From Gaiellaceae bacterium (lineage in GTDB: Bacteria; Actinomycetota; Thermoleophilia; Gaiellales; Gaiellaceae), in contig JAUJMY010000006.1 of assembly GCA_030446625.1 (NCBI GenBank), forward strand, positions 1-64,000: a DNA stretch of 64,000 bases. Direction: 5' to 3'. The position numbers were made by a program, and so were the translations under genes. Shown in pieces: positions 1 to 64,000 of this stretch. The notes under the pieces were generated by a model, which saw only the letters and a program-made list of their open reading frames with translations, was not told the origin of the DNA and made no database searches. Position 1 is the stretch's first letter. Each line of letters starts with the position of its first letter.

Positions 1-3
1 GAG

Positions 4-1653
4 GTGCCGGAGGCCGCGACGCTCGAGGAAGCACAGGAGGGACTACGGCGCGCACTCGGCGATCCGACGCTGAGGCTCGCGTACTGGCTTCCCGACGAGG
101 CGCGCTACGTCGACGCGGACGGGAAGCCGTTCGATCTGCCCGACGACACCGCCTCGTGCGTCACGACGAGGATCGACGCGGACGGGGCACCGGTCGCCGC
201 GCTCGTGCACGACGCAGCGCTCCGCGACGAGCCCGAGCTGCTCGAGGAGGTGATCGCGGCCGCGCGCCTCGGTCTCGAGAAGGACCGCAGCCTCACCGCG
301 TTGCGAGCGAGCGAGGCGCGGAACCGCGCACTCCTGGACGCCATTCCCGACCTCATGTTCCGGATCGCCCGCGACGGCACATACCTCGACGTCAACGCGC
401 AGGACGAGAGCCTGCTCGTCGCGCCGGCGAGCGAGCTGATCGGGAAGAAGGTGCAGGACTTCCTGCCCGAGCAAGCCGCCGCCGAGACCCGTGACGCCGC
501 GCAGCGCGCGCTCGACGGCGGCGGGACGGAGACCGTCGACTACCGCGTCGTGCTGGGCGGCGAGGAACGTCACTTCGAAGGCCGCGTGACGCCGTCGGGC
601 CGGGACGAGGTGCTGCTGATCGTTCGCGACATCACGGAGCGAACGCGCCAGGCGGAGCTGCTCGAGCGCGAGCGCGACTTCATCCGCACGATCGTCCAGA
701 CCGCGCCGACGCTCTTCGCGATCGTCGACGCGGACGGGCGGATCGTCAACTACAACGCCGCGCTCGAGGCGCTCAGCGGGCACCCCGACGACGACGCCAC
801 GCGAGGGCGCGCGTTCTGGGACGTCTTCCTCGCGCCCGACGACGCGGACGACTTCCGGCGCTCGCTCGCGAGCCTCGTCGCGGGCAGACACGTCGCGGAG
901 CACGAGCACGAGTTCCTCACGCGCGACGGCGAGCGGCGCGCGGTTGCCTGGTCTGGAACCGACATCGTCGATGCCCAGGGGCGGCAGCGGTACCTGTTCT
1001 CCGGCCTGGACATCGCCGAGCGGAAGCGTCAGCAGGAGGAGCTGCGCGCGTCGCGCGCGCGCCTCGTCCAAGCCGGCGACGCCGAGCGGCGCCGGCTCGA
1101 GCGGAACCTCCACGACGGCGCGCAGCAGCACCTCGTCTCGCTCTCGCTCCTCCTGCGGCTGGCGCGCGCGAAGCTCAACACCGACGAGGCGGCGGCCGAC
1201 GAGCTGCTGACGAACGCCGGCGAGGAGCTGGCGCAGGCACTCGAGGACTTGCGCGAGCTCGCGCGCGGGATCCACCCCGCGGTGCTGACCGATCGCGGGC
1301 TCCCCGCCGCACTCGAAGCCGTCGCCGCGCGCGCCCCCGTCCCGATCGAGGTCGACGTGCCCGACGAGCGGCTGCCAACGCCTGTCGAGGCGGCGGCCTA
1401 CTTCGTCGTGTCGGAGGCGCTCGCGAACGTCGCGAAGTACGCGCACGCGTCGAGCGTCCACGTCCGCGTCGCGCGGGACAACGGACGCGTCGTGGTCGAG
1501 GTCGCGGACGACGGCGTCGGCGGCGCGGATCCGTCCGCCGGCTCCGGCCTGCGCGGCCTCGCCGACCGCATCGGCGCGCTCGACGGCCGCCTCGAGATCA
1601 CCAGCGCGTCGAACGCCGGCACGCGGATCCGGGCGGAGATCCCGGTAGCGTGA
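4..1653 (+). CDS. PAS-domain sensor histidine kinase (NarX/DesK-type)
   Basis: Cytoplasmic sensor kinase that would autophosphorylate and pass phosphate to a NarL-type regulator. About 100 N-terminal residues are unassigned; two PAS domains follow (about 105-215 and 225-340), the second ending in DIAERK typical of PAS/PAC modules. The dimerisation/phosphoacceptor helix carries ERNLHDGAQQH with the likely phosphorylated His near residue 370, and the C-terminal ATPase domain has VADDGVGG and GSGLRGLADR (N and G boxes). No membrane helix is visible, so the signal is probably cytoplasmic. A GTG at position 4 is the first start, but the gene could begin upstream of the window. Its stop overlaps the next reading frame by GTGA. 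The probable partner is the regulator at 2242, separated from it by a broken cyclase. Family assignment is secure, the ligand is unknown. Confidence 0.9.
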   Translation: MPEAATLEEAQEGLRRALGDPTLRLAYWLPDEARYVDADGKPFDLPDDTASCVTTRIDADGAPVAALVHDAALRDEPELLEEVIAAARLGLEKDRSLTALRASEARNRALLDAIPDLMFRIARDGTYLDVNAQDESLLVAPASELIGKKVQDFLPEQAAAETRDAAQRALDGGGTETVDYRVVLGGEERHFEGRVTPSGRDEVLLIVRDITERTRQAELLERERDFIRTIVQTAPTLFAIVDADGRIVNYNAALEALSGHPDDDATRGRAFWDVFLAPDDADDFRRSLASLVAGRHVAEHEHEFLTRDGERRAVAWSGTDIVDAQGRQRYLFSGLDIAERKRQQEELRASRARLVQAGDAERRRLERNLHDGAQQHLVSLSLLLRLARAKLNTDEAAADELLTNAGEELAQALEDLRELARGIHPAVLTDRGLPAALEAVAARAPVPIEVDVPDERLPTPVEAAAYFVVSEALANVAKYAHASSVHVRVARDNGRVVVEVADDGVGGADPSAGSGLRGLADRIGALDGRLEITSASNAGTRIRAEIPVA

Positions 1654-2241
1654 GGGCCGGGACCGCGGCGACCGACGCCCCTACGCTCGTGCGCCTGACC
1701 GCCCTCCCGACGGGGACGGTCACCTTCCTCTTCGCCGACGTCGAAGGCTCGCCGCAACTCGTCGAGGATCTCGGCGACGCACACGGCCGCGACGCGCGGC
1801 GGCTCCTCCGCGCGCCGTTTCCTCGAGCGGGGGCACGAGATCGACTGCCGCGGCGACGAGTTCGTCGGCGCGTTCGGCGACGCCACGGATGCCGCCGACG
1901 CGGTTGCGATCCAGCACGCGTTCGCCGAGCACGCGTGGCCGGAGGACGCTCGCGTCCGCGTCCCCATCGGCGTCCACACCGGCACGCCTGTCGTCGGCGA
2001 GGACGGCTACGTGGGGATCGACGTGCAGCGCGCCGCCCGCTTCGGCAGCGCCGGCCATGGAGGGCAGGTGCTGCTGTCGCTCGCCGCGCGTAACCTTGCG
2101 CGCGTCGCCGTCAAGGACCTCGGCGAGCATCGTCTCCATGGCCTTTAGCACCCAGAGCACATCTTCCAGCTGGTCGCGCCCGGCCTGCCGGAGGACCTCC
2201 CACCCCTGCGGTTCACGATTGCCGATCGCGGCACGCCGTCG
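1650..2241 (+). pseudogene. Decayed class III adenylate/guanylate cyclase domain
   Basis: A nucleotide cyclase catalytic domain can be read only across a frame change. The first frame gives GTVTFLFADVEGS (metal-binding Asp) and then goes out of frame near 1806-1815. The next frame gives RGDEFVGAFGDATDA (second Asp), VHTGTPVVGEDGYVGIDV and AGHGGQVLLS, all cyclase signatures. That frame is cut by a TAG at 2146-2148, where family members usually have Lys, and the tail HPEHIFQLVAPGLPED continues in frame into the response regulator start at 2242. The start GTG overlaps the kinase stop. So there is one indel plus one nonsense change. The intact gene probably sat in an operon with the kinase and the regulator. 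It could be a sequencing artefact, but two independent lesions favour a real pseudogene. Confidence 0.8.
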
Positions 2242-2886
2242 ATGCGCGTAGTCCTCGCCGACGACTCGATCCTGCTCCGCGAGGGCGTCGCTCGGCTGCT
2301 CGCCGACAACGGCTTCGAGGTGGTGGCGCAGTCCGGCACCGCCGACGACCTCCTGCGCCACGTCGCGATGCACAAGCCGGACGCCGCGATCGTCGACATC
2401 CGGATGCCGCCGACGCACACCGACGAGGGCCTGCGCGCGGCGCAGCAGATCCGCGAGCGCTTCCCTGATGTCGGCGTGCTCGTCCTCTCGCAGTACGTCG
2501 AGCCGACGTACGCGCTGGAGCTGCTCTCCGAGAGCGCGGAGGGCGTCGGCTACCTGCTCAAGGATCGCGTCTCGGACGTCGAGGAGTTCGCCGGCGCGGT
2601 CCGCCGCGTCGTCGAGGGCGAGTCGGCGCTCGACCCCGCCGTCGTGCAAATGCTCGTCGGCCGGCGCCGGAAGCACGACCCGCTCGCGGAGCTGACTCCG
2701 CGCGAGCGCGAGGTACTGGAGCTGATGGCGGGGGGCAGGTCGAACCAGGCGATCGCGGAGACGCTGTTCGTGACGCTCCGCGCGGTCGAGAAGCACGTGA
2801 CGAGCATCTTCAACAAGCTGCGCCTCCCCGCGAGCGCGGAGGATCATCGGCGCGTGCTCGCCGTGCTCGCCTTCCTCCGCTCCTGA
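2242..2886 (+). CDS. NarL/LuxR-family response regulator
   Basis: Two-domain transcription factor of 214 aa. The receiver domain spans about 1-120, with acidic pocket ADD at 6-8, phosphoacceptor Asp52 in VDIRMP and the conserved Lys in LLKDRV. The LuxR-type helix-turn-helix lies at about 150-210, with LTPREREVLELMAGG and a VEKHVTSIFNKL recognition region. It is the likely partner of the PAS kinase at the left edge. The ATG at 2242 is in frame with the tail of the broken cyclase, so translation may originally have been coupled. The regulon cannot be read from sequence. Confidence 0.92.
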   Translation: MRVVLADDSILLREGVARLLADNGFEVVAQSGTADDLLRHVAMHKPDAAIVDIRMPPTHTDEGLRAAQQIRERFPDVGVLVLSQYVEPTYALELLSESAEGVGYLLKDRVSDVEEFAGAVRRVVEGESALDPAVVQMLVGRRRKHDPLAELTPREREVLELMAGGRSNQAIAETLFVTLRAVEKHVTSIFNKLRLPASAEDHRRVLAVLAFLRS

Positions 2887-3004
2887 GCCGGCGGGTGCGG
2901 GTAGCCGCACCCGAGATGGCGGACGGCCACATCGCCGGCGGGCGCAGCGGGTGCGAGGGTCAGAGCGGAAGCGGATCAGGAGGACGAGATGTCACCTCAA
3001 GCGC

Positions 3005-3145
3005 TCGAACCCCGCGACGATGAAGCTGCTGGGCGAGTGGAACTGGTACCTGCCGAAGTGGCTCGACTGGCTCCCCCGACTCGAGCACGATGCGGCGCGC
3101 GCGGCCGTCGACACGGCTCCGGCGCTGCGCCCTGCCGGGTGGTAG
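3005..3145 (+). pseudogene. C-terminal relic of an MMPL-type transporter
   Basis: A short open stretch encodes NPATMKLLGEWNWYLPKWLD followed by WLPRLEH. This closely resembles the cytoplasmic C-terminal end of actinobacterial MMPL (RND-like) lipid transporters, where a PA-M-LLG-WNWW-P-WL pattern follows the last membrane helix. No membrane helices are found upstream in any frame, so only the last 40 or so codons remain. The frame is open back to a GTG or ATG near 2951, so a small expressed peptide is possible. The family match is from memory of the motif, not a search. Confidence 0.45.
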
Positions 3146-3199
3146 ACCCGACCGCCCGCGGAGCCCCCTGCCGCGTCCGCGGGGCGCGGGGCTTTCCCC

Positions 3200-3388
3200 T
3201 CAGAACGCCCTGATGATCAGGTTGAGCAGGATCGTCAGCACCACCGAGACGATCAGCGAGACGATCAGGCAGCCGGGCGCGCAGCCGTAGACCTGGATGC
3301 GGCCGCCGCCGAGACGGGTCGGGCCGAACATCCCGCCGCCGAGACCGCGCCGCCGCCGCGGCCCGCCGCTGCTGCCGCCGAAGATCAC
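3200..3388 (-). CDS. Small single-pass membrane protein, Gly/Arg-rich N-terminus
   Basis: A 62-aa protein with a Gly/Arg/Pro-rich N-terminus (GGPRRRRGLGGG) and one C-terminal hydrophobic helix (about 38-60, CLIVSLIVSVVLTILLNLI). The positive residues before the helix suggest an N-in orientation. It starts with GTG whose last bases form the TGA of the upstream acidic ORF (GTGA overlap), so the two are probably translated together. The family is not recognised. The coupling and the clear helix are the only arguments that it is real. Confidence 0.5.
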   Translation of the reverse strand: MIFGGSSGGPRRRRGLGGGMFGPTRLGGGRIQVYGCAPGCLIVSLIVSVVLTILLNLIIRAF

Positions 3389-3534
3389 GCGGCCGCGTCG
3401 GGCTCGTCGTGATCGTCGTCCGCGTTCGCGGTACTACGCCGCTCTTCGGCCGTCCGCCACGCGTCGTCCATCATCTCGTCGTCGATCTCGCCTCCGCCGC
3501 CGCCGAGATCGTTCTCCTGCTCGTACTGCGTCAC
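3385..3534 (-). CDS. Small acidic hypothetical protein
   Basis: A 49-aa reading frame starting at GTG 3534 (MTQYEQEND). It has a glycine run, then an acidic region EIDDEMMDDAW and a highly charged tail ending DDDHDEPDAAA. The frame is open further upstream into the tRNA gene, so the internal GTG is chosen. The stop overlaps the GTG start of the small membrane protein, suggesting a bicistronic pair downstream of tRNA-Thr. No family is recognised, and chance coding in GC-rich DNA is possible. Confidence 0.4.
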   Translation of the reverse strand: MTQYEQENDLGGGGGEIDDEMMDDAWRTAEERRSTANADDDHDEPDAAA

Positions 3535-3575
3535 GCGCGCTTCGTTACCGCGGCGCGCGCCCCAAAACTTCGAAG

Positions 3576-3648
3576 AGCCGGAGGAGGGACTCGAACCCAC
3601 GGCCTACCGCTTACAAGGCGGTTGCTCTACCAGCTGAGCTACTCCGGC
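3576..3648 (-). tRNA. tRNA-Thr (anticodon UGU)
   Basis: Reading the minus strand gives a full cloverleaf of 73 nt. The acceptor stem GCCGGAG pairs with CTCCGGC and a T discriminator follows. The D-arm contains AGCTCAGCTGGTAGAGC, the anticodon loop is CTTGTAA (anticodon TGT, Thr codons ACA/ACG/ACU by wobble), and the T-arm contains GGTTCGAGTCC. The 3' CCA is not encoded. It lies 23 nt downstream of the sigma factor gene on the same strand. Confidence 0.97.
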
Positions 3649-3671
3649 GTGGTGCCGGAATCGTACGCGCC

Positions 3672-4337
3672 TTACGCGAGGACTTCGCGCGAGCGCTGGT
3701 GTTGGAGGATCTTCCGCTTGACCCGCTGGAGCGCGTTGTCGATCGTCTTCGTGTCGCAGCCGAGCTCCTCCGCCATCTGCTCGTACGAGAGGCCGTCGAG
3801 GTAGAGGCGCAGCGCGTCGGCCTCGAGCGGCGAGAGCCCGGAGCCGAGGCAGAAGACCAGGCTCTGCAGCTCCTCGGTCGAGATCACGCAGACGGACGGG
3901 TCGTTCACGCTGGGGCCCGGAAGCGCGTCGCCCAGCGTGCACTCGCCCTCCGACTCGTGGCCGGCCGGCGTGTAGCTGAACGAGACGTAGGTGTTCAGCG
4001 GCGCGTGCTTGTAGCGCGTCGCCGTCTTGATCGCGGTGATGATCTGCCGCGTCACGCACAGCTCCGCGAAGCTGCGGAACGACGTCTCCTTGTCGGCGCG
4101 GAAGTCGCGGATCGCCTTGTAGAGGCCGATCAGCCCCTCCTGGATCAGATCCTCCGAGTCACCGCCGGCCAGGAAGTACGAGCTCGCCTTCAGGCGGACG
4201 AAGCCGGTGTAGCGGCGGATCAGCGCGTCGCGTGCGACGTGGTCGCCGTTGCGGGCGCGGAGCGCGAGCTGAAGATCCTCCAGCTCTCGTTGAGCCTTCT
4301 GCTGCGGCTGGACTGTCGGCGCCGGACGAGCGGACAT
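3672..4337 (-). CDS. SigH-like (sigma-30 family) RNA polymerase sigma factor
   Basis: Alternative sigma factor of 221 aa. Region 2 contains DLIQEGLIGLYKAIRDF and FAELCVTRQIITAI (core binding and -10 recognition). Region 4 contains LSPLEADALRLYLDGLSY, EELGCDTKTIDNAL and VKRKI (-35 recognition helix-turn-helix). The architecture matches the Bacillus SigH group rather than ECF factors, since the Cys-rich linker between the regions is long. The ATG at 4337 is chosen because GGGGAG sits about 8 nt upstream; an upstream in-frame start would lack this. Its position after cysS, rlmB and a YacP-like gene matches the place of sigH in Bacillus, though an MFS gene intervenes. The regulon is unknown. Confidence 0.88.
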   Translation of the reverse strand: MSARPAPTVQPQQKAQRELEDLQLALRARNGDHVARDALIRRYTGFVRLKASSYFLAGGDSEDLIQEGLIGLYKAIRDFRADKETSFRSFAELCVTRQIITAIKTATRYKHAPLNTYVSFSYTPAGHESEGECTLGDALPGPSVNDPSVCVISTEELQSLVFCLGSGLSPLEADALRLYLDGLSYEQMAEELGCDTKTIDNALQRVKRKILQHQRSREVLA

Positions 4338-4493
4338 TGATCGTCTCCCCGTATTTGCGGACGTTCCTGTCGCGGCCACGTGGCGCCAGCCGCGCAAGTC
4401 TCACCCTGAGGTTGAGCCAGAAGATAGCAACGTGCGGACCAAGATACAAGTCTGTTGCGCTGGACCCAATGTGATACGAACGTGTGTTCGTCG

Positions 4494-5684
4494 TCAGCCG
4501 GCGCGGCGGATCAGCACGATGTTGATGCCGAAGAGGACACCGGATGCGAGGAGCGCCGCCGAGAGCCCCGCGCGGGCGGCGACGATCGCAATCGCCACGC
4601 CACAGACGATCTCGCCGACGTACTCCGCTTGGGCGAGGAGCGAGTGCATCGTCGCTCGAACCTCTGCGATCGTCTCGCGATTGATCCAGATCGTCGCAAT
4701 AGCGCGCGTCAGCGGCGTCGCTACGCCGCCGACGAGCACGACACCCGCGCTCGCCGTCACCTCGTCGGGCGCGACGGCCAACGTCGCGGCTCCGACCGCG
4801 CCCGCGGCGCAAGCGACTCCATAGGCGGGACGTGCCGTGGTGCCGTCGATCCGCGACTCGATGACGCGTAACGCCCCGGCACCGACGAGCAGGGTTGACA
4901 AGGCCAGCGCCGTGAACCAGGCAACGGGGTCGGTCGGGAGGCCGAGATCGACAAGCCTCTTCGGCTGGAGGCGACCGACGTTCTCGGCGCCGTTGACCAG
5001 GAATGTCGCCGCAACGACGACGAGGATCATGCGACTGCGACGCGCGACTGTCGCACCGCGGACGAGGATCGACCACGACGCGGCCCACCGCCCGGTCTCG
5101 GTGCGTAGGAAGCGCTGCTCCGGGAAGCGCAGCACGTAGAGGCCGAGGAGCGCCATCGCGGCGCCCGCCCCGACCATGGCGACGCTCCGGTCGAGCAGCG
5201 CGCCGAGCGCGCCGAGGGCCACGATGCCGCTCGCCGCGCCCGTGAGATCGGCGCGACCGGAGCGCACCAATACGCGGTCGATCTGTCCACGTTGATCGAG
5301 CTCGTCGGTGATCCAGGCAACGTCGGCGCCACTCGCGAACGTCCAGGACAGTCCCCACAGCATCTGCGTCCCCAGCAGCGCCGTGAAGTCGGTGACGACC
5401 CCCGTCGCCGACATCGCCGCCCCCATCAGGACGTGCGAGACGAGCAGTGACGGCTTACGCCCGATCGTGTCGGCGACGACGCCGGCCGGAATCTCGAAGA
5501 CGACGCCGACCAGTGCCTGCGCGACGCCGATCACGACGAGCTGAGACGGCGACAGCCCCACGTCGACGACGAGGTAGACGCTGGTCACAAGCCACCAACC
5601 GCGGTGCAGGAGCGCGCGCCACCAGATCCAGCGCAGGTAGACGGCGACGAGATCGGCGTCGCCGGCGCGGCCGAGAGCAGGCAT
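4494..5684 (-). CDS. MFS transporter (drug-efflux type)
   Basis: A 396-aa integral membrane protein with about 12 hydrophobic helices. The conserved loop between helices 2 and 3 reads GVVADTIGRKPSL, the usual MFS motif A variant (G-x-x-x-D-x-x-GRK). Early segments such as GVAQALVGVVFEIPAGVVAD resemble tetracycline/multidrug-type efflux members. It lies between the NYN gene and the sigma gene on the same strand, with 156-161 nt gaps on both sides, so it may have its own promoter. It interrupts the rlmB-yacP-sigH order and is probably an insertion. The substrate cannot be inferred. Confidence 0.85.
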   Translation of the reverse strand: MPALGRAGDADLVAVYLRWIWWRALLHRGWWLVTSVYLVVDVGLSPSQLVVIGVAQALVGVVFEIPAGVVADTIGRKPSLLVSHVLMGAAMSATGVVTDFTALLGTQMLWGLSWTFASGADVAWITDELDQRGQIDRVLVRSGRADLTGAASGIVALGALGALLDRSVAMVGAGAAMALLGLYVLRFPEQRFLRTETGRWAASWSILVRGATVARRSRMILVVVAATFLVNGAENVGRLQPKRLVDLGLPTDPVAWFTALALSTLLVGAGALRVIESRIDGTTARPAYGVACAAGAVGAATLAVAPDEVTASAGVVLVGGVATPLTRAIATIWINRETIAEVRATMHSLLAQAEYVGEIVCGVAIAIVAARAGLSAALLASGVLFGINIVLIRRAG

Positions 5685-5846
5685 GTGTCCTCCTGATCGA
5701 GAAAGTTCTCGCCGCAGCGGGGGCTGGGCGGAGCGCCGCTCTAGAGCAGCGAGCCGGAGCGGCGCAGCAGGGCGTTCACGTTCAAAGGCAAGGCGCCACT
5801 CCTTTCTCGATCGCGCGCGCCATGAGCGACGCGCGCCCGAAGTGTA

Positions 5847-6278
5847 TTACTCGTTCCGCCGGAGGCGCTCGAGACGCGCGCGCGTCGCGGCATCGACGCG
5901 GTCCGCGACCTGCGATCGCTTCGGCTCCTGGTGCCCCGCCGGCTCGAGCTCGGCGACGAAGAGGCGCGAGCTCACCTTCCGCACCTCCTGGCCGGACGTG
6001 CCGCGGACGGCGAAGTCGGAGGAGACGAGGCAGACGTGCTCGCTCTCGCGGTGTTCCGCTGCGAGGCGCTCGAGCAGCGCGTCGGCGTGCGGCGCGTAGC
6101 GGACGGCAAGCCGCCCGTGCTCCTCGTCCGCTCCGGCGCCGTCGAAGACGAGCACGCCGCGCGCTCCCTTCAGCGCGACGAAGCTCGCCAGCCGGTCGCG
6201 CAGCTCGCGCGCGTCCGCGAATCCGCCGGCGTGCAGCAGGTTGTAGCCGTCGAAGAGGTAGAACGTCGGCTCAGCCAT
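5847..6278 (-). CDS. NYN (PIN-like) domain protein, YacP family
   Basis: A 143-aa putative RNA-cleaving protein. The N-terminus YLFDGYNLLHAGG is the NYN/YacP signature with the metal-binding Asp. VLVFDGAGADEE and CLVSSDFAVRG give the other acidic positions expected of a PIN-like nuclease. In Bacillus, YacP (Rae1) cleaves mRNA in the ribosomal A site; an equivalent role here is inference. The ATG at 6278 (MAEPTF) is preferred over an upstream in-frame GTG because homologous proteins begin just before the FDGYN motif. It follows rlmB, as in Bacillus. Confidence 0.85.
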   Translation of the reverse strand: MAEPTFYLFDGYNLLHAGGFADARELRDRLASFVALKGARGVLVFDGAGADEEHGRLAVRYAPHADALLERLAAEHRESEHVCLVSSDFAVRGTSGQEVRKVSSRLFVAELEPAGHQEPKRSQVADRVDAATRARLERLRRNE

Positions 6279-6356
6279 CGCGCCGCGCAGAACACGCGCA
6301 AGCCACAAGGGTCTGACCCTCGAAGGGGTCTGTTCCGGCCAGATGTGGACGAATCG

Positions 6357-7093
6357 TCACAGTTTCGGGACGGGTGACGCGTCCGCGGCGGCCACTACTC
6401 GCTGCCGCCTCGCCTCGTAGAGGAGAACGGCGGCGGCGACGCTGACGTTCAGCGACTCGACGCGGCCTTCGAGCGGGATCGCGACCGCCGCGTCGCAGGT
6501 CTTGCGCACGAGCGGCCGGAGGCCGCGCCCCTCGGCGCCGAAGACGAGCGCGACGCCGGCGGAAAGGTCCGCGTCCCATATCGTGGTCGCGGCGTCGCCG
6601 GCGGCGCCGTACACCCAGAGGTCGGGGCGCTTCACCTCCCCCAGGTAGCGAGCGAGGTTCGTGACTACGCCTACCGGAAGGTGCTCCACGGCGCCCGCGG
6701 AGGACCGACAGACCGCAGGCGTGATTCGCGCCGACCCGTGCGCGGGCAGCACCACGCCCGTCGCGCCCGCGCCCTCCGCGCTGCGGCAGACCGCGCCGAG
6801 GTTGCGCGGGTCGCTCACCTGGTCGAGGCACGCGAGCAGCGGCCGCTCGCCGCTCGCGAGCTCCCATGCGTCGGCGTAGCGGAACGGCTCCGCCCACGCG
6901 AGCGCGCCCTGGTGGTCGCGCGTACCGGCCGCCTCCGTCAGCTCGCGCTCGAGCTTCACCTGCACGCGCAGCCCGTTCTCGCCGAGCCACGGCTCGGCAG
7001 CGGCTGCGCGCTCGGTCGCCCAGAGCTCGAGCACCTCGCGGCGGCCGCGCAACGCCTCGCGCACGGCACGCCGCCCGTACACGAGCTCGCGCG

Positions 7094-7097
<4 letters not shown>
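6357..7097 (-). CDS. rlmB: 23S rRNA (guanosine-2'-O-)-methyltransferase
   Basis: SPOUT-class rRNA methyltransferase, 246 aa. The N-terminal substrate-binding domain starts ELVYGRRAVREAL. The three knot motifs are visible: DQVSDPRNLGAVCRSAEG, VFGAEGRGL and ESLNVSVAAAVLLYEA. Members methylate G2251 of 23S rRNA in the peptidyl-transferase region. It starts at a GTG overlapping the cysS stop (GTGA), indicating translational coupling. cysS followed by rlmB is a widely conserved pair. Confidence 0.95.
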
Positions 7098-8393
<1,296 letters not shown>

Positions 8394-8407
<14 letters not shown>

Positions 8408-9152
8408 CCCTTACGCCAGATTACAGTCGCTTTTCTTGGACGAGACGCTGCTCGCCTGGTTCGAGAAGAGCGCCCGCGACCTTCCGTGGCGGCGCACACG
8501 CGACCCGTACGCGATCTTCGTGTCCGAGGTGATGCTCCAGCAGACGCAGGTGGAGCGTGTCGTTCCGCGGTATGTCGCGTGGCTCGAGCGGTGGCCGACG
8601 ATCGACGCGCTCGCTTCGGCCTCTCCCGCGGACGTCATTCGGGAATGGCAGGGCCTCGGCTACAACCGGCGTGCGCTCAACCTTCACCGCGCGGCGCGCG
8701 TCGTCTCCGAGCGCGGATGGCCGGACGACCTGACCGAGCTCCCCGGCGTCGGGCGCTACACGGCGGACGCGATCAGGAGCTTCGCGCTCGGCGAGCCGCT
8801 TCTACCCGTCGACACGAACGTCCGGCGGGTGCAGGACCGGACGCGCCACGCCTTCGGCCCCGCCTCGGGGCAGGCGCTGATGGACCTCGGCGGGACCGTG
8901 TGCCTCGCACGCGTACCGCGCTGCGGCGTCTGCCCGCTCGCCGCGACCTGCCCGTCGCGCGGCATGCGGTACGAGCCGCTCCGCAGACAGTCGCGATTCG
9001 AAGGCTCGTTTCGCCAGAGGCGCGCGCACGTCCTGCGGCTGGTGGCGGAGCGGCCGCGTGCGGCGGCGGAGCTCGACGCCGACGCCGTGACGTCTCTCGC
9101 TGCGGACGGTCTCGTGGCCTGTGACGGCGAGCTGGTCGCACTACCGGGATGA
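8394..9152 (+). CDS. mutY: A/G-specific adenine DNA glycosylase (MutY), short form
   Basis: Base-excision repair glycosylase that removes adenine opposite 8-oxoguanine. The HhH-GPD core has the catalytic Glu in SEVMLQQTQVERV (E45), the hairpin LPGVGRYTADA and Asp140 in VDTNVRRV. An iron-sulphur cluster is indicated by Cys170, 177, 180 and 186. At 252 aa it lacks the C-terminal NUDIX-like domain that recognises 8-oxoG in full-length MutY. The GTG at 8394 overlaps the cysS start; a TTG at 8436 (giving MDETLL) would remove the overlap and start just before the conserved region, but neither has a clear ribosome-binding site. Its stop overlaps the next frame as ATGA. Confidence 0.88.
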
Positions 9153-9585
9153 GCGCGCCGCAGAACGTCACGAGCATGCGCCTCGCCCAGCTGACGCGGC
9201 TGTCCCGTCGCGGCTGCACCCACTCTCGCGGAGCTGCTGTTGCTCCCAGGCGACGCGGCGTTCGGCGACGTCGAGCCGATGCTCGTGCGCTACTTCGAGC
9301 GTCGACCCGCACTTCGACTTCGAGCGCGCGCAGACCGACCACGCCGTCTTCGAGCGTGTGCTCGAGCGCGAGCCGCATCCCGCGGCCGTCGACTCGCTCG
9401 AGTGCGAGCTCGTGGCGATGCGCGACCGCGTGCGCGGCGACGCGCCCATCCTGAAGCGCATGACTGCCGGTGTGCTGCGCCCGTTCTTTCCGCGGATCAT
9501 CGCCCGCCTCCTGAAGGAGGCCGAGAAGCAGAACGCGCTCGCGGACGACCCGCCGGACCCGTCGCAACGTCCCGCGACGAGTTAA
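9149..9585 (+). pseudogene. Unrecognised gene downstream of mutY, two frame changes
   Basis: An ATG overlapping the mutY stop (ATGA) begins a frame that reads MSAPQNVTSMRLAQL. Plausible protein then continues in a second frame from about 9205 (APTLAELLLLPGDAAFG, DVEPMLVRYFE). From about 9300 it continues in a third frame (RVDPHFDFERAQTDHAVFE, LKRMTAGVLRPFFPRII) and stops at 9583-9585. Residue composition looks natural throughout, with no frequent rare codons, so one gene with two single-base shifts is the simplest reading. I do not recognise the family. Alternatively only the last 95 codons are expressed from a downstream start. Confidence 0.5.
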
Positions 9586-9623
9586 CGCGCGCGTAAGGGC
9601 GCCGCTCGTACGATCGTTGCCCA

Positions 9624-9956
9624 GTGACGAAACGGGAAGAGCAGGTGGTGCGAAACGAGCTCTTCTTCCGCGGCGTGAACGAGCGGCTGCAACGGCTCGA
9701 GAGGTCGTTCGAGAAGCACGAGACGGCATTCGTCTGCGAGTGCGGGAACCGGCGCTGCACGCGACTCGTCCCGCTGTCGCTCGACGAGTACCGGCACGTG
9801 CGCGCGAACTCCCAGCACTTCGCGATCCTTCCGGGCCACGAGGACGTCACCGTCGAGAGCGTCGTCCAGCGCGGTGCGCGCTTCCTCGTCGTCGCGAAGA
9901 CCGGCGCCGCCGCCGTGGCTGCGGAAGCCGACAACCTGCGCCTTTCGCCGCATTAA
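9624..9956 (+). CDS. Conserved-looking hypothetical protein with CECGNRRC cysteine motif
   Basis: A 110-aa soluble protein starting at GTG 9624. An N-terminal helical part (ELFFRGVNERLQRLERSF) is followed by FVCECGNRRCTRLVPLSLDEY, whose Cys-X-Cys-X4-Cys spacing suggests a small metal or redox site. A short C-terminal segment contains ILPGHEDVTVESVV. I recall similar small proteins in actinobacteria but no function. It stands alone between two short gaps of 38 and 83 nt. Confidence 0.65.
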   Translation: MTKREEQVVRNELFFRGVNERLQRLERSFEKHETAFVCECGNRRCTRLVPLSLDEYRHVRANSQHFAILPGHEDVTVESVVQRGARFLVVAKTGAAAVAAEADNLRLSPH

Positions 9957-10039
9957 GGATCTGCTAAGCACCGCGTAAGGGCGGCGAAGATGTCCACGTA
10001 CCTTCGCCTCGTCAACGGAGCGAGGAATGGGGGAACGAA

Positions 10040-11203
10040 ATGAGACGCACGCTGCTTCTTCTCAGCATCCTACTGGGTGCACTTGCCTGGTCGGGAGCCG
10101 CGATGGCAAACGACGAGGGCGCGCAGCTGCGCCCGGGCGCGGTCTTCTCGATGTCGAACAACGGGCTCCAGAACAACATCGCCGCGTTCAGCCGCGACGC
10201 GAACGGGATGCTCACTCCGGCCGGCCGGTTCCTGACGGGCGGGCGCGGGAGCGGGACGATCGAGAACAATGCGAACCCGCTCATCCTGGGCGAGCAGGCA
10301 CCGAACAACCTGAACGGCGGCTACCGCTTCCTCTATACGCCGTCAACCCCGGCAGCAACAACATCTCGGTCTTCCGCGTGCTGCCCGACACGCTCGAGCT
10401 CGTGGACGTCGAGCCGTCGAACGGCGACCACCCGATCAGCGTCACCGTTCACCACAACGTCCTGTACGTCCTGAACGGCGGGACGACGAACTGCACCGGC
10501 GGCGCGCCGAGCATCACCGGCTTCACCGTCCGGTCGAACGGCCAGCTCGCGCCGATCCCGGGCTCGACCCGGCCGGTGAGCGGGGGGACGAACTCCGGGT
10601 GCGCGCAGGTCTCCTTCGACCCGTCCGGACGGATCCTCGTCGTGACGGAGCGGCAGTCGGACACGATCTCGACGTACCTCGTGGGCAAGGACGGCGTCGC
10701 AGCCGGCCCGATCACGAACCAGACGACGGGGCTCGGGCCGTTCGGCTTCACGTTCACTCAGCGCGGACAGCTCGTCACGACCGAGAACTTCGTCGGCGCA
10801 GCCTTCCAGGGCGGCGCGGCGTCGTACGACCTGCTCGACGACGGGACGCTCGTCCCGCTCGGTCCGACCGTGCGCAACGGCCGCTCCGACACCTGCTGGG
10901 TCGTCATCACCGACGACAACAGGTACGCGTACGTGACCAACTTCCAGAGCGGTGACATCTCCAGCTACCGCGTCACTCCGGAGGGAGTACTGGTGCTGAT
11001 GAATCCCGTCGCGGCATGATCGGCTTCGGCGCTGCGGACCAGTCTCTCAGCGGCAACAGCAAGTACCTGTACGCGCTGAACGCCTTCAGGGCACCATCAG
11101 CGTGTTTCGGGTCGAGTCGGACGGGTCGCTCGTCCGGATCCAGGACGTCGTTGCCCACCCGCCGGGCGCGACGACTGGCGCGATCGGGCTCGCATCCAAG
11201 TAG
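10040..11203 (+). pseudogene. Secreted lactonase-like beta-propeller protein, frameshifted
   Basis: A signal peptide (MRRTLLLLSILLGALAWSG, cleavage near AAMA-ND) leads into repeats of a seven-bladed propeller of the lactonase/3-carboxymuconate-cyclase-like type. Examples are NISVFRVLPDTLELVDV, RILVVTERQSDTISTYLV, YAYVTNFQSGDISSYRV and GTISVFRVESDGSLVRI. Reading the whole protein needs frame changes near 10340 (after YRFLY), 11015 (after MNPVAA) and 11092 (after YALNAF), after which it ends GAIGLASK at 11201-11203. The conserved blades on both sides of each break argue for recent lesions or sequence errors. If intact it would be an exported protein of about 385 aa. The start ATG at 10040 follows GGGGGAACGAA. 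Confidence 0.7.
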
Positions 11204-11213
11204 CGGACCCTCG

Positions 11214-11250
11214 CCACCGCGGGACCGGCGGCGCGCCGGTCCCGCGGTGG
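11214..11250. terminator. Perfect 16-bp GC-rich hairpin
   Basis: Eleven bases after the propeller gene stop, CCACCGCGGGACCGGC and its exact complement GCCGGTCCCGCGGTGG flank a 5-base GGCGC loop. No T-run follows on either strand (next bases AAATTC). It would end transcription of the propeller gene only by a non-canonical or Rho-assisted route. It separates that gene from the two-component system. Confidence 0.6.
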
Positions 11251-11293
11251 AAATTCAGTGCGCTGTAAGACGGCAGCCCTCAGAATGTCCGGC

Positions 11294-11971
11294 ATGGCCA
11301 CCGTCCTCGTCGTCGACGACGAGCCGATCGTCCGCGAGGTCGTCGTCCGCTACCTCCAACGCGACGGCTACGAGACCCTAGAGGCGGCCGACGGCCATCG
11401 CGCGCGGGAGCTCCTCGAGCAGAGCCTTCCGAGCCTCGTCGTGCTCGACCTGATGCTCCCCGGGATCGACGGGATCGCGCTCTGTCGGTGGATCCGCTCT
11501 CGCTCGGACGTTCCCGTGATCATGCTGACCGCGCGCGGCGAGGAGGCGGACCGCATCGTCGGACTCGAGATCGGCGCCGACGACTACGTCACCAAGCCGT
11601 TCTCGCCTCGCGAGCTTACGGCGCGCGTCCGCTCCGTGCTCCGACGGAGCAGCCCCGTCGTGGCGGGAGAGGCGGCGCTCCGGTTCGGCGACCTGGAGAT
11701 CGACGCCGCCACACGCGACGTCACGAAGGACGGCGCGGCGCTGCGGCTGACGGCGAAGGAGTTCGACCTGCTCTGGTTCCTCGCGAGCCACCCGCGCAAC
11801 GTGTTCTCGCGGAACCAGCTGATGGACCGCGTATGGGGATACGAGTCCGCGCTCGACACCGGCACCGTCACGGTCCACGTGCGGCGGCTGCGGGAGAAGA
11901 TCGAGGACGAGCCGTCGCAGCCGCGGTTCCTCGAGACCGTCTGGGGCGTCGGGTACCGCTTCTCGCCGTGA
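11294..11971 (+). CDS. OmpR/PhoB-family response regulator
   Basis: A 225-aa DNA-binding regulator. The receiver domain has DDE at 8-10, phosphoacceptor Asp52 in VLDLMLPGIDG, and TARGEE and TKPFSP with the switch residues. A winged helix-turn-helix follows (LTAKEFDLLWFLASHP, TVTVHVRRLREKIE, VWGVGYRF). The ATG at 11294 (MATVLVVDD) is chosen because the receiver fold starts there; an ATG at 11285 is also in frame. The stop overlaps the kinase start by GTGA, so the pair is co-translated. Confidence 0.93.
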   Translation: MATVLVVDDEPIVREVVVRYLQRDGYETLEAADGHRARELLEQSLPSLVVLDLMLPGIDGIALCRWIRSRSDVPVIMLTARGEEADRIVGLEIGADDYVTKPFSPRELTARVRSVLRRSSPVVAGEAALRFGDLEIDAATRDVTKDGAALRLTAKEFDLLWFLASHPRNVFSRNQLMDRVWGYESALDTGTVTVHVRRLREKIEDEPSQPRFLETVWGVGYRFSP

Positions 11972-13047
11972 TCACCGTCGCTCTGCTCGCAGCCGGCGCG
12001 ACGTTCGTCGCCGGCCTCGCGTCGGGAGGGGTCTTGAGCCGGCTGCCGACGCTCAACCTGCGGATCGCGGCGCTCTCGTTGGTGTCGACGCTGCTGCCGG
12101 TCATCGCGGTCGCGGTCTTCGCCACCGCGACGTTCAAGGCCGGCGACGACCTGACGATCCTCGCCATCGCGCTGGCCTCCTCCGCAGCGGCAATCGCGGC
12201 GGGCCTCCTGCTCGGTCGCCAGATCATGCGCAACGTCAACCGGCTGCGCGCATCGGCCGCGGCGTTCGCTTCGGGCGACCTGAGCGCCCGCGCGCCCCAG
12301 GTCGAGCCGAAGGAGCTGAGCGACCTCGCGTCGTCCTTCAACGAGATGGCCGCGAAGGTCGAGGAGTTCTTCGACGCGCGGGCCCAGCTCGTCGCGTGGG
12401 CGAGCCACGATCTGCGGACACCCGTCGCGTCGATGCAGGCGATGCTCGAGGCGCTCGAGGACGGCCTCGCGGAGACAGAGCACTACCTGCCCGCGCTCCA
12501 CGACCAGGTGCGGTCGCTGGGCGTCCTAGTCGACGACCTCTTCGAGCTCGCGCGGATCGACTCGGGAGTGCTCACGCCCGAAGTCGAGGCCGGACCGCTC
12601 GCACCGCTCGTCGATGCGTGCCTGCGCGGCGTGGAGGCCGAGGCGTCGGCGCGGGGAGTCGCGCTGGAGGGTGACGTCGCGGACGACCTGAAAGTCGTGT
12701 GCGCGCCCGAGAAGGTCGAGCGCGTCCTCTTCAACCTCGTCTCGAACTCCCTCAGGCACACGCCGAGCGGCGGTGCCGTCGCCGTCCGGGCGGAGCGGAA
12801 GGGGAGCGAGGTGCACGTCAGCGTCGAGGACACCGGCGAGGGGATCGAGCCCGACGCCGCTCGTTGGATGTTCGAGCGCTTCTGGCGCGGCGACCGCGCG
12901 CGCTCGTCGCAGCGCGGCGCCGGCGCAGGGCTCGGCCTCTCGATCGCGCGCGGGCTCGTGCAAGCGCAGCGCGGCCGCATCTGGGCCGAGAGCCGCGCCA
13001 GCGGAGGGCTCCGAGTGTCCTTCACGCTGCCAGCCGCCCCTAGCTAG
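11968..13047 (+). CDS. Membrane sensor histidine kinase (HisKA type)
   Basis: Partner kinase of the OmpR-type regulator, 359 aa. Two or three hydrophobic helices occupy about 1-85, with little extracytoplasmic sequence between them. A HAMP-like linker (about 80-135, ASGDLSARAPQVEPKELSDL) follows. The H box is WASHDLRTPVASM with His147, and the ATPase domain has NLVSNSLRHTP, DTGEGIEP, ERFWRG and GAGLGLSIARGLV. The short sensor region suggests detection within the membrane or by partner contact. The GTG start overlaps the regulator stop. Confidence 0.93.
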   Translation: MITVALLAAGATFVAGLASGGVLSRLPTLNLRIAALSLVSTLLPVIAVAVFATATFKAGDDLTILAIALASSAAAIAAGLLLGRQIMRNVNRLRASAAAFASGDLSARAPQVEPKELSDLASSFNEMAAKVEEFFDARAQLVAWASHDLRTPVASMQAMLEALEDGLAETEHYLPALHDQVRSLGVLVDDLFELARIDSGVLTPEVEAGPLAPLVDACLRGVEAEASARGVALEGDVADDLKVVCAPEKVERVLFNLVSNSLRHTPSGGAVAVRAERKGSEVHVSVEDTGEGIEPDAARWMFERFWRGDRARSSQRGAGAGLGLSIARGLVQAQRGRIWAESRASGGLRVSFTLPAAPS

Positions 13048-13057
13048 AGCTAAGGCG

Positions 13058-13756
13058 CTACGTCGGCGCGAGCACGGCCTTGCCGAACGCGACGCTGAAC
13101 GCGCGACACCAGATGACGACCGTCGCATGCTCCGCCACGTCGACACCGACGGGGACGTCGTACTGCTGAGTGCCCTTGTTGCCCTTCAGCGCGCCGAGGT
13201 CGACGTGGTCGCGGGCGCGACCCTCGTCGACGGGGCCGGCCGCGAGATACACGCGGAGGTCCGGCCCGGCGTCGGTATCGAGGTTCGTCAGCGTGAGCTT
13301 CCGCGCGCCTCCGGGGAGCTCGACGACGGCAGCCGTTCCCGAGGTAGCGTGCGCGAGGCCGACGAACCGCCCTCGCGCGAGGCTCGCCTTTCCGGTCGCA
13401 CCGCTCCGCGGGCTCGCGGCTGGCGCCGCCGAGGCGACGACGACGTCCTCGTCGACTGTCTTGTCGACGAGCGTCGCCCACGCGAAAAACGCGCCGAGGA
13501 TCGCTGCCGCAACCGCAAACGTCCCGCCGAGCGGGACGAGCAGTGAGCGGCGGCGGAGCGAGACGACGGCGACGGCAGCGCCCAGGAGCGCGATCCACAC
13601 GGCCGACAGGGCCGTCGACGCCGCAAAGCTGTTCGTCACCATGGCGCCGAAGAACCAGAGGCCGCCGACCATGAGCGCGACGAGCCCGACGGCCGGCGCG
13701 AACCGGCCGGCGAGCCGCACCCGCTTCCGCGCGCCCGGGAGATCCGTTGTGGCCAT
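13058..13756 (-). CDS. Membrane-anchored DM13-domain protein
   Basis: A 232-aa protein with three or four N-terminal hydrophobic helices (about 20-100) and a C-terminal DM13 domain (about 125-230). The DM13 pattern is clear: RFVGLAHATSGTAAVVELP, LTNLDTDAGPDLRVYL, VDLGALKGNKG and VVIWCRAFSVAFG. The lone conserved Cys in the last motif is the residue proposed in the family to act in redox or electron transfer. The domain is probably outside the membrane. It converges on the two-component system and lies 36 nt from ispF. Function beyond the domain name is unknown. Confidence 0.85.
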   Translation of the reverse strand: MATTDLPGARKRVRLAGRFAPAVGLVALMVGGLWFFGAMVTNSFAASTALSAVWIALLGAAVAVVSLRRRSLLVPLGGTFAVAAAILGAFFAWATLVDKTVDEDVVVASAAPAASPRSGATGKASLARGRFVGLAHATSGTAAVVELPGGARKLTLTNLDTDAGPDLRVYLAAGPVDEGRARDHVDLGALKGNKGTQQYDVPVGVDVAEHATVVIWCRAFSVAFGKAVLAPT

Positions 13757-13792
13757 CGCGTCGAAGTCTTGCAGCGAGACCTTGCGCGTTCC

Positions 13793-14275
13793 TTAAAGAC
13801 GCCGGAGCAACGCGACGGCCTGCGCGGCTAGTCCCTCGCCGCGCCCTGTGAAGCCGAGGCCGTCGGTCGTCGTCGCGCGGACCGCGATCACGTGCGGCCC
13901 GACGCCGAGCGACCCTGCCAGCAGCATCTCCATCTCGTGCCGTATCGGCGCGACGCGCGGCTCCTCGCCGATCAGCACGCAGTCGGCGTTGACAAGCTCG
14001 TAGCCGCGCTCCTGGACGTGGGCGTACGCGCGCGCCAGCAGGTCGAGCGAGCGCGCGCCGTCGAAGGCGGGATCGTCGGACGGGAACATCGAGCCGATGT
14101 CGCCGAGCGCGGCCGCGCCGAGCACCGCGTCGATCAGCGCGTGCGTGATCACGTCACCGTCGGAGTGGCCGGCAAGGCCGCGCGCCGACCGGAACCTGAG
14201 CCCGCCGAGGACGAGCGGGACGCCTTCGACGAGCGCGTGCGCGTCGAACCCGGTGCCGACCCGAAACTCGCTCAT
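13793..14275 (-). CDS. ispF: 2-C-methyl-D-erythritol 2,4-cyclodiphosphate synthase
   Basis: Fifth enzyme of the MEP isoprenoid pathway, converting CDP-ME 2-phosphate to MEcPP, 160 aa. Metal ligands are in GTGFDAHAL (Asp-X-His), the signature LAGHSDGDVITHALIDAVLGA is complete in pieces, GDIGSMFPSDDP is present, and the C-terminal VRATTTDGLGFTGRGEG gives the substrate loop. The ATG at 14275 overlaps the stop of the PHP gene as ATGA; a longer upstream frame is only read-through of that gene's antisense composition. It is the end of a carD-ispD-PHP-ispF run. Confidence 0.96.
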   Translation of the reverse strand: MSEFRVGTGFDAHALVEGVPLVLGGLRFRSARGLAGHSDGDVITHALIDAVLGAAALGDIGSMFPSDDPAFDGARSLDLLARAYAHVQERGYELVNADCVLIGEEPRVAPIRHEMEMLLAGSLGVGPHVIAVRATTTDGLGFTGRGEGLAAQAVALLRRL

Positions 14276-15102
14276 CCCAGCGGCTCCTGCCGCTTCCCGC
14301 GCCCCTCGAGCACGGTGACCGTGTCGTAGCCCGCTGCACGCGCGTGAGCGACGACGCGCTCGAGGCCGCGGCCGACGTTCTCCGCGAGGTGCGCGTCGGA
14401 CGCCAGCGTGATCGGAACGCCCCGCCCGCGAAACGCGCGCAGGAGCGCCGCGGCCGGGTACGGCTCGGCGACTGGCTTGTACTCGCCCGCGCTCGAGATC
14501 TCGACCGCGACCCCCGCCTCCGCGACCGCGTCGGCGGCGTCGGCGTAGAGCCGGGTCGTCAGCCCGGCGTCGGGGCGGTCGCCGAAGATCTTCACGAGGT
14601 CGGGATGCGCCAGCGAGTCGAAGAGCCCGGACCGCGCGGCCGCGGCGAGCGCGGCGAAGTAGCGGCGCCATGCCTCGTCCACTCCGACCGCGTCGACGAG
14701 CCGCGGCGGCCCGTCGATCCCTAGGTCGTCGAGGAAATGGATCGAGCCGAGCAGGTAGTCCCACGGGTACGGCTCGAGGAGCGCGCGCGTCTCCTCTTCC
14801 CGCCCCGGCACGAAGTCCACCTCGAGCCCTAGCTTCACCGGGTAGCCGCGGCGCTTGCCCTCGACGACGGCGTCGACGTACGGCTCGAGCTCGAACCGGC
14901 AGCGGTCGACCTGGTAAGGCGCCGTCCAGAGCCGGCGCGTCTCGCGGAAGTAGTAGACGTGCTCCGTGAAGCCGATCTCGTCCACGCCGGCGCGCGCGGC
15001 CGCCTCGACGTAGCGCTCCACCGCTTCCAGCGTGTGGTCGAGATCCTCGACGCCGGGGCTCCCGCCGGGCCGCCGCGGGTGCATGTGGTAGTCGACGATC
15101 AT
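14272..15102 (-). CDS. PHP-family phosphatase, histidinol-phosphatase (HisJ)-like
   Basis: A 276-aa metal-dependent phosphoesterase of the PHP superfamily. Metal ligands are visible in IVDYHMHPRR, IGFTEHVYYF, GLEVDFVPG, LLGSIHFLDD, SLAHPDLVKI and TLASDAHLAENVG. This arrangement is typical of HisJ-type histidinol phosphate phosphatases, but the remaining his genes are not nearby, so the substrate could be another phosphate ester. The start ATG 15102 overlaps the ispD stop (ATGA) and its stop overlaps the ispF start (ATGA), so it is embedded between two MEP-pathway genes. Confidence 0.85.
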   Translation of the reverse strand: MIVDYHMHPRRPGGSPGVEDLDHTLEAVERYVEAAARAGVDEIGFTEHVYYFRETRRLWTAPYQVDRCRFELEPYVDAVVEGKRRGYPVKLGLEVDFVPGREEETRALLEPYPWDYLLGSIHFLDDLGIDGPPRLVDAVGVDEAWRRYFAALAAAARSGLFDSLAHPDLVKIFGDRPDAGLTTRLYADAADAVAEAGVAVEISSAGEYKPVAEPYPAAALLRAFRGRGVPITLASDAHLAENVGRGLERVVAHARAAGYDTVTVLEGRGKRQEPLG

Positions 15103-15761
15103 AGGTACGCCGACACGGCGGCGAGATCGTCGCGCGTCGTCACCTTCAGCAAGCGCCGATCGCCGGCCACGACCTTGATCCGGCCGCCGCGCGCTTCCAC
15201 GAGCGCCGCGCAGTCGCTCGCCTCGCCCGAGTCCGCAAGCGCGGCGCGCAGGACCGGCGCGAGGAACGCCTGCGGCGTCTGGACGGCGACGAGGCCTTCG
15301 CGCTCGAGCGTCTCGACCACCTGGTCGCGGCGCACGCGCTTCACGGTGTCGGCGACCGGAAGTCCTGGCACGACGCCGTCCCAGCCCTCGGAGAGCGGCG
15401 CGAGCACGCGGCCGACGACCTCTTCCGGCAGGACCGGGCGGGCCGCGTCGTGGACGACCGCGACGGTCGCTTCCTCCGGCACCTCGGCGAGGGCGAGGCG
15501 CACGGACTCGGCGCGCGTCGCCCCACCCGCGACGCACGACGTCACCTTCCCCGCACCGAGCTCCTCCGTGAGGAGGATCGCCGGCTCCTCCCACCCGGGT
15601 GGCGCCGCGATCACGATCGCGTCGATCCAGTCCGACGCGTCCAGCCGCGTAACGCTCTCCGCGAGCAGCGGCGCGTCACCGAGGCGAGCGAACGCCTTCG
15701 GCCGGTCCGCGCCGAGCCGCTCCCCGCTCCCGGCTGCGGCGAGGACGGCCCAGACGGACAA
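15099..15761 (-). CDS. ispD: 2-C-methyl-D-erythritol 4-phosphate cytidylyltransferase
   Basis: Third enzyme of the MEP pathway, joining CTP and MEP, 220 aa. The nucleotide-binding N-terminus reads LAAAGSGERLGADRPKAF with the conserved Arg and Lys. VVHDAARPVL, PVADTVKRV, VQTPQAF and ASDCAALVEA complete the family pattern. The start is TTG 15761, just upstream of the conserved AVLAAAGSG. It overlaps the PHP gene downstream and follows carD by 15 nt. Confidence 0.95.
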   Translation of the reverse strand: MSVWAVLAAAGSGERLGADRPKAFARLGDAPLLAESVTRLDASDWIDAIVIAAPPGWEEPAILLTEELGAGKVTSCVAGGATRAESVRLALAEVPEEATVAVVHDAARPVLPEEVVGRVLAPLSEGWDGVVPGLPVADTVKRVRRDQVVETLEREGLVAVQTPQAFLAPVLRAALADSGEASDCAALVEARGGRIKVVAGDRRLLKVTTRDDLAAVSAYL

Positions 15762-15776
15762 TGACAGCGCGGCGCG

Positions 15777-16307
15777 CTACGCGGTGGCGACGGCCTTGAC
15801 GGACTTCTTCTTCCCGCCGTTGCCGCCGTTCTGTGCGAGCACCTCGTCAAGCCAGACGCCTGCCTCGTCCTCGTCCATCGCCTTCGCGTACATCAGCTCG
15901 CTCGCGAGGATCTTCTTCGCCTTGACGAACATCTGCTTCTCGCCGGTCGAAAGCCCCTTCTCGTGGTCGCGCAGGGAGAGGTTCCGCACGACCTCGGCGA
16001 GCTCGTAGATGTCGCCGGTCTTGATCTTGTCGCGGTTGTGCTTGAAGCGGCGGTTCCAGTTCTTCGGCATCTCGGTGCTACCGCCCGTGAGCGCCTTGAG
16101 CACGAGATCCATCATCTTCTCGTCGCTGACCTTGCGGAGGCCGACCTTCTCTGCGTTCTCGGACGGCACGTTGACCGTCATGTCGTTGTGCAGGATCTTG
16201 ATGGTCAGGTACTCGCGCTTCTGCCCGAGCACCTCGCGCACCTCGCGCTTCACGACGGTTCCCGCTCCGTGGTGCGGATAGACCACCTTTTCACCGACCT
16301 TGTACAA
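15777..16307 (-). CDS. carD: CarD-family RNA polymerase-binding transcription factor
   Basis: A 176-aa regulator that binds RNA polymerase beta subunit and stabilises open complexes, notably at rRNA promoters. The N-terminal Tudor-like RNAP-interaction domain starts KVGEKVVYPHHGAGTV. A helical DNA-binding part follows, including SGEK-like STGEKQMFVKAKKILASEL. The C-terminus is Lys/Gly-rich (GGNGGKKKSVKAV). The start is TTG with GGGGAGG 7 nt upstream. carD, ispD and ispF adjacency is common in actinobacteria. A hairpin leader and a -10 element lie upstream. Confidence 0.95.
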   Translation of the reverse strand: MYKVGEKVVYPHHGAGTVVKREVREVLGQKREYLTIKILHNDMTVNVPSENAEKVGLRKVSDEKMMDLVLKALTGGSTEMPKNWNRRFKHNRDKIKTGDIYELAEVVRNLSLRDHEKGLSTGEKQMFVKAKKILASELMYAKAMDEDEAGVWLDEVLAQNGGNGGKKKSVKAVATA

Positions 16308-16344
16308 GCCGCCCTCCCCTTGTGGTTCGCGTACGTCGTCAAGA

Positions 16345-16369
16345 AGCCGGCGGGACGAGGCCGCCGGCT
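16345..16369 (-). promoter_or_regulatory. Hairpin in the predicted 5' leader of carD
   Basis: AGCCGGCGG and CCGCCGGCT form a perfect 9-bp stem around GACGAGG. Given the -10-like element just upstream, this hairpin would sit at the extreme 5' end of the carD transcript. There it could protect the RNA or influence initial transcription. It is not followed by a T-run, so termination is unlikely. Confidence 0.4.
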
Positions 16370-16379
16370 GAGGCTGCTC

Positions 16380-16385
16380 AGTATA
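16380..16385 (-). promoter_or_regulatory. Possible -10 element upstream of carD
   Basis: On the minus strand TATACT (5 of 6 matches to TATAAT) lies about 72 nt before the carD start in a 166-nt gap otherwise very rich in GC. No good -35 hexamer is seen at 16-18 nt spacing, which is common for actinobacterial sigma-A promoters. Assignment is by pattern only. Confidence 0.4.
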
Positions 16386-16473
16386 CAGAAACCGGCGCGA
16401 AAAAGCGATGTTTCCAGGGGTTTTCGCGGCGTCGACCGGAAAAGCCCTGCTCGGAGCGGGCTAGTCGCAGTCG

Positions 16474-17622
16474 CTAGATCTCGAGGTAGCGGTCGACGAG
16501 GTTGTGCTCCTGCAGCCGCCGCAGCCCTTCCCTGATCTCTCGCGCACGACTCGGACCGACGCCGGCGACCGCCTCGAGCTCGCGCTGCGACGCCCGCACG
16601 ATCGTCTCGAGCCCATCGAGGCGCTCCACGACCTTCTCGACGACCGCGGTGGGGACGCGGGGGATGTGCGCGAGGACGCGGTAGCCACGCGGCGCGACAC
16701 TGTGATCGAGCGGATTCACAGTCGCGGGATACCCGAGGACGGCGAGCAGCTCGAACTCGAGCAGGTCGTGGTAGGCCATCGCCGCGAGCGCCTCGAGGCT
16801 CTCGTGTACGTGCGCGGCGTCGCCCTCGGCGTGGTAGTCCCGGACGACGGCCTCCTTCTCCGCCGGCACGTCGCCGACCATCTCCTCGAGCTGCATCCGG
16901 ATCAGGCGCCCCTCGCTCCCGAGCTCGACGCAGTCGCGCTCGATGTCCTCGGCCATGCGCGTCGTCATCTCGGCCCGCTGCAGCACGACGAGCACGTCGT
17001 CCAGGACAACGGCGTTCTGGAACTCGAGCGCGGTCAGCCGCGTCAGCACCTGGTTCAGGCGCTGGCGATACGTCTCGAGCGTGCCGAGCGCCTGGTTCGT
17101 CTTCGCGAGCGTGTCGGCTACCGCGTCCAGCTGGTACCGGGTGTGGCCGACGAAGACCGTCACCGTCTCCCGCTGCTGCGAGATGGAGACGACGAGCGCG
17201 CCCGTCTGCTTCGCGACGCGCTCCGCGGTCCGGTGTCGGGTGCCGGTCTCGTTCGAGGCGATCGTCGGGTCCGGCATCAGCTGCACGTTCGCGTAGGCGA
17301 GCTTCGACAGCGTCTCGTTGACGATGATCGCGCCGTCCATCTTCGCGAGCTCGTACAGGAGCTGCGGCGTGAACGGCTGGTCGAGCTTGATCCCGCCTGA
17401 GTAGAGGAACGCGATCTCGTCCGGGTCCGCGATCACGATCAGCGCCCCCTCGCGCGAGAGGATGATGTCGTCGATCGCCTGGCGCAGCGCGGTTCCCGGC
17501 GCGATGCGGGCGAGCGCCTCGAGCAGCTTGGGATCCGTGCGGGGATCGTCCTCGGCCGGGGCGCGCGTAAAGCCGAGCGCCGCAGTCGCCTCGCGCCTAA
17601 CCTGCTTCTGTTCTCTCTGCAT
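16474..17622 (-). CDS. disA: Diadenylate cyclase / DNA integrity scanning protein
   Basis: Makes c-di-AMP from two ATP and scans DNA for branched structures, 382 aa. The DAC domain has DGA at 96-98 and GTRHRTAER at 127-135, the two active-site motifs. A helical middle and a C-terminal HhH DNA-binding module (ELEAVAGVGPSRAREIREGL) follow. The ATG at 17622 (MQREQKQ) is chosen over an upstream start that would extend far into radA. It still overlaps the radA 3' end by 26 nt, so the two are coupled. radA-disA-carD order matches mycobacteria and, apart from carD, Bacillus. Confidence 0.96.
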   Translation of the reverse strand: MQREQKQVRREATAALGFTRAPAEDDPRTDPKLLEALARIAPGTALRQAIDDIILSREGALIVIADPDEIAFLYSGGIKLDQPFTPQLLYELAKMDGAIIVNETLSKLAYANVQLMPDPTIASNETGTRHRTAERVAKQTGALVVSISQQRETVTVFVGHTRYQLDAVADTLAKTNQALGTLETYRQRLNQVLTRLTALEFQNAVVLDDVLVVLQRAEMTTRMAEDIERDCVELGSEGRLIRMQLEEMVGDVPAEKEAVVRDYHAEGDAAHVHESLEALAAMAYHDLLEFELLAVLGYPATVNPLDHSVAPRGYRVLAHIPRVPTAVVEKVVERLDGLETIVRASQRELEAVAGVGPSRAREIREGLRRLQEHNLVDRYLEI

Positions 17623-18940
17623 CGAGCCCCGCCTTGATCGCGTGCCGGAGCGTCTCGGCAGCTGCGACGGCAATTCTGCCACGTGCGGGGGTGCCGACGG
17701 GGGCGACGACGGCCGCGAGGCCGAGCTTCTGGCACTCGTCGAGCCGACGCTCCGCCTGGGTCGCCGCGCGCAGCCGCCCCGTGAGCCCCACCTCGCCGAA
17801 CGCGGCGGTCGCGTCGCGGACGGGCTGTCCCTTCGCCGCCGACGCGATCGCGAGCGCGACGGCGAGGTCGGCGCCGGGCTCGTCGATCCGGACGCCGCCG
17901 GCGACGTTCACGAACACGTCGGCCTGCCCCAGCGGGACGCGCGCGTGCCGCGAGAGCACGGCGACGATCATCGCGAGCCGCTTCGGGTCGACGCCCGTCC
18001 CGACGCGCCGCGGCATCGCGAGGTCGGTCGGCGCGACGAGCGCCTGGATCTCGAGCAGCAGCGGCCGGGTGCCTTCGAGTGCGCACGCGACCGCCGCGCC
18101 GACCTCGCCCGGCTGCGTCCGCCCGAAGATCGCGGACGGATCCGGTACCCCCGCGAGCCCGGTGCCCGTCATCTCGAAGACGCCGAGCTCGTTCGTCGAG
18201 CCGAAACGGTTCTTCGCCGCGCGCAGCACGCGGTGCGCGTGGTAGCGGTCGCCCTCGAACTGGAGCACGCAGTCGACGAGGTGTTCGAGCACTCGCGGAC
18301 CGGCGACCGAGCCGTCCTTCGTCACGTGGCCGACGAGGATCGTCGCGACGCCCGCCTCCTTCGCGACGCGCAGCAGTCGCGCCGCGGCCTCGCGCACCTG
18401 CGCGACCGACCCGGGCGCGGAGCCGACCTCCGACGAGTACAGCGTCTGCACGGAGTCGATCACGCAGACGTCCGGCCGCTCGGTCTCGAGCGTCGCGCAC
18501 ACGGCCTCGAGCTGCGTCTCGGCGAGGATCTCGACGCGCTCCGCGCCGCCGAGCCGAGCCGCGCGTAGCTTCACCTGCGCCGTCGACTCCTCGCCCGTGA
18601 CGAGAAGCGCGCGCCGCTCCTTCGAGATCGCCGCGAGCGCCATCAGGAGCAGCGTCGACTTCCCGACCCCCGGCTCGCCGCCGACGAGGACGAGCGACGC
18701 GGGAACGAGGCCGCCGCCGAGGACGCGGTCGAGCTCCGGGACGCCGGTCGCGATCCGCGCCGCCTCCTCGACCTCGACGTCCACGAGGCGCAGGAGCGGA
18801 CGGGGCGCAACCGCGCCGGGCTTCGGCGCGGCGTCCTCCACGAGCGTCCCGAACGCGTCGCAGCCGGGACACTTGCCGAACCACCGCCCGGCTGAGTACC
18901 CGCACTCGGTGCACGCGAACTGGACGGCAGCCTTCGCCAT
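17597..18940 (-). CDS. radA: DNA repair protein RadA (Sms)
   Basis: RecA-like branch-migration helicase, 447 aa. The N-terminal zinc finger has Cys10, 13, 24 and 27. Walker A is GEPGVGKST at 88-96 and the RadA-specific KNRFG motif appears as AAKNRFGSTNE. The C-terminal Lon-protease-like domain (DVFVNVAGGVRIDEPGADL) lacks a catalytic Ser-Lys dyad, as usual in RadA. It is the first gene after the inserted restriction enzyme gene and overlaps disA. Confidence 0.96.
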   Translation of the reverse strand: MAKAAVQFACTECGYSAGRWFGKCPGCDAFGTLVEDAAPKPGAVAPRPLLRLVDVEVEEAARIATGVPELDRVLGGGLVPASLVLVGGEPGVGKSTLLLMALAAISKERRALLVTGEESTAQVKLRAARLGGAERVEILAETQLEAVCATLETERPDVCVIDSVQTLYSSEVGSAPGSVAQVREAAARLLRVAKEAGVATILVGHVTKDGSVAGPRVLEHLVDCVLQFEGDRYHAHRVLRAAKNRFGSTNELGVFEMTGTGLAGVPDPSAIFGRTQPGEVGAAVACALEGTRPLLLEIQALVAPTDLAMPRRVGTGVDPKRLAMIVAVLSRHARVPLGQADVFVNVAGGVRIDEPGADLAVALAIASAAKGQPVRDATAAFGEVGLTGRLRAATQAERRLDECQKLGLAAVVAPVGTPARGRIAVAAAETLRHAIKAGLDAERTEAG

Positions 18941-19180
18941 CCCGCGAGTCTAGGAGCCGTCGCGGACGCAACGCGTGAGCGCTCCGTAACGACATCGCGA
19001 CAATTTCCTCGCACCGCGGTCGCCCGCCGAGGATGTTCGTGCGCGTCGGGACACCCCGATTGAGGGCGACGTTACGGTGTCGCGCGTGAGGCAGACGGCG
19101 GAGCTGGAGGCGGCCGCAGCCGTCGCGCTGGCCGTAGGTGGCGCCCCACGCCCGACGGCGACCTGCGCACAATTGACTTC

Positions 19181-22100
19181 GTGCCACTGCTGACGGAACC
19201 GCTTCGAACCTTCGGGAGCGCGCTCACGGCGAACTTCGCGGTCGCGTCAGCGAATCCGGCGCAGGCAGAGGACCAACTGAAGGGGCCCGTGCAGCTCCTA
19301 CTGCACGTCGCGGGCGAAGAGTTTGATCTCGACATCGTGGCGCGGACGGAGGCGCTCGGGCACCCTGGCGTTCGGCCGGACATCGGTGTCTCAACGGGCC
19401 AGCTGCTCGTGGGCCACGTTGAGCTGAAGGCTCCTGGTAAAGGCGTACGTCCAGGCACGTCGTGGGCCGAGCACGACCGCCAGCAGTTCGAAAAGCTTCG
19501 GGACCACCCGAATCTGCTGTACACCGACGGCAACGATTGGGCGCTCTATCGACGTGGCCGGCTCGCTGCGACGGTAAAGGCGCGCGGCGACGTGAGGAGC
19601 GACGGCGCGCACGCATTCGACGACGCCGCGGCGCTGCAGCTCGAGTCAACGCTGCGTGACTTCTTCACGTGGGAGCCACTCGTTCCGACGTCGCCGCCGG
19701 CACTCGCGCAGCTCCTTGCACCGCTGACGCGCTTGCTCCGTGAATCGGTCCGACTTTCGCTCGCGAACCCGCAGTCGGCACTGAAGCACCTCGCCGACGA
19801 CTGGCGCGACTTCTTCTTCCCCGACGCCGACGACGCCCAGTTCGCAGACGCCTACGCGCAAACGCTGACGTACGCGCTCCTGCTCGCTCGCGTAGAAGGG
19901 GAGCGCGATCTGCACGGCAACGCACCAGCGCGGCTCGACCGACGGCACAGCCTGCTCGCACAGGTGCTGCGGCTGATCACCGACCCGCTCGCGCGAGCGG
20001 AGGTCGCCGTGCCCGTCGACCTCCTTGAGCGCGTGATCGCGGCCGTCAACCCGGCGGCGCTCGCGAAGAAGGCGAAGGACCGCGACATCTGGCTGTATTT
20101 CTACGAGGACTTCCTTGCCGCGTACGACAAGCGGCTGCGTAAGAATCGCGGTGTCTACTTCACGCCGCCCGCTGTCGTCGGGGCGCAGGTCGAGCTTGTC
20201 GCAGAACTGCTGCGTACGCGGTTCGACAAGGAGGTCGGATTCGCGTCGGATGACGTGGTCGTCCTCGATCCCGCGGTCGGCACGGGAACGTACCTGCTGG
20301 CAGCGATGAACGAGGGGCTTGAGCGCGTCCGTGAGAAGTACGGCGCCGGACAGGTCGCGGGCCGTGCCGGCGTCGTCGGGCGGAGTTTCCACGGCTTCGA
20401 GCTCCTCGTGGCCTCGTATGTCGTGTCGCACCTCCGGTTCGCGCAGCAAATCGCCGAGGCTGGCGCCGACCTGCCAGAGAACGGCGCGCACATCTACCTC
20501 ACCGACACGCTAGAGGCTCCGCACGTCGCCCCGCCCGGTTTCGCCCACCGACCGCTGTTCGTGGAAAAGCTCGCGCAGGAGAACGAGCGTGCTCGACGCG
20601 TGAAGACGGACGCCCGCGTCCTCGTCTGCATCGGCAACCCGCCGTACTTCCGCCAGACAATCGAACCGGATGAGGTTGGGATCGTCGATCGACTCGGAGG
20701 CTGGGTCCGGCGCGAGGCGGACGGTGAGGTCGGAATCCTGCGCGACTTCCTGCGCGACACGCCCGGCGTCCACGCGAAGAACCTGTACAACCTCTACGTC
20801 TACTTCTGGCGCTGGGCGCTCTGGAAGGTGTTCGAGCACTCGCCGGGGCCGGGTATCGTGAGCTTCATCACGGCGTCGTCGTACCTGCGCGGCCCCGGCT
20901 TCGCGGGAATGCGACGACACATGCGCGAGACGTTCGACGACTTGTGGATCCTTGATCTCGGCGGCGAGGGCCGCGGCGCGCGCCAGGACGAGAACGTGTT
21001 CGACATCCAGACGCCGGTCGCGATCGCCGTCGGCGTGCGGTACGGAGACCCGAATCCCGCGCAGTCGGCTCGGGTGCGCTATGCGCGACTCGAGGGGACG
21101 CGCGAAGAGAAGTATGCAGCACTCCGCAACGTCGACGCCTTCAGCCGGGTCACTTGGGCGGAGTGTTTCAGCGGGTGGACACAGCCGTTCGTCCCGCAGC
21201 AGACGGGCGATTACTTCTCGTGGCCCGCGCTGACAGATTTGTTCCCGTGGCAGCACACCGGTATGGAAGTGAAGCGAACGTGGCCGATCGCGCCTGATCG
21301 GCAGACGCTCGAGCGTAGGTGGATCGCGCTTCTGAGCAGCTCGGTCAACGAGCGGCGCGAGCTATTCCGCGAAACACGCGATAGAAAGATTGGGCACGCG
21401 TACGCGGATCTCGCCGACAATCTGTCGCGGTTGCCCCCCATCGAGACACTGGCGCCGGACGTGCCGGTTCCAAGCTCGATTCGCATCGCGTTCCGAACGC
21501 TCGATCGGCAATTCTTCCTCGCCGACAATCGTCTCGCTGATTACCCGCGGCCGGTCCTATGGCGGAGCTGGGGGCCGCGCCAGACGTTCCTAACGACGTT
21601 GCTGACAGACATCCTCGGGACGGGACCCGCGGCGACAGCCTCCACCCTCGTCCCGGATCGGCATCACTTCTCGGGGCGCGGCGGAAAGGACGTGATCCCG
21701 CTGTACCGCGACGCCGCCGCGAGAGAGCCGAATGTCGGTGGAGGGCTTCTGAGGGCGCTTGGCAATGTGCTACCCGAGGAGCTTCTCGCGTATTGCTACG
21801 CGATCCTCACCGCGCCCGCCTATGCGTCGCGCTTCGCGCAGGAACTCGAGATCCCTGGGCCACGTGTCCCCCTCACGCGCAATGGCGAGCTGTGGAAGCG
21901 AGCCGTCGGCCTGGGCGAGCGATTGCTCTTCCTCCACACGTACGCCGAGCGCTTTGTCCCGCCTGGAGCGAAGGCCGGCGAGGTTCCTCAAGGCCCGGCG
22001 CGATCCGTCGTCGCGGTGCCCTCGACGGAGGACGCGTATCCCGCACGCCACTGGTACGACGTCGAGAAGCACGAGCTGCACGTCGGCGACGGCGTCTTTG

Positions 22101-22429
22101 CGCCGGTGTCGCCGGAGGTGCGCAGCTATTCCGTCTCTGGCCTCGACGTGCTCGGCTCGTGGCTCGACTACCGAATGCGCGAGGGTGCGGGAAGGCGTTC
22201 GTCGCAGCTCGATCGCATCCGTCCGACGGCGTGGCCGGCCGTGTTCAGCGAGGAGCTACTCCGGCTGCTCTGGATCGTGGAGGGAACCGTCGCGCTCGGC
22301 CCCGAGCTGGACGCGCTCCTCGACGCCGTCGCCGCCGGACCCGTGTTCCAGGCTGCGGATCTCCCGCAGCCAACGCCTGAGTCGCGGCTGCCGCCGCGCG
22401 GTCAGGCCGACGCGGCGAGCTGGAGCTGA
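19181..22429 (+). CDS. Single-polypeptide restriction-methylation enzyme (type IIG / type ISP-like)
   Basis: A 1082-aa protein combining nuclease, adenine methyltransferase and target recognition. The N-terminus has a PD-(D/E)XK-like pattern, Asp67 in RPDIGVS and Glu81-X-Lys83 in VELKAPGKG. A helical spacer leads to YFYEDFLAAYDKRLRKNRG, typical of IIG/ISP enzymes. Methyltransferase motif I is DPAVGTGTY (363-371) and motif IV is NPPY (486-489), so N6-adenine methylation is expected. The last 400 residues would be the specificity domain. No helicase motor is present, unlike LlaGI-type ISP enzymes. It sits on the opposite strand between radA and clpC, a pair normally adjacent, and its codon choice looks less extreme in GC, both suggesting acquisition. 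The start is GTG 19181 with no good ribosome-binding site. Confidence 0.85.
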   Translation: MPLLTEPLRTFGSALTANFAVASANPAQAEDQLKGPVQLLLHVAGEEFDLDIVARTEALGHPGVRPDIGVSTGQLLVGHVELKAPGKGVRPGTSWAEHDRQQFEKLRDHPNLLYTDGNDWALYRRGRLAATVKARGDVRSDGAHAFDDAAALQLESTLRDFFTWEPLVPTSPPALAQLLAPLTRLLRESVRLSLANPQSALKHLADDWRDFFFPDADDAQFADAYAQTLTYALLLARVEGERDLHGNAPARLDRRHSLLAQVLRLITDPLARAEVAVPVDLLERVIAAVNPAALAKKAKDRDIWLYFYEDFLAAYDKRLRKNRGVYFTPPAVVGAQVELVAELLRTRFDKEVGFASDDVVVLDPAVGTGTYLLAAMNEGLERVREKYGAGQVAGRAGVVGRSFHGFELLVASYVVSHLRFAQQIAEAGADLPENGAHIYLTDTLEAPHVAPPGFAHRPLFVEKLAQENERARRVKTDARVLVCIGNPPYFRQTIEPDEVGIVDRLGGWVRREADGEVGILRDFLRDTPGVHAKNLYNLYVYFWRWALWKVFEHSPGPGIVSFITASSYLRGPGFAGMRRHMRETFDDLWILDLGGEGRGARQDENVFDIQTPVAIAVGVRYGDPNPAQSARVRYARLEGTREEKYAALRNVDAFSRVTWAECFSGWTQPFVPQQTGDYFSWPALTDLFPWQHTGMEVKRTWPIAPDRQTLERRWIALLSSSVNERRELFRETRDRKIGHAYADLADNLSRLPPIETLAPDVPVPSSIRIAFRTLDRQFFLADNRLADYPRPVLWRSWGPRQTFLTTLLTDILGTGPAATASTLVPDRHHFSGRGGKDVIPLYRDAAAREPNVGGGLLRALGNVLPEELLAYCYAILTAPAYASRFAQELEIPGPRVPLTRNGELWKRAVGLGERLLFLHTYAERFVPPGAKAGEVPQGPARSVVAVPSTEDAYPARHWYDVEKHELHVGDGVFAPVSPEVRSYSVSGLDVLGSWLDYRMREGAGRRSSQLDRIRPTAWPAVFSEELLRLLWIVEGTVALGPELDALLDAVAAGPVFQAADLPQPTPESRLPPRGQADAASWS

Positions 22430-22668
22430 GTCTGCGGCGTCGCGCCGGGCCCCGGGAAATACGTCTTGCGCCGGAGGTCGTTGTGAAGGTCGAGGAGCTG
22501 GCGTTCCGCGTCCTCTAGCGCGCGAACACGCGCTGCCTCCGCCGCCTCCTCGCCGAGCGCGCGAGCGAGTCGCTCCAGCCGCTCGCGCGCCTCAGAGATG
22601 CACAAGAGGGCGGCGTCGACCTGTTCGAGCTGCTCGACCGTCATCGGCACACACTGTATGGCCGCCAT
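22402..22668 (-). CDS. Small coiled-coil hypothetical protein
   Basis: An 88-aa protein dominated by a predicted long amphipathic helix (EQLEQVDAALLCISEARERL, LERLARALGEEAAEAARVRALE, DAERQLLDLHNDLRRK), followed by a short Pro/Gly/Gln tail. The start is ATG 22668 or 22644, neither with a clear Shine-Dalgarno sequence. Its 3' end overlaps the restriction enzyme gene tail to tail by 28 nt, and it lies 32 nt downstream of clpC on the same strand. The family is not recognised. The regular heptad-like pattern is the main evidence that it is real. Confidence 0.55.
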   Translation of the reverse strand: MAAIQCVPMTVEQLEQVDAALLCISEARERLERLARALGEEAAEAARVRALEDAERQLLDLHNDLRRKTYFPGPGATPQTQLQLAASA

Positions 22669-22700
22669 CGGACAGGACGGAAGCGTCGGAGCGCGAGCGG

Positions 22701-25241
22701 CTAGACGGCGTCGTCGCCGGCGTCGTCCGCGGCGGCCACGGGCTCGTCGGCCGGCACCGTCACGTGCTCCGCCGTCAGGTCCGGCGGCATGACGACGATG
22801 TCCACCTCGGGCTCGCCCTCCGCGACCTCGGCCTTGCGGCCGACGAGGATCGTCGAGCCGGGCTCGAGCGTCCGGCCGAGCACGAAGTCCGCGAGCGGGT
22901 CCTCGATGTACTGCTGGATCGCGCGGCGGAGCGGCCTCGCGCCCATCGCCGGGTCGAAGCCCTTCTCGACGAGCAGCTCCTTCGCCTCGTCCGTGAGCTC
23001 GATGGTCACCTCGTGCAGCGCCATCTGCTCGCGCAGCCGCTTCATCAGCAGGTCGACGATGACGAGGATCTCCTGCTTCGTCAGCTTCGGGAAGACGATC
23101 ACTTCGTCGATCCGGTTCAGCAGCTCCGGCCGGAAGGCCTTCTTGAGCTCGCTCATGACCCGGCTCTTCATGTCCTCGTACGACAAGCCGGTCTCGTCGC
23201 CCTGCGAGAAGCCGAGGCCGACGTTCTTCGAGATCGACGCCGAGCCGATGTTCGAGGTCATGATCACGATCGTGTTCCTGAAGTCGACCTTGCGTCCCTG
23301 CGCGTCGGTCAGGCGGCCGTCCTCGAGGATCTGGAGCAGGATGTTGAAGACGTCCGGGTGCGCCTTCTCGATCTCGTCGAGCAGCAGCACGGAGTACGGC
23401 TTGCGGCGCACGGCCTCCGTGAGCTGGCCGCCCTCGTCGTAGCCGACGTAGCCGGGAGGCGAGCCGACCAGGCGCGAGACGGCGTGCTTCTCCATGTACT
23501 CCGACATGTCGATGCGAACCATCGCGTCCTCGTCGCCGAACAGGAACTCGGCGAGCGTCCGCGCGAGCTCGGTCTTCCCGACGCCGGAGGGGCCGAGGAA
23601 GATGAACGAGCCCGTCGGGCGCTTCGGGTCCTTGATTCCCGCGCGCGCTCGGCGGATCGCCTTCGAGACCGCGACGATCGCCTGGTGCTGCCCGATCACG
23701 CGCTTGTGGAGCTCGTCCTCCATCCGGATCAGCTTCTGCGACTCGGCCTCGGTGAGCTTGAAGACGGGGATGCCGGTCCACATCGAGACGATGTCGGCGA
23801 TCTCCTCCTCGCCGACCTCGGGCTGCTGCTCCGTCGTCTCCGACGAGCGCCAGTCCTCCTCGAGCTCGCGCTTCTTCTGCGTCAGCTTGCGCTCCTTGTC
23901 GCGCAGCGACGCCGCCTTCTCGAACTCCTGGTTCTCGATCGCGTCTTCCTTGTCCTTGCGCACCTTCTCGATCTCGTCCTCGAGCTCGCGGTAACGAGGC
24001 GGCGCGCTCATCGTGCGGATGCGGAGGCGCGACGCGGCCTCGTCGATGAGGTCGATCGCCTTGTCGGGCAGGTGGCGGTCCTGGATGTAGCGGTCGGCGA
24101 GCGTCGCGGAGGCCTGCAGCGCCTCGTCCGTGATCTTGCAGCGGTGGTGCGCCTCGTAGCGGTCGCGGAGGCCGCGCAGGATCTGCACCGTGTCGTCGAC
24201 CGACGGCTCGTCGACGCGAATCTGCTGGAAGCGGCGCTCGAGCGCAGCGTCCCGCTCGAGGTACTTCCGGTACTCGTCGAGCGTCGTCGCGCCGACGGTC
24301 TGCAGCTCCCCACGCGCCAGCGCGGGCTTCAGGATCGAGGCGGCGTCGATCGCGCCCTCGGCGGCGCCGGCGCCGACGAGGTTGTGGAGCTCGTCGATGA
24401 ACAGGATGATGTCGCCGCGCTGGGTGATCTCCTTCATCACCTTCTTCAGGCGCTCCTCGAACTCGCCCCGGTACTTCGATCCGGCGACCAGCGCGGCGAG
24501 GTCGAGCGTGTAGATCTGCTTGCCCTTCAGGAGCTCTGGCACCTGGTTCGAGCTGATCCGCGCGGCCAGGCCCTCGACGACGGCCGTCTTGCCGACGCCC
24601 GGCTCGCCGATGAGGACCGGATTGTTCTTCGTGCGGCGCGACAGGATCTGCATCACGCGCTCGATCTCGGTCTGGCGGCCGACGACCGGGTCCAGCTTCC
24701 CATCCGCGGCCTGCTTCGTGAGGTTCCGCCCGAACTGGTCGAGCAGCTTCGAGCTCTTCGACTTGCCCTCGCCGCTCGCGCCTCCGCCGCCGCCCTGGCG
24801 CCGGCCGGGGCCGGAGAGCATGCGGATGATCTCGTTGCGGATCTTCTCGGCGTCCGCGTCGAAGTCGAGCAGGATGCGCGCTGCGACGCCCTCGTTCTCG
24901 CGAACCAGACCGAGCAGGATGTGCTCCGTGCCGATGTAGTTGTGACCCAGCGAGAGGGCCTCGCGCAGCGCGAGCTCGAGCACCTTCTTCGCGCGCGGCG
25001 TGAACGGGATCTGGCCGGTCGTGACCTCGTCGCCCTGCCCGACGATGCGCACGACCTGCGCGCGCACCCGCTCGACCGTGATGTCGAGCGACTCGAGGAC
25101 GCGCGCGGCAAGGCCTTCCTCCTCGCGGAGCAGGCCGAGCAGGATGTGCTCCGTGCCGATGTAGTTGTGCTTGAGGGCGCGGGCCTCGTCCTGGGCGAGA
25201 ACGACGACCTGCCGGGCCCTCTCGGTGAAGCGTTCGAACAC
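22701..25241 (-). CDS. clpC: ATP-dependent Clp protease ATP-binding subunit ClpC
   Basis: AAA+ unfoldase that feeds ClpP, 846 aa. Two N-terminal Clp repeats each contain [16 protein letters not shown]-1 has Walker [14 protein letters not shown] and AAA-2 has [14 protein letters not shown], with a UvrB/C-like coiled middle domain ([15 protein letters not shown]). The GTG at 25241 gives the canonical [10 protein letters not shown] start and has AAAGGGGGG about 9 nt upstream, so it is preferred over a longer frame. No McsA/McsB or CtsR genes are present beside it. In Bacillus it directly precedes radA; here a restriction gene and a small ORF intervene. Confidence 0.96.
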
Positions 25242-25546
25242 GACCTCGACCCCCCTTTCGTGAGCGACTCGCGTCGAGGTCAGGGGAGTGTAGCCCACGG
25301 CCCCCGTTGTCCCCGCGGCGGTTCACAGACTCTTTATCCGCGCGTATCCGCTCCGGCGCGGCTCGCGAAAGATCCCCCGGACGGGTCAGCAAGCTACGCC
25401 GCGGCGCGGAGTCTTTACCTTCAGATCGAGCGCCGCCCGCGAGCCGCAAACGGGCACCCGCGTTCGACGCACGGGCTCGCGCCTGCCCGCCGCAAGCAGG
25501 CGCGAGCCCCCCTCTTCCCTTCCGAGGCGCCACGTAGCCTTCGCAC
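25242..25546. other. Divergent intergenic region clpC / dinB
   Basis: A 305-nt stretch without a convincing gene, presumably holding both promoters. I see the clpC Shine-Dalgarno run at its left end but no CtsR heptad repeat, no HspR (HAIR) palindrome, no LexA-like GAAC-N4-GTTC box and no strong -35/-10 pair on either strand. Weak short reading frames across it have no recognisable content. Confidence 0.6.
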
Positions 25547-26644
25547 GTGATCGTCGCGCACCTCGACCTGGACGCGTTCTTCGCCGCGGTCGAGGAGCTC
25601 GAGGATCCGGCGCTGCGGGCGAAGCCGCTCGTCGTCGGCGGCGACCCGCACGGCCGTGGCGTCGTCTCGACCGCGAACTACGAGGCGCGGAAGTTCGGCA
25701 TCCGGTCGGCGATGAGCTGCGCGGAGGCGCTCCGCCGCTGCCCGCACGCGGTCTTCGTCCGCCCCCGGCACACGGTCTACCGCGAGTACTCCGCCGTCGT
25801 CTGGGACACCGTCGCGAGCGTGGTGCCGACGATCGAGCGGGCCGGCCTCGACGAGGGCTACCTCGACGTCGGGGAAGTGGCGCCGGACTTCGCGCGCGCC
25901 CGCGCCGTCGCCGAGGCCGTGCAGACGGCGGTGCGCGGCGCGACGAGCCTCTCCTGCTCCCTCGGCGTCGGCACCTCCAAGGTCGTCGCCAAGGTCGCGA
26001 GCGACCGGCGAAAGCCGGGCGGCCTGACGATCGTGCCGCCGGGGCGCGAGGCCGAGTTCCTCGCGCCGTTCGACATCCGCCTGCTGCCCGGCATCGGGCC
26101 GCGGACGGAGGAGCGGCTGCGCGGCCTCGGGATCGCGACCCTCGGCGCGCTCGCCGCGCTCGGCGACGGCGACCTCGCCACGCTCCTGCCCGGGAAGAAC
26201 GGGCGGATGCTGCGCGACCGCGCGCGCGGGATCGACCCGCGTCCGCTCGAGCCGCCGTCGGAGCGGATCTCGATCAGCCACGAGGAGACGTTCGAGCGAG
26301 ACGTCGGCGATCTCGAGCGCCTGCACGAGGAGCTGCGGCGAATGGCCGACCGGCTCGCAGAGCACCTGATTTCCTCGGGACGGGCGGCGCGCACGGTGAC
26401 GACGAAGGTGCGCTACCCCGACTTCTCGATCCGCAGCCGCTCGACGTCGCTCCCCGTCGGGACCGACGACGCGCAGCGCATCGGCGATCTCGCCTGCGCG
26501 CTCCTCGACCGCGCGCTCGCGGACCGCGCCGGCCCGTTGCGTCTCGTCGGAGTCGGCGTCTCCGGGTTCGACCCGTACCGCCAGCTTGCGCTCCCGGTCG
26601 GCGCAGACACGCGCCCGCGAGCGGTAGACGCCCGAGCGTCTTAG
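25547..26644 (+). CDS. dinB: DNA polymerase IV (Y-family)
   Basis: Translesion DNA polymerase, 365 aa. Catalytic acids are Asp7 in HLDLDAFFA and Asp102-Glu103 in GLDEGYLDV; the common S-IDE-AYLD is changed to GLDEGYLD but keeps the acids. [32 protein letters not shown] and [13 protein letters not shown] (HhH) follow, then the little-finger domain. No C-terminal beta-clamp motif is evident in the tail. The start is GTG. It converges on the epimerase gene, with stop codons overlapping by 3 nt. Confidence 0.94.
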
Positions 26645-27648
26645 GCGACTTCTGCGGCGGTCTGCGCCCCGACCTCGGGCGCCGGCTCCTCGCGCAGAGC
26701 CGCGCTGCCGTCGCGCCTCCCGTACGCGTGCCCGCCCGCGTCGAGGAGCCGGCGCAAGCCGTCCTCGAGCGGCACCTCCGGCTCCCACCGGAGCAGCTGC
26801 CGCGCGCGCGTGATGTCGGGCTGCCGGATCTGCGGATCGTCCACCGGTAGCGCCTCGAACACGATCTCACTCTGCGACCCGCTGACGCGGATCACGATCT
26901 CGGCGAGCTCGAGCAGCGTGAACTCGTGCGGATTGCCGATGTTGACCGGCATGTGCTCGCCGCTTTCCGCGAGGAGGACGAGCCCGCGGATCAGGTCGTC
27001 GACGTAGCAGAAGCTCCGCGTCTGGGAGCCCGTGCCGAAGACGGTGAGCGGCTTGTTCTCCAGCGCCTGACGCACGAACGTCGGGACCGCACGCCCGTCG
27101 TGCGGGCGCATGCGCGGGCCGTACGTGTTGAAGATGCGGACGATCGCCGTGTCGACGCCCTGCGCGCGGTGGTAGGCCATCGTCAGCGCCTCCGAGTACC
27201 GCTTCGCCTCGTCGTAGACGCCGCGCGGCCCGATCGGGTTCACGTGGCCCCAGTACGTCTCCGGCTGCGGATGCACCTGCGGGTCGCCGTATACCTCGCT
27301 CGTCGACGCGAGCAGGAACCGCGCCCGCTTCCACTTGGCGAGGCCGAGCGCGTTGTGCGTCCCGTACGAGCCGACCTTGAGCGTCGCGAGCGGCAGGCGC
27401 AGGTAGTCGATCGGGCTCGCCGGGCTCGCCAGGTGGTAGACGAAGTCCACCGGCTCGTCGATCTGGAGGTGGCTCGTGATGTCGTGGTTCACGAACGTGA
27501 ACGCGGGGTTCCGCATGTGCTCGACGTTCTGGAGCGAGCCCGTCTCCAGGTTGTCGACGCAGATCACGCGGTCGCCGCGCTCGAGCAGGTAGTCGCACAG
27601 GTGCGAGCCGAGGAAGCCGGCGCCGCCGGTGACGACCGCAGTGCTCAT
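26641..27648 (-). CDS. UDP-glucuronate decarboxylase-like SDR epimerase (UDP-xylose synthase type)
   Basis: A 335-aa extended short-chain dehydrogenase. The NAD-binding GGAGFLGSH lies at 8-16, the catalytic STSEVYGDP Ser, and the Tyr145-X3-Lys149 pair in [31 protein letters not shown] and [10 protein letters not shown] closely follow UDP-glucuronic acid decarboxylases, which make UDP-xylose for cell-surface glycans. Related dTDP-glucose dehydratases are possible but less likely. It is isolated from other sugar genes, between dinB (convergent) and lysS. Confidence 0.85.
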
Positions 27649-27723
27649 GCCCGCATCATAGGGAGCCGTGCGGCGGCACGGACTCGCACCCCCGGCGTCC
27701 GCGCGTGCCGTGGCGGCGACCGG

Positions 27724-29085
27724 TCACGGCCGCTCGCGCAGCGCCGGAAAGAGGATCACGTCACGGATCGACTCGCGACCCGTCAGGATCATCGCGAGGC
27801 GGTCGATGCCGAGGCCGAGACCCCCCGTCGGCGGCATCCCGTACGCGAGCGCCTCCACGTAGTCCGGATCGCCCTGCTCCCCGTCGGCCTGCGCGGCGGA
27901 CTGCGCGAAGCGCGCCGCCTGCTCGTCCGGATCGGCCAGCTCGGTGAAGGCGTTCCCGAGCTCCATGCCGCCGACGAAGTACTCGAAGCGCTCCACGAGC
28001 CCGGAACCGTCGTCGCGCAGCCGCGCGAACGGCGAGATCTCGACCGGGTAGTCGCGGACGATCGTCGGCTCGAGGAGAGACGGCTCGACGAAGTGCGAGA
28101 AGGCGTGGTCGACGAGCTGCGGCCAGTCCCGATCCTGCCGCGTGTCGACGTCGCGCTCCCGGAGGCGGCGCTCCAGGTCCTCGGCGTCGCGCGTCCACAA
28201 CCTGTGCTCCTCCAGCGACTCGACGAAGCCGAGCCGCCGCCACGGCGGCGCGAGGTCGAGCCGGTGCGCGCGGAACTCCACCTCCGTCGTTCCCAGCACC
28301 TCCCGCGCGACCGCGGCGACGAGCTCCTCGACCCGCACCATCGTGTCCTCGTAGTCGGCGTACGCCTCGTACCACTCGACCATCGTGAACTCCGGGTTGT
28401 GCTTGAAGGAGACGCCCTCGTTCCGGAAGTCCTTGCCGAGCTCGTACACCCGCTCGAGCCCGCCGACGATCAGCCGCTTCAGGTAGAGCTCGGTCGCGAT
28501 CCGCAGGTACAGGTCCGTGTCGAGCTCGTTGTGGTGGGTGACGAACGGGCGCGCGAACGCGCCGCCGTAGCGCGGCTGGAGCACCGGCGTCTCGACCTCG
28601 ACGAAGCCCGCAGCGTCGAGCTGGCGCCGGATCGCGGAGACGAGCCGCGTCCTGAGCAGGAAGTCCGCGCGCGTCTCCTCGTTCATCAGCAGGTCGAGGT
28701 AGCGCTGCCGGTACCGCGTCTCCGTGTCGGTGACGCCGTGGAAGGTGTCCGGGAGCGGGCGCCGGTTCTTCGCGAGCAGCTCGAGCGCGTCCACCGCGAG
28801 CGAGGGCTCCCCGCGGCGCGTCCGCGCCGGCGATCCCGTGACGCCGACGACGTCGCCCAGGTCGAGGTCGACGGTTCCGGTGCGGCTCTCGTCGCAGAGG
28901 ATCTGGAGCCGGCCGGAGCGGTCGACGAGGTCGAGGAAGACGAGCTTGCCGTGCCCGCGGCGGGCGAGGACGCGCCCGGCCAGCCGCCGCTTCTCGGCGC
29001 TCTCCTCCCCCGGCTCGAGACGTTCGGCGTCGGCCCGGACCGCGACGACCTCGTCCCGGTCGGGGAAGCGTCTCGGGAGCGTCAC
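27724..29085 (-). CDS. lysS: Lysyl-tRNA synthetase, class II
   Basis: Charges tRNA-Lys, 453 aa, a little short for the family because the N-terminal extension is reduced. The OB-fold anticodon domain is at about 35-120. Class II motif 2 is FRNEGVSFKHNPEFT and motif 3 is GLGLGIDRLAMILTG. GTG 29085 is taken as start because upstream sequence in frame runs into the end of greA. lysS directly follows greA by 20 nt on the same strand. The greA-lysS pair and a nearby dusB are found together in many bacteria. Confidence 0.96.
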   Translation of the reverse strand: MTLPRRFPDRDEVVAVRADAERLEPGEESAEKRRLAGRVLARRGHGKLVFLDLVDRSGRLQILCDESRTGTVDLDLGDVVGVTGSPARTRRGEPSLAVDALELLAKNRRPLPDTFHGVTDTETRYRQRYLDLLMNEETRADFLLRTRLVSAIRRQLDAAGFVEVETPVLQPRYGGAFARPFVTHHNELDTDLYLRIATELYLKRLIVGGLERVYELGKDFRNEGVSFKHNPEFTMVEWYEAYADYEDTMVRVEELVAAVAREVLGTTEVEFRAHRLDLAPPWRRLGFVESLEEHRLWTRDAEDLERRLRERDVDTRQDRDWPQLVDHAFSHFVEPSLLEPTIVRDYPVEISPFARLRDDGSGLVERFEYFVGGMELGNAFTELADPDEQAARFAQSAAQADGEQGDPDYVEALAYGMPPTGGLGLGIDRLAMILTGRESIRDVILFPALRERP

Positions 29086-29105
29086 GCGCTCGAGTGTAAG
29101 AAGTT

Positions 29106-29579
29106 CTACGCCGCGTTGATGCCGAGGATCTTGAACTTGAGCGAGCCGCGCGGCGCCGCGACCTCGACGACCTCGCCCTTCTTGCGCCCCATGATCGCCT
29201 TGCCGACCGGGGACTCGTTCGACAGCTTGTGCTCCGCGGGGTTGGCCTCGGCGGAGCCGACGACGTGGTACTCCACGGTCTCGTTCGCGTCGATGTCCTT
29301 GAGGCGCACGCGAGAGCCGATCGAGACGACGTCGGTCGTCACCTCGTCGGCCGCGATCACGCGGGCGGCCGAGAGCCGCTCCTCGAGCAGCGCGATCCGG
29401 TGCTCGAGCATCGCCTGCTCGTTCTTCGCGTCGTCGTACTCGGCGTTCTCCGCGATGTCCCCGAACTCGCGCGCGATCCGGATCCGCTCGGCCACCTCGC
29501 GCCGCTTCTCGTTCGAGAGGAAGCGGATCTCCTCCTTCAGCTTCTCGTAGCCCTCGGGCGTGAGGATTACGTCCTTCAC
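29106..29579 (-). CDS. greA: Transcription elongation factor GreA
   Basis: Rescues backtracked RNA polymerase by stimulating transcript cleavage, 157 aa. The N-terminal coiled coil carries the acidic tip in AREFGDIAENAEYDDAKN. The C-terminal FKBP-like domain has SPVGKAIMGRKKGEVVEV. GTG 29579 is chosen because AGGAGG lies 6 nt upstream and the protein then starts at the conserved LTPEGYEKLKEE. It is followed by lysS. Confidence 0.96.
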   Translation of the reverse strand: MKDVILTPEGYEKLKEEIRFLSNEKRREVAERIRIAREFGDIAENAEYDDAKNEQAMLEHRIALLEERLSAARVIAADEVTTDVVSIGSRVRLKDIDANETVEYHVVGSAEANPAEHKLSNESPVGKAIMGRKKGEVVEVAAPRGSLKFKILGINAA

Positions 29580-29659
29580 AGCGGCCTCCTGACCCCTCCA
29601 AGAAAAGTGCGAGGCGCCACCCCAGGCACCTTCGCGGCCGGCCATCGTAGCCGTGCGGC

Positions 29660-30760
29660 GTGACGCCCGTCAACATCGCGCCAGCTACCATTTCCCGCTC
29701 TGTGCAGCCAGATCTGCGCACCTCCTGGAACATCGGCCCGGTCGAGATCCCGACCCGGCTCGTGCTCGCCCCGATGGCCGGCGTGAGCGTCCAGGCGTTC
29801 CGCCGCCAGGGTCGCCGCTTCGGCGCCGGGCTCGTGTGCTCGGAGATGGTCAGCTGCGCGGGGCTCGAGCACCGGAACGAGCGGACGCTCGGCTACCTGC
29901 GCGTGGCGAGCGACGAGCATCCGCTCGCGATCCAGATCTTCGGCTCCGATCCGGCGGTGATGGCGGACGCCGCGCGCATGGTCGAGGCGGCCGGGGCAGA
30001 TCTCGTCGACATCAACTTCGGGTGCCCGGTGCGCAAGGTGACGAAGACGGGTGCGGGCGCGACGCTGCTCGAGGATCCGGACCGCGCTTGCCGCATCGTC
30101 GCGGCCGTCGCGGGAGCGGTCTCGGTGCCGGTTTCGGTGAAGATGCGCCGCGGGCTCGAAGACGGGTCGCGCGCGTGTCTCGCGGTCGGGCCGCGACTCG
30201 TGGAGGCCGGAGCGGCGTCGCTCACGCTCCACCCGCGCTCGGCGAAGCAGATGTACACCGGCACGGCCGACCACGCGCTGACGGCGGAGCTCGTCGACGC
30301 GGTCGACGTCCCCGTGATCGCCTCCGGCGACATCAGCTCACGCGCGCGCGCACAGGCGGTGCTCGCAGGGACGGGCGCGGCCGCGGTCATGGTCGGCCGT
30401 GCCGCGCAGGGCAACCCGTGGGCGCTGCGCGAGATCGTCGACGCGGAGAACGGCGAGCCGTCGCGCGAGGAGGTCGCGGCGGAGCTGATCATGTTCGTGC
30501 GCGAGACCGTCCGCGAGCTCGGCGAGCGGCGCGCGGTCGGATTCCTGAAGAAGTTCTACGGCTGGTACCTCGGCCGGGGCCGATTTCCGAGGCCGTTCAA
30601 GCAGGAGCTCGTGCTGCTCGACACGACGGCAGAGGTCGAGCGCCGACTCCTCGCCGCGGCGCCCGGTGCGGCGGCGCTCGTCGAGCGGCTCGAGGACGAG
30701 CTGTCCCAGGCGGACGAGATCCTGCTCGACATGCCGATCTCGATCTACGGCGGAGGCTGA
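29660..30760 (+). CDS. dusB: tRNA-dihydrouridine synthase (DusB-type)
   Basis: FMN enzyme that reduces uridine in the tRNA D-loop, 366 aa. The TIM barrel begins RLVLAPMAGVS; the catalytic Cys is in INFGCPVRKVTK, and VKMRRGL and ASGDISS provide FMN contacts. The C-terminal helical domain contains GFLKKFYGWYL. The first start is GTG 29660; a GTG near 29702 (starting MQPDLR) is equally possible. It is on the plus strand, divergent from greA, whereas in Bacillus dusB runs with lysS, so it appears locally inverted. Confidence 0.93.
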   Translation: MTPVNIAPATISRSVQPDLRTSWNIGPVEIPTRLVLAPMAGVSVQAFRRQGRRFGAGLVCSEMVSCAGLEHRNERTLGYLRVASDEHPLAIQIFGSDPAVMADAARMVEAAGADLVDINFGCPVRKVTKTGAGATLLEDPDRACRIVAAVAGAVSVPVSVKMRRGLEDGSRACLAVGPRLVEAGAASLTLHPRSAKQMYTGTADHALTAELVDAVDVPVIASGDISSRARAQAVLAGTGAAAVMVGRAAQGNPWALREIVDAENGEPSREEVAAELIMFVRETVRELGERRAVGFLKKFYGWYLGRGRFPRPFKQELVLLDTTAEVERRLLAAAPGAAALVERLEDELSQADEILLDMPISIYGGG

Positions 30761-30827
30761 GGGAGACCGTTTCGCCGCGTTCGCGCCCGGGGATCGAACC
30801 GGGACCGCAACGTTTGAAAGGGGAACG

Positions 30828-31601
30828 ATGGCACAGGTTTCGCTGGAGCAGCTGCGCGCGCTCCGCGGCGGGCCCGTCTACGACTCCGCCGGCCGGCAGG
30901 TCGGCGAGGTTGGAGAGATCTGGCTCGACGAGGACGGCGGGCAGCCGCGCTATCTCAAGATCGCCCGCGACGCGTTCGGCGGGCGCGCGGCACTGGTGCC
31001 GCTCGACGACGCCCGCGCGGAAGGCGACGGGATCCACGTCCCGTACTCCCCGGCCGAACTCGACGGCTCGCCGGACCTCGGCGACGTCGACGCCGACCTG
31101 GACGACGCGCGCCAGAACGAGATCCTCGGTTACTACGGCAACCTGCGCCGCCGCGACGACGCGGAGATCGAGGACGTGGCGCGGACGCATGTGACAGACG
31201 CCGACGTGTCCGTCGCGCGCGAGGCGGACACGGCGCTGACGCGCTCCGAGGAGGAGCTCGTGGTCGGGAAGGAGAGCGTCGCCGCGGGCGCGGTGCGCGT
31301 GCGCAAGTGGGTCGAGACGGAGCCCGTCGAGCTCGACGTCGACCTCCGGCGGGAGACGGCACGGATCTCGCGCCAGCCGATCGACGAGACCGTCACCGGC
31401 GTCGAGATCGGCGAGGAGGAGATCGAGATCCCGCTCCGCGCCGAGGAGGCCGTGGTCGAGAAGCACGTGGTCGCGAAGGAGCGGATCACGGTGGACAAGG
31501 ACGTCGAGATCGAGAGCGCCACGATCACCGAGGAGGTGCGGCGGGAGCGCGTCGACGTCGAGGACGTCGGCGACACCGGTGGTGAGGACCGTGGGTACTG
31601 A
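30828..31601 (+). CDS. PRC-barrel plus DUF2382 (YsnF-like) protein
   Basis: A 257-aa acidic soluble protein. An N-terminal PRC-barrel (about 5-85, GGPVYDSAGRQVGEVGEIW) is followed by a DUF2382 domain (about 135-250, TRSEEELVVGKESVAAGAVR, TVTGVEIGEEEIEIPLRAEE). DUF2382 is found in Bacillus YsnF and in stress-induced actinobacterial proteins, with no known biochemical role. ATG 30828 has AAAGGGG 6 nt upstream. The stop overlaps the next gene's start region, placing it first in a three-gene cassette. Confidence 0.85.
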   Translation: MAQVSLEQLRALRGGPVYDSAGRQVGEVGEIWLDEDGGQPRYLKIARDAFGGRAALVPLDDARAEGDGIHVPYSPAELDGSPDLGDVDADLDDARQNEILGYYGNLRRRDDAEIEDVARTHVTDADVSVAREADTALTRSEEELVVGKESVAAGAVRVRKWVETEPVELDVDLRRETARISRQPIDETVTGVEIGEEEIEIPLRAEEAVVEKHVVAKERITVDKDVEIESATITEEVRRERVDVEDVGDTGGEDRGY

Positions 31602-32451
31602 CTGGGAGCGCGAGCGGCGCGAGGACGCCGTTCGCGACGAGTCCGAGGTCGACCGCGACCGCGTGCGGTACGACGACGATCGCGTGCGGTACGAAGACGA
31701 TCGAGACGACGACCGGGTGCGGTACGTCGACGACGACTCCGACGACCGGGTGCGGTACGTCGACGACGACGCCGACGTCCGCAGGACCGGCGTCGCAGAC
31801 GAGCGCGTCGCCGGAGCCGCGTCGCAGCCCGCCGACGTCGACGCGACGGGCGTGCGGGTGCACCGGACCGACCGCGACGACGTCGGCATTCGGACTGCCC
31901 ACGAGCGATTCGGCGGCATCGACCTCCCGGCGACGCTCGTGGGGATGCTCACCGCTCTCTCCCTCGTCGTCCTGCTGAGCGGCCTGGTCGCCGCGGCGAT
32001 CGGCGCCGTCGGTTACCAGACCGGAGTCGAGGACCAGGCGGAGGAGCTGACCATCGCCGGTCTGATCGGAGGCCTCGTCGTCCTGTTCCTGTCTTTCCTC
32101 TTCGGGGGCTGGGCAGCGGGGCGGATCGCGCGCTACGACGGCGTCCGCAACGGGCTGATGACGGCCGTCTGGGCGATCGTGCTCGCCGCGCTGCTCTCGG
32201 GGCTCGCGGCATGGCTCGGCGACGAGTACGACGTCTTCCGGAACGTCGACCTGCCGCAGTTCTTCTCGCGTGACGCGCTGACCGCCGGCGCCATCGCGAG
32301 CGCGGTAGCCGCCGTGGCGGCGATGCTGCTCGGCGGCGCCCTCGGCGGCGCGTGGGGGGAGCGGTACCACCGCCGGGCGGATGCCGCAATCGCGGCTGCC
32401 CGCTCCGGCGGCATCGACAGGACGGGGGCGGTGACTCGTGAGCGACCGTGA
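31591..32451 (+). CDS. Integral membrane protein with charged DRVRY-repeat N-terminus
   Basis: About 286 aa. The first 85 residues are extremely charged and contain four copies of a DRVRY-(D/V/E)-DD unit. About four membrane helices follow (roughly 115-290, for example GMLTALSLVVLLSGLVAAA, GLIGGLVVLFLSFLFGG). The membrane part resembles TIGR04086/YrzE-like proteins. The start is GTG 31591 just before the upstream stop, or GTG 31579; both overlap the preceding gene. It probably anchors the flanking DUF2382 proteins to the membrane, which is inference from operon structure. Confidence 0.75.
   Translation: MGTDWERERREDAVRDESEVDRDRVRYDDDRVRYEDDRDDDRVRYVDDDSDDRVRYVDDDADVRRTGVADERVAGAASQPADVDATGVRVHRTDRDDVGIRTAHERFGGIDLPATLVGMLTALSLVVLLSGLVAAAIGAVGYQTGVEDQAEELTIAGLIGGLVVLFLSFLFGGWAAGRIARYDGVRNGLMTAVWAIVLAALLSGLAAWLGDEYDVFRNVDLPQFFSRDALTAGAIASAVAAVAAMLLGGALGGAWGERYHRRADAAIAAARSGGIDRTGAVTRERP
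31656..31775 (+). repeat. In-gene degenerate tandem repeat (DRVRY units)
   Basis: A CG(C/G)GTGCGGTACG core with GACGAC-rich spacers occurs four times. The last two copies are nearly identical over about 33 nt (GACGACCGGGTGCGGTACG followed by TCGACGACGAC). The repeats keep the reading frame, so they add or remove whole DRVRY-DD units by slippage. Confidence 0.75.
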
Positions 32452-32944
32452 CCTCGAGCGTGACCCCGATCGCGAGACGCTGATCCGGGAGCAGGGCGAC
32501 GACGACGTTTGGGTCGAATCGGGCGCGCCCGGCTTCGAGCGCGACGCCACCGTCGTCCGCCACGAGGAAGAGCTGCGCGCGGCTGCCGCCGAACGGCACG
32601 CGGGCTCCGTCCACGTCCGCAAGGTCGTCGACGTCGAGGACTACGAGCAGGTCGTCCCGCGCGGGATCGAGCACGCCGACGTCGAGCGGGCTGGCCCGCA
32701 GGCGGCGGACTCGGGCGAGATCGAGACGCTTCCCGACGGCTCCGTCTCCGTGCCGATCTTCGAGGAGGAGATCGTGATCACGAAGCGGAAGGTCGTCCGC
32801 GAGCGCGTGATCGTCCGCAAGCACACCGTGACGGAGGAGCACACCGTCGAGGCGGAGCTGCGGCGTGAGCGCGTCGAGGTCGACGCGGATCCGGGCGTCG
32901 ACCTCGTCGACGAGCAGCCGGCCGTCGACCGCGAGACGGACTAG
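32438..32944 (+). CDS. Stand-alone DUF2382 domain protein
   Basis: A 168-aa acidic protein whose DUF2382 domain reads VVRHEEELRAAAAERHAGSV, then SVSVPIFEEEIVITKRKVV and RERVIVRKHTVTEEHTVEAE. It lacks the PRC-barrel of the first cassette gene. The GTG start lies inside the end of the membrane protein gene (14-nt overlap), indicating coupling. The cassette ends at a strong hairpin 11 nt downstream. Confidence 0.82.
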   Translation: MSDRDLERDPDRETLIREQGDDDVWVESGAPGFERDATVVRHEEELRAAAAERHAGSVHVRKVVDVEDYEQVVPRGIEHADVERAGPQAADSGEIETLPDGSVSVPIFEEEIVITKRKVVRERVIVRKHTVTEEHTVEAELRRERVEVDADPGVDLVDEQPAVDRETD

Positions 32945-32954
32945 CGACGCAAAA

Positions 32955-32980
32955 GAGGGGGCGGCTCGCGCCGCCCCCTC
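32955..32980. terminator. Bidirectional hairpin terminator
   Basis: GAGGGGGCGGC and GCCGCCCCCTC form an 11-bp stem around TCGC. On the left it is bordered by AAAA, which gives a T-run for transcripts coming from the mechanosensitive-channel gene on the minus strand. It lies between two converging units and probably serves both. Confidence 0.7.
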
Positions 32981-33004
32981 CGCGTTCGCTCTGCCGGAGC
33001 GCGC

Positions 33005-33847
33005 CTACGCCGAGCTCGAGCCCGACGGCGGCGGCGTCACGCGCACCGTCGTCGTCGACGTCGGCTCGGGGGCCTGCTCGGTCCCGGAGTCCTGGTCCGT
33101 GCCGCCGTCCTGCATCCGCGACTTCGCGTCGTCGAGCTGCTCGCGGCCGCGCTGCTTGCCGGTCTCGAGGTCCTGCCGGAACTGCTCCTTGTTCTCCTGC
33201 CCCTTCTGGTACGCGCCCTGGAGCAGGTCTCGCGCGACGTCGCGGCCACCGAGGCCGAACGCGAGCGCGGACCCGAGCGCGACGGCGCCGAGCAGGAGCG
33301 TGTAGGTCGTCACGACGATGTCGTGCGCGATCCTCAGCTGCTCGAGGATCATGAACGTCGCGATCGTCATCACGAGGATGGGCGCGACGGTCGCGACGAT
33401 CTTGCCGAGACCCGTGTCCCCCATCACGCGGCCGACGAGCGTCGCGATCCCCGCGGCGATAGCGCCCGCGACGAGGAAGATCGCCAGCGCCGCGATGATG
33501 TTCGGCAGGTAGCCCCACACGGCCGCGACGAACTCCTCGAGGACCTCGATGCCGAGGATCCCGGCCGCGATCGAGACGACGCCGAACATGAGCGCCCAGA
33601 ACGCCACCCGGCTGAGCAGGTGCGACGGCCGCGACGTGATCTTCTGCACGAAGCCGCCGGCGGGTCCGCCGTGAAGCAGGCGGTCGAACCCGGCGCGGCT
33701 GAGCACGCGCTGGAGCACGTTCGCGATCGCCTTCGCGACGAAGTAGCCGATCACGAGCACCGCGAGCGCCCCGAGCAGCCGCGGGACCCACTCGAAGAAC
33801 GTCGCGAAGCCGCGATCGACGGTATCGCCGATGTCAGCTAGGAACAT
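33005..33847 (-). CDS. Mechanosensitive-channel-like TM-helix protein
   Basis: A 280-aa membrane protein with four or five helices, including two TM-helix repeats of the MscS/CmpX-related type (WVPRLLGALAVLVIGYFVAK, YLPNIIAALAIFLVAGAIAA). GSALAFGLGGRDVARDLL matches the glycine-rich pore-lining segment. A polar, charged C-terminal tail follows. ATG 33847 is preferred because AAGGGGAAG precedes it closely. It faces the DUF2382 cassette across a shared terminator, suggesting a common role in envelope stress, which is inference. Confidence 0.8.
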   Translation of the reverse strand: MFLADIGDTVDRGFATFFEWVPRLLGALAVLVIGYFVAKAIANVLQRVLSRAGFDRLLHGGPAGGFVQKITSRPSHLLSRVAFWALMFGVVSIAAGILGIEVLEEFVAAVWGYLPNIIAALAIFLVAGAIAAGIATLVGRVMGDTGLGKIVATVAPILVMTIATFMILEQLRIAHDIVVTTYTLLLGAVALGSALAFGLGGRDVARDLLQGAYQKGQENKEQFRQDLETGKQRGREQLDDAKSRMQDGGTDQDSGTEQAPEPTSTTTVRVTPPPSGSSSA

Positions 33848-33886
33848 CACTTCCCCTTTCACCGTTTTGTCCAGAGATTGTCCCGT

Positions 33887-33908
33887 TTCCCCCGGCGGAG
33901 GGGGACTT
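33887..33908 (-). terminator. Weak hairpin after coaX
   Basis: On the minus strand TCCCCC and GGGGGA form a 6-bp stem around TCCGCC just downstream of the coaX stop. There is no T-run, so it is at best a weak terminator for the folK-DUF2469-coaX side. Confidence 0.3.
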
Positions 33909-33917
33909 AAACGCGGC

Positions 33918-34670
33918 TCAGTCGCGGTGTCGGTCCCAGACGAGGCGCAGTCCTTCGAGGGTCAGGAACGGATCGACACGCTCGATCGTGCGGGCATGCG
34001 GCGCGATCAGGTCGGCGAGCCCGCCGGTCGCGACGACACGCGCGTCACCGCCCAGCTCGGCACGCATCCGCTCGACGATCCCGTCGACCTGGCCGGCGAA
34101 GCCGTACACGAGCCCCGCCTGGAGCGCGGCCGCGGTCGTCTTGCCGATCACGCTCGGCGGCTCGACGAAGTCGACCTTCGTGAGACGCGCGGCACGCGCG
34201 AAGAGCGCGTCCATCGAGATCTCGACGCCCGGCGCGAAGACGCCGCCGACGAACTCGCCCGCGGCCGAGAGGGCGTCGAAGTTCGTCGAGGTGCCGAAGT
34301 CGACGACGATGCACGGCGCGCCGTGACGCTCCGCGGCCGCGACCGCGTTCACGATCCTGTCCGGGCCGACCTGCCGCGGATCGTCGACCCGCACCGGCAC
34401 GCCCGTCCGCGTCCCCGGGCCGACGACGAGGAGCGGCGCGTGCGCCCAGCGCTCCGCGAACTCCTCGTACGAGCGCACGAGCGCCGGAACGGTCGACGAG
34501 AGGCAGACGCCGGCGACCGGCTCCAGGTCGAGGAAACCGCTGAGCGTCACGCCGATCTCGTCCCCGGTCCGGCGCGGCTCGGTGGCGACGCGCCAGCGCT
34601 CGGTGAGCCGGCCGTCCTCGAAGAGGCCGAAGACCGTCTGCGTGTTGCCGACGTCGACGGCGAGCAGCAA
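33918..34670 (-). CDS. coaX: Type III pantothenate kinase
   Basis: First step of CoA synthesis, ATP-dependent phosphorylation of pantothenate, 250 aa. The ASKHA-fold signatures are LLAVDVGNTQTVFGLF, the catalytic region VDFGTSTNFDAL, GVEISMDALFARAARL and VIGKTTAAALQAGLVYG. It follows the DUF2469 gene by 7 nt. coaX near ftsH and the folate genes is shared with Bacillus. Confidence 0.95.
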   Translation of the reverse strand: MLLAVDVGNTQTVFGLFEDGRLTERWRVATEPRRTGDEIGVTLSGFLDLEPVAGVCLSSTVPALVRSYEEFAERWAHAPLLVVGPGTRTGVPVRVDDPRQVGPDRIVNAVAAAERHGAPCIVVDFGTSTNFDALSAAGEFVGGVFAPGVEISMDALFARAARLTKVDFVEPPSVIGKTTAAALQAGLVYGFAGQVDGIVERMRAELGGDARVVATGGLADLIAPHARTIERVDPFLTLEGLRLVWDRHRD

Positions 34671-34677
34671 GCCCGGC

Positions 34678-35046
34678 CTACGCGGAGTCGTCTTCGCGCG
34701 AGAGCTGCTCGCCGATGCGCTCCGCGAGCGCCTCCGCGGTCAGCTTCGGCTCGTCCCCCTCACCGCGGAGCTCCTCGACGGTGACGTCGCTCGACGTGTA
34801 CACCTCGGCGCGCGGGATCATCCGGGTCGGCCTGTTCTTGTCCCAGACCCACACGTCCTCCATCTTCAGGTGGAAGAACGGGTAGCTCGCCTGCGGCACG
34901 TACTGCAGGTCGAGCTTGTTGCAGAGGTAGGTCGCGTCCTGCGTGAGCACGCAGTACCGGAAGAGGCCGAAGACGGCCGTGTACTCCTTCTTCAGCCGGA
35001 GCTCGAGCTCCGCCTCGAACTCGTCGAGCTCGTCGAGATGCGACAT
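34678..35046 (-). CDS. DUF2469-family protein
   Basis: A 122-aa soluble protein. EFEAELELRLKKEYTAVFGL, MEDVWVWDKNRPTR and SSDVTVEEL align by eye with the actinobacterial DUF2469 family (pattern W-V-WD-x-x-RP-R and DV-x-x-EEL). That family is conserved but has no established function. It lies between folK and coaX, 7-8 nt from each, so it is part of that operon. The acidic C-terminal tail is extra. Confidence 0.8.
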   Translation of the reverse strand: MSHLDELDEFEAELELRLKKEYTAVFGLFRYCVLTQDATYLCNKLDLQYVPQASYPFFHLKMEDVWVWDKNRPTRMIPRAEVYTSSDVTVEELRGEGDEPKLTAEALAERIGEQLSREDDSA

Positions 35047-35054
35047 CGCGAAGC

Positions 35055-35522
35055 CTAGTCTAGCCCCGCCAGAAGCGCCTCCACGCCGCCGCGACCGGGG
35101 ACGACGAGCGCCGCGTCCAGCTCGTGGAGCGGCTCGAGGACGAAGCGGCGCTCGTGCAGGCGCGGGTGCGGAACCTCCAGACCGGGCTCGTCGAGCCGCG
35201 CGTCGCCGTAGAGCAGCAGGTCGAGGTCGAGCGTGCGCGGACCGTGGCCGACGCTACGCGCCCGGTCGCGTCCGAACTCGCGCTCGATGGCGAGCAGCGA
35301 GTCGAGCAGCTCGCGCGGCGGCAGCTCGACGTCGAGCGCGGCGGCTCCGTTCAGGAAGCGCGGCTGCTCCACGTTCCCGACGGGCTCGGTGTCGCGGAAG
35401 CGGGAGACGGCGACGACGCGCACGCCCGAGAGCGCGCGGAGGCGGCCGAGCGCTGCGCGCAGCGTCGCCTCGCGCTCGCCGAGGTTCGACCCCAGCCCGA
35501 CGAACACGCGCACCGGCGCCAT
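35055..35522 (-). CDS. folK: 2-amino-4-hydroxy-6-hydroxymethyldihydropteridine pyrophosphokinase
   Basis: Transfers pyrophosphate from ATP to the pterin precursor in folate synthesis, 155 aa. Signatures: VFVGLGSNLGERE, FLNGAAALDVEL, GRDRARSVGHGPRTLDLDLL (metal-binding Asp-X-Asp) and VPHPRLHERRFVLEPL. The ATG at 35522 is divergent from the subtilase gene, with 37 nt between starts. The subtilase gene separates it from folB and folP. Confidence 0.95.
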   Translation of the reverse strand: MAPVRVFVGLGSNLGEREATLRAALGRLRALSGVRVVAVSRFRDTEPVGNVEQPRFLNGAAALDVELPPRELLDSLLAIEREFGRDRARSVGHGPRTLDLDLLLYGDARLDEPGLEVPHPRLHERRFVLEPLHELDAALVVPGRGGVEALLAGLD

Positions 35523-35559
35523 AACGCGACCTTAACCGCGTCGCGGCTACTGTCGGAGC

Positions 35560-37137
35560 GTGGGTCGGGTACCGGCATGCGTCTTCGCGTTGGGCGCCGC
35601 CACCGCCGTCGCGGCGCAGTCCGCGGCCGCCGCGCCGCTCGTCCCGCGCAGTCTCGAACCGCTCCGCAGCGAGCCGGTCGCGCTGCTCCAGGTACGCGCG
35701 GGCGCCGGGGCCGTCGAGCGCACGCTGCGCGACGCCGGAGCCCGCCGCGTCTCGCATCGCATGCGTGTCTGGCGCCTGTCGAGCGGCGCTGCGCGGCGAC
35801 TCGTCCCGCGCCTCGCACTCAGCGGCGCGCTGCGCGAGTTCGAGCCCGATCACGTCCGGCGACCGACGGGCCACATCGCGGCCGGCGATCCGCTGCTCCC
35901 GTTCCAGTGGTGGCTTCCGCGCGTCGGCGCGACCGCCGCCGAGCCCCCCGGACCGGGGAAGCCGGTGACGGCGATCGACTCGGGGCTCGACCTCTCACAC
36001 CCGGAGTTCGCGCGGCGCCCGGACACGCGGACGCTGAACGAGCAGAGCGTCACCGGCCGGCAGGAGTTTCACGGCACGGCGGTCGCCTCTCTCATCGGCG
36101 CGCCCGCCAACGGCGTCGGCATCGTCGGCGTGTACCCGAGCGCACGCCTCGCGATGTGGGACGCGAGCCCGAGAGGCGTGTTGCGCGCAAGCGAGATCAT
36201 CGCCGGGATCGAAGCCGGCACGCAACTCGGGCCCGGCGTCGTGACGCTCAGCCTCGGCGGCTCATTCTCGGAGCTCGAGGCCGAGGCCGTCGCACACGCT
36301 GTCGAGCGTGGATCGCTCGTAGTCGCCGCCGCCGGGAACGAGGGGGCGTCGGGCAGCCCGGCGTCGTTCCCCGCGAACCTGCCCCACGTCCTCACCGTGG
36401 GCGCCACCGACGAGGCGGACGCCGTGTCCGAGTTCTCGAACCGCGGCCGCGCCTTGGACGTGGTCGCGCCCGGTGAAGACATCGTCGCGGCAGTGCCGAC
36501 GAGCTTCGGAACGGACGGCTACGCGCGGCTGGAGGGCACGAGCTTCTCCGCGCCGATCGTCGCCGGCGCGGCGGCGTGGGTCTGGACCGTGCGTCCGGAC
36601 CTCGACAACACGCAGGTGTTCGAGCTGATCCGACGCTCCGCGCGCGACCTGGGCGAGCCGGGGCGGGATCCCGCAACCGGATTCGGACTCCTGGACATTC
36701 CGGCGGCGCTGAGGCGCGCGGCGCCGGCGCGCGACCCCTACGAGCCGAACGAGAGCGTCGAGATGGTGCGGCCGAGCGCGCTGTTCGCGGCGGGACAGCC
36801 GGCGCTCACGCTGCCGCGCCGCGGCCGCGCGACGCTCCAGGCCGCGCTGGACGTCGTCGACGACCCACGCGACGTCTATCGCGTGTGGGTGCCCGCGCGC
36901 TCGCGCGTGACCGTCGTCGTCCAGCCGTCGACGCGCGCCGTCGATCTGCAGCTGCTCGTGCGCCCGCCCGGCGCGACCGCGAGGCGCACCGCGACGCCGG
37001 CGCCGCGCGAGACGCTCACGGTCACGAACGGCAGCCGTACCGGCGGCTTCGCGTTCGTCAGCGCGCTCCTGCGCGCAGCGGCTTCACCCGGCGAGGCGAC
37101 GTACCGCCTCAGCGTGTCGACGTCCGCTCGACGCTGA
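35560..37137 (+). CDS. Secreted subtilisin-like (S8) serine protease
   Basis: A 525-aa exported protease. A signal peptide (about 1-25, ending AAAAP) is followed by a propeptide-like region. The catalytic triad is Asp140 (VTAIDSGLDLSHPEF), His171 (FHGTAVASLIG) and Ser330 (GTSFSAPIVAG), with oxyanion Asn260 (AAAGNEG). After about residue 390 there is a beta-rich C-terminal domain of pre-peptidase C-terminal type (DPYEPNESVEM). It lies on the opposite strand between folB and folK. Its 3' end overlaps the folB 3' end by 29 nt tail to tail. The substrate is unknown. Confidence 0.92.
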   Translation: MGRVPACVFALGAATAVAAQSAAAAPLVPRSLEPLRSEPVALLQVRAGAGAVERTLRDAGARRVSHRMRVWRLSSGAARRLVPRLALSGALREFEPDHVRRPTGHIAAGDPLLPFQWWLPRVGATAAEPPGPGKPVTAIDSGLDLSHPEFARRPDTRTLNEQSVTGRQEFHGTAVASLIGAPANGVGIVGVYPSARLAMWDASPRGVLRASEIIAGIEAGTQLGPGVVTLSLGGSFSELEAEAVAHAVERGSLVVAAAGNEGASGSPASFPANLPHVLTVGATDEADAVSEFSNRGRALDVVAPGEDIVAAVPTSFGTDGYARLEGTSFSAPIVAGAAAWVWTVRPDLDNTQVFELIRRSARDLGEPGRDPATGFGLLDIPAALRRAAPARDPYEPNESVEMVRPSALFAAGQPALTLPRRGRATLQAALDVVDDPRDVYRVWVPARSRVTVVVQPSTRAVDLQLLVRPPGATARRTATPAPRETLTVTNGSRTGGFAFVSALLRAAASPGEATYRLSVSTSARR

Positions 37138-37471
37138 CCGCCGAGTACTCGACGGGGACGCCGAGCTCGACATCGGGCTTCCGGACGCGAACCCGCACCC
37201 GCTCGAGCGCGAACGCGACCAGCAGCTCGTCCGCGACGGCCGTCGCGAGCGTCTCCAGCAGGTGGAACGCGCGTCCGTCGGAGACGCGGCGAACCACGGC
37301 GGCCACGTCCCGGTAGTCCACCGCGTCCTCGATCCGATCGCTGCGCGCTGCGTCGTCGGGCGCGTCGAGCCACACGTCGAAGAGGAAGCGCTGTCCCGCG
37401 CGCCGCTCCTGCTCCTCGACGCCGTGCCGGCCGTGGAGCTCGACGCCTCGGAGCTCGATCGTGAGCGTCAC
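37109..37471 (-). CDS. folB: Dihydroneopterin aldolase
   Basis: Folate pathway aldolase, 120 aa. Signatures: IELRGVELHGRHGVEEQERR with the conserved Glu, DYRDVAAVVRRVSDGRAFHL, and ALERVRVRVRKPDVEL. Its start overlaps the folP stop by 4 nt (ATGA), showing coupling with folP. Confidence 0.94.
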   Translation of the reverse strand: MTLTIELRGVELHGRHGVEEQERRAGQRFLFDVWLDAPDDAARSDRIEDAVDYRDVAAVVRRVSDGRAFHLLETLATAVADELLVAFALERVRVRVRKPDVELGVPVEYSAVSVERTSTR

Positions 37472-38283
37472 CCCGCCACCGCCGCCGCGGCCGTGAGCGC
37501 CTCCACGTGCTCTCGGACGTCGTGTGCGCGGAGAATCGTCGCGCCGCGCGCGTAGGCGGCGACGGCCACGCCGACACTCGCTGCCGCCGTGCCCGTCGTC
37601 GCGCTCGGATCGCGGAGGAGCTTCGCAAGCGAGCTCTTGCGCGAGAAGCCGACGAGCACGGGCCGCCCGAGCGCCACCAGGACGTCGAGGCGCCGCACGA
37701 GCTCGAAGTTCTGCTCCGGCGTCTTCCCGAAGCCGATGCCGGGGTCGACGCAGATCCGATCCTCCGCGATGCCGGCCGAGACGGCGAAGGCGAGCCGCTC
37801 CTCGAGGAACGCAGCGACCTCCGACACGACGTCCTCGTACGTCGGCCGCTGCTGCATCGTCGGCGGCTCGCCCTGCATGTGCATCAGGCAGAGATAGGCG
37901 CCCGATTCGGCGACGACCGCGGCCGTGGCGGGATCGCCGCGCAGGGCGGTCACGTCGTTGACGAGCTCGGCCCCGAGCTCGAGCGCGCGCCGCGCGACCT
38001 CCGCCTTCGCCGTGTCGATCGAGACCGGCAGCCCATCGAGGCGCTCGAGCACCGGGACGACCCGGCGCAGCTCCTCGTCGATCGGCACCGCGTCCGCCCC
38101 CGGCCGCGTCGACTCGCCCCCCACGTCCACGATCGCCGCGCCGTCCTCGACCATCCGCACCGCGGCCGCCACCGCCGCGGCGGGCTGGACGTGCGCGCCG
38201 CCGTCCGAGAACGAGTCCGGCGTGACGTTCAGGACGCCCATGACCGACGGGCGCGGGAACCGCTCGGCGATCGGCGGACGCAT
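37468..38283 (-). CDS. folP: Dihydropteroate synthase
   Basis: Joins p-aminobenzoate to the pterin pyrophosphate and is the sulfonamide target, 271 aa. The TIM-barrel signatures are VMGVLNVTPDSFSDGG, IVDVGGESTRPGA, LVNDVTALRGD, LMHMQGEP, DPGIGFGKT and VGFSRKS. ATG 38283 is chosen because it begins about 12 residues before the conserved core; the frame is open further upstream but that part has no recognisable content and includes a palindromic repeat. Confidence 0.94.
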   Translation of the reverse strand: MRPPIAERFPRPSVMGVLNVTPDSFSDGGAHVQPAAAVAAAVRMVEDGAAIVDVGGESTRPGADAVPIDEELRRVVPVLERLDGLPVSIDTAKAEVARRALELGAELVNDVTALRGDPATAAVVAESGAYLCLMHMQGEPPTMQQRPTYEDVVSEVAAFLEERLAFAVSAGIAEDRICVDPGIGFGKTPEQNFELVRRLDVLVALGRPVLVGFSRKSSLAKLLRDPSATTGTAAASVGVAVAAYARGATILRAHDVREHVEALTAAAAVAG

Positions 38284-38324
38284 CAGGACGTCGCGCTCGT
38301 GGAGTCGCGGAAGAAATGCGGCAG

Positions 38325-38363
38325 GTGCCTGGCGCGCATCTGGTTCGTCCTGGTGCCAGGCAC
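38325..38363. repeat. REP-like palindromic element (GTGCC-GGCAC core)
   Basis: GTGCCTGGC and its complement GCCAGGCAC are separated by 21 nt, and the right half is itself a palindrome GTGCCAGGCAC. A related GGTGCCTGGGGTGGCGCC sequence is present on the minus strand between greA and dusB near 29603-29620. Both are intergenic. Confidence 0.4.
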
Positions 38364-38437
38364 AGGCACGAGTGACGTGAGGGCGCGCGTCATCGCCGAC
38401 CAGCACCGCGCTGGCGCGCGGGTCGCGACCGGCGCGC

Positions 38438-40399
<1,962 letters not shown>

Positions 40400-40471
40400 T
40401 GGGCCTCGAAAGCAGGGTAGCAGCGCGAATTGCCCCTACCCCGGGGCCGTAACCACCCGTGGACGCGTGCG

Positions 40472-41032
40472 TCAGCCCGTCTCGGGGACGAGGTCGGCGT
40501 CGAGCACCGCGACGTACGGGAGGTTCCTGTAGCGCTCCGCGAAGTCGAGGCCGTAGCCGATCACGAACCTGTTCGGGATCTCGAAGCCGACGTAGCGCAC
40601 GTCGACCTCGATCTCGCGCCGCTCCGGCTTCGTGAGCAGGGCGCAGATCTCGAGCGACGCCGGCTCCCGCGCCTCGAGGTTCCGGATCAGGTACGAGAGC
40701 GTCAGCCCCGAGTCGACGATGTCCTCGACGACGAGCACGTGCTTCCCCTCGATGTTGATGTCGAGGTCCTTGAGGATCCGGACGACGCCCGAGGAGTCGG
40801 TGCCCGCGCCGTAGCTCGAGATGGCCATGAAGTCGATCTCGCATGGCACCGTCAGTCGCCGCATCAGGTCGGCCATGAAGAAGACCGCGCCCTTCAGGAC
40901 GCCGATCAGGAGGAGCTCGCGGCCGGCGTAGTCGGCCGAGATCTCGTCGCCCAGCTCGCCGATCCGCGCCTGGAGGCGCTCCTCGCCGATCAGAACGTCT
41001 TCGACGCCGCGGACGAGCTCCGCCTGGCTCAT
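40472..41032 (-). CDS. hpt: Hypoxanthine phosphoribosyltransferase
   Basis: Purine salvage enzyme, 186 aa. The PRPP-binding motif is VLVVEDIVDSGLT (99-111), preceded by LIGVLKGAVFFMADL and DFMAISSYG. The C-terminus contains VGFEIPNRFVIGYGLDFAE. ATG 41032 overlaps the tilS stop (ATGA). tilS-hpt-ftsH is one of the most conserved gene strings in Gram-positive bacteria. Confidence 0.96.
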   Translation of the reverse strand: MSQAELVRGVEDVLIGEERLQARIGELGDEISADYAGRELLLIGVLKGAVFFMADLMRRLTVPCEIDFMAISSYGAGTDSSGVVRILKDLDINIEGKHVLVVEDIVDSGLTLSYLIRNLEAREPASLEICALLTKPERREIEVDVRYVGFEIPNRFVIGYGLDFAERYRNLPYVAVLDADLVPETG

Positions 41033-42006
41033 TCGCGCACCGCCGTCACTCCCGGCGCGTCGACGATCCCGGGCACGGCGATGACCTCGTCGCCGCGCAC
41101 GACAAGCGGCCACGCCTCGCGCTCGGAGCGGGGGATCTTCGCGTCGACGAACACGTCCTGGATCTTCTTGCTCCTTCCGGCGAGCCGGTCACCGGCGCGC
41201 CACGCGCGTACCTTAAGGCCTGGCTCGTCCGAGGTGATCAGCCACTTCCCCCAGCGCACCTCGCGGTCCAGAGCGACTGGGTCCCGCTCGACCCAGACAC
41301 GCTCGTGCTCGCGGACGAGCATCTGCCCGCCGCCGAGCTCGACGCGCTTCGATCCGACCGGGGACTCGAGCAGCTCGGCGACCGCGGGCGGCATCACCCG
41401 GTGGTGGGCGAGGCGCCAGAGGTTCGTGTCGGCGGCGGGGTGGAGCTTGCGCAGAAGCGGCAGGATCTCGTCGCGGATCAACCCGCGCTTGGTGTGTGGA
41501 TTCGACCTGTCCTCCCGGTAGCGCAGCCGCTCGGCGCCCAGGTACGCGAGCACCTCCGACCGCCGCCGCCGCAGGAGCGGGCGCACGACGCCGTCGGCGC
41601 GCTTCGCCTCGATCCCTCCGGGCCTGCCGCTCGAGACGATCCGGTAGAGCACGGTCTCGACCTCGTCGTCCGCGGTGTGGCCCGTCGCCCGGAGCCGGTC
41701 CGCAGCGAACGAGTAGCGGATGCGACGCAGCTCGTCCTCGCTCTTCCCGCCCCGGCCGTCGACGATCTCGGCGCCGAGGTACTCGCGACAGAAGCGCGCG
41801 TCCTCGGCAGACTCGCGCCCGCGCAACCCGTGGTCGACGTGCAGCGCCGAGACGCGGTAGCCGAGCGCCCGCAGCACGTGCCAGAGACAGGTCGAGTCGG
41901 GGCCGCCCGAGACGAGGCACGTCACGTCTCCACCGTCGGGGATGAGCGCGTGCTCGCGGATGAACCGGTGGACGAGTCCCCGGAACAGCTCCGGATCGAG
42001 CTTCAC
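41029..42006 (-). CDS. tilS: tRNA(Ile)-lysidine synthetase
   Basis: Modifies C34 of tRNA-Ile(CAU) to lysidine so that it reads AUA, 325 aa. The N-type ATP pyrophosphatase P-loop is SGGPDST at 33-39. HVDHGLRG, ARFCREY and ATGHTADDEVETVLYR are family motifs, and a short C-terminal domain follows (KVRAWRAGDRLAG). GTG 42006 (MKLDPELF) is chosen because upstream in-frame sequence is Arg/Ser-rich antisense-like and overlaps the next small gene. It is coupled to hpt. Confidence 0.94.
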   Translation of the reverse strand: MKLDPELFRGLVHRFIREHALIPDGGDVTCLVSGGPDSTCLWHVLRALGYRVSALHVDHGLRGRESAEDARFCREYLGAEIVDGRGGKSEDELRRIRYSFAADRLRATGHTADDEVETVLYRIVSSGRPGGIEAKRADGVVRPLLRRRRSEVLAYLGAERLRYREDRSNPHTKRGLIRDEILPLLRKLHPAADTNLWRLAHHRVMPPAVAELLESPVGSKRVELGGGQMLVREHERVWVERDPVALDREVRWGKWLITSDEPGLKVRAWRAGDRLAGRSKKIQDVFVDAKIPRSEREAWPLVVRGDEVIAVPGIVDAPGVTAVRE

Positions 42007-42052
42007 GAAGGAAGTTTCGCTACAGGAGCGGCGAGACGTCGCACCGGTCGCG

Positions 42053-42208
42053 TCACTCGAACGGCCCCGGGAACCGCCCGGGCTGGCGCCGCGACTCGAG
42101 CGGCGCGCGGCCACGCGGGAGCCAGTGTCCGCCTGCGTAGGACGCGAGCTCGAGCAGCGCCCAGCGACCGATCCACGCGGCGAGCGCCAGCCACGCGAGC
42201 CGCCTCAC
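42053..42208 (-). CDS. 51-aa single-pass membrane protein
   Basis: A small gene whose GTG start overlaps the stop of the phosphatase gene (GTGA). It encodes one hydrophobic helix (MRRLAWLALAAWIGRWALL, about 3-24) followed by a basic, Pro/Arg-rich tail ending RRQPGRFPGPFE. The positive N-terminus suggests N-in topology with the tail outside, or the reverse given the basic tail. It lies 46 nt upstream of tilS on the same strand. No family is recognised; the coupling, helix and absence of a competing gene support it. Confidence 0.55.
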   Translation of the reverse strand: MRRLAWLALAAWIGRWALLELASYAGGHWLPRGRAPLESRRQPGRFPGPFE

Positions 42209-42804
42209 GCGAACGCCGGACGCGCGCACCAGGCCTCGAGGCGCCGCGCGACGCGCTCCAGCTGCTCGGCCGACATCCGATGAGGCTCGGCGTACTGCAC
42301 CGGCTCGACGACCGCGGCCGGATCGGCCTCGAGGAGCGCGCTCAGCGCATAGCGGATCGGGAGCGCGTGCGCGACGACGAGGATCGTCTGCTCCGGCCGC
42401 GCGAGGAGCGTCCGGAACGCGCGCGCGTACCTCGAGGCCGCGGCCGCGCGGCTCTCGCCTCCGCCGGGGCACGCGTCCGTCGGGCTCGCCGCGTGCGCCC
42501 AGCGCCGGTACTCCTCGAGTAGCCCACCCTCGTAGCTTCCGAAGCGGATGTCGTTCAACTCCCGCAGGACGACGCGCGGGACGTTTCGTTTCTCGAGCGC
42601 GAGGTCCGCCGTCTCGCGCGTCCGCCTGAACTCCGTGGTCGCGCAGAGGTCGATCTCGTCGTCGGCGAGCAGCAGTCCGAGGGCCCGTGCCTGCTCGCGA
42701 CCGGTCGAGGTGAGCCCGCCGCCCTCGGCTGCGGGGTCGCCGTTCACAGCGCCCCGGACGCTGAACTCGCTCTCGCCGTGACGGGCGAAGATGACGCGCT
42801 CCAT
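42205..42804 (-). CDS. Histidine phosphatase (phosphoglycerate mutase-like)
   Basis: A 199-aa branch-1 histidine phosphatase. The catalytic RHG motif is in VIFARHGESEFS (His/Arg within the first 12 residues), the second Arg in EFRRTRETADLAL, Glu in ELNDIRFGSYEG and the second His in VVAHALPIRYAL. The substrate could be a sugar phosphate or cofactor precursor; the family is too broad to say. ATG 42804 starts directly before the motif. It follows the GNAT gene by 5 nt and overlaps the small membrane gene downstream. Confidence 0.88.
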   Translation of the reverse strand: MERVIFARHGESEFSVRGAVNGDPAAEGGGLTSTGREQARALGLLLADDEIDLCATTEFRRTRETADLALEKRNVPRVVLRELNDIRFGSYEGGLLEEYRRWAHAASPTDACPGGGESRAAAASRYARAFRTLLARPEQTILVVAHALPIRYALSALLEADPAAVVEPVQYAEPHRMSAEQLERVARRLEAWCARPAFA

Positions 42805-42809
42805 TCCCG

Positions 42810-43586
42810 TCAGAAGATCAGACTGCGATAGGTGCCGGCGCGGCGCATGCCGATCCCCTCGTACACGCGGATCGCCGGCGCGTTCTCCGGGCGCACGAAG
42901 AGGCACACGTTCGGCACGCGCTCGAGGAGCAGCCGGCAGAGGTCGCGCAGCGCGCGCTTCGCGTTGTCCTGGTTGCGTGCCTCAGGGTCGACCCACACCT
43001 GCTGCAGCTGGACGGCCGCAGGCGTCCACGCCGACGCCTCCGCCTTGAAGAGGATGGTGTCGCCGTCGCGCCAGATCCAGGAGCGGCCCTCGTCGATCTG
43101 CGCGCGGGTGCGCCAACGGAACCCCTCCGCGTCGCGCTGCAGCGGGTCGATCCCGATCTCCTCGCGGTGCGCGGCCGCGCACGCCGGGACGAGCAGCTCG
43201 AAGTCGTCCGGCGTCGCCTGCCGCAGCTCCGTGCCGCCCGGCTCAGGCGGCTCGTCCAGGACGTACACGGGCTGCCCCGGCCGGTCGTCGCGCGGCCGCG
43301 GGAGCTCTCGGCCGACGGCCGCCCACAGCTCGTCGACGGCGCCCTCGTCGCCGATGATCATCCGCGCCTGGCCGCGGCGCGTCGGCTCCGCGAACGCGCC
43401 GCAGCCGCGGCCCGACGGGACGACGTTCGCGCCGACGTGGCAGAGCGCGGTCAGGCGCGCGTCGCCGTCCTGGAGCGCCGAGAAGCGTCCGACGCCGCGC
43501 CGCGCGACGTCCTCGAGGAAGACGCGCTCGATCGGCTCCTCGGCGCAGAAGTCGAGGATCTGGTCGAGCCGAGGCTGGACGAGCAC
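42810..43586 (-). CDS. GNAT acetyltransferase with DUF4081-type N-terminal domain
   Basis: A 258-aa two-part protein. The N-terminal half (about 1-120, FCAEEPIERVFLEDVARRG, GRFSALQDGD) matches the DUF4081 domain of actinobacterial N-acetyltransferases. The C-terminal GNAT domain contains VQLQQVWVDPEARNQDNAKR and LFVRPENAPAIRVYEGIGM, the acetyl-CoA and beta-5/alpha-4 motifs. GTG 43586 is the likely start. The acceptor is unknown. It is the first gene of a run with the histidine phosphatase. Confidence 0.82.
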   Translation of the reverse strand: MLVQPRLDQILDFCAEEPIERVFLEDVARRGVGRFSALQDGDARLTALCHVGANVVPSGRGCGAFAEPTRRGQARMIIGDEGAVDELWAAVGRELPRPRDDRPGQPVYVLDEPPEPGGTELRQATPDDFELLVPACAAAHREEIGIDPLQRDAEGFRWRTRAQIDEGRSWIWRDGDTILFKAEASAWTPAAVQLQQVWVDPEARNQDNAKRALRDLCRLLLERVPNVCLFVRPENAPAIRVYEGIGMRRAGTYRSLIF

Positions 43587-43639
43587 GGCTCGAATCGTTG
43601 CCGCCGCGCGGCTTCGCGACACTCGATTAGGGTTGCGCG

Positions 43640-44368
43640 GTGCCGATTCACGTGCGTGCGGAGCCGGGCGAGTACGCCGAGGCCTGCCTCCTTCCGGGCG
43701 ACCCGCTGCGCGCCGAGTACATCGCGGAGACGTACCTCGACAACGCCGTCCAGCGGAACAGCGAGCGTGGGATGCTCGGGTACACCGGCGAGTTCGAAGG
43801 CCGGCCGGTCTCCGTCCAGGCGACCGGGATGGGGTGCCCCTCCGCGGCGATCGTGATCGAGGAGCTCGTCCAGCTCGGGGTCAAGCGGCTGCTGCGCGTG
43901 GGGACGTGCGGCGGCCTCCAGCCCGACCACGCGCTCGGCGACCTGATCGTCGCGCTCACCGCGGTCCCGGCCGACGCGACCGCACGGCACTACATCGGCA
44001 GCGACCAGCACTGCCCGACGGCGGACTGGGAGCTCGTCCACGCGGCCGTCCACGCGGCGAAGGAGCTCGGCCAGCCGCTCCGCGTCGGACCGATCGTCTC
44101 GAGCGACATCTTCTACAACCCGGACGAGGGGCAGTACGAGCGCTGGTCGAAGCGCGGGATCCTCGCCGTCGAGATGGAGGCCGCAATCCTGTTCACGCTC
44201 GGCGCGCTGCGCGGCGTCCAGGCAGGGTGCCTGCTGACGGTGAGCGACATCGTTGTCGAGGGCGAGTTCACGCGGATCTCCGACGACGAGCTGCGCGCGG
44301 CGGTCGACCGCATGACGCGCGTCGCGCTGGCGACCGTCACTGCCGCCGGCAGCGCCGAGCCGCACTGA
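43640..44368 (+). CDS. deoD: Purine nucleoside phosphorylase (DeoD-type, trimeric/hexameric NP-I)
   Basis: Phosphorolysis of purine nucleosides for salvage, 242 aa. The pattern ACLLPGDPLRAEYIAETYL provides the phosphate site; GYTGEFEGRPVSVQATGMG, RVGTCGGLQP, and AVEMEAAILFTLG with the Met-Glu that binds ribose follow. The related uridine phosphorylase activity cannot be excluded. It starts with GTG, 53 nt from the divergent GNAT gene, and complements hpt, 2.6 kb away. Its stop overlaps the possible CTG start of the lipid kinase. Confidence 0.92.
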   Translation: MPIHVRAEPGEYAEACLLPGDPLRAEYIAETYLDNAVQRNSERGMLGYTGEFEGRPVSVQATGMGCPSAAIVIEELVQLGVKRLLRVGTCGGLQPDHALGDLIVALTAVPADATARHYIGSDQHCPTADWELVHAAVHAAKELGQPLRVGPIVSSDIFYNPDEGQYERWSKRGILAVEMEAAILFTLGALRGVQAGCLLTVSDIVVEGEFTRISDDELRAAVDRMTRVALATVTAAGSAEPH

Positions 44369-45268
44369 GCAGCACCGTCTTCCTCGTCAACCCGGCGTCG
44401 GCGAACGGCGCGACGCGCAGGCGCTGGCCGCAGATCGCGGCCGCGGCCGCGGCGCGCGGGCTCGACGGCGACGTGCTCGTCTCCGAGCGGCCGGGACACC
44501 TCACCGAGCTGGCGCGGGAGGCCGCGGACGCGGGCGCCACGCTGCTCGTCGTCGTGGGCGGCGACGGCTCGGTGAACGAGGTCGTGAACGGGATCGCGGG
44601 CCGCGAGGTGGAGCTCGCGGTCGTCCCGCGCGGGACCGGCTGGGACTTCGTTCGCACCTACGGCATCCCGCGGCGGCTCGACGAGGCGCTCGGCGTCGCG
44701 CTCGCCGGCTGCACGCGCGCGATCGACCTCGGCCGCGTGACGTTCCGCAGCTCGGCGGGCACGGACGCGAGCGCGTACTTCGCGAACATCGCTAGCGCCG
44801 GGATGAGCGGCGCGATCGCGCGGCGCGCGAACCGGACGACGAAGGCGCTCGGCGGCAAGGCCTCCTACGCGTGGGCGACGTTCGCCGTCTTCGCGGACTG
44901 GCAGGCCAGCAACGTGCGCGTGCGCGTGGGCGGCGAGGCGCGCAGCGGGCGGATGCACGACGTCGTCGTCGCGAACGGCCGCTACTTCGGGGGCGGGATG
45001 ATGATGTCCGGACGCCGAGCCAGACGACGGCCTGCTCGACGTGCTCCTGATCGGCGACCTGACGAAGCGCGACCTCGTCGTCACGCTCCCGAAGACCTAC
45101 CGCGGGCGGCACCTCCCGCACCCGAAGGCCGAGCTCCTGCGCGGGCCCGTCGTGACGGTGGACGCGGACGCGCCGCTCCCGATCGAGCTCGACGGCGAGC
45201 AGCCGGGAACGACCCCGATGCGGATCGAGGTCGTACCGCGCGCGCTGCGCGTGTGCGTGCCGGCGTAG
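44365..45268 (+). pseudogene. Diacylglycerol/lipid kinase (YegS-type), frameshifted
   Basis: An ATP-dependent lipid kinase domain reads STVFLVNPASANGATRRRW, the nucleotide loop VVGGDGSVNEVVNGI, VPRGTGWDFVRTYG and NRTTKALGGKASYAW. After NGRYFGGGMMMS near 45008 it shifts frame. The remainder (PDDGLLDVLLIGDLTKRDL, LPKTYRGRHLPHPKAELL) continues in the next frame to a TAG at 45268. Loss of two C from a CCCC run would explain the shift. No ATG/GTG/TTG precedes the domain in frame; a CTG overlapping the PNP stop (CTGA) is the only reasonable start. If the shift is a sequence error the gene would be intact at about 300 aa. Confidence 0.75.
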
Positions 45269-45299
45269 CCGCCGGCGCCAGCAGGAGCGTTCGGCCTTC

Positions 45300-45752
45300 C
45301 TAGCCGGGGCTCGAGCCGCCCGAGCGCCCGGAGGACCCCGAGCCCGTTCCGCCGGCGCGCCCCGACGACGGCTTCGAGTCCTCGCCGCCCTGCTTCGCGG
45401 TGCCGCGCTTCGGCGCGGCGCTTTTCGCCGCCGTGCTCTTCGTCGCCGTGCTCCGCGTGCTCGTCGTCTTGGACGCGGTGGAGCGCGTGCCGGTGCCGCC
45501 TGCGCCGGAGCCGGAGGAGCCCGAGCCCGACGCCGCGCCCGAGCCCGACGTCCCCGCGAGGCGCCGCTCGAGCTCCTCGACACGCCGCTCGAGCTCGTCG
45601 AGTCCGCGGACGCGCTTCTGCAGCTCGTCCATCCGATCGCGCATCGTCGTCGCGACGCCGAGGAGCCGGTCCGCGCCCGGCGTGTCGCCGAGGCGCGCGA
45701 TCGCGTCCTCGCTCGCGTCCGTCAACCTCGCCCACAAGTCCTTCCGCGCCAT
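45300..45752 (-). CDS. Coiled-coil protein with Ser/Thr/Lys/Gly low-complexity tail
   Basis: A 150-aa protein. Residues 1-65 form a helical, heptad-like segment (DELERRVEELERRLAG). The rest is low complexity with SKTTSTRSTATKSTAAKSAA, reminiscent of histone H1-like or PHA-granule (phasin-like) tails, ending in Gly/Ser repeats. The basic tail could bind nucleic acid. ATG 45752 follows GGCGGAGAG. It is convergent with the lipid kinase gene. The family is not recognised. Confidence 0.65.
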   Translation of the reverse strand: MARKDLWARLTDASEDAIARLGDTPGADRLLGVATTMRDRMDELQKRVRGLDELERRVEELERRLAGTSGSGAASGSGSSGSGAGGTGTRSTASKTTSTRSTATKSTAAKSAAPKRGTAKQGGEDSKPSSGRAGGTGSGSSGRSGGSSPG

Positions 45753-45809
45753 CTCTCCGCCTTTCGTCCGCTGTCCCAGGGTGTTACCCCGGGCGGCGGT
45801 GTTCCGTAA

Positions 45810-46583
45810 CTACGCCCGGACGAGGACGGGCGTCCCCGCGGGCGCAGCGGCGAAGAGCCGCTCGAGCGTCCGGTTGGGACCCGGATGCAGCCGTTGGACA
45901 CGGCGCGGCCGATCGACCACGGCTGGTTCGTCCCGTGGATCGATCGGGCCGCCCTGCGTCCAGCCGGTGAGTACTTCGGAGAACGCGGAGATGCCGAGCG
46001 CGCCCGGGCCGAACGGTCCGCTCCAGTCGTCCGGCCGCAGCCGCTGGTTCACGTAGAAGTGCCCACCGGAGTCGGCGTCGCGCTCGAACCGATCGCAGCC
46101 GTCGCGAGCCTCCTGCGCCCGTCCACGTACAGCGTCACGCGCCGGGCGGAGAGGTCGACGAGGAGGCGTGCGCGGACCGCGCGACGGTGACGTCGTGCGC
46201 GCGCACGAAGCCCGTGATCCCGTTCGGCCGGAGCGGCAGCTGGACGCGATACCACTGCGGCTTGCACGCTGCGTCGACGACCGCCTCGAGGACGCCGAAG
46301 ACGGTCGGGACGCCGTTGACGTTCCGCTTGCCGAACGATGCGAGGCGCGCGCCGCGCGGCCGACGCACCGGGACCGCGTGCTCGCGCACGGTCGCCGCGT
46401 ACGCCACGCGCGGGGAGCGGAGCTGCCGCCGCTCGCCGTCCGTGCAGCGCGGAGCCTGCGCCTCGACCACGGCGGCGACGTCGACGGCGTCGCTCTGGCG
46501 AACGACTGCCGCCTCACCCGCGCCGCAGCCCTCGCGAGGAGCGCGGTCGCCACGAGCACGTACGAGATGCGCCGGATCGTCAC
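45810..46583 (-). pseudogene. L,D-transpeptidase (YkuD), multiply frameshifted
   Basis: The protein can be followed only by switching frames several times. A signal-like start (MTIRRISYVLVATALLA) leads to an SH3-like part (VPTVFGVLEAVVDAACKPQW, NGITGFVRAHDVTVA). The YkuD fold follows (RLLVDLSARRVTLYVDG, ATPTPVGT, FYVNQRLRPDDWSGPFGPGA) with the catalytic region IHGTNQPWSIG and SNGCIRV, the nucleophile Cys intact, and the end PNRTLERLFAAAPAGTPV. At least four indels are needed, two tightly flanking the active site. L,D-transpeptidases make 3-3 cross-links in peptidoglycan. Residues are well kept, so the damage is recent or artefactual. Confidence 0.72.
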
Positions 46584-46630
46584 AGTTCACAAACTCGGAG
46601 GCCCTTTTGCGCGTCGCAACCACTACGACG

Positions 46631-46795
46631 ATGAGCGCAGCGACGCCCAAGCCTCTCCCCGAGCACGAGCACACCGCCGTGAAGACGCACGCGCTCGCGC
46701 AGCGACGCGGCGTGCCGTACGAGGTCGAGCGGACGACGTGTGTCGCCTGCCGCCGCGTGCTCGGCGAGCGGCGGCTCCGGCGCGCCGCGGCCTAG
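46631..46795 (+). CDS. Small CxxC protein
   Basis: A 54-aa frame starting at ATG 46631. It encodes HTAVKTHALAQRRGVPYEVE followed by RTTCVACRRVLGERRLRRAA. The single CxxC with a basic tail suggests a zinc-ribbon half-site or a redox pair. The upstream frame belongs to antisense of the broken transpeptidase. No family is named; it resembles small conserved actinobacterial proteins of unknown role. Confidence 0.45.
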   Translation: MSAATPKPLPEHEHTAVKTHALAQRRGVPYEVERTTCVACRRVLGERRLRRAAA

Positions 46796-46967
46796 CGAGA
46801 ATCGGCGAAGTCCGTCAGCAGTACCCCGACGAGGTCCAGGCCTTCGTCTTGCCACGCGGGTCCAGCTGCATGTAGGCGACGAGTCTTCGAGTTCGCTCTG
46901 CGCGAACCACGCGAACGCGCTTGATACGCGCTTCGCAGCAGCCGCCGCGACTGCCAGAGTTGCGCGC

Positions 46968-47378
46968 GTGGACGGCTTCCGCTTCTCGACCCACGTCCGC
47001 GTCCGCTTCGCCGAGACGGACGCGCAAGGAGTCGCGCACAACTCCGTGTACCTGGTCTGGTTCGAGCTCGCGCGCGTCGCGTACCTCGCGGAGCACGCCG
47101 GCGGGTATCCCGCGCTGCGCGCGCAGGGGATCGAGGCGTTCGTCACCGAGGCGCGGATCCGCTACGGCGCGCCCGCGCGCTTCGACGACGAGCTGCGCGT
47201 CCACGCGCGCTGCGGCGAGGTCCGCGGCGCGCGCTTCCGGTTCGACTACGTGGTCGAGCGGGACCGCGAGCGCGTCGCGGACGGATGGACGGCGCACGCG
47301 TGCGTCGACGGCGCGACGTTCCGCCCGACGCGTGTCCCGAACTGGCTCGCGGAGGCGATCGCTAGCGCGGAGGCGTGA
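46968..47378 (+). CDS. Acyl-CoA thioesterase, hotdog fold (YbgC/4HBT-like)
   Basis: A 136-aa hotdog thioesterase. VRVRFAETDAQGVAHNSVYL has the catalytic Asp in the FAETDAQG loop, and WFELARVAYL follows on the central helix. EARIRYGAPARFDDELRVH completes the strand pattern. GTG 46968 is the first in-frame start consistent with the fold. It overlaps the VanW-type gene tail to tail by 17 nt. The acyl substrate is unknown. Confidence 0.85.
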   Translation: MDGFRFSTHVRVRFAETDAQGVAHNSVYLVWFELARVAYLAEHAGGYPALRAQGIEAFVTEARIRYGAPARFDDELRVHARCGEVRGARFRFDYVVERDRERVADGWTAHACVDGATFRPTRVPNWLAEAIASAEA

Positions 47379-49274
47379 CCCCGCGCGGCCGCGTCTCGGT
47401 CTGCTTCGGCTTCGCGGGCGTCTTGTCGCTCTCGCCGTCGCCGTCGTCGCCCGGCAGCTCCTCGGCCTTCGGCGCCGGCTCGGGCTCCGGCTTCGGCTCC
47501 GGCTCCGGCGGCTTCGTCCCGACGCGGACGATCTTCGGCTCCGAGCGGTAGTACGAGCTCCACGTCGCGTCGTAGAGGCGCTTGCCGGAGGCGTCGTAGA
47601 CGCGCCGGTGCACGGACGTCGACCGAGCCGGCTCGCCCTCGTCCTCGACCCGCGTCTCTCCGACGGGCAGCGTCGGATCCTGCACCCACTTCACGCCCGG
47701 CTTCCCATGCACGACGAGCGGCGCGGCCTCCGAGACGACGCGGCGCTGCAGCGGCGCGCCGTAGAGGTTCACGGTCAGGGACGACGAGCCGACGAACGTC
47801 CGCAGCAGCAGCCAGTGCTTCGTGTCGTTCGTGAAGCGGAGGTCGATGTCGGGGTAGTTCACGGTGGCGTCGCGCCCGAGCGGGTAGTGGTCGATGTAGA
47901 GCGCGTGGTTCGTCCGCGACTCGATCGGCAGGCCGGACTCGTACGCGGCGTTGAAGACGGTCGTCGAGACCTGGCAGACGCCGCCGCCGAGACCTGTCTG
48001 GAGCTCGCCGTTGATGATCACCGGCGCCTCGAGGAAGCCCTTCTCCGCCGTCCGCTCACCCGTCGTCTCGTTGAAGGAGAACGTCGTGCCCGGCGCGATC
48101 AACGCGCCGTCGATGAGGCCCGCGACGAGGCGGACGTTGTGCAGGCGGTTCGGCTCCCCGCCGTAGATCGTCGTGTACCCGCCGACGAGCGACGTGATGC
48201 CCATCGCCTTCGCCTCGGCCGTCGTGCGCTCGGGGGCGGCGCTCGTGACCACGACGCGTGCGAGGCGCGGCGCGCGGGTGACGACCGCGCGCAGCAGCGC
48301 TCGCGCCGTCCTCGGCACGTGCACGGCCCGCCCGGCGCGCGCGGCGACCACGGTGACGCCGGAGCCGGAGACCGCGAAGCCCGCGTCCCGCGGCGCGCGG
48401 TTCACGGTCGCTCGGAGGCGCGCGAAGTATTTGTCGGCGCCGGGGCCGCCGATCCGGAGCTTCGTCGCGCCTCCGTCGGGGAGGTCGAGCAGCTCGGCGA
48501 TCCGCCAGCGCGGCAGGCGCCAGCGCGTCGGGCCGAGCGCGAGGCGGACGGGCGCGGCGAGCGCGACCCGCGCCTGCGCGAGCGCGGGCGCGACGTCCGC
48601 GGCCGACGCGGCCGGGCGAGCGACGCGAACGGGGAGCGCGATCGGCGTCGAGACAGCGCCGCGAGCGCGCGCACGACGACGCGCTCCGCCGCTGCGCGGT
48701 CGAGCAGCCGGCCGCTGCGCCCGGGCACCACCGCCGGCGTCAGCCCGCGCAGGACGACGGCGGCGTCCCGCGGGTGCCGGTCGAGGGCGCTCGCGAAGCG
48801 GCCGACCTGGTACTGGAGCGCGGCGTCGTAGACCTGCGTTGGCGGAGCGACGTCCGCGCCGAAGAAGCGCGTGTGCAGGCGGCGGAACCCGCGCACCGGG
48901 CCGAACCCGCCGCCCTGCAGCCGCGCGGCGTCGACGGCAGCCGCCCAGTCCACCTTCACGCCGAGCTGCGAGGGAGTGACGCGCCACCGCCGCGCGCCGG
49001 CGACGAACGTCACCGGCTCGTGCGCGAGCGCGCGCGAGCGGCGCTCGAGCAGCGCGCGTGCGTCGTCGGGAGCGAGCCCGCCCACCGCGACTCCGCCGAC
49101 GTGGACGCCGGCGGCGAGCCGCTCCGGCGAACCCGCGAAGGCGAGGCCAACCGCGGCCGTGGCGGCCGCGATCAGAACGAGCGTGAGCGGTACCGGGCGC
49201 GCGAGCGCGCGGGAGCTCTTCGTCCGCCGCCGTGCGCGTGTCCGGGCACGCGGAGAGGGAGCGTTCCTGCGCAA
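47362..49274 (-). pseudogene. VanW-domain / YoaR-like cell-wall protein with one frameshift
   Basis: The N-terminal part has an Arg-rich cytoplasmic end, one membrane helix (VPLTLVLIAAATAAVGLAFAG) and two peptidoglycan-binding-like repeats (ARRWRVTPSQLGVKVDW, WRLPRWRIAELLDLPD). After VVRALAAL near 48652 the frame changes. The VanW domain then reads GITSLVGGYTTIYGGEPNRL, PGTTFSFNETTGERT, GGGVCQVSTTVFNAAYESGL and SRTNHALYIDHYPLGRDATV. A C-terminal Pro-Glu-Lys tail follows. Total length would be about 637 aa. A single base indel separates the halves, so it may be functional if that is an error. The start is TTG 49274. Confidence 0.78.
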
Positions 49275-49343
49275 GGACGAAAGTGTAGTCGGGCGCCGGG
49301 CGCCACAGGTGGCGGTTTCGAACCCGCGGGGCGCGCGCCGGCG

Positions 49344-50002
49344 TCAGGCGACGCCGATCTGCCTCGCGACGTCGTGCGCGACCGCGATCTGCTCGCCGTC
49401 CACGGCGATGGTCACCGGGCCGTCGAATGGCGCGACAGCCTTCACCTCGACGCGAGCCCCCGGGACGAGCGCGAGGCTGCACAAGTAGCGCAGGAGTTCC
49501 GGGTCGGCGTCCGGGACGCGGCGGATCGTGCGCGCCTCACCCGCGGGGACGGCGGCGAGCGGGGTCAGCTCGAGCGGCTTCAGCTCGAGCTCCGGCGACG
49601 GGATGGGATCGCCGTGCGGATCGTGGCTCGGGAAGCCGAGCGATTCGTCGATCCGCGCCTCCAACTCCTCCGAGAGCGCGTGCTCGAGCCGATCCGCCTC
49701 GCCGTGCACCGCGTCGAGCGACAGCCCGAGGGTTTGTGCGAGGTACTGCTCGATCAGCCGGTGATGACGGAGCACCTCGAGCGCGATGCGACGTCCGGCC
49801 GGCGTCAGCGACGCGCCCTGGTACCGCGCATGCTCCACGAGCCCGAGGACCGCCAGCTTCTTCACCATCGCCGTGGCCGACGGCGCCGTCACGTTCATGC
49901 GCGTCGCGAGCGTCGAGGTCGTGACGCGCGCTCCGTCGCCTCGAGCTTGTAGATCTCGCGCAGGTAGTCCTGGCTGGCGTCGCTGAGCCTCTTTCGCGGC
50001 AC
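49344..50002 (-). pseudogene. DtxR/MntR-family metal-dependent repressor, N-terminal frameshift
   Basis: A regulator that would bind DNA with Fe(II) or Mn(II). GTG 50002 starts RKRLSDASQDYLREIYKLEA, the first helices of the DtxR winged helix. A frame change near 49936 leads into VTTSTLATRMNVTAPSATAM, VKKLAVLGLVEHARYQG (recognition helix and wing), then RRIALEVLRHHRLIEQYLAQ (metal/dimer domain), and a C-terminal SH3-like FeoA domain (DPELLRYLCSLALVPGARVE). One indel removes the frame. It is divergent from the metal island with 76 nt between starts. If functional, it is the obvious regulator of that island. Confidence 0.8.
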
Positions 50003-50026
50003 ACCTAAACGATATGCAATGTTCGC

Positions 50027-50055
50027 TTGACAGGAAGATTAGGTATGGCTAAATT
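50027..50055 (+). promoter_or_regulatory. Sigma-70-type promoter with DtxR-like operator
   Basis: TTGACA (50027-50032) and TAAATT (50050-50055) are separated by exactly 17 nt, reading toward the multicopper oxidase. The spacer and -10 contain TTAGGTATGGCTAA (50039-50052), which matches the half-site and spacing of DtxR/IdeR/MntR boxes (TTAGGT...CTAA). A second half-site ACCTAA (50003-50008) forms an inverted pair with TTAGGT 30 nt away and overlaps the repressor's own start codon. Repressor binding would block RNA polymerase directly. Confidence 0.6.
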
Positions 50056-50078
50056 GCTGCGCCATGACATAAATTTCG

Positions 50079-51122
50079 ATGACAAGACTTCGCGCTCTCG
50101 CCGGGCTCGTGTCACTGGTCGGAGCGGGCGCCGCCGCGCGGCTCGCGGGCGTCCCCCTCCCGGGCGCCGCGGCGGCGGCCCCCGCCGCCGCGGCAGGAGG
50201 CGACGATTCGACGAGCCGCGGCTCGGACCACGCGGGCTTTGCGCGCGGAGGGCGCGTCGACCCCAAGGCGAACGGGTTCGACCCGACGCAGATGCTGCGC
50301 GACTTCGACGAGGGCAAGACGACGCGACTCGCAAGCGGCCGGGTGCTGCGCGAGTGGGAGCTCGTGTCGACGGACAGGGAGATCGAGGTCGCGCCGGGCG
50401 TGAAGTTCGCCGCCTGGACGTACAACGGCCGCGTGCCCGGGCCGACGCTTCGCGGCCGGGAGGGCGAGCGCCTGCGCGTCCGCTTCACGAACGGGGGGTC
50501 GCACCCGCACACGATCCACTTCCACGGCATCCACCCGGCCTTCCACGACGGCATCCCCGGCGTCGGAGGTCACCACGGCGGCGGGCTCATCGAAACCGGC
50601 AAGACCTTCACGTACGAGTTCGAGGCGGAGCCCTTCGGTTTCCACCACTACCACTGCCACACGACGCCGCTCGCAGCGCACATCGCGAAGGGCCTCTACG
50701 GGGCCTTCGTGATCGACCCGAAGCGGGGGCGCGCGGACGCGGACGAGATGGTGATGGTGATGAACGCGTTCGACACCAACTTCGACTTCGGCAACGAGGT
50801 CTACGCCGTCAACACGGTCGGGTTCCACTATCTCAACGAGCCGATCAAGGTGAAGCGCGGGGAGCTCGTCCGGATCTACCTGCTGAACATCCTCGAGTTC
50901 GACCAGATCAACTCGTTCCACGTCCACGCGAACTTCTTCCACTACTTCCCGACCGGGACGTCGCTCGAGCCGGTGGAGTTCACGGACACCGTCGTGCTGG
51001 GCCAGGGCCAGCGCGGGATCCTGGAGCTGCGGTTTCCGCACCCCGGCAAGTACATGTTCCACGCGCACAAGACCGAGTTCGCCGAGCTCGGGTGGATGGG
51101 CCTCTTCGACGTGGAGGGCTGA
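50079..51122 (+). CDS. Two-domain multicopper oxidase
   Basis: A 347-aa exported cupredoxin oxidase. The N-terminus has a hydrophobic signal/anchor (about 5-38). Domain 1 carries HTIHFHGIH (144-152) and HHYHCHTTPLAAHIAKGL with Cys193, which gives a type 1 copper plus trinuclear-site ligands. Domain 2 carries FHVHANFFHYF (H281, H283) and FHAHKTEFAELGWMG (H328, H330), without Cys. This fits small two-domain laccase/nitrite-reductase relatives. Oxidation of Fe(II), Mn(II) or Cu(I) is plausible because its stop overlaps the ZIP transporter start (TGATG). No ribosome-binding site is seen. Confidence 0.88.
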   Translation: MTRLRALAGLVSLVGAGAAARLAGVPLPGAAAAAPAAAAGGDDSTSRGSDHAGFARGGRVDPKANGFDPTQMLRDFDEGKTTRLASGRVLREWELVSTDREIEVAPGVKFAAWTYNGRVPGPTLRGREGERLRVRFTNGGSHPHTIHFHGIHPAFHDGIPGVGGHHGGGLIETGKTFTYEFEAEPFGFHHYHCHTTPLAAHIAKGLYGAFVIDPKRGRADADEMVMVMNAFDTNFDFGNEVYAVNTVGFHYLNEPIKVKRGELVRIYLLNILEFDQINSFHVHANFFHYFPTGTSLEPVEFTDTVVLGQGQRGILELRFPHPGKYMFHAHKTEFAELGWMGLFDVEG

Positions 51123-52327
51123 TGGAGGCAAGCGGCGCAGCGGAAGCGCCCGCTGCGGCGGGCGTCGGTCGCATCTCGCTCCTCGGCCTGATCCCGATCG
51201 GGCTCGTCGCGATCGCGGCTGCACTGTTCGCGCTCGCGGGCGCACCGGGCCTGGGCGAACGCCGCGGCCCGCCGGCGGAGGACCTGCTCGTCGAGCGGAC
51301 GGTGCTGCGGCCCGGCGAGATCGAGCTCACGGTGCGAAACGACGGGCCCGACGCGGTGCAGATCGCGCAGGTCGCGGTCAACGACGCCTTCGTCGACCTC
51401 GAAGTCGCGCCGCCCGAGATCGGCCGCCTCGCAAGCAACAAGCTGACCATCCCGTACCCGTGGCTCGAGGGGGAGGCGTACGAGATCTTCCTGCTCACAT
51501 CGACGGGCGGCACGGTCGATCACGCGATCGACGTCGCGGTCGAGACGCCGAGCACCGGCGTCGGCTTCTACGGCCTGATGGCGCTGCTCGGGACGTACGT
51601 CGGGATCATTCCGGTGATCATCGGCATGGTTTGGCTGCCGTTCGTGCGCCGGATCAGCCGCGGCTTCCTCCGCGGGCTGATGGCGCTGACGATCGGCCTC
51701 CTCGTCTTCCTCGCGCTCGACGCGACGCTCGAAGGCGTCGAGATCGCCGGCGCGGGCTCCCAGGCCTTCGGCGGCGCCGCACTCGTCTTCCTCGGCGCGA
51801 TCGCCTCGTACCTCGCGCTCGCGACGGTCGACGCGAAGATGCGCGCCCGCGAGCAGCGCGCCCAGGCTGCGGGAGCCACGGGCGGGTACCTGGCGCTGCT
51901 CGTCGCGATCGGCATCGGGCTCCACAATCTCGGCGAAGGGCTGGCGATCGGTGCGGCGTACGCGGGCGGCGCGCTCGCGCTCGGCGCGCTGCTCGTCGTC
52001 GGCTTCGCCATCCACAACACGACCGAGGGGCTCGCGATCGTCGCTCCGATCGCCCGCGCTCGCCCGTCGCTGCTGCGTCTCGCGGCGTTGGGGTTGATCG
52101 CGGGTGCGCCCGCGATCCTCGGTGCGTGGATCGGCGCCGCGGCGTTCAACGCCAGCATCACCGCGTTCCTGCTCGGCGTCGGCGTCGGCGCGATCGTCCA
52201 GGTCGTCCAGCTCCTGGTTCCGTTCGTCCGCGACTCGACGGGGCGGTTCCTGCACGGGGCTGCCGTCGCAGGGCTCGTCGCAGGCGTCGCGATCATGTAC
52301 GTGACGGGCCTCTTCGTCAGCGCCTGA
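51122..52327 (+). CDS. ZIP-family metal transporter with extra extracytoplasmic domain
   Basis: A 401-aa membrane protein. An N-terminal helix (about 19-41) is followed by a beta-rich region of about 100 residues (LLVERTVLRPGEIELTVRND, ASNKLTIPYPWLEGEAYEIF) placed outside the membrane. About eight helices form the ZIP core. The metal-site motifs are LHNLGEG (267-273) and AIHNTTEG (296-303). ZIP proteins move Zn, Fe or Mn into the cytoplasm. The added domain looks like a cupredoxin or Ig fold without copper ligands and may dock the coupled oxidase. The start overlaps the oxidase stop. Confidence 0.87.
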   Translation: MEASGAAEAPAAAGVGRISLLGLIPIGLVAIAAALFALAGAPGLGERRGPPAEDLLVERTVLRPGEIELTVRNDGPDAVQIAQVAVNDAFVDLEVAPPEIGRLASNKLTIPYPWLEGEAYEIFLLTSTGGTVDHAIDVAVETPSTGVGFYGLMALLGTYVGIIPVIIGMVWLPFVRRISRGFLRGLMALTIGLLVFLALDATLEGVEIAGAGSQAFGGAALVFLGAIASYLALATVDAKMRAREQRAQAAGATGGYLALLVAIGIGLHNLGEGLAIGAAYAGGALALGALLVVGFAIHNTTEGLAIVAPIARARPSLLRLAALGLIAGAPAILGAWIGAAAFNASITAFLLGVGVGAIVQVVQLLVPFVRDSTGRFLHGAAVAGLVAGVAIMYVTGLFVSA

Positions 52328-52437
52328 CACGCCTGCGCCCGAAAACAGCGGCCCCCCCACGAGGCCGCGTGCACGATCGAACGAACCGGGCTCGGCAGTC
52401 GCGCGTACTAGTTCTCGAAACCACGATCGGAGGATTC

Positions 52438-52854
52438 ATGTCGAAGAGGATCACACTGCTCGCCACTCTCGTCCTCGCGACCCTGAGCCTCGCGGTAGCA
52501 GGCTGCGGCGGCGGCGGGGAAGAAGCCGGCGGCGGCGAGGTGACAGTCGAGCTCGCGGAGGAGAACGGCTCGGGCCAGTCGGGCACGGCGACGCTCGTCC
52601 CGGAGGGTGAGGGTACGCGCGTCACCATCGAGCTCAGCAACTCGCCGGGCGCGGCGCAGCCCGTGCACATCCACCCCGGCACGTGCGAGGACCTCGACCC
52701 GAAGCCGGCGTACCCGCTCGAAGACGTCGCCGGCGGCAGCTCGGAGAGCATGGAGAACACCAGCCTGGAAGAGCTCCAGAACGGAGACTTCGCGATCAAC
52801 GTCCACAAGTCGGCGGACGAGATCGAGACGTACGTCGCCTGCGGCGACATCTAG
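52438..52854 (+). CDS. Lipoprotein with histidine motif, metal-island member
   Basis: A 138-aa lipoprotein. The signal peptide ends in lipobox LAVAGC (acylated Cys23), followed by a Gly/Glu-rich linker. The mature part is beta-rich (SGQSGTATLVPEGEGTRVTI, GAAQPVHIHPGTCEDLDPKP, ETYVACGDI). HIHPGTC plus the C-terminal Cys resembles CHRD/superoxide-dismutase-like strands and could bind metal. ATG 52438 has GGAGG 6 nt upstream. It lies 110 nt after the ZIP gene, with a small GC hairpin (GCGGCC/GGCCGC) between. Confidence 0.75.
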   Translation: MSKRITLLATLVLATLSLAVAGCGGGGEEAGGGEVTVELAEENGSGQSGTATLVPEGEGTRVTIELSNSPGAAQPVHIHPGTCEDLDPKPAYPLEDVAGGSSESMENTSLEELQNGDFAINVHKSADEIETYVACGDI

Positions 52855-52862
52855 GCCGGTCG

Positions 52863-53504
52863 ATGACCGCAGGCGGACAGGCCGTGACCGGCGGACCGGG
52901 CGCGGACGCGGCGCGGATCGTCAGCGCAATGCCCGGACGGGTGCGGGTCAAGCTGCCGCGGGCACGGCGGACCGCCGGCGAGATGGAGGGGATCGTCGCC
53001 GCGCTCGAGGCGTCGGCGGCGTTCGCGCGCGTACACGCGAATCCGAGCTCGGGAAGCGTCGTCGTTCTGCACGACCCGTCAGCCGACGTCGGTGAGGAGC
53101 TGCGCCGTGGCTTCCGCGAGCTCGGGATCGCCGTCGTGGACGGGCCGGAGCGGCCGCTCGCCGGCGGCAGCGCCGCACCCGAGCAACGCCTGCTCGCCGG
53201 CGCGGCCGCGCTCAACGCAAGCGTTGCCCGAGCGGCCGACGGCGTCGACCTCCGCCTCCTCGTCCCGCTCGGCCTGGCGGCGCTGTCCCTCCGCCAGGCG
53301 ATGCGGGGCGCGCCGGGTTTGAAGGAGGCACCGTGGTACGTCCTCGCCTGGTACGCGGCGAACAGCTTCCGGGCCCTTGCGAAGACCGAGGACGAGGCGA
53401 GCCGGCGGGAGCCGCCGGGCGAGCCGGTACCCGACGTCGAGCGCGGTCCGGCACGGCTCCCCGCGCGGCGGACGCGTCGGCGACCGGGTGAGGGCAGCGT
53501 CTGA
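52863..53504 (+). CDS. HMA2-like domain membrane-associated protein
   Basis: A 213-aa protein. The N-terminal 85 residues (RIVSAMPGRVRVKLPRARRT, VHANPSSGSVVVLHD) match the HMA2 fold that precedes some P1B ATPases. It has no CxxC, so metal binding must differ. A hydrophobic region near 125-170 (LRLLVPLGLAALSLRQAMRG, WYVLAWYAANSF) may be membrane-embedded, and a basic tail follows. It begins 8 nt after the lipoprotein stop and precedes the ATPase, so it is likely an accessory subunit. Confidence 0.72.
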   Translation: MTAGGQAVTGGPGADAARIVSAMPGRVRVKLPRARRTAGEMEGIVAALEASAAFARVHANPSSGSVVVLHDPSADVGEELRRGFRELGIAVVDGPERPLAGGSAAPEQRLLAGAAALNASVARAADGVDLRLLVPLGLAALSLRQAMRGAPGLKEAPWYVLAWYAANSFRALAKTEDEASRREPPGEPVPDVERGPARLPARRTRRRPGEGSV

Positions 53505-53519
53505 CCGGCGAGACAAATA

Positions 53520-53555
53520 CCGCGGAGCAGCGCCGCGCCGCGGAGCAGCGCCGCT
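53520..53555 (+). repeat. Two tandem 18-bp copies upstream of the P1B ATPase
   Basis: CCGCGGAGCAGCGCCGCG is followed directly by CCGCGGAGCAGCGCCGCT. The pair lies in the 239-nt gap between the HMA2-like gene and the ATPase, just upstream of the ATPase's out-of-start N-terminal region. Confidence 0.8.
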
Positions 53556-53743
53556 CCGCGAACCGCGCCCCACGTGGACGTGCTGCGGGTGGCGGCGTTC
53601 AGGCGCGGCCTCCTGGCTTCGAGCTGGCGCACGCCGCACCGCAACGCTTCCGCGTCCGCCTGCCGCGGCTTCGCGCCGACCCGCTCTTCGCCGACCGACT
53701 CGCGCAACTCGCCCTCGCCGCCCCCGGCGTCACGAGCGTCCGC

Positions 53744-55789
53744 GTGAACGCCGCCGGCGCCTCGATCGTCGTCCGTCACGAGGGCGCGCTGCCGCAGGCG
53801 ACGCAGCTTGCGGCGTTCGAGGACGCCGTCCATTCGGCCGCCGACCCGAAGGTACGGATCGAGCCTCGCCGCGCGACGGCGAGCGACGCGCGCTCGCGCC
53901 GCCTGCGCGTACCCGCGCTCCTCGCCGGCGTTGCAAGCGCCGGCAGCTTGATCGGGCTGCCGCTTCCGGCCCCGTTTGTCGCCGCCGCCGTGACCCTCGC
54001 CGCGGCGCCGATTGCGCGGCGCGCGCGCCACAGCCTGGTCGTCGAGAAGCGGCTGAACATCGACGTGCTCGACACGATCGCGATCGCGCTGACGACGCTG
54101 CGCGGGTCGTTCGTGACGCCGGCCGTGATGATCGGACTCGTCGAGGTGGCCGAAACGATCCGGGAGCGGACCGCTCGTGCCTCTCAGCGCGAGCTGCTCG
54201 ACCTGCTCGAGTCGACGGCGCGTTCGGTGTGGGTCGAGCGCGAGGGAGAGCGCCTGCAGGTCGGCGTCGAGGAGGTGCGGCGCGGCGAGACGATCGTCCT
54301 CTACCCCGGTGACCGGATTCCGGTCGACGGGCGCATCCTCGACGGCAGCGCGCTGATCGACGAGCATCAGCTGACCGGCGAGGCGCTGCCCGTGCTGCGC
54401 GAGGAGGGACAGCTCGTGTACGCGTCCACGCTGATGCGTGACGGCCACGTCCACGTCGCGGTCGAACAGGTCGGCGCCGAGACGCGCGCCGGCCGCATCG
54501 TCCGCCTGATGCGAAGCGCGCCCGTCCACGATACGCGGATCGAGAACTACGCAGCGCGGGTGGGCGATCGCGCCGTCGTCCCCTCGCTGCTGCTCTCGGG
54601 CGGAATCCTCCTCGCCACGCGGAGTCCTGCCCGTGCGGCGTCGGTCCTGATCACCGACTTTCTCACCGGCATCCGCGTCTCGGTTCCGACCACCGTGCTC
54701 GCCGCGATGACACGCGCCGCGCAGCACGGGATCCTCATCCGCAGCGGCCGCGCACTCGAGCAGCTCGCCCACGTCGACGCTGTCGTCTTCGACAAGACGG
54801 GCACCGTCACTCTCGGCGCGCCGACGGTGACGGGAGTCGAGAGCTGCCGGAAGGACGTGACGCCGCTCCAGGTGCTCGAACTCGCCGCGGCCGCCGAGCA
54901 GCGCCTCACCCATCCCGTCGCGGAAGCCGTCGTGAAGTACGCGCGCGACCGCGGCGTCGCGCCCCTGCGCCGGCGCAACTGGCGCTACCAGATCGGCCTG
55001 GGCGTGCGTGCTGAGGTGGAAGGCCGCGCCGTCCTCGTCGGGAGCCACCGGCTGCTCGCGCGAGAGGGAATCGCCGTGGCACACGTCGAGGCGCGCCGCG
55101 CGCGTCGCCGGGACGGCGCCTCGCTCGTGTACGTGGCCTGCGACGGCCGCCTGTGGGGGACGATGAGCTACGCCGACCCGCTCCGCCCGGAGACGAAGGA
55201 TGTGATCGCGAATCTCCGCGGCGAGCACGGGATGGAGATCCACATGCTGACGGGCGACAGGGCGGCCACGGCCCGCGCGGTCGCAGCGGAGCTCGGCGTC
55301 GCGGAGTCGAACACGCATGCCGAGCTGTTCCCGGAGGAGAAGGCGCAGGTCGTGCGCGAGCTGCACGGCGCGGGTCGCCACGTCGCGTTCGTCGGCGACG
55401 GGATCAACGACCTGCCGGCACTCGCGTACGCCAACGTCTCGATCTCGTTCGGGAACGCGACCGACGTCGCGCGCGAGACGGCTGACGTGGTGTTGATGGA
55501 CGACACGCTCTCGAGCCTTCCCGAGGCGATCGCGGTCGCGCGGCAGGCGCTCGGGCTGATCAGGCAGAACATCGCCGTGGTCGCCGGCGCGAACCTCGGC
55601 GCGCTCTCGCTCGCGGCGACCGGCGGCCTCGGGCCGGTCGGGGCGGCAGCGATTCACAACGGGTCGACCGTCGTAGCCGCCCTCAACGGGCTCCGCCCAC
55701 TCCTGCGCGGAGAGGACGGCGCGGCGGCGCGGCGAGGATCGAGGGAGCCCGGAACCGACAGCGGGAGAGAGGAGCAGACACATGGCTGA
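53744..55789 (+). CDS. P1B-type heavy-metal ATPase without CPC motif
   Basis: A 681-aa metal-transport ATPase with eight predicted helices. The actuator domain has TGEA (211-214), the phosphorylated Asp350 is in VVFDKTGTVT, the HP motif is in RLTHPVAEAV, and the hinge is VGDGINDLPAL. The transmembrane metal site, usually CPC or SPC, reads TGIRVSVPTT, as in CtpC-like exporters of Mn/Zn. In-frame sequence upstream (53618-53743, FELAHAAPQRFRVRLPRLRA) encodes an HMA2 domain but has no start codon; GTG 53744 is the first available. Either translation starts at a CTG or a small indel has removed the start. It overlaps the next gene by 8 nt. Confidence 0.88.
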   Translation: MNAAGASIVVRHEGALPQATQLAAFEDAVHSAADPKVRIEPRRATASDARSRRLRVPALLAGVASAGSLIGLPLPAPFVAAAVTLAAAPIARRARHSLVVEKRLNIDVLDTIAIALTTLRGSFVTPAVMIGLVEVAETIRERTARASQRELLDLLESTARSVWVEREGERLQVGVEEVRRGETIVLYPGDRIPVDGRILDGSALIDEHQLTGEALPVLREEGQLVYASTLMRDGHVHVAVEQVGAETRAGRIVRLMRSAPVHDTRIENYAARVGDRAVVPSLLLSGGILLATRSPARAASVLITDFLTGIRVSVPTTVLAAMTRAAQHGILIRSGRALEQLAHVDAVVFDKTGTVTLGAPTVTGVESCRKDVTPLQVLELAAAAEQRLTHPVAEAVVKYARDRGVAPLRRRNWRYQIGLGVRAEVEGRAVLVGSHRLLAREGIAVAHVEARRARRRDGASLVYVACDGRLWGTMSYADPLRPETKDVIANLRGEHGMEIHMLTGDRAATARAVAAELGVAESNTHAELFPEEKAQVVRELHGAGRHVAFVGDGINDLPALAYANVSISFGNATDVARETADVVLMDDTLSSLPEAIAVARQALGLIRQNIAVVAGANLGALSLAATGGLGPVGAAAIHNGSTVVAALNGLRPLLRGEDGAAARRGSREPGTDSGREEQTHG

Positions 55790-56051
55790 CGAGGGCGAGC
55801 GGCGCTCCGAATTCGGAAAGGCGATGCGGCGCGGGATGGGCTGGGCGCTCGGCGCCGGTCTCGTCGTCGGCAGCGGGTCGGCGCTCAGGCGCGGCGTTCA
55901 GCCGACGGTGAAGGCGGCGATGAAGACGTTCTTCCGCGCGCGGGAGGCGGGTGCCGAGCTCGGTGAGCGGGTGCAGGACGTGTACGCGGAGGCCCAGAGC
56001 GAGTACGCCGCCGAGCGCCTCCCCGAGGAGGAGGGGCAGGAGGAGGCCTAG
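55782..56051 (+). CDS. Small protein coupled to the P1B ATPase
   Basis: An 89-aa protein with one weak hydrophobic segment (GMGWALGAGLVVGSGSALRR, about 18-37), a helical middle (TVKAAMKTFFRAREAGAELG) and an acidic tail. The ATG lies 8 nt inside the ATPase gene, so translation is coupled. Small proteins in this position after actinobacterial P1B ATPases (CtpC-like loci) act as chaperones or stabilisers in some cases; that role here is inference. It overlaps the GH3-type gene tail to tail by 4 nt. Confidence 0.7.
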   Translation: MADEGERRSEFGKAMRRGMGWALGAGLVVGSGSALRRGVQPTVKAAMKTFFRAREAGAELGERVQDVYAEAQSEYAAERLPEEEGQEEA

Positions 56052-56917
56052 CGCGCACCCACGAGCAGCCCCCGGCGGAAGCGAAGGACGCGCTCAACCT
56101 TCGCGTCGAGCTCGCCCCGCCGGGCGAGCGGGACGAGCGCGCGAATCGCGGCGCGCGCGTCGGCCGCGCTCGTGAAGAGGACGAGGTCGGCACCCGCGCG
56201 GATCGACCGGACCGCCCAGTACACCGGCCAGCGCCCGCGCACGACGCTCAGCGAGTCGGTGATCGCGACGCCGCGGAACCCGAGCCGCCGCAGCAGCCGG
56301 TAGACGGACGGCTCGATCACCGCGCGCCGCTTCCCGTACCCCGCATAGAACGCGTGGCTGACCATCACGCACGGAACGCCCGCGCGGACGGCGGCGCGAA
56401 ACGCGGCGAGCTCGTCGCTACGCACGCGAGCCGGCACGCGGGGCGCGAGGTCGGTCGAGACCGCAGCCGACCCGAGCCCCGGGAAGTGCTTCGCGCACGC
56501 GCCCACTCCAGCAGCCTCGAGGCCGCGCGCGAAGGCGACGCCGAACGCAGGCCGGCGAAAGTGGCGCGAGCCGAGCGGTCCGTCGGGCGCGTCGAGCACC
56601 GGCGCGAGGTTTACGTGCACGCGCGCGCGGCGCAGCGCCTGCCCCGTGGCGCGCCCCGCCGCGAGCGCCTCCCGCGCGCTCGCGTAGGCGGAGGCGGCGC
56701 GCACCGGCGGGAGCTCCCGGAGCCCGCGCACCGGCCCACCCTCCTGGTCGACGAAGACGAGGGCCCCCGGCGGCCGCGGCAGGTGCCGGTCCCACGGCCG
56801 GACGAACACGCCCGCGACGCCGCGCGGCGCGGGCTGGCCGGAGACGACGAGGAGCGCCGCCTTCTGCTGCGGCGTAAGCGCGGCAACGGCGGCGGCGACG
56901 AGGGCGGCGAGAGCCAC
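56048..56917 (-). CDS. GH3-type beta-N-acetylhexosaminidase-like protein
   Basis: A 289-aa TIM-barrel protein of the NagZ/GH3 family. FVDQEGGPVRGL, KHFPGLGSAAVST, VMVSHAFYAG and VAITDSLSVV (likely nucleophile Asp) are visible. NagZ enzymes have a His-Asp dyad in KHFPGHGDT-x-x-DSH; here that loop is changed to GLGSAAVSTD, so the general acid is altered or missing. At 289 aa it is also shorter than usual. An N-terminal hydrophobic stretch could be a signal peptide. The substrate is uncertain. Confidence 0.8.
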   Translation of the reverse strand: MALAALVAAAVAALTPQQKAALLVVSGQPAPRGVAGVFVRPWDRHLPRPPGALVFVDQEGGPVRGLRELPPVRAASAYASAREALAAGRATGQALRRARVHVNLAPVLDAPDGPLGSRHFRRPAFGVAFARGLEAAGVGACAKHFPGLGSAAVSTDLAPRVPARVRSDELAAFRAAVRAGVPCVMVSHAFYAGYGKRRAVIEPSVYRLLRRLGFRGVAITDSLSVVRGRWPVYWAVRSIRAGADLVLFTSAADARAAIRALVPLARRGELDAKVERVLRFRRGLLVGAR

Positions 56918-56974
56918 GTCCGAAAGCTATCCGGACCGGCGGGCGCCGCTATGCTGCGCGGCCCGCCGTCCCCG

Positions 56975-58186
56975 ATGGCACGTCTCTCCCTCATCCTCGC
57001 CGCAGCGTTTGCGCTCGCCGCGCTCGCCCCGGCCGCCGCCGCGCCTCAGGGCGCGCCTCGGATGGCGGAGATTCCGGCGCACCCGGCCAACTACGCGCGC
57101 GGGTACCGCTCGGCGTCGCTCGTGCGCCTCGTCGTCGTCCACTCGATCGAAGGCTCGTACTGGGGCGCGATCTCGTGGTTCCGCAACCCTCGCGCGCGCT
57201 CGTCCGCCCACTACGTCGTCTCGCGCAGCGGCCCGATCACCAAGATGCTGTCCGAGCGGCGCGTCGGGTGGCACGCGGGAAACGGCTGGGTGAACAGACG
57301 CTCGATCGGGGTCGAGCACGAGGGCTACGCCGGGATCGTCGGCACGTTCACCGACACGCAGTACCGCGCGTCTGCGCAGCTCGTCGCGTCGATCATGCGT
57401 CGCTACGTGCTGCCGATCGACCGGAGCCGCGTGATCGGGCATCACGAGGTACGCGACCCGTTCCGGCCGTGGCTGCGCGGCGGCTACTCGCACCACACGG
57501 ACCCGGGTCCGCACTGGGACTGGGCGCGTTACATGGCGTACGTGCGCAGCTACGCCCGCGGCAGGACGCCGCCGCCCCGCGCGTTCGACATCACCGTTCC
57601 CGGGCTCACGATCGGCCAGAGGCTCCAGGGGATCGTGCGCTGGGAAGCGGTGCCCACGGGTATCGCGCCCGAGCGCGTCGAGTTCCGCGTCGACGGACGC
57701 GTCCGCGACACGCGGCGGCAGGCGCCGTACGTGTTCGGCGGCGCGGCGCGCCCGTTCTGGGACACTGCCGCGGCCTCCAACGGACGCCACACGTTGACCG
57801 CCCACGCGGTCGCCGCGGACGGCCGCGTCGCCGACTCGAGCGTCGTGGTCACCGTCTGGAACCCGCCGGTCCCGGTCAAGATCACGCGCGTCGGGCTCGC
57901 GACGGGCCAGACGCTCTCCACTCCCGTCCGCTGGGAGGCGGCGGCGACGGGCCCGGTGCGCCGCGTCGAGTTCCTCGTCGACGGCGTCCTCCGCGACACG
58001 CAGCGCCAGGCGCCGTACGTCTTCGGCGGGCCCAGGGGGACGTGGGACGTGACGCGCGAGACTCCCGGCCCGCACGACGTGACCGTCCGCGCGATCGGGC
58101 CGCGGAACGTCGCCGAAGCGACCGTCACGGTCGTCGTCTCGCCGCCGCCGCCGCCGCCGCCTCCGCCTCCGCCTCCGCCCGGGTAG
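56975..58186 (+). CDS. Secreted N-acetylmuramoyl-L-alanine amidase with two Ig-like repeats
   Basis: A 403-aa exported peptidoglycan hydrolase. The signal peptide (about 1-24) ends in AAAA. The amidase_2 domain (about 30-190) has the first zinc ligand in VVVHSIEGSYWG, VGWHAGNGWVN, IGVEHEG, and the second and third ligands around GHHEVRDP and HTDPGPHWDW. Two Ig-like repeats follow, each with VEFRVDG/VEFLVDG and RQAPYVFGG. The C-terminus is an uninterrupted run of 14 prolines plus Gly. ATG 56975 begins the signal peptide; ATG 56951 is an alternative. Confidence 0.92.
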   Translation: MARLSLILAAAFALAALAPAAAAPQGAPRMAEIPAHPANYARGYRSASLVRLVVVHSIEGSYWGAISWFRNPRARSSAHYVVSRSGPITKMLSERRVGWHAGNGWVNRRSIGVEHEGYAGIVGTFTDTQYRASAQLVASIMRRYVLPIDRSRVIGHHEVRDPFRPWLRGGYSHHTDPGPHWDWARYMAYVRSYARGRTPPPRAFDITVPGLTIGQRLQGIVRWEAVPTGIAPERVEFRVDGRVRDTRRQAPYVFGGAARPFWDTAAASNGRHTLTAHAVAADGRVADSSVVVTVWNPPVPVKITRVGLATGQTLSTPVRWEAAATGPVRRVEFLVDGVLRDTQRQAPYVFGGPRGTWDVTRETPGPHDVTVRAIGPRNVAEATVTVVVSPPPPPPPPPPPPPG

Positions 58187-58195
58187 CCTCCGGGC

Positions 58196-59434
58196 GTGGA
58201 TTTCGCGCTCACCGACGAGCAGCGGCTGCTCCAGGACACCGTTCGCGACTTCGTCGACGAGCGCGTCCTTCCGGTGGCCGTCGAGAACGACGTGAACCAC
58301 CGCCTAGACCTGAGCCTGATCGAGGGGATGGCGGAGCTCGGGCTCCTCGGCATCGTGATCCCGGAGGAGTACGGCGGCGCCGGCCTCGACTTCGTCAGCG
58401 AGGCGCTCGCGTGCGAGGAGATCGAACGCGGCGAGGCGGCGTTCCGGACGCTGATCTCGGTCCACGTCGGCCTCAACTCGCTCTCGCTCCTGCGCTACGG
58501 GAGCGAGGAGCAGAAGCAGCGCTATCTCGTGCCGCAAGCGCGCGGCGAGAAGCTCGCGTGCTTCGGCCTCACGGAGCCTGCAGCCGGCTCCGACGTCGCG
58601 TCGATGCGGACGACCGCGCGCCGCGAGGACGGCGTCTACGTCCTCAACGGGTCGAAGAACTGGATCTCGTACGCGACGGTCGCCGACCACCAGCTCGTCT
58701 TCGCGAAGACGGATCCGTCCGCGCGCCACCGCGGCATCTCGGCCTTCGTCCTCGAGCGCGAGTGGCCGGGCGTGACCACGCGTGAGACCGAGAACAAGCT
58801 CGGCGTCTGGGCGGGCTCGACGGGCGAGCTCTACTTCGAGAACGTCGAGGTACCGGCGGAGAACCTCGTCGGCGAGGAGGGCCAGGGGTTCGAGATCGCG
58901 ATGTACGGCCTCGACCAGGGCCGCTTCACCGTCGCCGCCGGCGCGTGCGGCGTGCTCCGCGCCTGCCTCGAGCGCTCCGTCGAGTACGCGCGCGCGCGCG
59001 AGACCTTCGGCCAGGAGATCGGCCGCTACCAGTTCGTCCAGGACATGATCGCGAAGATGGTGCTCGGCTACGAGACGTCGAAGCTGCTCGTGATGCAGGC
59101 CGCGTGGATGAAGAACGAGGGTCGCCGCAACACCCGCGAGACGTCACTCGCCAAGTGGCATGCGACCGAGTCCGCGTTCGAGGCGGCGCACCTCGCGATC
59201 CAGGTCCACGGGGCCTACGGCTACTCCGCCGAGTACGGGATCGAGCGCTACTTCCGCAACGCGCGCGCGCCGATCATCTACGAGGGGACGACGCAGGTGC
59301 ACAAGCTGATGCAGGCCGAGCACGCGCTCGGATACCGGCGGCTGAACGGCCGCGACGGTGAGGTCTCGCCGCTCTGCTCGTGGGCGCCGGCGCTCGCACC
59401 CGTGCACCGCGAGCCGGTCGTCACGGGGGGCTAG
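58196..59434 (+). CDS. Acyl-CoA dehydrogenase
   Basis: FAD enzyme of beta-oxidation or related acyl-CoA oxidation, 412 aa. Signatures: FGLTEPAAGSD (FAD/substrate), GSKNWIS, AGACGVLRACLERSVEYARA, and the catalytic Glu in IIYEGTTQVHKLM. IQVHGAYGYSAEYGIERYFR resembles glutaryl/butyryl-CoA-type members. The start is GTG 58196, 9 nt after the amidase stop. The chain-length specificity is unknown. Its 3' end overlaps the HAD gene by 14 nt tail to tail. Confidence 0.94.
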   Translation: MDFALTDEQRLLQDTVRDFVDERVLPVAVENDVNHRLDLSLIEGMAELGLLGIVIPEEYGGAGLDFVSEALACEEIERGEAAFRTLISVHVGLNSLSLLRYGSEEQKQRYLVPQARGEKLACFGLTEPAAGSDVASMRTTARREDGVYVLNGSKNWISYATVADHQLVFAKTDPSARHRGISAFVLEREWPGVTTRETENKLGVWAGSTGELYFENVEVPAENLVGEEGQGFEIAMYGLDQGRFTVAAGACGVLRACLERSVEYARARETFGQEIGRYQFVQDMIAKMVLGYETSKLLVMQAAWMKNEGRRNTRETSLAKWHATESAFEAAHLAIQVHGAYGYSAEYGIERYFRNARAPIIYEGTTQVHKLMQAEHALGYRRLNGRDGEVSPLCSWAPALAPVHREPVVTGG

Positions 59435-60116
59435 CGGACAAGCCGAGCGCCGCCGGGAGCTGGAGCAGGTCGGTCAGCCTCCCCTCGACGTCGCCGTATC
59501 GCTCCTCGCGGTCGAGCAGGAACGCGCGCATGCCGAGCGCGCGGGCGCCCTCCACGTCGTCGTCGACCGAATCCCCGATCATCGCCGCGTCCTCGGGTCT
59601 GAGGGCGAGCCGCTCGAGCACCGCCAGGAAGATGCTCGCGTCCGGCTTGGTCTTCCCGTGCGCGCGCGATCCGAGCGCGGCGTCGACGTCGAGGCCGTGG
59701 TGCGACACAAACTGGTCCAGGTCGCGTCCGGTGTTCGACACGAGCCCGAGCTTGAGCCCGTGCCGCCGCAGCTCGGCGAGCACGGGCAGGACGTCGTCGT
59801 AGAGCTCGAAGTTGTGCGCGTGCTCCCACGCGCGCGTCATCTCGACGGCGCACTCGTAGGCGAAGGCCGCGTCGCCACCCATCCCGCGGACGATCCGCTC
59901 GGTGAACGCGACCCAGATCTCGTCGTCGTGCGCGAGCTCAGGATGGCGCTCGAGCGTCTCGATCGCGGCACGCCGTGCGTCGTCGTAGCGCGCGGGGTCG
60001 AGCTCGAGCCCGAAGCGGCGCCCGAGGCGCTGATAGCCCTCCGGCCCGAGATCGGGCCCCGGCTTCGCCAGAGTGAAATCGACGTCGAACAGTACGGCGC
60101 GGAGCCTCACCCCCAC
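59421..60116 (-). CDS. HAD-superfamily hydrolase
   Basis: A 231-aa haloacid-dehalogenase-like phosphatase. Motif I is LFDVDFTLAKPG (nucleophile Asp), with Phe instead of the usual Gly in DxDGT. Motif II is LGLVSNTGRDL, motif III the Lys in GKTKPDASIF, and motif IV is IGDSVDDDVEGA. An alpha-helical cap lies between motifs I and II. Probably a phosphoglycolate-phosphatase-like enzyme; the substrate is not deducible. Convergent with the dehydrogenase gene. Confidence 0.9.
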   Translation of the reverse strand: MGVRLRAVLFDVDFTLAKPGPDLGPEGYQRLGRRFGLELDPARYDDARRAAIETLERHPELAHDDEIWVAFTERIVRGMGGDAAFAYECAVEMTRAWEHAHNFELYDDVLPVLAELRRHGLKLGLVSNTGRDLDQFVSHHGLDVDAALGSRAHGKTKPDASIFLAVLERLALRPEDAAMIGDSVDDDVEGARALGMRAFLLDREERYGDVEGRLTDLLQLPAALGLSASPP

Positions 60117-60228
60117 TCCTCGCGTTCCTGGGGCGCCGCTGGCAAAGGAGCACGTGCGGGAGATTCGCAGGACAGTACGTCTGGTACGGCCAAGAGGCTC
60201 CCGCGCGCGATCCTGCCGCCCAGCGGCG

Positions 60229-61113
60229 TCAGGCGTCGGCGGAGGCCGGCTCCGCCGGCACGGAGGCGACGCCGGCCAGGGACGCGAGGGGCCAGCGGTA
60301 CGCGTCGGGCTGGCGTGACGCGAGCGACGGCAGCTTCGCGCGGACGTCCTCGAGCCGCGCGCGATCGAGGTCGGCCGAGACGACCGTCTCCTCGTCGGGC
60401 GCCAGCGCGAGGACGAGTCCCCACGGATCGACGATCATCGAGCGCCCGTAGCTCTGCTTCCCCGGCAGCGTCTCGCCGATCTGCGCGGCGGCCGCGACGT
60501 AGAGCTGGTTCTCGACGGCGCGCGCCCGCAGCAGCACCTCCCAGTGGTCCTTGCCCGTGTGCAGCGTGAAGTGCGCGGGGACGGTGAGGAGGAGCGCGCC
60601 CTCCAGCGCGAGGATCCGGTACAGCTCCGGGAAGCGGACGTCGTAGCAGATCGAAAGGCCGATCGGCCACTCCCCCACGCGCGCCACGACCGGCTCCTCG
60701 CCCGGCTCCTCCGCCTCCGACTCGCGGTAGACGTGGCCGCCGACCTCGACGTCGAACAGGTGGATCTTCCGGTAGAGCGCGGCGATCTCGCCGTCCGCGT
60801 CGAAGACGAGGCTCGTGTTCGACAGCTTCTCGCGGCCCTCGCGCCGCTCGGTGATCGAGCCGCCGACGAGCACGATCCCGTGCTCCCGCGCCCAGCGCGA
60901 CATCGCCGCGACGGATTCCCCCTCCTCCAGCGTCTCCGCAGCCGCGTGCAGCGTCTCGGCGTCGCCGATCGTGTTCCACTTCTCGGGGAGGACCACGAGC
61001 TCGGCGCCGGCCGCGGCCGCGCGCGCGACGAGCGCCTCGGCGCGCTCGATGTTCGCGGTCTTGTCGGCGCGGCTGGTGAGCTGCACGCACGCGACGCGGA
61101 GTCGGTCGGGCAT
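60229..61113 (-). CDS. Carbon-nitrogen hydrolase (Nit1/Nit2-like amidase)
   Basis: A 294-aa nitrilase-superfamily amidase. The catalytic triad is Glu44 (VLPEKWNT), Lys116 (YRKIHLFD) and Cys156 (SICYDVRFPELY). Overall motifs resemble Nit-type deaminated-glutathione or omega-amidase enzymes, which repair or clear aberrant metabolites. ATG 61113 (MPDRLRVACVQ) is chosen over upstream starts because the fold begins there. It is divergent from the CoA-binding gene, with only 22 nt between starts. Confidence 0.92.
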   Translation of the reverse strand: MPDRLRVACVQLTSRADKTANIERAEALVARAAAAGAELVVLPEKWNTIGDAETLHAAAETLEEGESVAAMSRWAREHGIVLVGGSITERREGREKLSNTSLVFDADGEIAALYRKIHLFDVEVGGHVYRESEAEEPGEEPVVARVGEWPIGLSICYDVRFPELYRILALEGALLLTVPAHFTLHTGKDHWEVLLRARAVENQLYVAAAAQIGETLPGKQSYGRSMIVDPWGLVLALAPDEETVVSADLDRARLEDVRAKLPSLASRQPDAYRWPLASLAGVASVPAEPASADA

Positions 61114-61135
61114 GCGCGCAAGCGTAGCTTTGGAC

Positions 61136-61532
61136 GTGCGGACGCCCGCCGAGATCCTCGCCGGCACGCGGACGATCGCGCTCGTCGGCGGGTCGCCGAA
61201 CCCGTGGCGGCCGAGCCACGGCGTGATGCGCTACCTGCTCGCGCAGGGTTACCGCGTGATTCCCGTGCGCCCGCACGTGCGCGAGGTGCTCGGCGTGCCG
61301 TGCGTCGGCTCGCTGGCCGGGATCGGCGAGCCGGTCGACCTCGTCGGCGTCTTCCCCGCGCGGAGCACTGCCAGGCGTCGCGCGCGAGGCCGTGGCTGCT
61401 GGGGCCAAGGCGCTCTGGCTCCAGTCCGGGCTCCGATCGCCCGAGGCGCGGGAGATCGCGACGGCCGCCGGACTCGACTACGTCGAAGGATGCCTGCACG
61501 TCCGTCGTTCATCGGCTGACGCGCTAACCTAG
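61136..61532 (+). pseudogene. CoA-binding domain protein (YccU-like), frameshifted
   Basis: A Rossmann-type CoA_binding domain starts at GTG 61136: TIALVGGSPNPWRPSHGVMR, YLLAQGYRVIPVRP, GEPVDLVGVF. Near 61365-61380 the frame changes, and VAREAVAAGAKALWLQSGL, RSPEAREIATAAGLDYVEG continue to TAG 61530-61532. One indel inactivates it as written. The intact protein would be about 130 aa. It lies just upstream of tRNA-Pro. Confidence 0.75.
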
Positions 61533-61541
61533 GAGCTTCCT

Positions 61542-61615
61542 CGGGGTGTGGCGCAGCCTGGTAGCGCGCTCCGTTCGGGTCGGAGAGGTCCCCAGTTCAA
61601 ATCTGGGCACCCCGA
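61542..61615 (+). tRNA. tRNA-Pro (anticodon CGG)
   Basis: A complete 74-nt cloverleaf. The acceptor stem CGGGGTG pairs with CACCCCG plus discriminator A, the D-arm is GGCGCAGCCTGGTAGCGC, the anticodon stem-loop is CTCCG-TTCGGGT-CGGAG (anticodon CGG), and the T-arm is CCCAG-TTCAAAT-CTGGG. CCA is not encoded. Confidence 0.97.
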
Positions 61616-61703
61616 TCGACGTGGGGGAGCTCCCGCGGCTCGCGGAAGTTCCCCCACGTTTCGTCTCGATTTCGGCACACACGCGTGACGTCGGCTCGTC
61701 TAT

Positions 61704-61721
61704 GTTGTCCGTAGAGACAAC
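61704..61721 (+). promoter_or_regulatory. Small inverted repeat before ssb
   Basis: GTTGTC and GACAAC (6 bp, perfect) flank a 6-nt spacer, immediately upstream of the GGAGGAGGA ribosome-binding site. It could be a protein operator or an RNA hairpin affecting ssb translation. It may also be chance. Confidence 0.35.
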
Positions 61722-61737
61722 AGAGGAGGAGGACGGC

Positions 61738-62088
61738 GTGAACGTGGTGACGCTGATCGGCAATCTCGCCAGCGACGTGCAGGTGAAGGAGGTCGCCAGC
61801 GACAAGAAGGTGGCGACGTTCCTGCTCGCCGTCGACAGGCCCGGTGAGGGGAAGGGGGCCGACTTCGTGCAGGTGGCGACGTGGGATCGCCAGGCCGAGG
61901 TCTGCGACCGCTTCCTCGCAAAGGGGCGCCACGTCGCGGTCGCCGGGCGCCTGCGCAGCCGCTCGTGGGAGGACTCCGACGGCAAGCGGCGCAGCGCCGT
62001 CGAGGTCGTCGCGAGCAACGTGCAGTTCCTCGGCGACCCGCGCACCGCCGCCGGGGCCGGATCGCCGTTCGAGGCCGTAGTCGCGTAG
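61738..62088 (+). CDS. ssb: Single-stranded DNA-binding protein
   Basis: A 116-aa OB-fold protein. VVTLIGNLASDVQVKEV, KKVATFLLAVDRP, DFVQVATWDRQAEVCDRFLA and KGRHVAVAGRLRSRSWED are SSB signatures. GTG 61738 has GGAGGAGGA 7 nt upstream, an excellent Shine-Dalgarno. The protein lacks the long Gly-rich linker and the acidic tip (DDDIPF) that recruits partner proteins, so it may be a secondary SSB, as in Bacillus SsbB or Streptomyces SsbB. Confidence 0.92.
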   Translation: MNVVTLIGNLASDVQVKEVASDKKVATFLLAVDRPGEGKGADFVQVATWDRQAEVCDRFLAKGRHVAVAGRLRSRSWEDSDGKRRSAVEVVASNVQFLGDPRTAAGAGSPFEAVVA

Positions 62089-62100
62089 CATCGCGCGCCA

Positions 62101-62844
62101 GTGGCGCGCCGTGACGAGATCCTGGCGTACGCCGACGAGCTGCTCGATCTCGCCTCGTATCCCGACTACGGGCCGATGGGGATGCAGGTCGTCGGCGCGG
62201 ACGACGTGTCGCGCATCGCCTGTGGCGTCTCGGCGTCGCGCGAGCTGTTCGAACGGGCGGCCGCGGCGGACGCGGAGCTCGTCGTCGTCCACCACGGCCT
62301 GCTGTGGAACAACGAGCCGCGCGTGATCGACCGCCGTATGAAGGGGCGGCTCGAGGCGCTCTTCGCCGCGAACATCACCCTCGCGGCGTACCACCTCGCG
62401 CTCGATGCCCACCTCGAGGTCGGCAACAACGCGCTGCTCGCGCGCGAGCTCGGGGTCGAGGTCGAAGGGTCGTTCGCGAAGTTCGGCGTCGGCGGGCGCT
62501 TCCCGACCCCGGTGCCGATCCACGACGTCCTGGCGCGCGTGCGAGAGAGGCTGGGTCAGGAGCCGGTCGTGTTCGCCGAGGGACCGGACCGCGTCGAGCG
62601 GGTGGCGCTCGTCTCCGGCGGCGGCGGCGGGTACCTAGCCGAGGCCGCAGCCGCCGGGTACGAGCTGTTCCTGACGGGCGAGCCGCAGGAGCCGAGCCTG
62701 CACGCGGCACGGGAGCTCGGCGTCCATTTCGTCGCGGCCGGACACTACGCAACCGAGACCCTCGGTGTGCAGGCCCTCGCGGAGCGGCTAGCGGACCGTT
62801 TCGGGATCGACTGGGAGTTCATCGACCTCCCGAACCCCGTCTGA
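62101..62844 (+). CDS. Nif3-like dinuclear metal centre protein (GTP cyclohydrolase I type 2 / YqfO family)
   Basis: A 247-aa protein with the Nif3 fold. Metal ligands are in VVVHHGLLW, AYHLALDAHLEVGNN and VAAGHYATETLG. The insertion domain of the longer YqfO form is absent. The biochemical role of the family is unsettled. The start is GTG, 12 nt after ssb, so the two are probably co-transcribed. Confidence 0.88.
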   Translation: MARRDEILAYADELLDLASYPDYGPMGMQVVGADDVSRIACGVSASRELFERAAAADAELVVVHHGLLWNNEPRVIDRRMKGRLEALFAANITLAAYHLALDAHLEVGNNALLARELGVEVEGSFAKFGVGGRFPTPVPIHDVLARVRERLGQEPVVFAEGPDRVERVALVSGGGGGYLAEAAAAGYELFLTGEPQEPSLHAARELGVHFVAAGHYATETLGVQALAERLADRFGIDWEFIDLPNPV

Positions 62845-62951
62845 CGACCGTGGTGGAACCCATGGTTCCCCCACGAGCCCCCTCCTTATGCGCGGCGCAG
62901 CGAGTGCTCGCACGTGCCTGCCGCCCGGCGAAGCAGGGCTCCGCGCTCCGA

Positions 62952-63821
62952 TCAGCCCGTCGATGCGCGCAGCGCCGCCACGCTGTGTAGGAACTCCTCG
63001 ATCGCGTCGCGACACGCGTCGGGGCGCTCGACGATCAGCAGGTGCCCGCAGTCCGCGATCGTCCGGAGAGGGGCGCGCAGCCGGCGCGCGTACTCGAACG
63101 CGTCGTCGATCGGCACCTGCAGATCGGACGCGCCCCAGAGGACGAGGCACGGGCAGCGGACGCCGTCGAGATCCTCGCGAGGGTCGGCGCGGATGAGCGC
63201 GCGCCCCGCGCTGCGCACGTCCGCGTGCATTCGCGTCTCGCCCAGCAACCCGTGCACGGCGTCGGGCGAGAGCGCCACCGGATCCGCGACGGTGAACGGG
63301 TTGAAGGCGAGCCGCCGGAGGAGGCCGTGACGCGCGATCGGCCCGCGCGCCCGGGCGAGGAGCTTGCCCGGGCGCGTCAGGCCGAGGAAGGAGATCCAGA
63401 ACTCGGCGCGCCGCGTCGAAGTCGAGATGCCGGCGGCCCCGGCGAGCACCACCGCCGTCACGTCGCCCGGGTGCCGCAGCGCGAGCCGCAGCGCGACGAC
63501 GCCGCCGAGCGAGTGGCCGACGAGCGGCGCGGGCAGCATCTCCTCACGCTCGACGACGAGCCGGACACGATCGGCGTACGCGTCGAGATTCGGCGCGGCC
63601 GGGAGCGGCGCGGAGCCGCCGTGGCCCGGCAGGTCGGGGACGAGCACGCGGTGCCGCGCGGCGAGCCGCGGCGCGAGCTCGATCCAGTTCGCCGCCGCCC
63701 CCGTCCACCCGTGCACGAGCACGAGAGGCGGCCCGGCGCCGCCGACGAAGTAGCGCATCCGCACCGCCTTCGCGTCCGCGGAGCGCTCCTCGAAGCCCCG
63801 GAGCGTCGTTGCGGACGTCAC
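62952..63821 (-). CDS. Alpha/beta-hydrolase
   Basis: A 289-aa serine hydrolase. The oxyanion region is VLVHGWTGAAANW, the nucleophile Ser is in LVGHSLGGVVALR, the acid in LWGASDLQVP and the His in DCGHLLIVERPD. The short cap region suggests an esterase, lipase or C-C hydrolase-like enzyme of unknown substrate. It converges on the Nif3-like gene across 107 nt that contains a small GGAACC/GGTTCC inverted repeat. Confidence 0.9.
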   Translation of the reverse strand: MTSATTLRGFEERSADAKAVRMRYFVGGAGPPLVLVHGWTGAAANWIELAPRLAARHRVLVPDLPGHGGSAPLPAAPNLDAYADRVRLVVEREEMLPAPLVGHSLGGVVALRLALRHPGDVTAVVLAGAAGISTSTRRAEFWISFLGLTRPGKLLARARGPIARHGLLRRLAFNPFTVADPVALSPDAVHGLLGETRMHADVRSAGRALIRADPREDLDGVRCPCLVLWGASDLQVPIDDAFEYARRLRAPLRTIADCGHLLIVERPDACRDAIEEFLHSVAALRASTG

Positions 63822-63844
63822 GCGGCGAGAGTATCCTCGGCTCG

Positions 63845-63940
63845 ATGGTCAGCTTTGGGAGGCGGGCCCTGTGATTCCCGCCGCCGACACCAGCGAGCGC
63901 TCAGCGAGCCCGTCCGTGCATTCCTGCCGGCGGGTTTTTT
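63845..63940 (+). promoter_or_regulatory. Possible transcription attenuator with leader peptide
   Basis: ATG 63845 opens a 9-codon frame (MVSFGRRAL) that stops at 63874. Its codons cover segment 1, GGCGGG (63861-63866). Segment 2, CCCGCCG (63877-63883), can pair with segment 1 or with segment 3, CGGCGGG (63928-63934), which is followed by six T (63935-63940), an intrinsic-terminator-like end. The alternatives are mutually exclusive. A TATCCT sequence at 63831-63836 could be the -10. No ribosome-binding site is seen for the leader peptide. Confidence 0.45.
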
Positions 63941-63968
63941 CGTTCTTGGAGCGAAGGAGGGAGCGAGC

Positions 63969-64000
63969 ATGGCGAACCATTTGACGCCGGAGGAGCTGTC
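63969..64000 (+). CDS. Start of an unidentified gene, cut by the window edge
   Basis: ATG 63969 preceded by AAGGAGGGAG, a very strong Shine-Dalgarno about 6 nt upstream, opens a frame reading MANHLTPEEL before the window ends. Ten residues are too few to assign a family. The gene lies downstream of the attenuator-like leader. Confidence 0.7.
   Translation, partial: MANHLTPEEL

Follow-up and report, generated by a model that had tools for sequence, protein, structure and literature searches.

Why should two genes for acidic DUF2382 proteins overlap the gene of a membrane protein and face that of a predicted mechanosensitive channel? This arrangement occupies positions 30828-33847 of the window, the whole stretch of 64,000 nucleotides analyzed here (Gaiellaceae bacterium, GCA_030446625.1, contig JAUJMY010000006.1, positions 1-64,000, forward strand). 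On the plus strand lie three genes, encoding a 257-aa protein with a PRC barrel and a DUF2382 domain of the YsnF/AvaK type (30828..31601; PF05239, 50.2 bits; PF09557, 84.6 bits), a 286-aa protein with four transmembrane (TM) segments and a charged N-tail, here called MEM (31591..32451), and a 168-aa stand-alone DUF2382 protein (32438..32944; PF09557, 60.5 bits). They converge on the minus-strand gene of a 280-aa MscS-like channel protein (33005..33847). GTG 31591 is the preferred start of MEM and gives an 11-nt overlap with the PRC-DUF2382 gene; GTG 31579 is possible and extends this to 23 nt. MEM and the stand-alone DUF2382 gene overlap by 14 nt. Coordinates and Pfam matches confirm the first-pass annotation in describing three overlapping genes, two of them for DUF2382 proteins and one for a membrane protein, converging on a TM-helix channel. 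The neighbors in the window are dus and a pantothenate kinase gene. Between the convergent units is a perfect 11-bp hairpin (32955..32980; z -2.3 on the plus strand, -3.3 on the minus strand), terminator-like for the channel transcript. It had been read as a bidirectional terminator; the hairpin exists, but its bidirectional action is unproven because only on the channel's strand is the hairpin followed by a run of U (four U), and a consensus terminator scan of both strands over 30600-34000 found none.

Is the neighborhood peculiar to this genome? Four relatives keep all four genes, each set on one strand. Three of them (G025, G011, and G048) have the order channel, PRC-DUF2382, MEM, DUF2382, the channel of G011 being cut by a contig end, while the fourth (G006) has PRC-DUF2382, MEM, DUF2382, channel. 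In five relatives (L041-L044 and L046), as in the window, the stand-alone DUF2382 gene begins at or within the end of MEM. Each of the two PF05552 genes of the window's genome is no more than 2.2 kb from a PRC-DUF2382 gene. In the class (249 genomes), DUF2382 lies within 5 kb of 7 of the 45 channel genes and of 8 of the 28 MEM matches. Extending the search to 296 Actinomycetota genomes placed 16 of the 102 channel genes listed within that distance, 15 of them sharing the DUF2382 strand and 12 with MEM also present; of 105 MEM matches, 26 were near DUF2382, all on the same strand. PRC-DUF2382, MEM, and channel occur together in 11 of the 14 phylum loci fetched. Rubrobacter indicoceani, a distant relative, has the module as well; its annotation calls both the channel and the membrane protein "hypothetical". 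The channel is convergent in the window; in other genomes it usually runs in the same direction as the other genes.

Could descent or chance explain such neighborhoods, with no functional link between the genes and the window's channel a bystander? The opposite direction of that channel fits this explanation, as does the fact that most listed PF05552 genes of the phylum are unlinked (86 of 102 have no DUF2382 within 5 kb). However, linkage is found in 14 genomes, 12 genera, and 5 families where 0.28 linked genes are expected, and a tree of 62 channels requires at least nine changes of the linked label on well-supported branches, although contig ends cause some of the "unlinked" labels. The phylum-wide counts disfavor descent or chance, which we consider very unlikely. 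Most members are nevertheless unlinked: besides those channel genes, 46 of 77 DUF2382 clusters lack both a channel gene and a MEM gene within 5 kb, contig ends hiding some; neither gene was found in 14 kb at three other DUF2382 loci of the window's genome (L035, L036, and L037); and one genome (G026) combines MEM with a convergent channel but gives no DUF2382 match anywhere. The first-pass annotation had made linkage in relatives the point on which its proposal turned, and neighborhood analysis finds that linkage conserved, the four complete relatives included. No description of it was found in the literature searched, most subscription papers being outside the search. Judged from gene order and sequence, the pattern suggests a recurrent module of four genes that work as one unit.

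Does the unit amount to more than shared regulation? Gene clustering can reflect nothing beyond this: an osmotic-downshift channel and hydrophilic protectants of the YsnF/AvaK type could be separate general-stress genes that share promoters, and hence neighborhoods, and form no complex. Published work describes YsnF as SigB-regulated, reports Sphingomonas MscS channels as EcfG-dependent with a PRC-barrel gene in the same paper's table, and says that SigB regulates YkuT, an MscS-type protein of B. subtilis. Crp-type or sigma-70-family genes beside several module copies point the same way. Yet the set recurs tightly, often with overlapping genes, in several families, a greater specificity than would be expected of a large stress regulon, and one channel-PRC fusion exists. 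Co-regulation alone is a possible explanation to which we give real but lesser weight. Among these flanking genes, a sigma-70-family gene is transcribed divergently from the module at L108, L111, and L113, and from PRC-DUF2382 at L030 and L031.

Regulatory signals were also sought in the window. Over 30600-34000, no sigma-70 promoters were found and no Rfam family scored above its gathering threshold. A T-arm-like stretch noticed by eye upstream of 30828 is not strongly repeated elsewhere in the genome, where the best other match has E 0.1. The SigB consensus is GTTT...GGG. A SigB-like pattern, GTTT-N13-17-GGGGA, was drawn by eye from two window upstream regions and then searched, and with this choice made after looking it occurs at 15 places in the window's genome versus 4 for the reversed control. 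Two of these places lie in the window, one upstream of PRC-DUF2382 (30769) and the other upstream of the channel gene (33888-33912). A looser GTTT pattern was present in 2 of 22 module upstream regions, only these two, and 8 of 300 resampled sets equalled this; the window holds 3 matches of the pattern, spread over 2 sites, an ordinary number that 11 of 100 shuffles reach. The SigB-like element upstream of both genes is a candidate and serves as a lead only.

What is the membrane protein, and does it hold the DUF2382 proteins in place? MEM has four hydrophobic segments, and its TM helices fall within residues 112-144, 150-180, 184-212, and 228-270 of an AF2 model. It matches no Pfam family at E 0.1 and no PDB entry by sequence at E 1; by structure, the PDB held no convincing match (best E 2.1). 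Five orthologs are 52-69% identical to it. Its TM region weakly matches the TIGR04086/DUF3792 membrane proteins (16.5 bits on TIGR04086, cut-off 30), and the MEM copy at L117 likewise scores below both curated cut-offs (22.0 bits on TIGR04086 and 19.5 on DUF3792; cut-offs 30 and 31.3). The N-tail contains RVRY at four sites, and the underlying DRVRY-DD repeat is encoded by a real DNA tandem array of 21- and 33-bp units on the plus strand (about 31650..31802; best score 152). The tail's net charge is -15 here versus -4 to +5 in 15 other MEM tails.

Earlier reading of the locus had the acidic DRVRY repeats of MEM bind DUF2382 and so hold it at the membrane. The repeat is real, and the loop charges of MEM, on a positive-inside reading, would place its tail in the cytosol, on the same side as DUF2382. 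However, none of the 19 relatives checked has RVRY, including several that retain the module, so the repeat belongs to the window's MEM and does not characterize the protein family. Moreover, the DUF2382 proteins are themselves acidic, with net charges of -32 for the PRC-DUF2382 protein, -23 for the stand-alone protein, and -12 to -51 in all seven measured whole; like charges would meet. We give such a tether almost no credence, and infer that the DRVRY repeat expanded locally and can be dispensed with.

Is the channel of an unusual kind? It contains two PF05552 (MS_channel_1st_1) stretches, 73.7 bits in all, as do the MscS-superfamily "conserved TM helix" proteins, and has five hydrophobic segments with 85 residues past the last. 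Its match to NF033912 is partial (81.6 bits over model positions 178-365) and below the cut-off of 100. No PF00924 beta domain was found in the window channel or in the 20 linked channels scanned, of which those at L044, L109, and L111 are cut or unreliable. The domain occurs in 12 of 40 channels with no DUF2382 nearby, the strongest listed of 86 unlinked ones, versus 0 of the 20 (Fisher p 0.005), a linked set that excludes L030, L031, and the G212 channel (L084). The L030 and L031 channels do have the beta domain, and each is no more than 2 kb from a PRC-DUF2382 gene that is divergent. The contrast is weak because adding them gives 2 of 22 linked channels and p 0.11, and because 28 of the 40 unlinked channels are likewise without the domain. 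We describe the window protein as MscS-like without a recognizable beta domain, and channel activity is predicted. By description rather than sequence, it may be likened to CmpX of Pseudomonas aeruginosa, which is reported to be an MscS homolog whose operon adjoins the envelope-stress sigma factor gene sigX. The partner genes differ, and in contrast to the sigX-cfrX-cmpX type of operon, no ECF-type sigma factor gene was found beside the window channel.

Might the PRC-DUF2382 protein supply the missing part in trans? It could be a detachable cytosolic channel domain whose PRC barrel and acidic DUF2382 arm replace the beta domain and gate or cap the pore by cytosolic crowding or hydration. One genome (G510) encodes, adjoining MEM, a channel whose C-terminus continues into a PRC barrel, and this fusion would be the covalent form of that arrangement. 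The fusion is a single gene in one draft genome out of 39 in its family, and no PRC-DUF2382 gene is among the gene calls at its locus. The best matches of its PRC (42-48%) are in short reading frames, compared with 33-39% for PRC domains of DUF2382 loci. The detachable domain is an idea that we hold unlikely, if worth stating.

What, then, do the DUF2382 proteins do? DUF2382 is the YsnF/AvaK domain (PF09557, TIGR02271) of stress-related proteins. Both window copies exceed the PF09557 gathering score of 23 (84.6 and 60.5 bits) but fall below the curated TIGR02271 cut-off of 49.75 (43.9 and 37.2 bits), and they also differ from YsnF/AvaK in their membrane protein and channel neighbors; the copy at L119 reaches 65.4 bits on TIGR02271. 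The PRC-DUF2382 architecture is that of public records for a "PRC and DUF2382 domain-containing protein", and no TM segment was found in the window protein. Its AF2 model is confident for the barrel (block pLDDT 85-96 over residues 1-80) and of low confidence for DUF2382, where a structural reading was dropped as too uncertain. The barrel shares its fold with the photosynthetic reaction center H subunit and with archaeal PRC1/PRC2; the match spans the barrel, and the DUF2382 part was not convincingly matched. The H subunit lies on the cytosolic side of a membrane complex. The first-pass annotation had called DUF2382 a domain of no known function; this holds for biochemistry, for which we found no function in the literature searched, but the domain's stress associations are known. 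DUF2382/YsnF/AvaK proteins are present in several stress and desiccation data sets: YsnF is reported to be SigB-dependent, DUF2382 relatives occur among desiccation transcripts, AvaK is linked to stress, and the title of a paper on OrrA/avaKa names dehydration tolerance.

The explanation we favor, with moderate confidence, is a module for membrane and osmotic or drying stress that comprises the MscS-like channel, cytosolic PRC and DUF2382 proteins that would serve it, and MEM. What is shown is the genes, their domains, and their recurrent clustering; the G510 fusion and the barrel's match to the H subunit also speak for this explanation. MEM and the channel would be located in the cytoplasmic membrane while the acidic PRC-DUF2382 and DUF2382 proteins remain cytosolic, and the PRC barrel may dock these proteins onto the cytoplasmic face of the MEM-channel pair. 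Produced under osmotic or drying stress, the module could adjust or stabilize channel and membrane as turgor or hydration changes. Of the undescribed envelope or desiccation-stress module first suggested, the recurrent module survives, and the role fits what the literature says of DUF2382 relatives; the acidic tether does not. The linkage names concrete partners, a membrane protein and an MscS-like channel, for the DUF2382/YsnF/AvaK proteins. The question of partners becomes testable in cultured Rubrobacter, a genus in which R. radiotolerans is reported to be extremely radiation-resistant. If true, the module would be an example of a channel with a separately encoded soluble part.

On the forward strand, genes for a PRC-barrel plus DUF2382 protein (PRC-DUF2382; 30828-31601), a four-helix membrane protein (MEM; 31591-32451, with a possible earlier GTG start at 31579) and a stand-alone DUF2382 protein (32438-32944) overlap, as the first-pass annotation described, and converge on a minus-strand gene (33005-33847) whose product, the channel, has two PF05552 'conserved TM helix' stretches. 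A dus gene flanks the module upstream; downstream come genes for a type III pantothenate kinase and a DUF2469 protein. Of the bidirectional terminator proposed between the converging units, a perfect 11-bp hairpin is present (32955-32980), but four U follow it on the channel's strand only, and a consensus scan reported no terminator there. GTTT-N-GGGGA elements lie upstream of both transcription units (30769-30793, plus strand; 33888-33912, minus strand); this pattern, picked only after inspecting upstream regions, occurs at 15 places in the genome.

Does this neighborhood recur? Among 61 genomes, the window's own plus 60 relatives, 10 have a DUF2382 match, nine of them above the family's cut-off. 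In three relatives (G025, G011, G048), channel, PRC-DUF2382, MEM and DUF2382 genes follow in that order on one strand, with the start of the stand-alone DUF2382 gene coinciding with the MEM stop codon; the G011 channel gene is truncated at a contig end. A fourth, G006, has PRC-DUF2382, MEM, DUF2382 and channel on one strand, with 1 base separating the last stop from the channel start. The convergent channel of the window is the exception among these arrangements. MEM proteins of these four genomes and of G016 share 52-69% identity with the window's. In G026, a convergent channel accompanies MEM, and the genome has no DUF2382 match. The window's genome encodes two PF05552 proteins in total; the second gene (L034) sits immediately 5' of another PRC-DUF2382 gene and has no MEM beside it, and the genome's other DUF2382 loci (L035, L036, L037) contain neither MEM nor channel.

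Across 249 genomes of the class, searched at E up to 0.001 and hence with weak matches included, MEM was detected in 25, DUF2382 in 19 and PF05552 in 36. Within 5 kb, DUF2382 neighbors 7 of 45 channel genes and 8 of 28 MEM matches (the other 20 lie away from it), and a channel neighbors 7 of the 28. The phylum was searched over 296 genomes at E up to 1e-5, which gave DUF2382 in 42, PF05552 in 88 and MEM in 60. Of the 102 channel genes listed, out of a larger total, 16 have DUF2382 within 5 kb, all among the 52 strongest, versus approximately 0.28 expected by random placement in the 30 listed genomes having both; like all linkage counts here, this one is raw, without correction for shared descent. 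Fifteen of the 16 share the strand of DUF2382, and they spread over 14 genomes, 12 genera and five families. MEM matches lie near DUF2382 in 26 of 105 cases, each with a same-strand neighbor, near a channel in 19 (14 same strand) and near both in 12. Eleven of 14 fetched loci carry PRC-DUF2382, MEM and channel (L108, L110, L111, L114-L121); L109, which ends at a contig end, L112 and L113 lack MEM. A tree built from 62 channels requires at least nine changes of the linked label on well supported branches, although some 'unlinked' labels stem from contig ends and true gains and losses may be fewer than nine. Linkage of DUF2382 to MEM and channel, the neighborhood check suggested at the outset, thus recurs in near relatives, class and phylum. 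These genes clearly also occur separately: no DUF2382 turns up within 5 kb of 86 of the 102 listed channel genes, and of 77 DUF2382 clusters 46 lack both a channel and MEM over that distance.

The module is also found on the 169,605-base Rubrobacter indicoceani plasmid NZ_CP031116.1 (locus L117; same coordinates on G334 contig C2, which is equally long), annotated in the order Crp/Fnr regulator, hypothetical protein, 'PRC and DUF2382 domain-containing protein' and two 'hypothetical protein' genes, the last two occupying the MEM and channel places. Nine of the 14 fetched loci (L110, L114-L121) belong to the same family, f23, which on the strength of this single match to R. indicoceani would be Rubrobacteraceae. 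After the channel, L117 further encodes a DUF7282 protein with a single apparent TM segment (L117:6411-7301), and similar genes were seen by eye after the channel in L115, L116, L119 and L121. Small proteins of about 80 aa that resemble each other and begin with a VRxVTDxHxN-type motif lie in pairs beside the module in L114 (6531-7059) and L117 (7420-7931).

How might the products contact one another? It had been proposed that acidic DRVRY repeats of MEM could tether the DUF2382 proteins to the membrane; in the DNA, these repeats correspond to a tandem array whose units measure 21 and 33 bp (best score 152). This charge-based tether fails because RVRY is absent from all 19 other MEM proteins, 15 other MEM tails carry a net charge of -4 to +5, and the seven whole DUF2382 proteins measured are all acidic (-12 to -51). 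The net charges of the window's PRC-DUF2382 and stand-alone protein are -32 and -23. A second MEM copy in G025 (L040:7947-8774; this genome is also the source of L042) has a charged repeat of the RVDDRIDNRRDE type at its end, so in a relative another kind of charged repeat arose, at the opposite end of the protein.

A segment scan found no hydrophobic segments in either window DUF2382 protein. MEM has four, with positive charges placed as an N-in, C-in topology would require, and the channel has five hydrophobic segments and, after the last of them, 85 residues that are largely hydrophilic. In AlphaFold2 models built on alignments of 11 rows for PRC-DUF2382 and 13 for MEM, the PRC barrel is confident and the DUF2382 region, which includes two 29-residue strands, uncertain; MEM forms four long helices, with pLDDT below 50 in N-tail residues 24-95, and has no convincing structural match in the PDB. 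The top Foldseek matches of the PRC-DUF2382 model are to PRC barrels, most of them from reaction-centre H subunits and archaeal PRC1/PRC2.

The PRC barrel of the photosynthetic reaction centre is a precedent for docking on the cytosolic face of a membrane complex. By analogy, PRC-DUF2382 would dock on the cytosolic face of the channel and MEM, a further step helped by a single fusion. Among 40 scanned channels away from DUF2382, one (G510:C103:858-1988, minus strand; L146:359-1489) consists of a single reading frame of 377 residues, its PF05552 helices in front and a C-terminal PRC barrel at 276-347. It adjoins a MEM gene; gene calls at the locus include no PRC-DUF2382 gene but, by eye, a further short PRC-like reading frame. 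A second full-length match was absent from 39 genomes of its family, where the best PRC matches (42-48%) lie in short reading frames, and PRC domains of DUF2382 loci match its own at 33-39%. If real, this fusion from a draft genome shows that this channel can carry a PRC barrel at its C-terminal end.

The main rival to docking is co-regulation without physical contact. In L108, L111 and L113 the module adjoins a divergent gene encoding sigma-70 regions 2 and 4, and a Crp-type gene lies upstream in L117, as do Crp-like genes, by eye, in L115, L120, L121 and L163. In L030 (972-2619) and L031 (988-2620), a sigma-70-family (ECF-type) gene and then an MscS-type beta-domain channel diverge from PRC-DUF2382, the ECF-type gene lying between the two. 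Such regulator genes recall sigX-cfrX-cmpX of Pseudomonas aeruginosa, whose CmpX is described, in passages on it, as homologous to MscS and controlled by the envelope-stress sigma factor SigX. In the window no sigma-70-family or Crp-type gene is adjacent to the module.

What would the module do? NCBIfam names the DUF2382 domain YsnF/AvaK. In passages of the cited papers, YsnF is listed as SigB-regulated and increases under furfural (PMC5119848), a YsnF transcript goes up in dehydrated lichen bacteria (PMC6331575), another appears in a list of transcripts at higher levels in desiccated roots (PMC11985526), DR1314 has 'ysnf-like repeats' (PMC2225504), and AvaK, an akinete marker with a PRC domain, increases in an alkane-overproducing strain (PMC7660261). 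Because the genes cluster and relatives in other organisms have these stress data, we infer that the four products would cooperate under membrane, osmotic or drying stress. As far as literature searches reach, no published description of this linkage was found. The module is real and conserved, built from known parts and one membrane protein that does not reach the curated cut-offs of Pfam or NCBIfam, and its linkage gives DUF2382 candidate partners.
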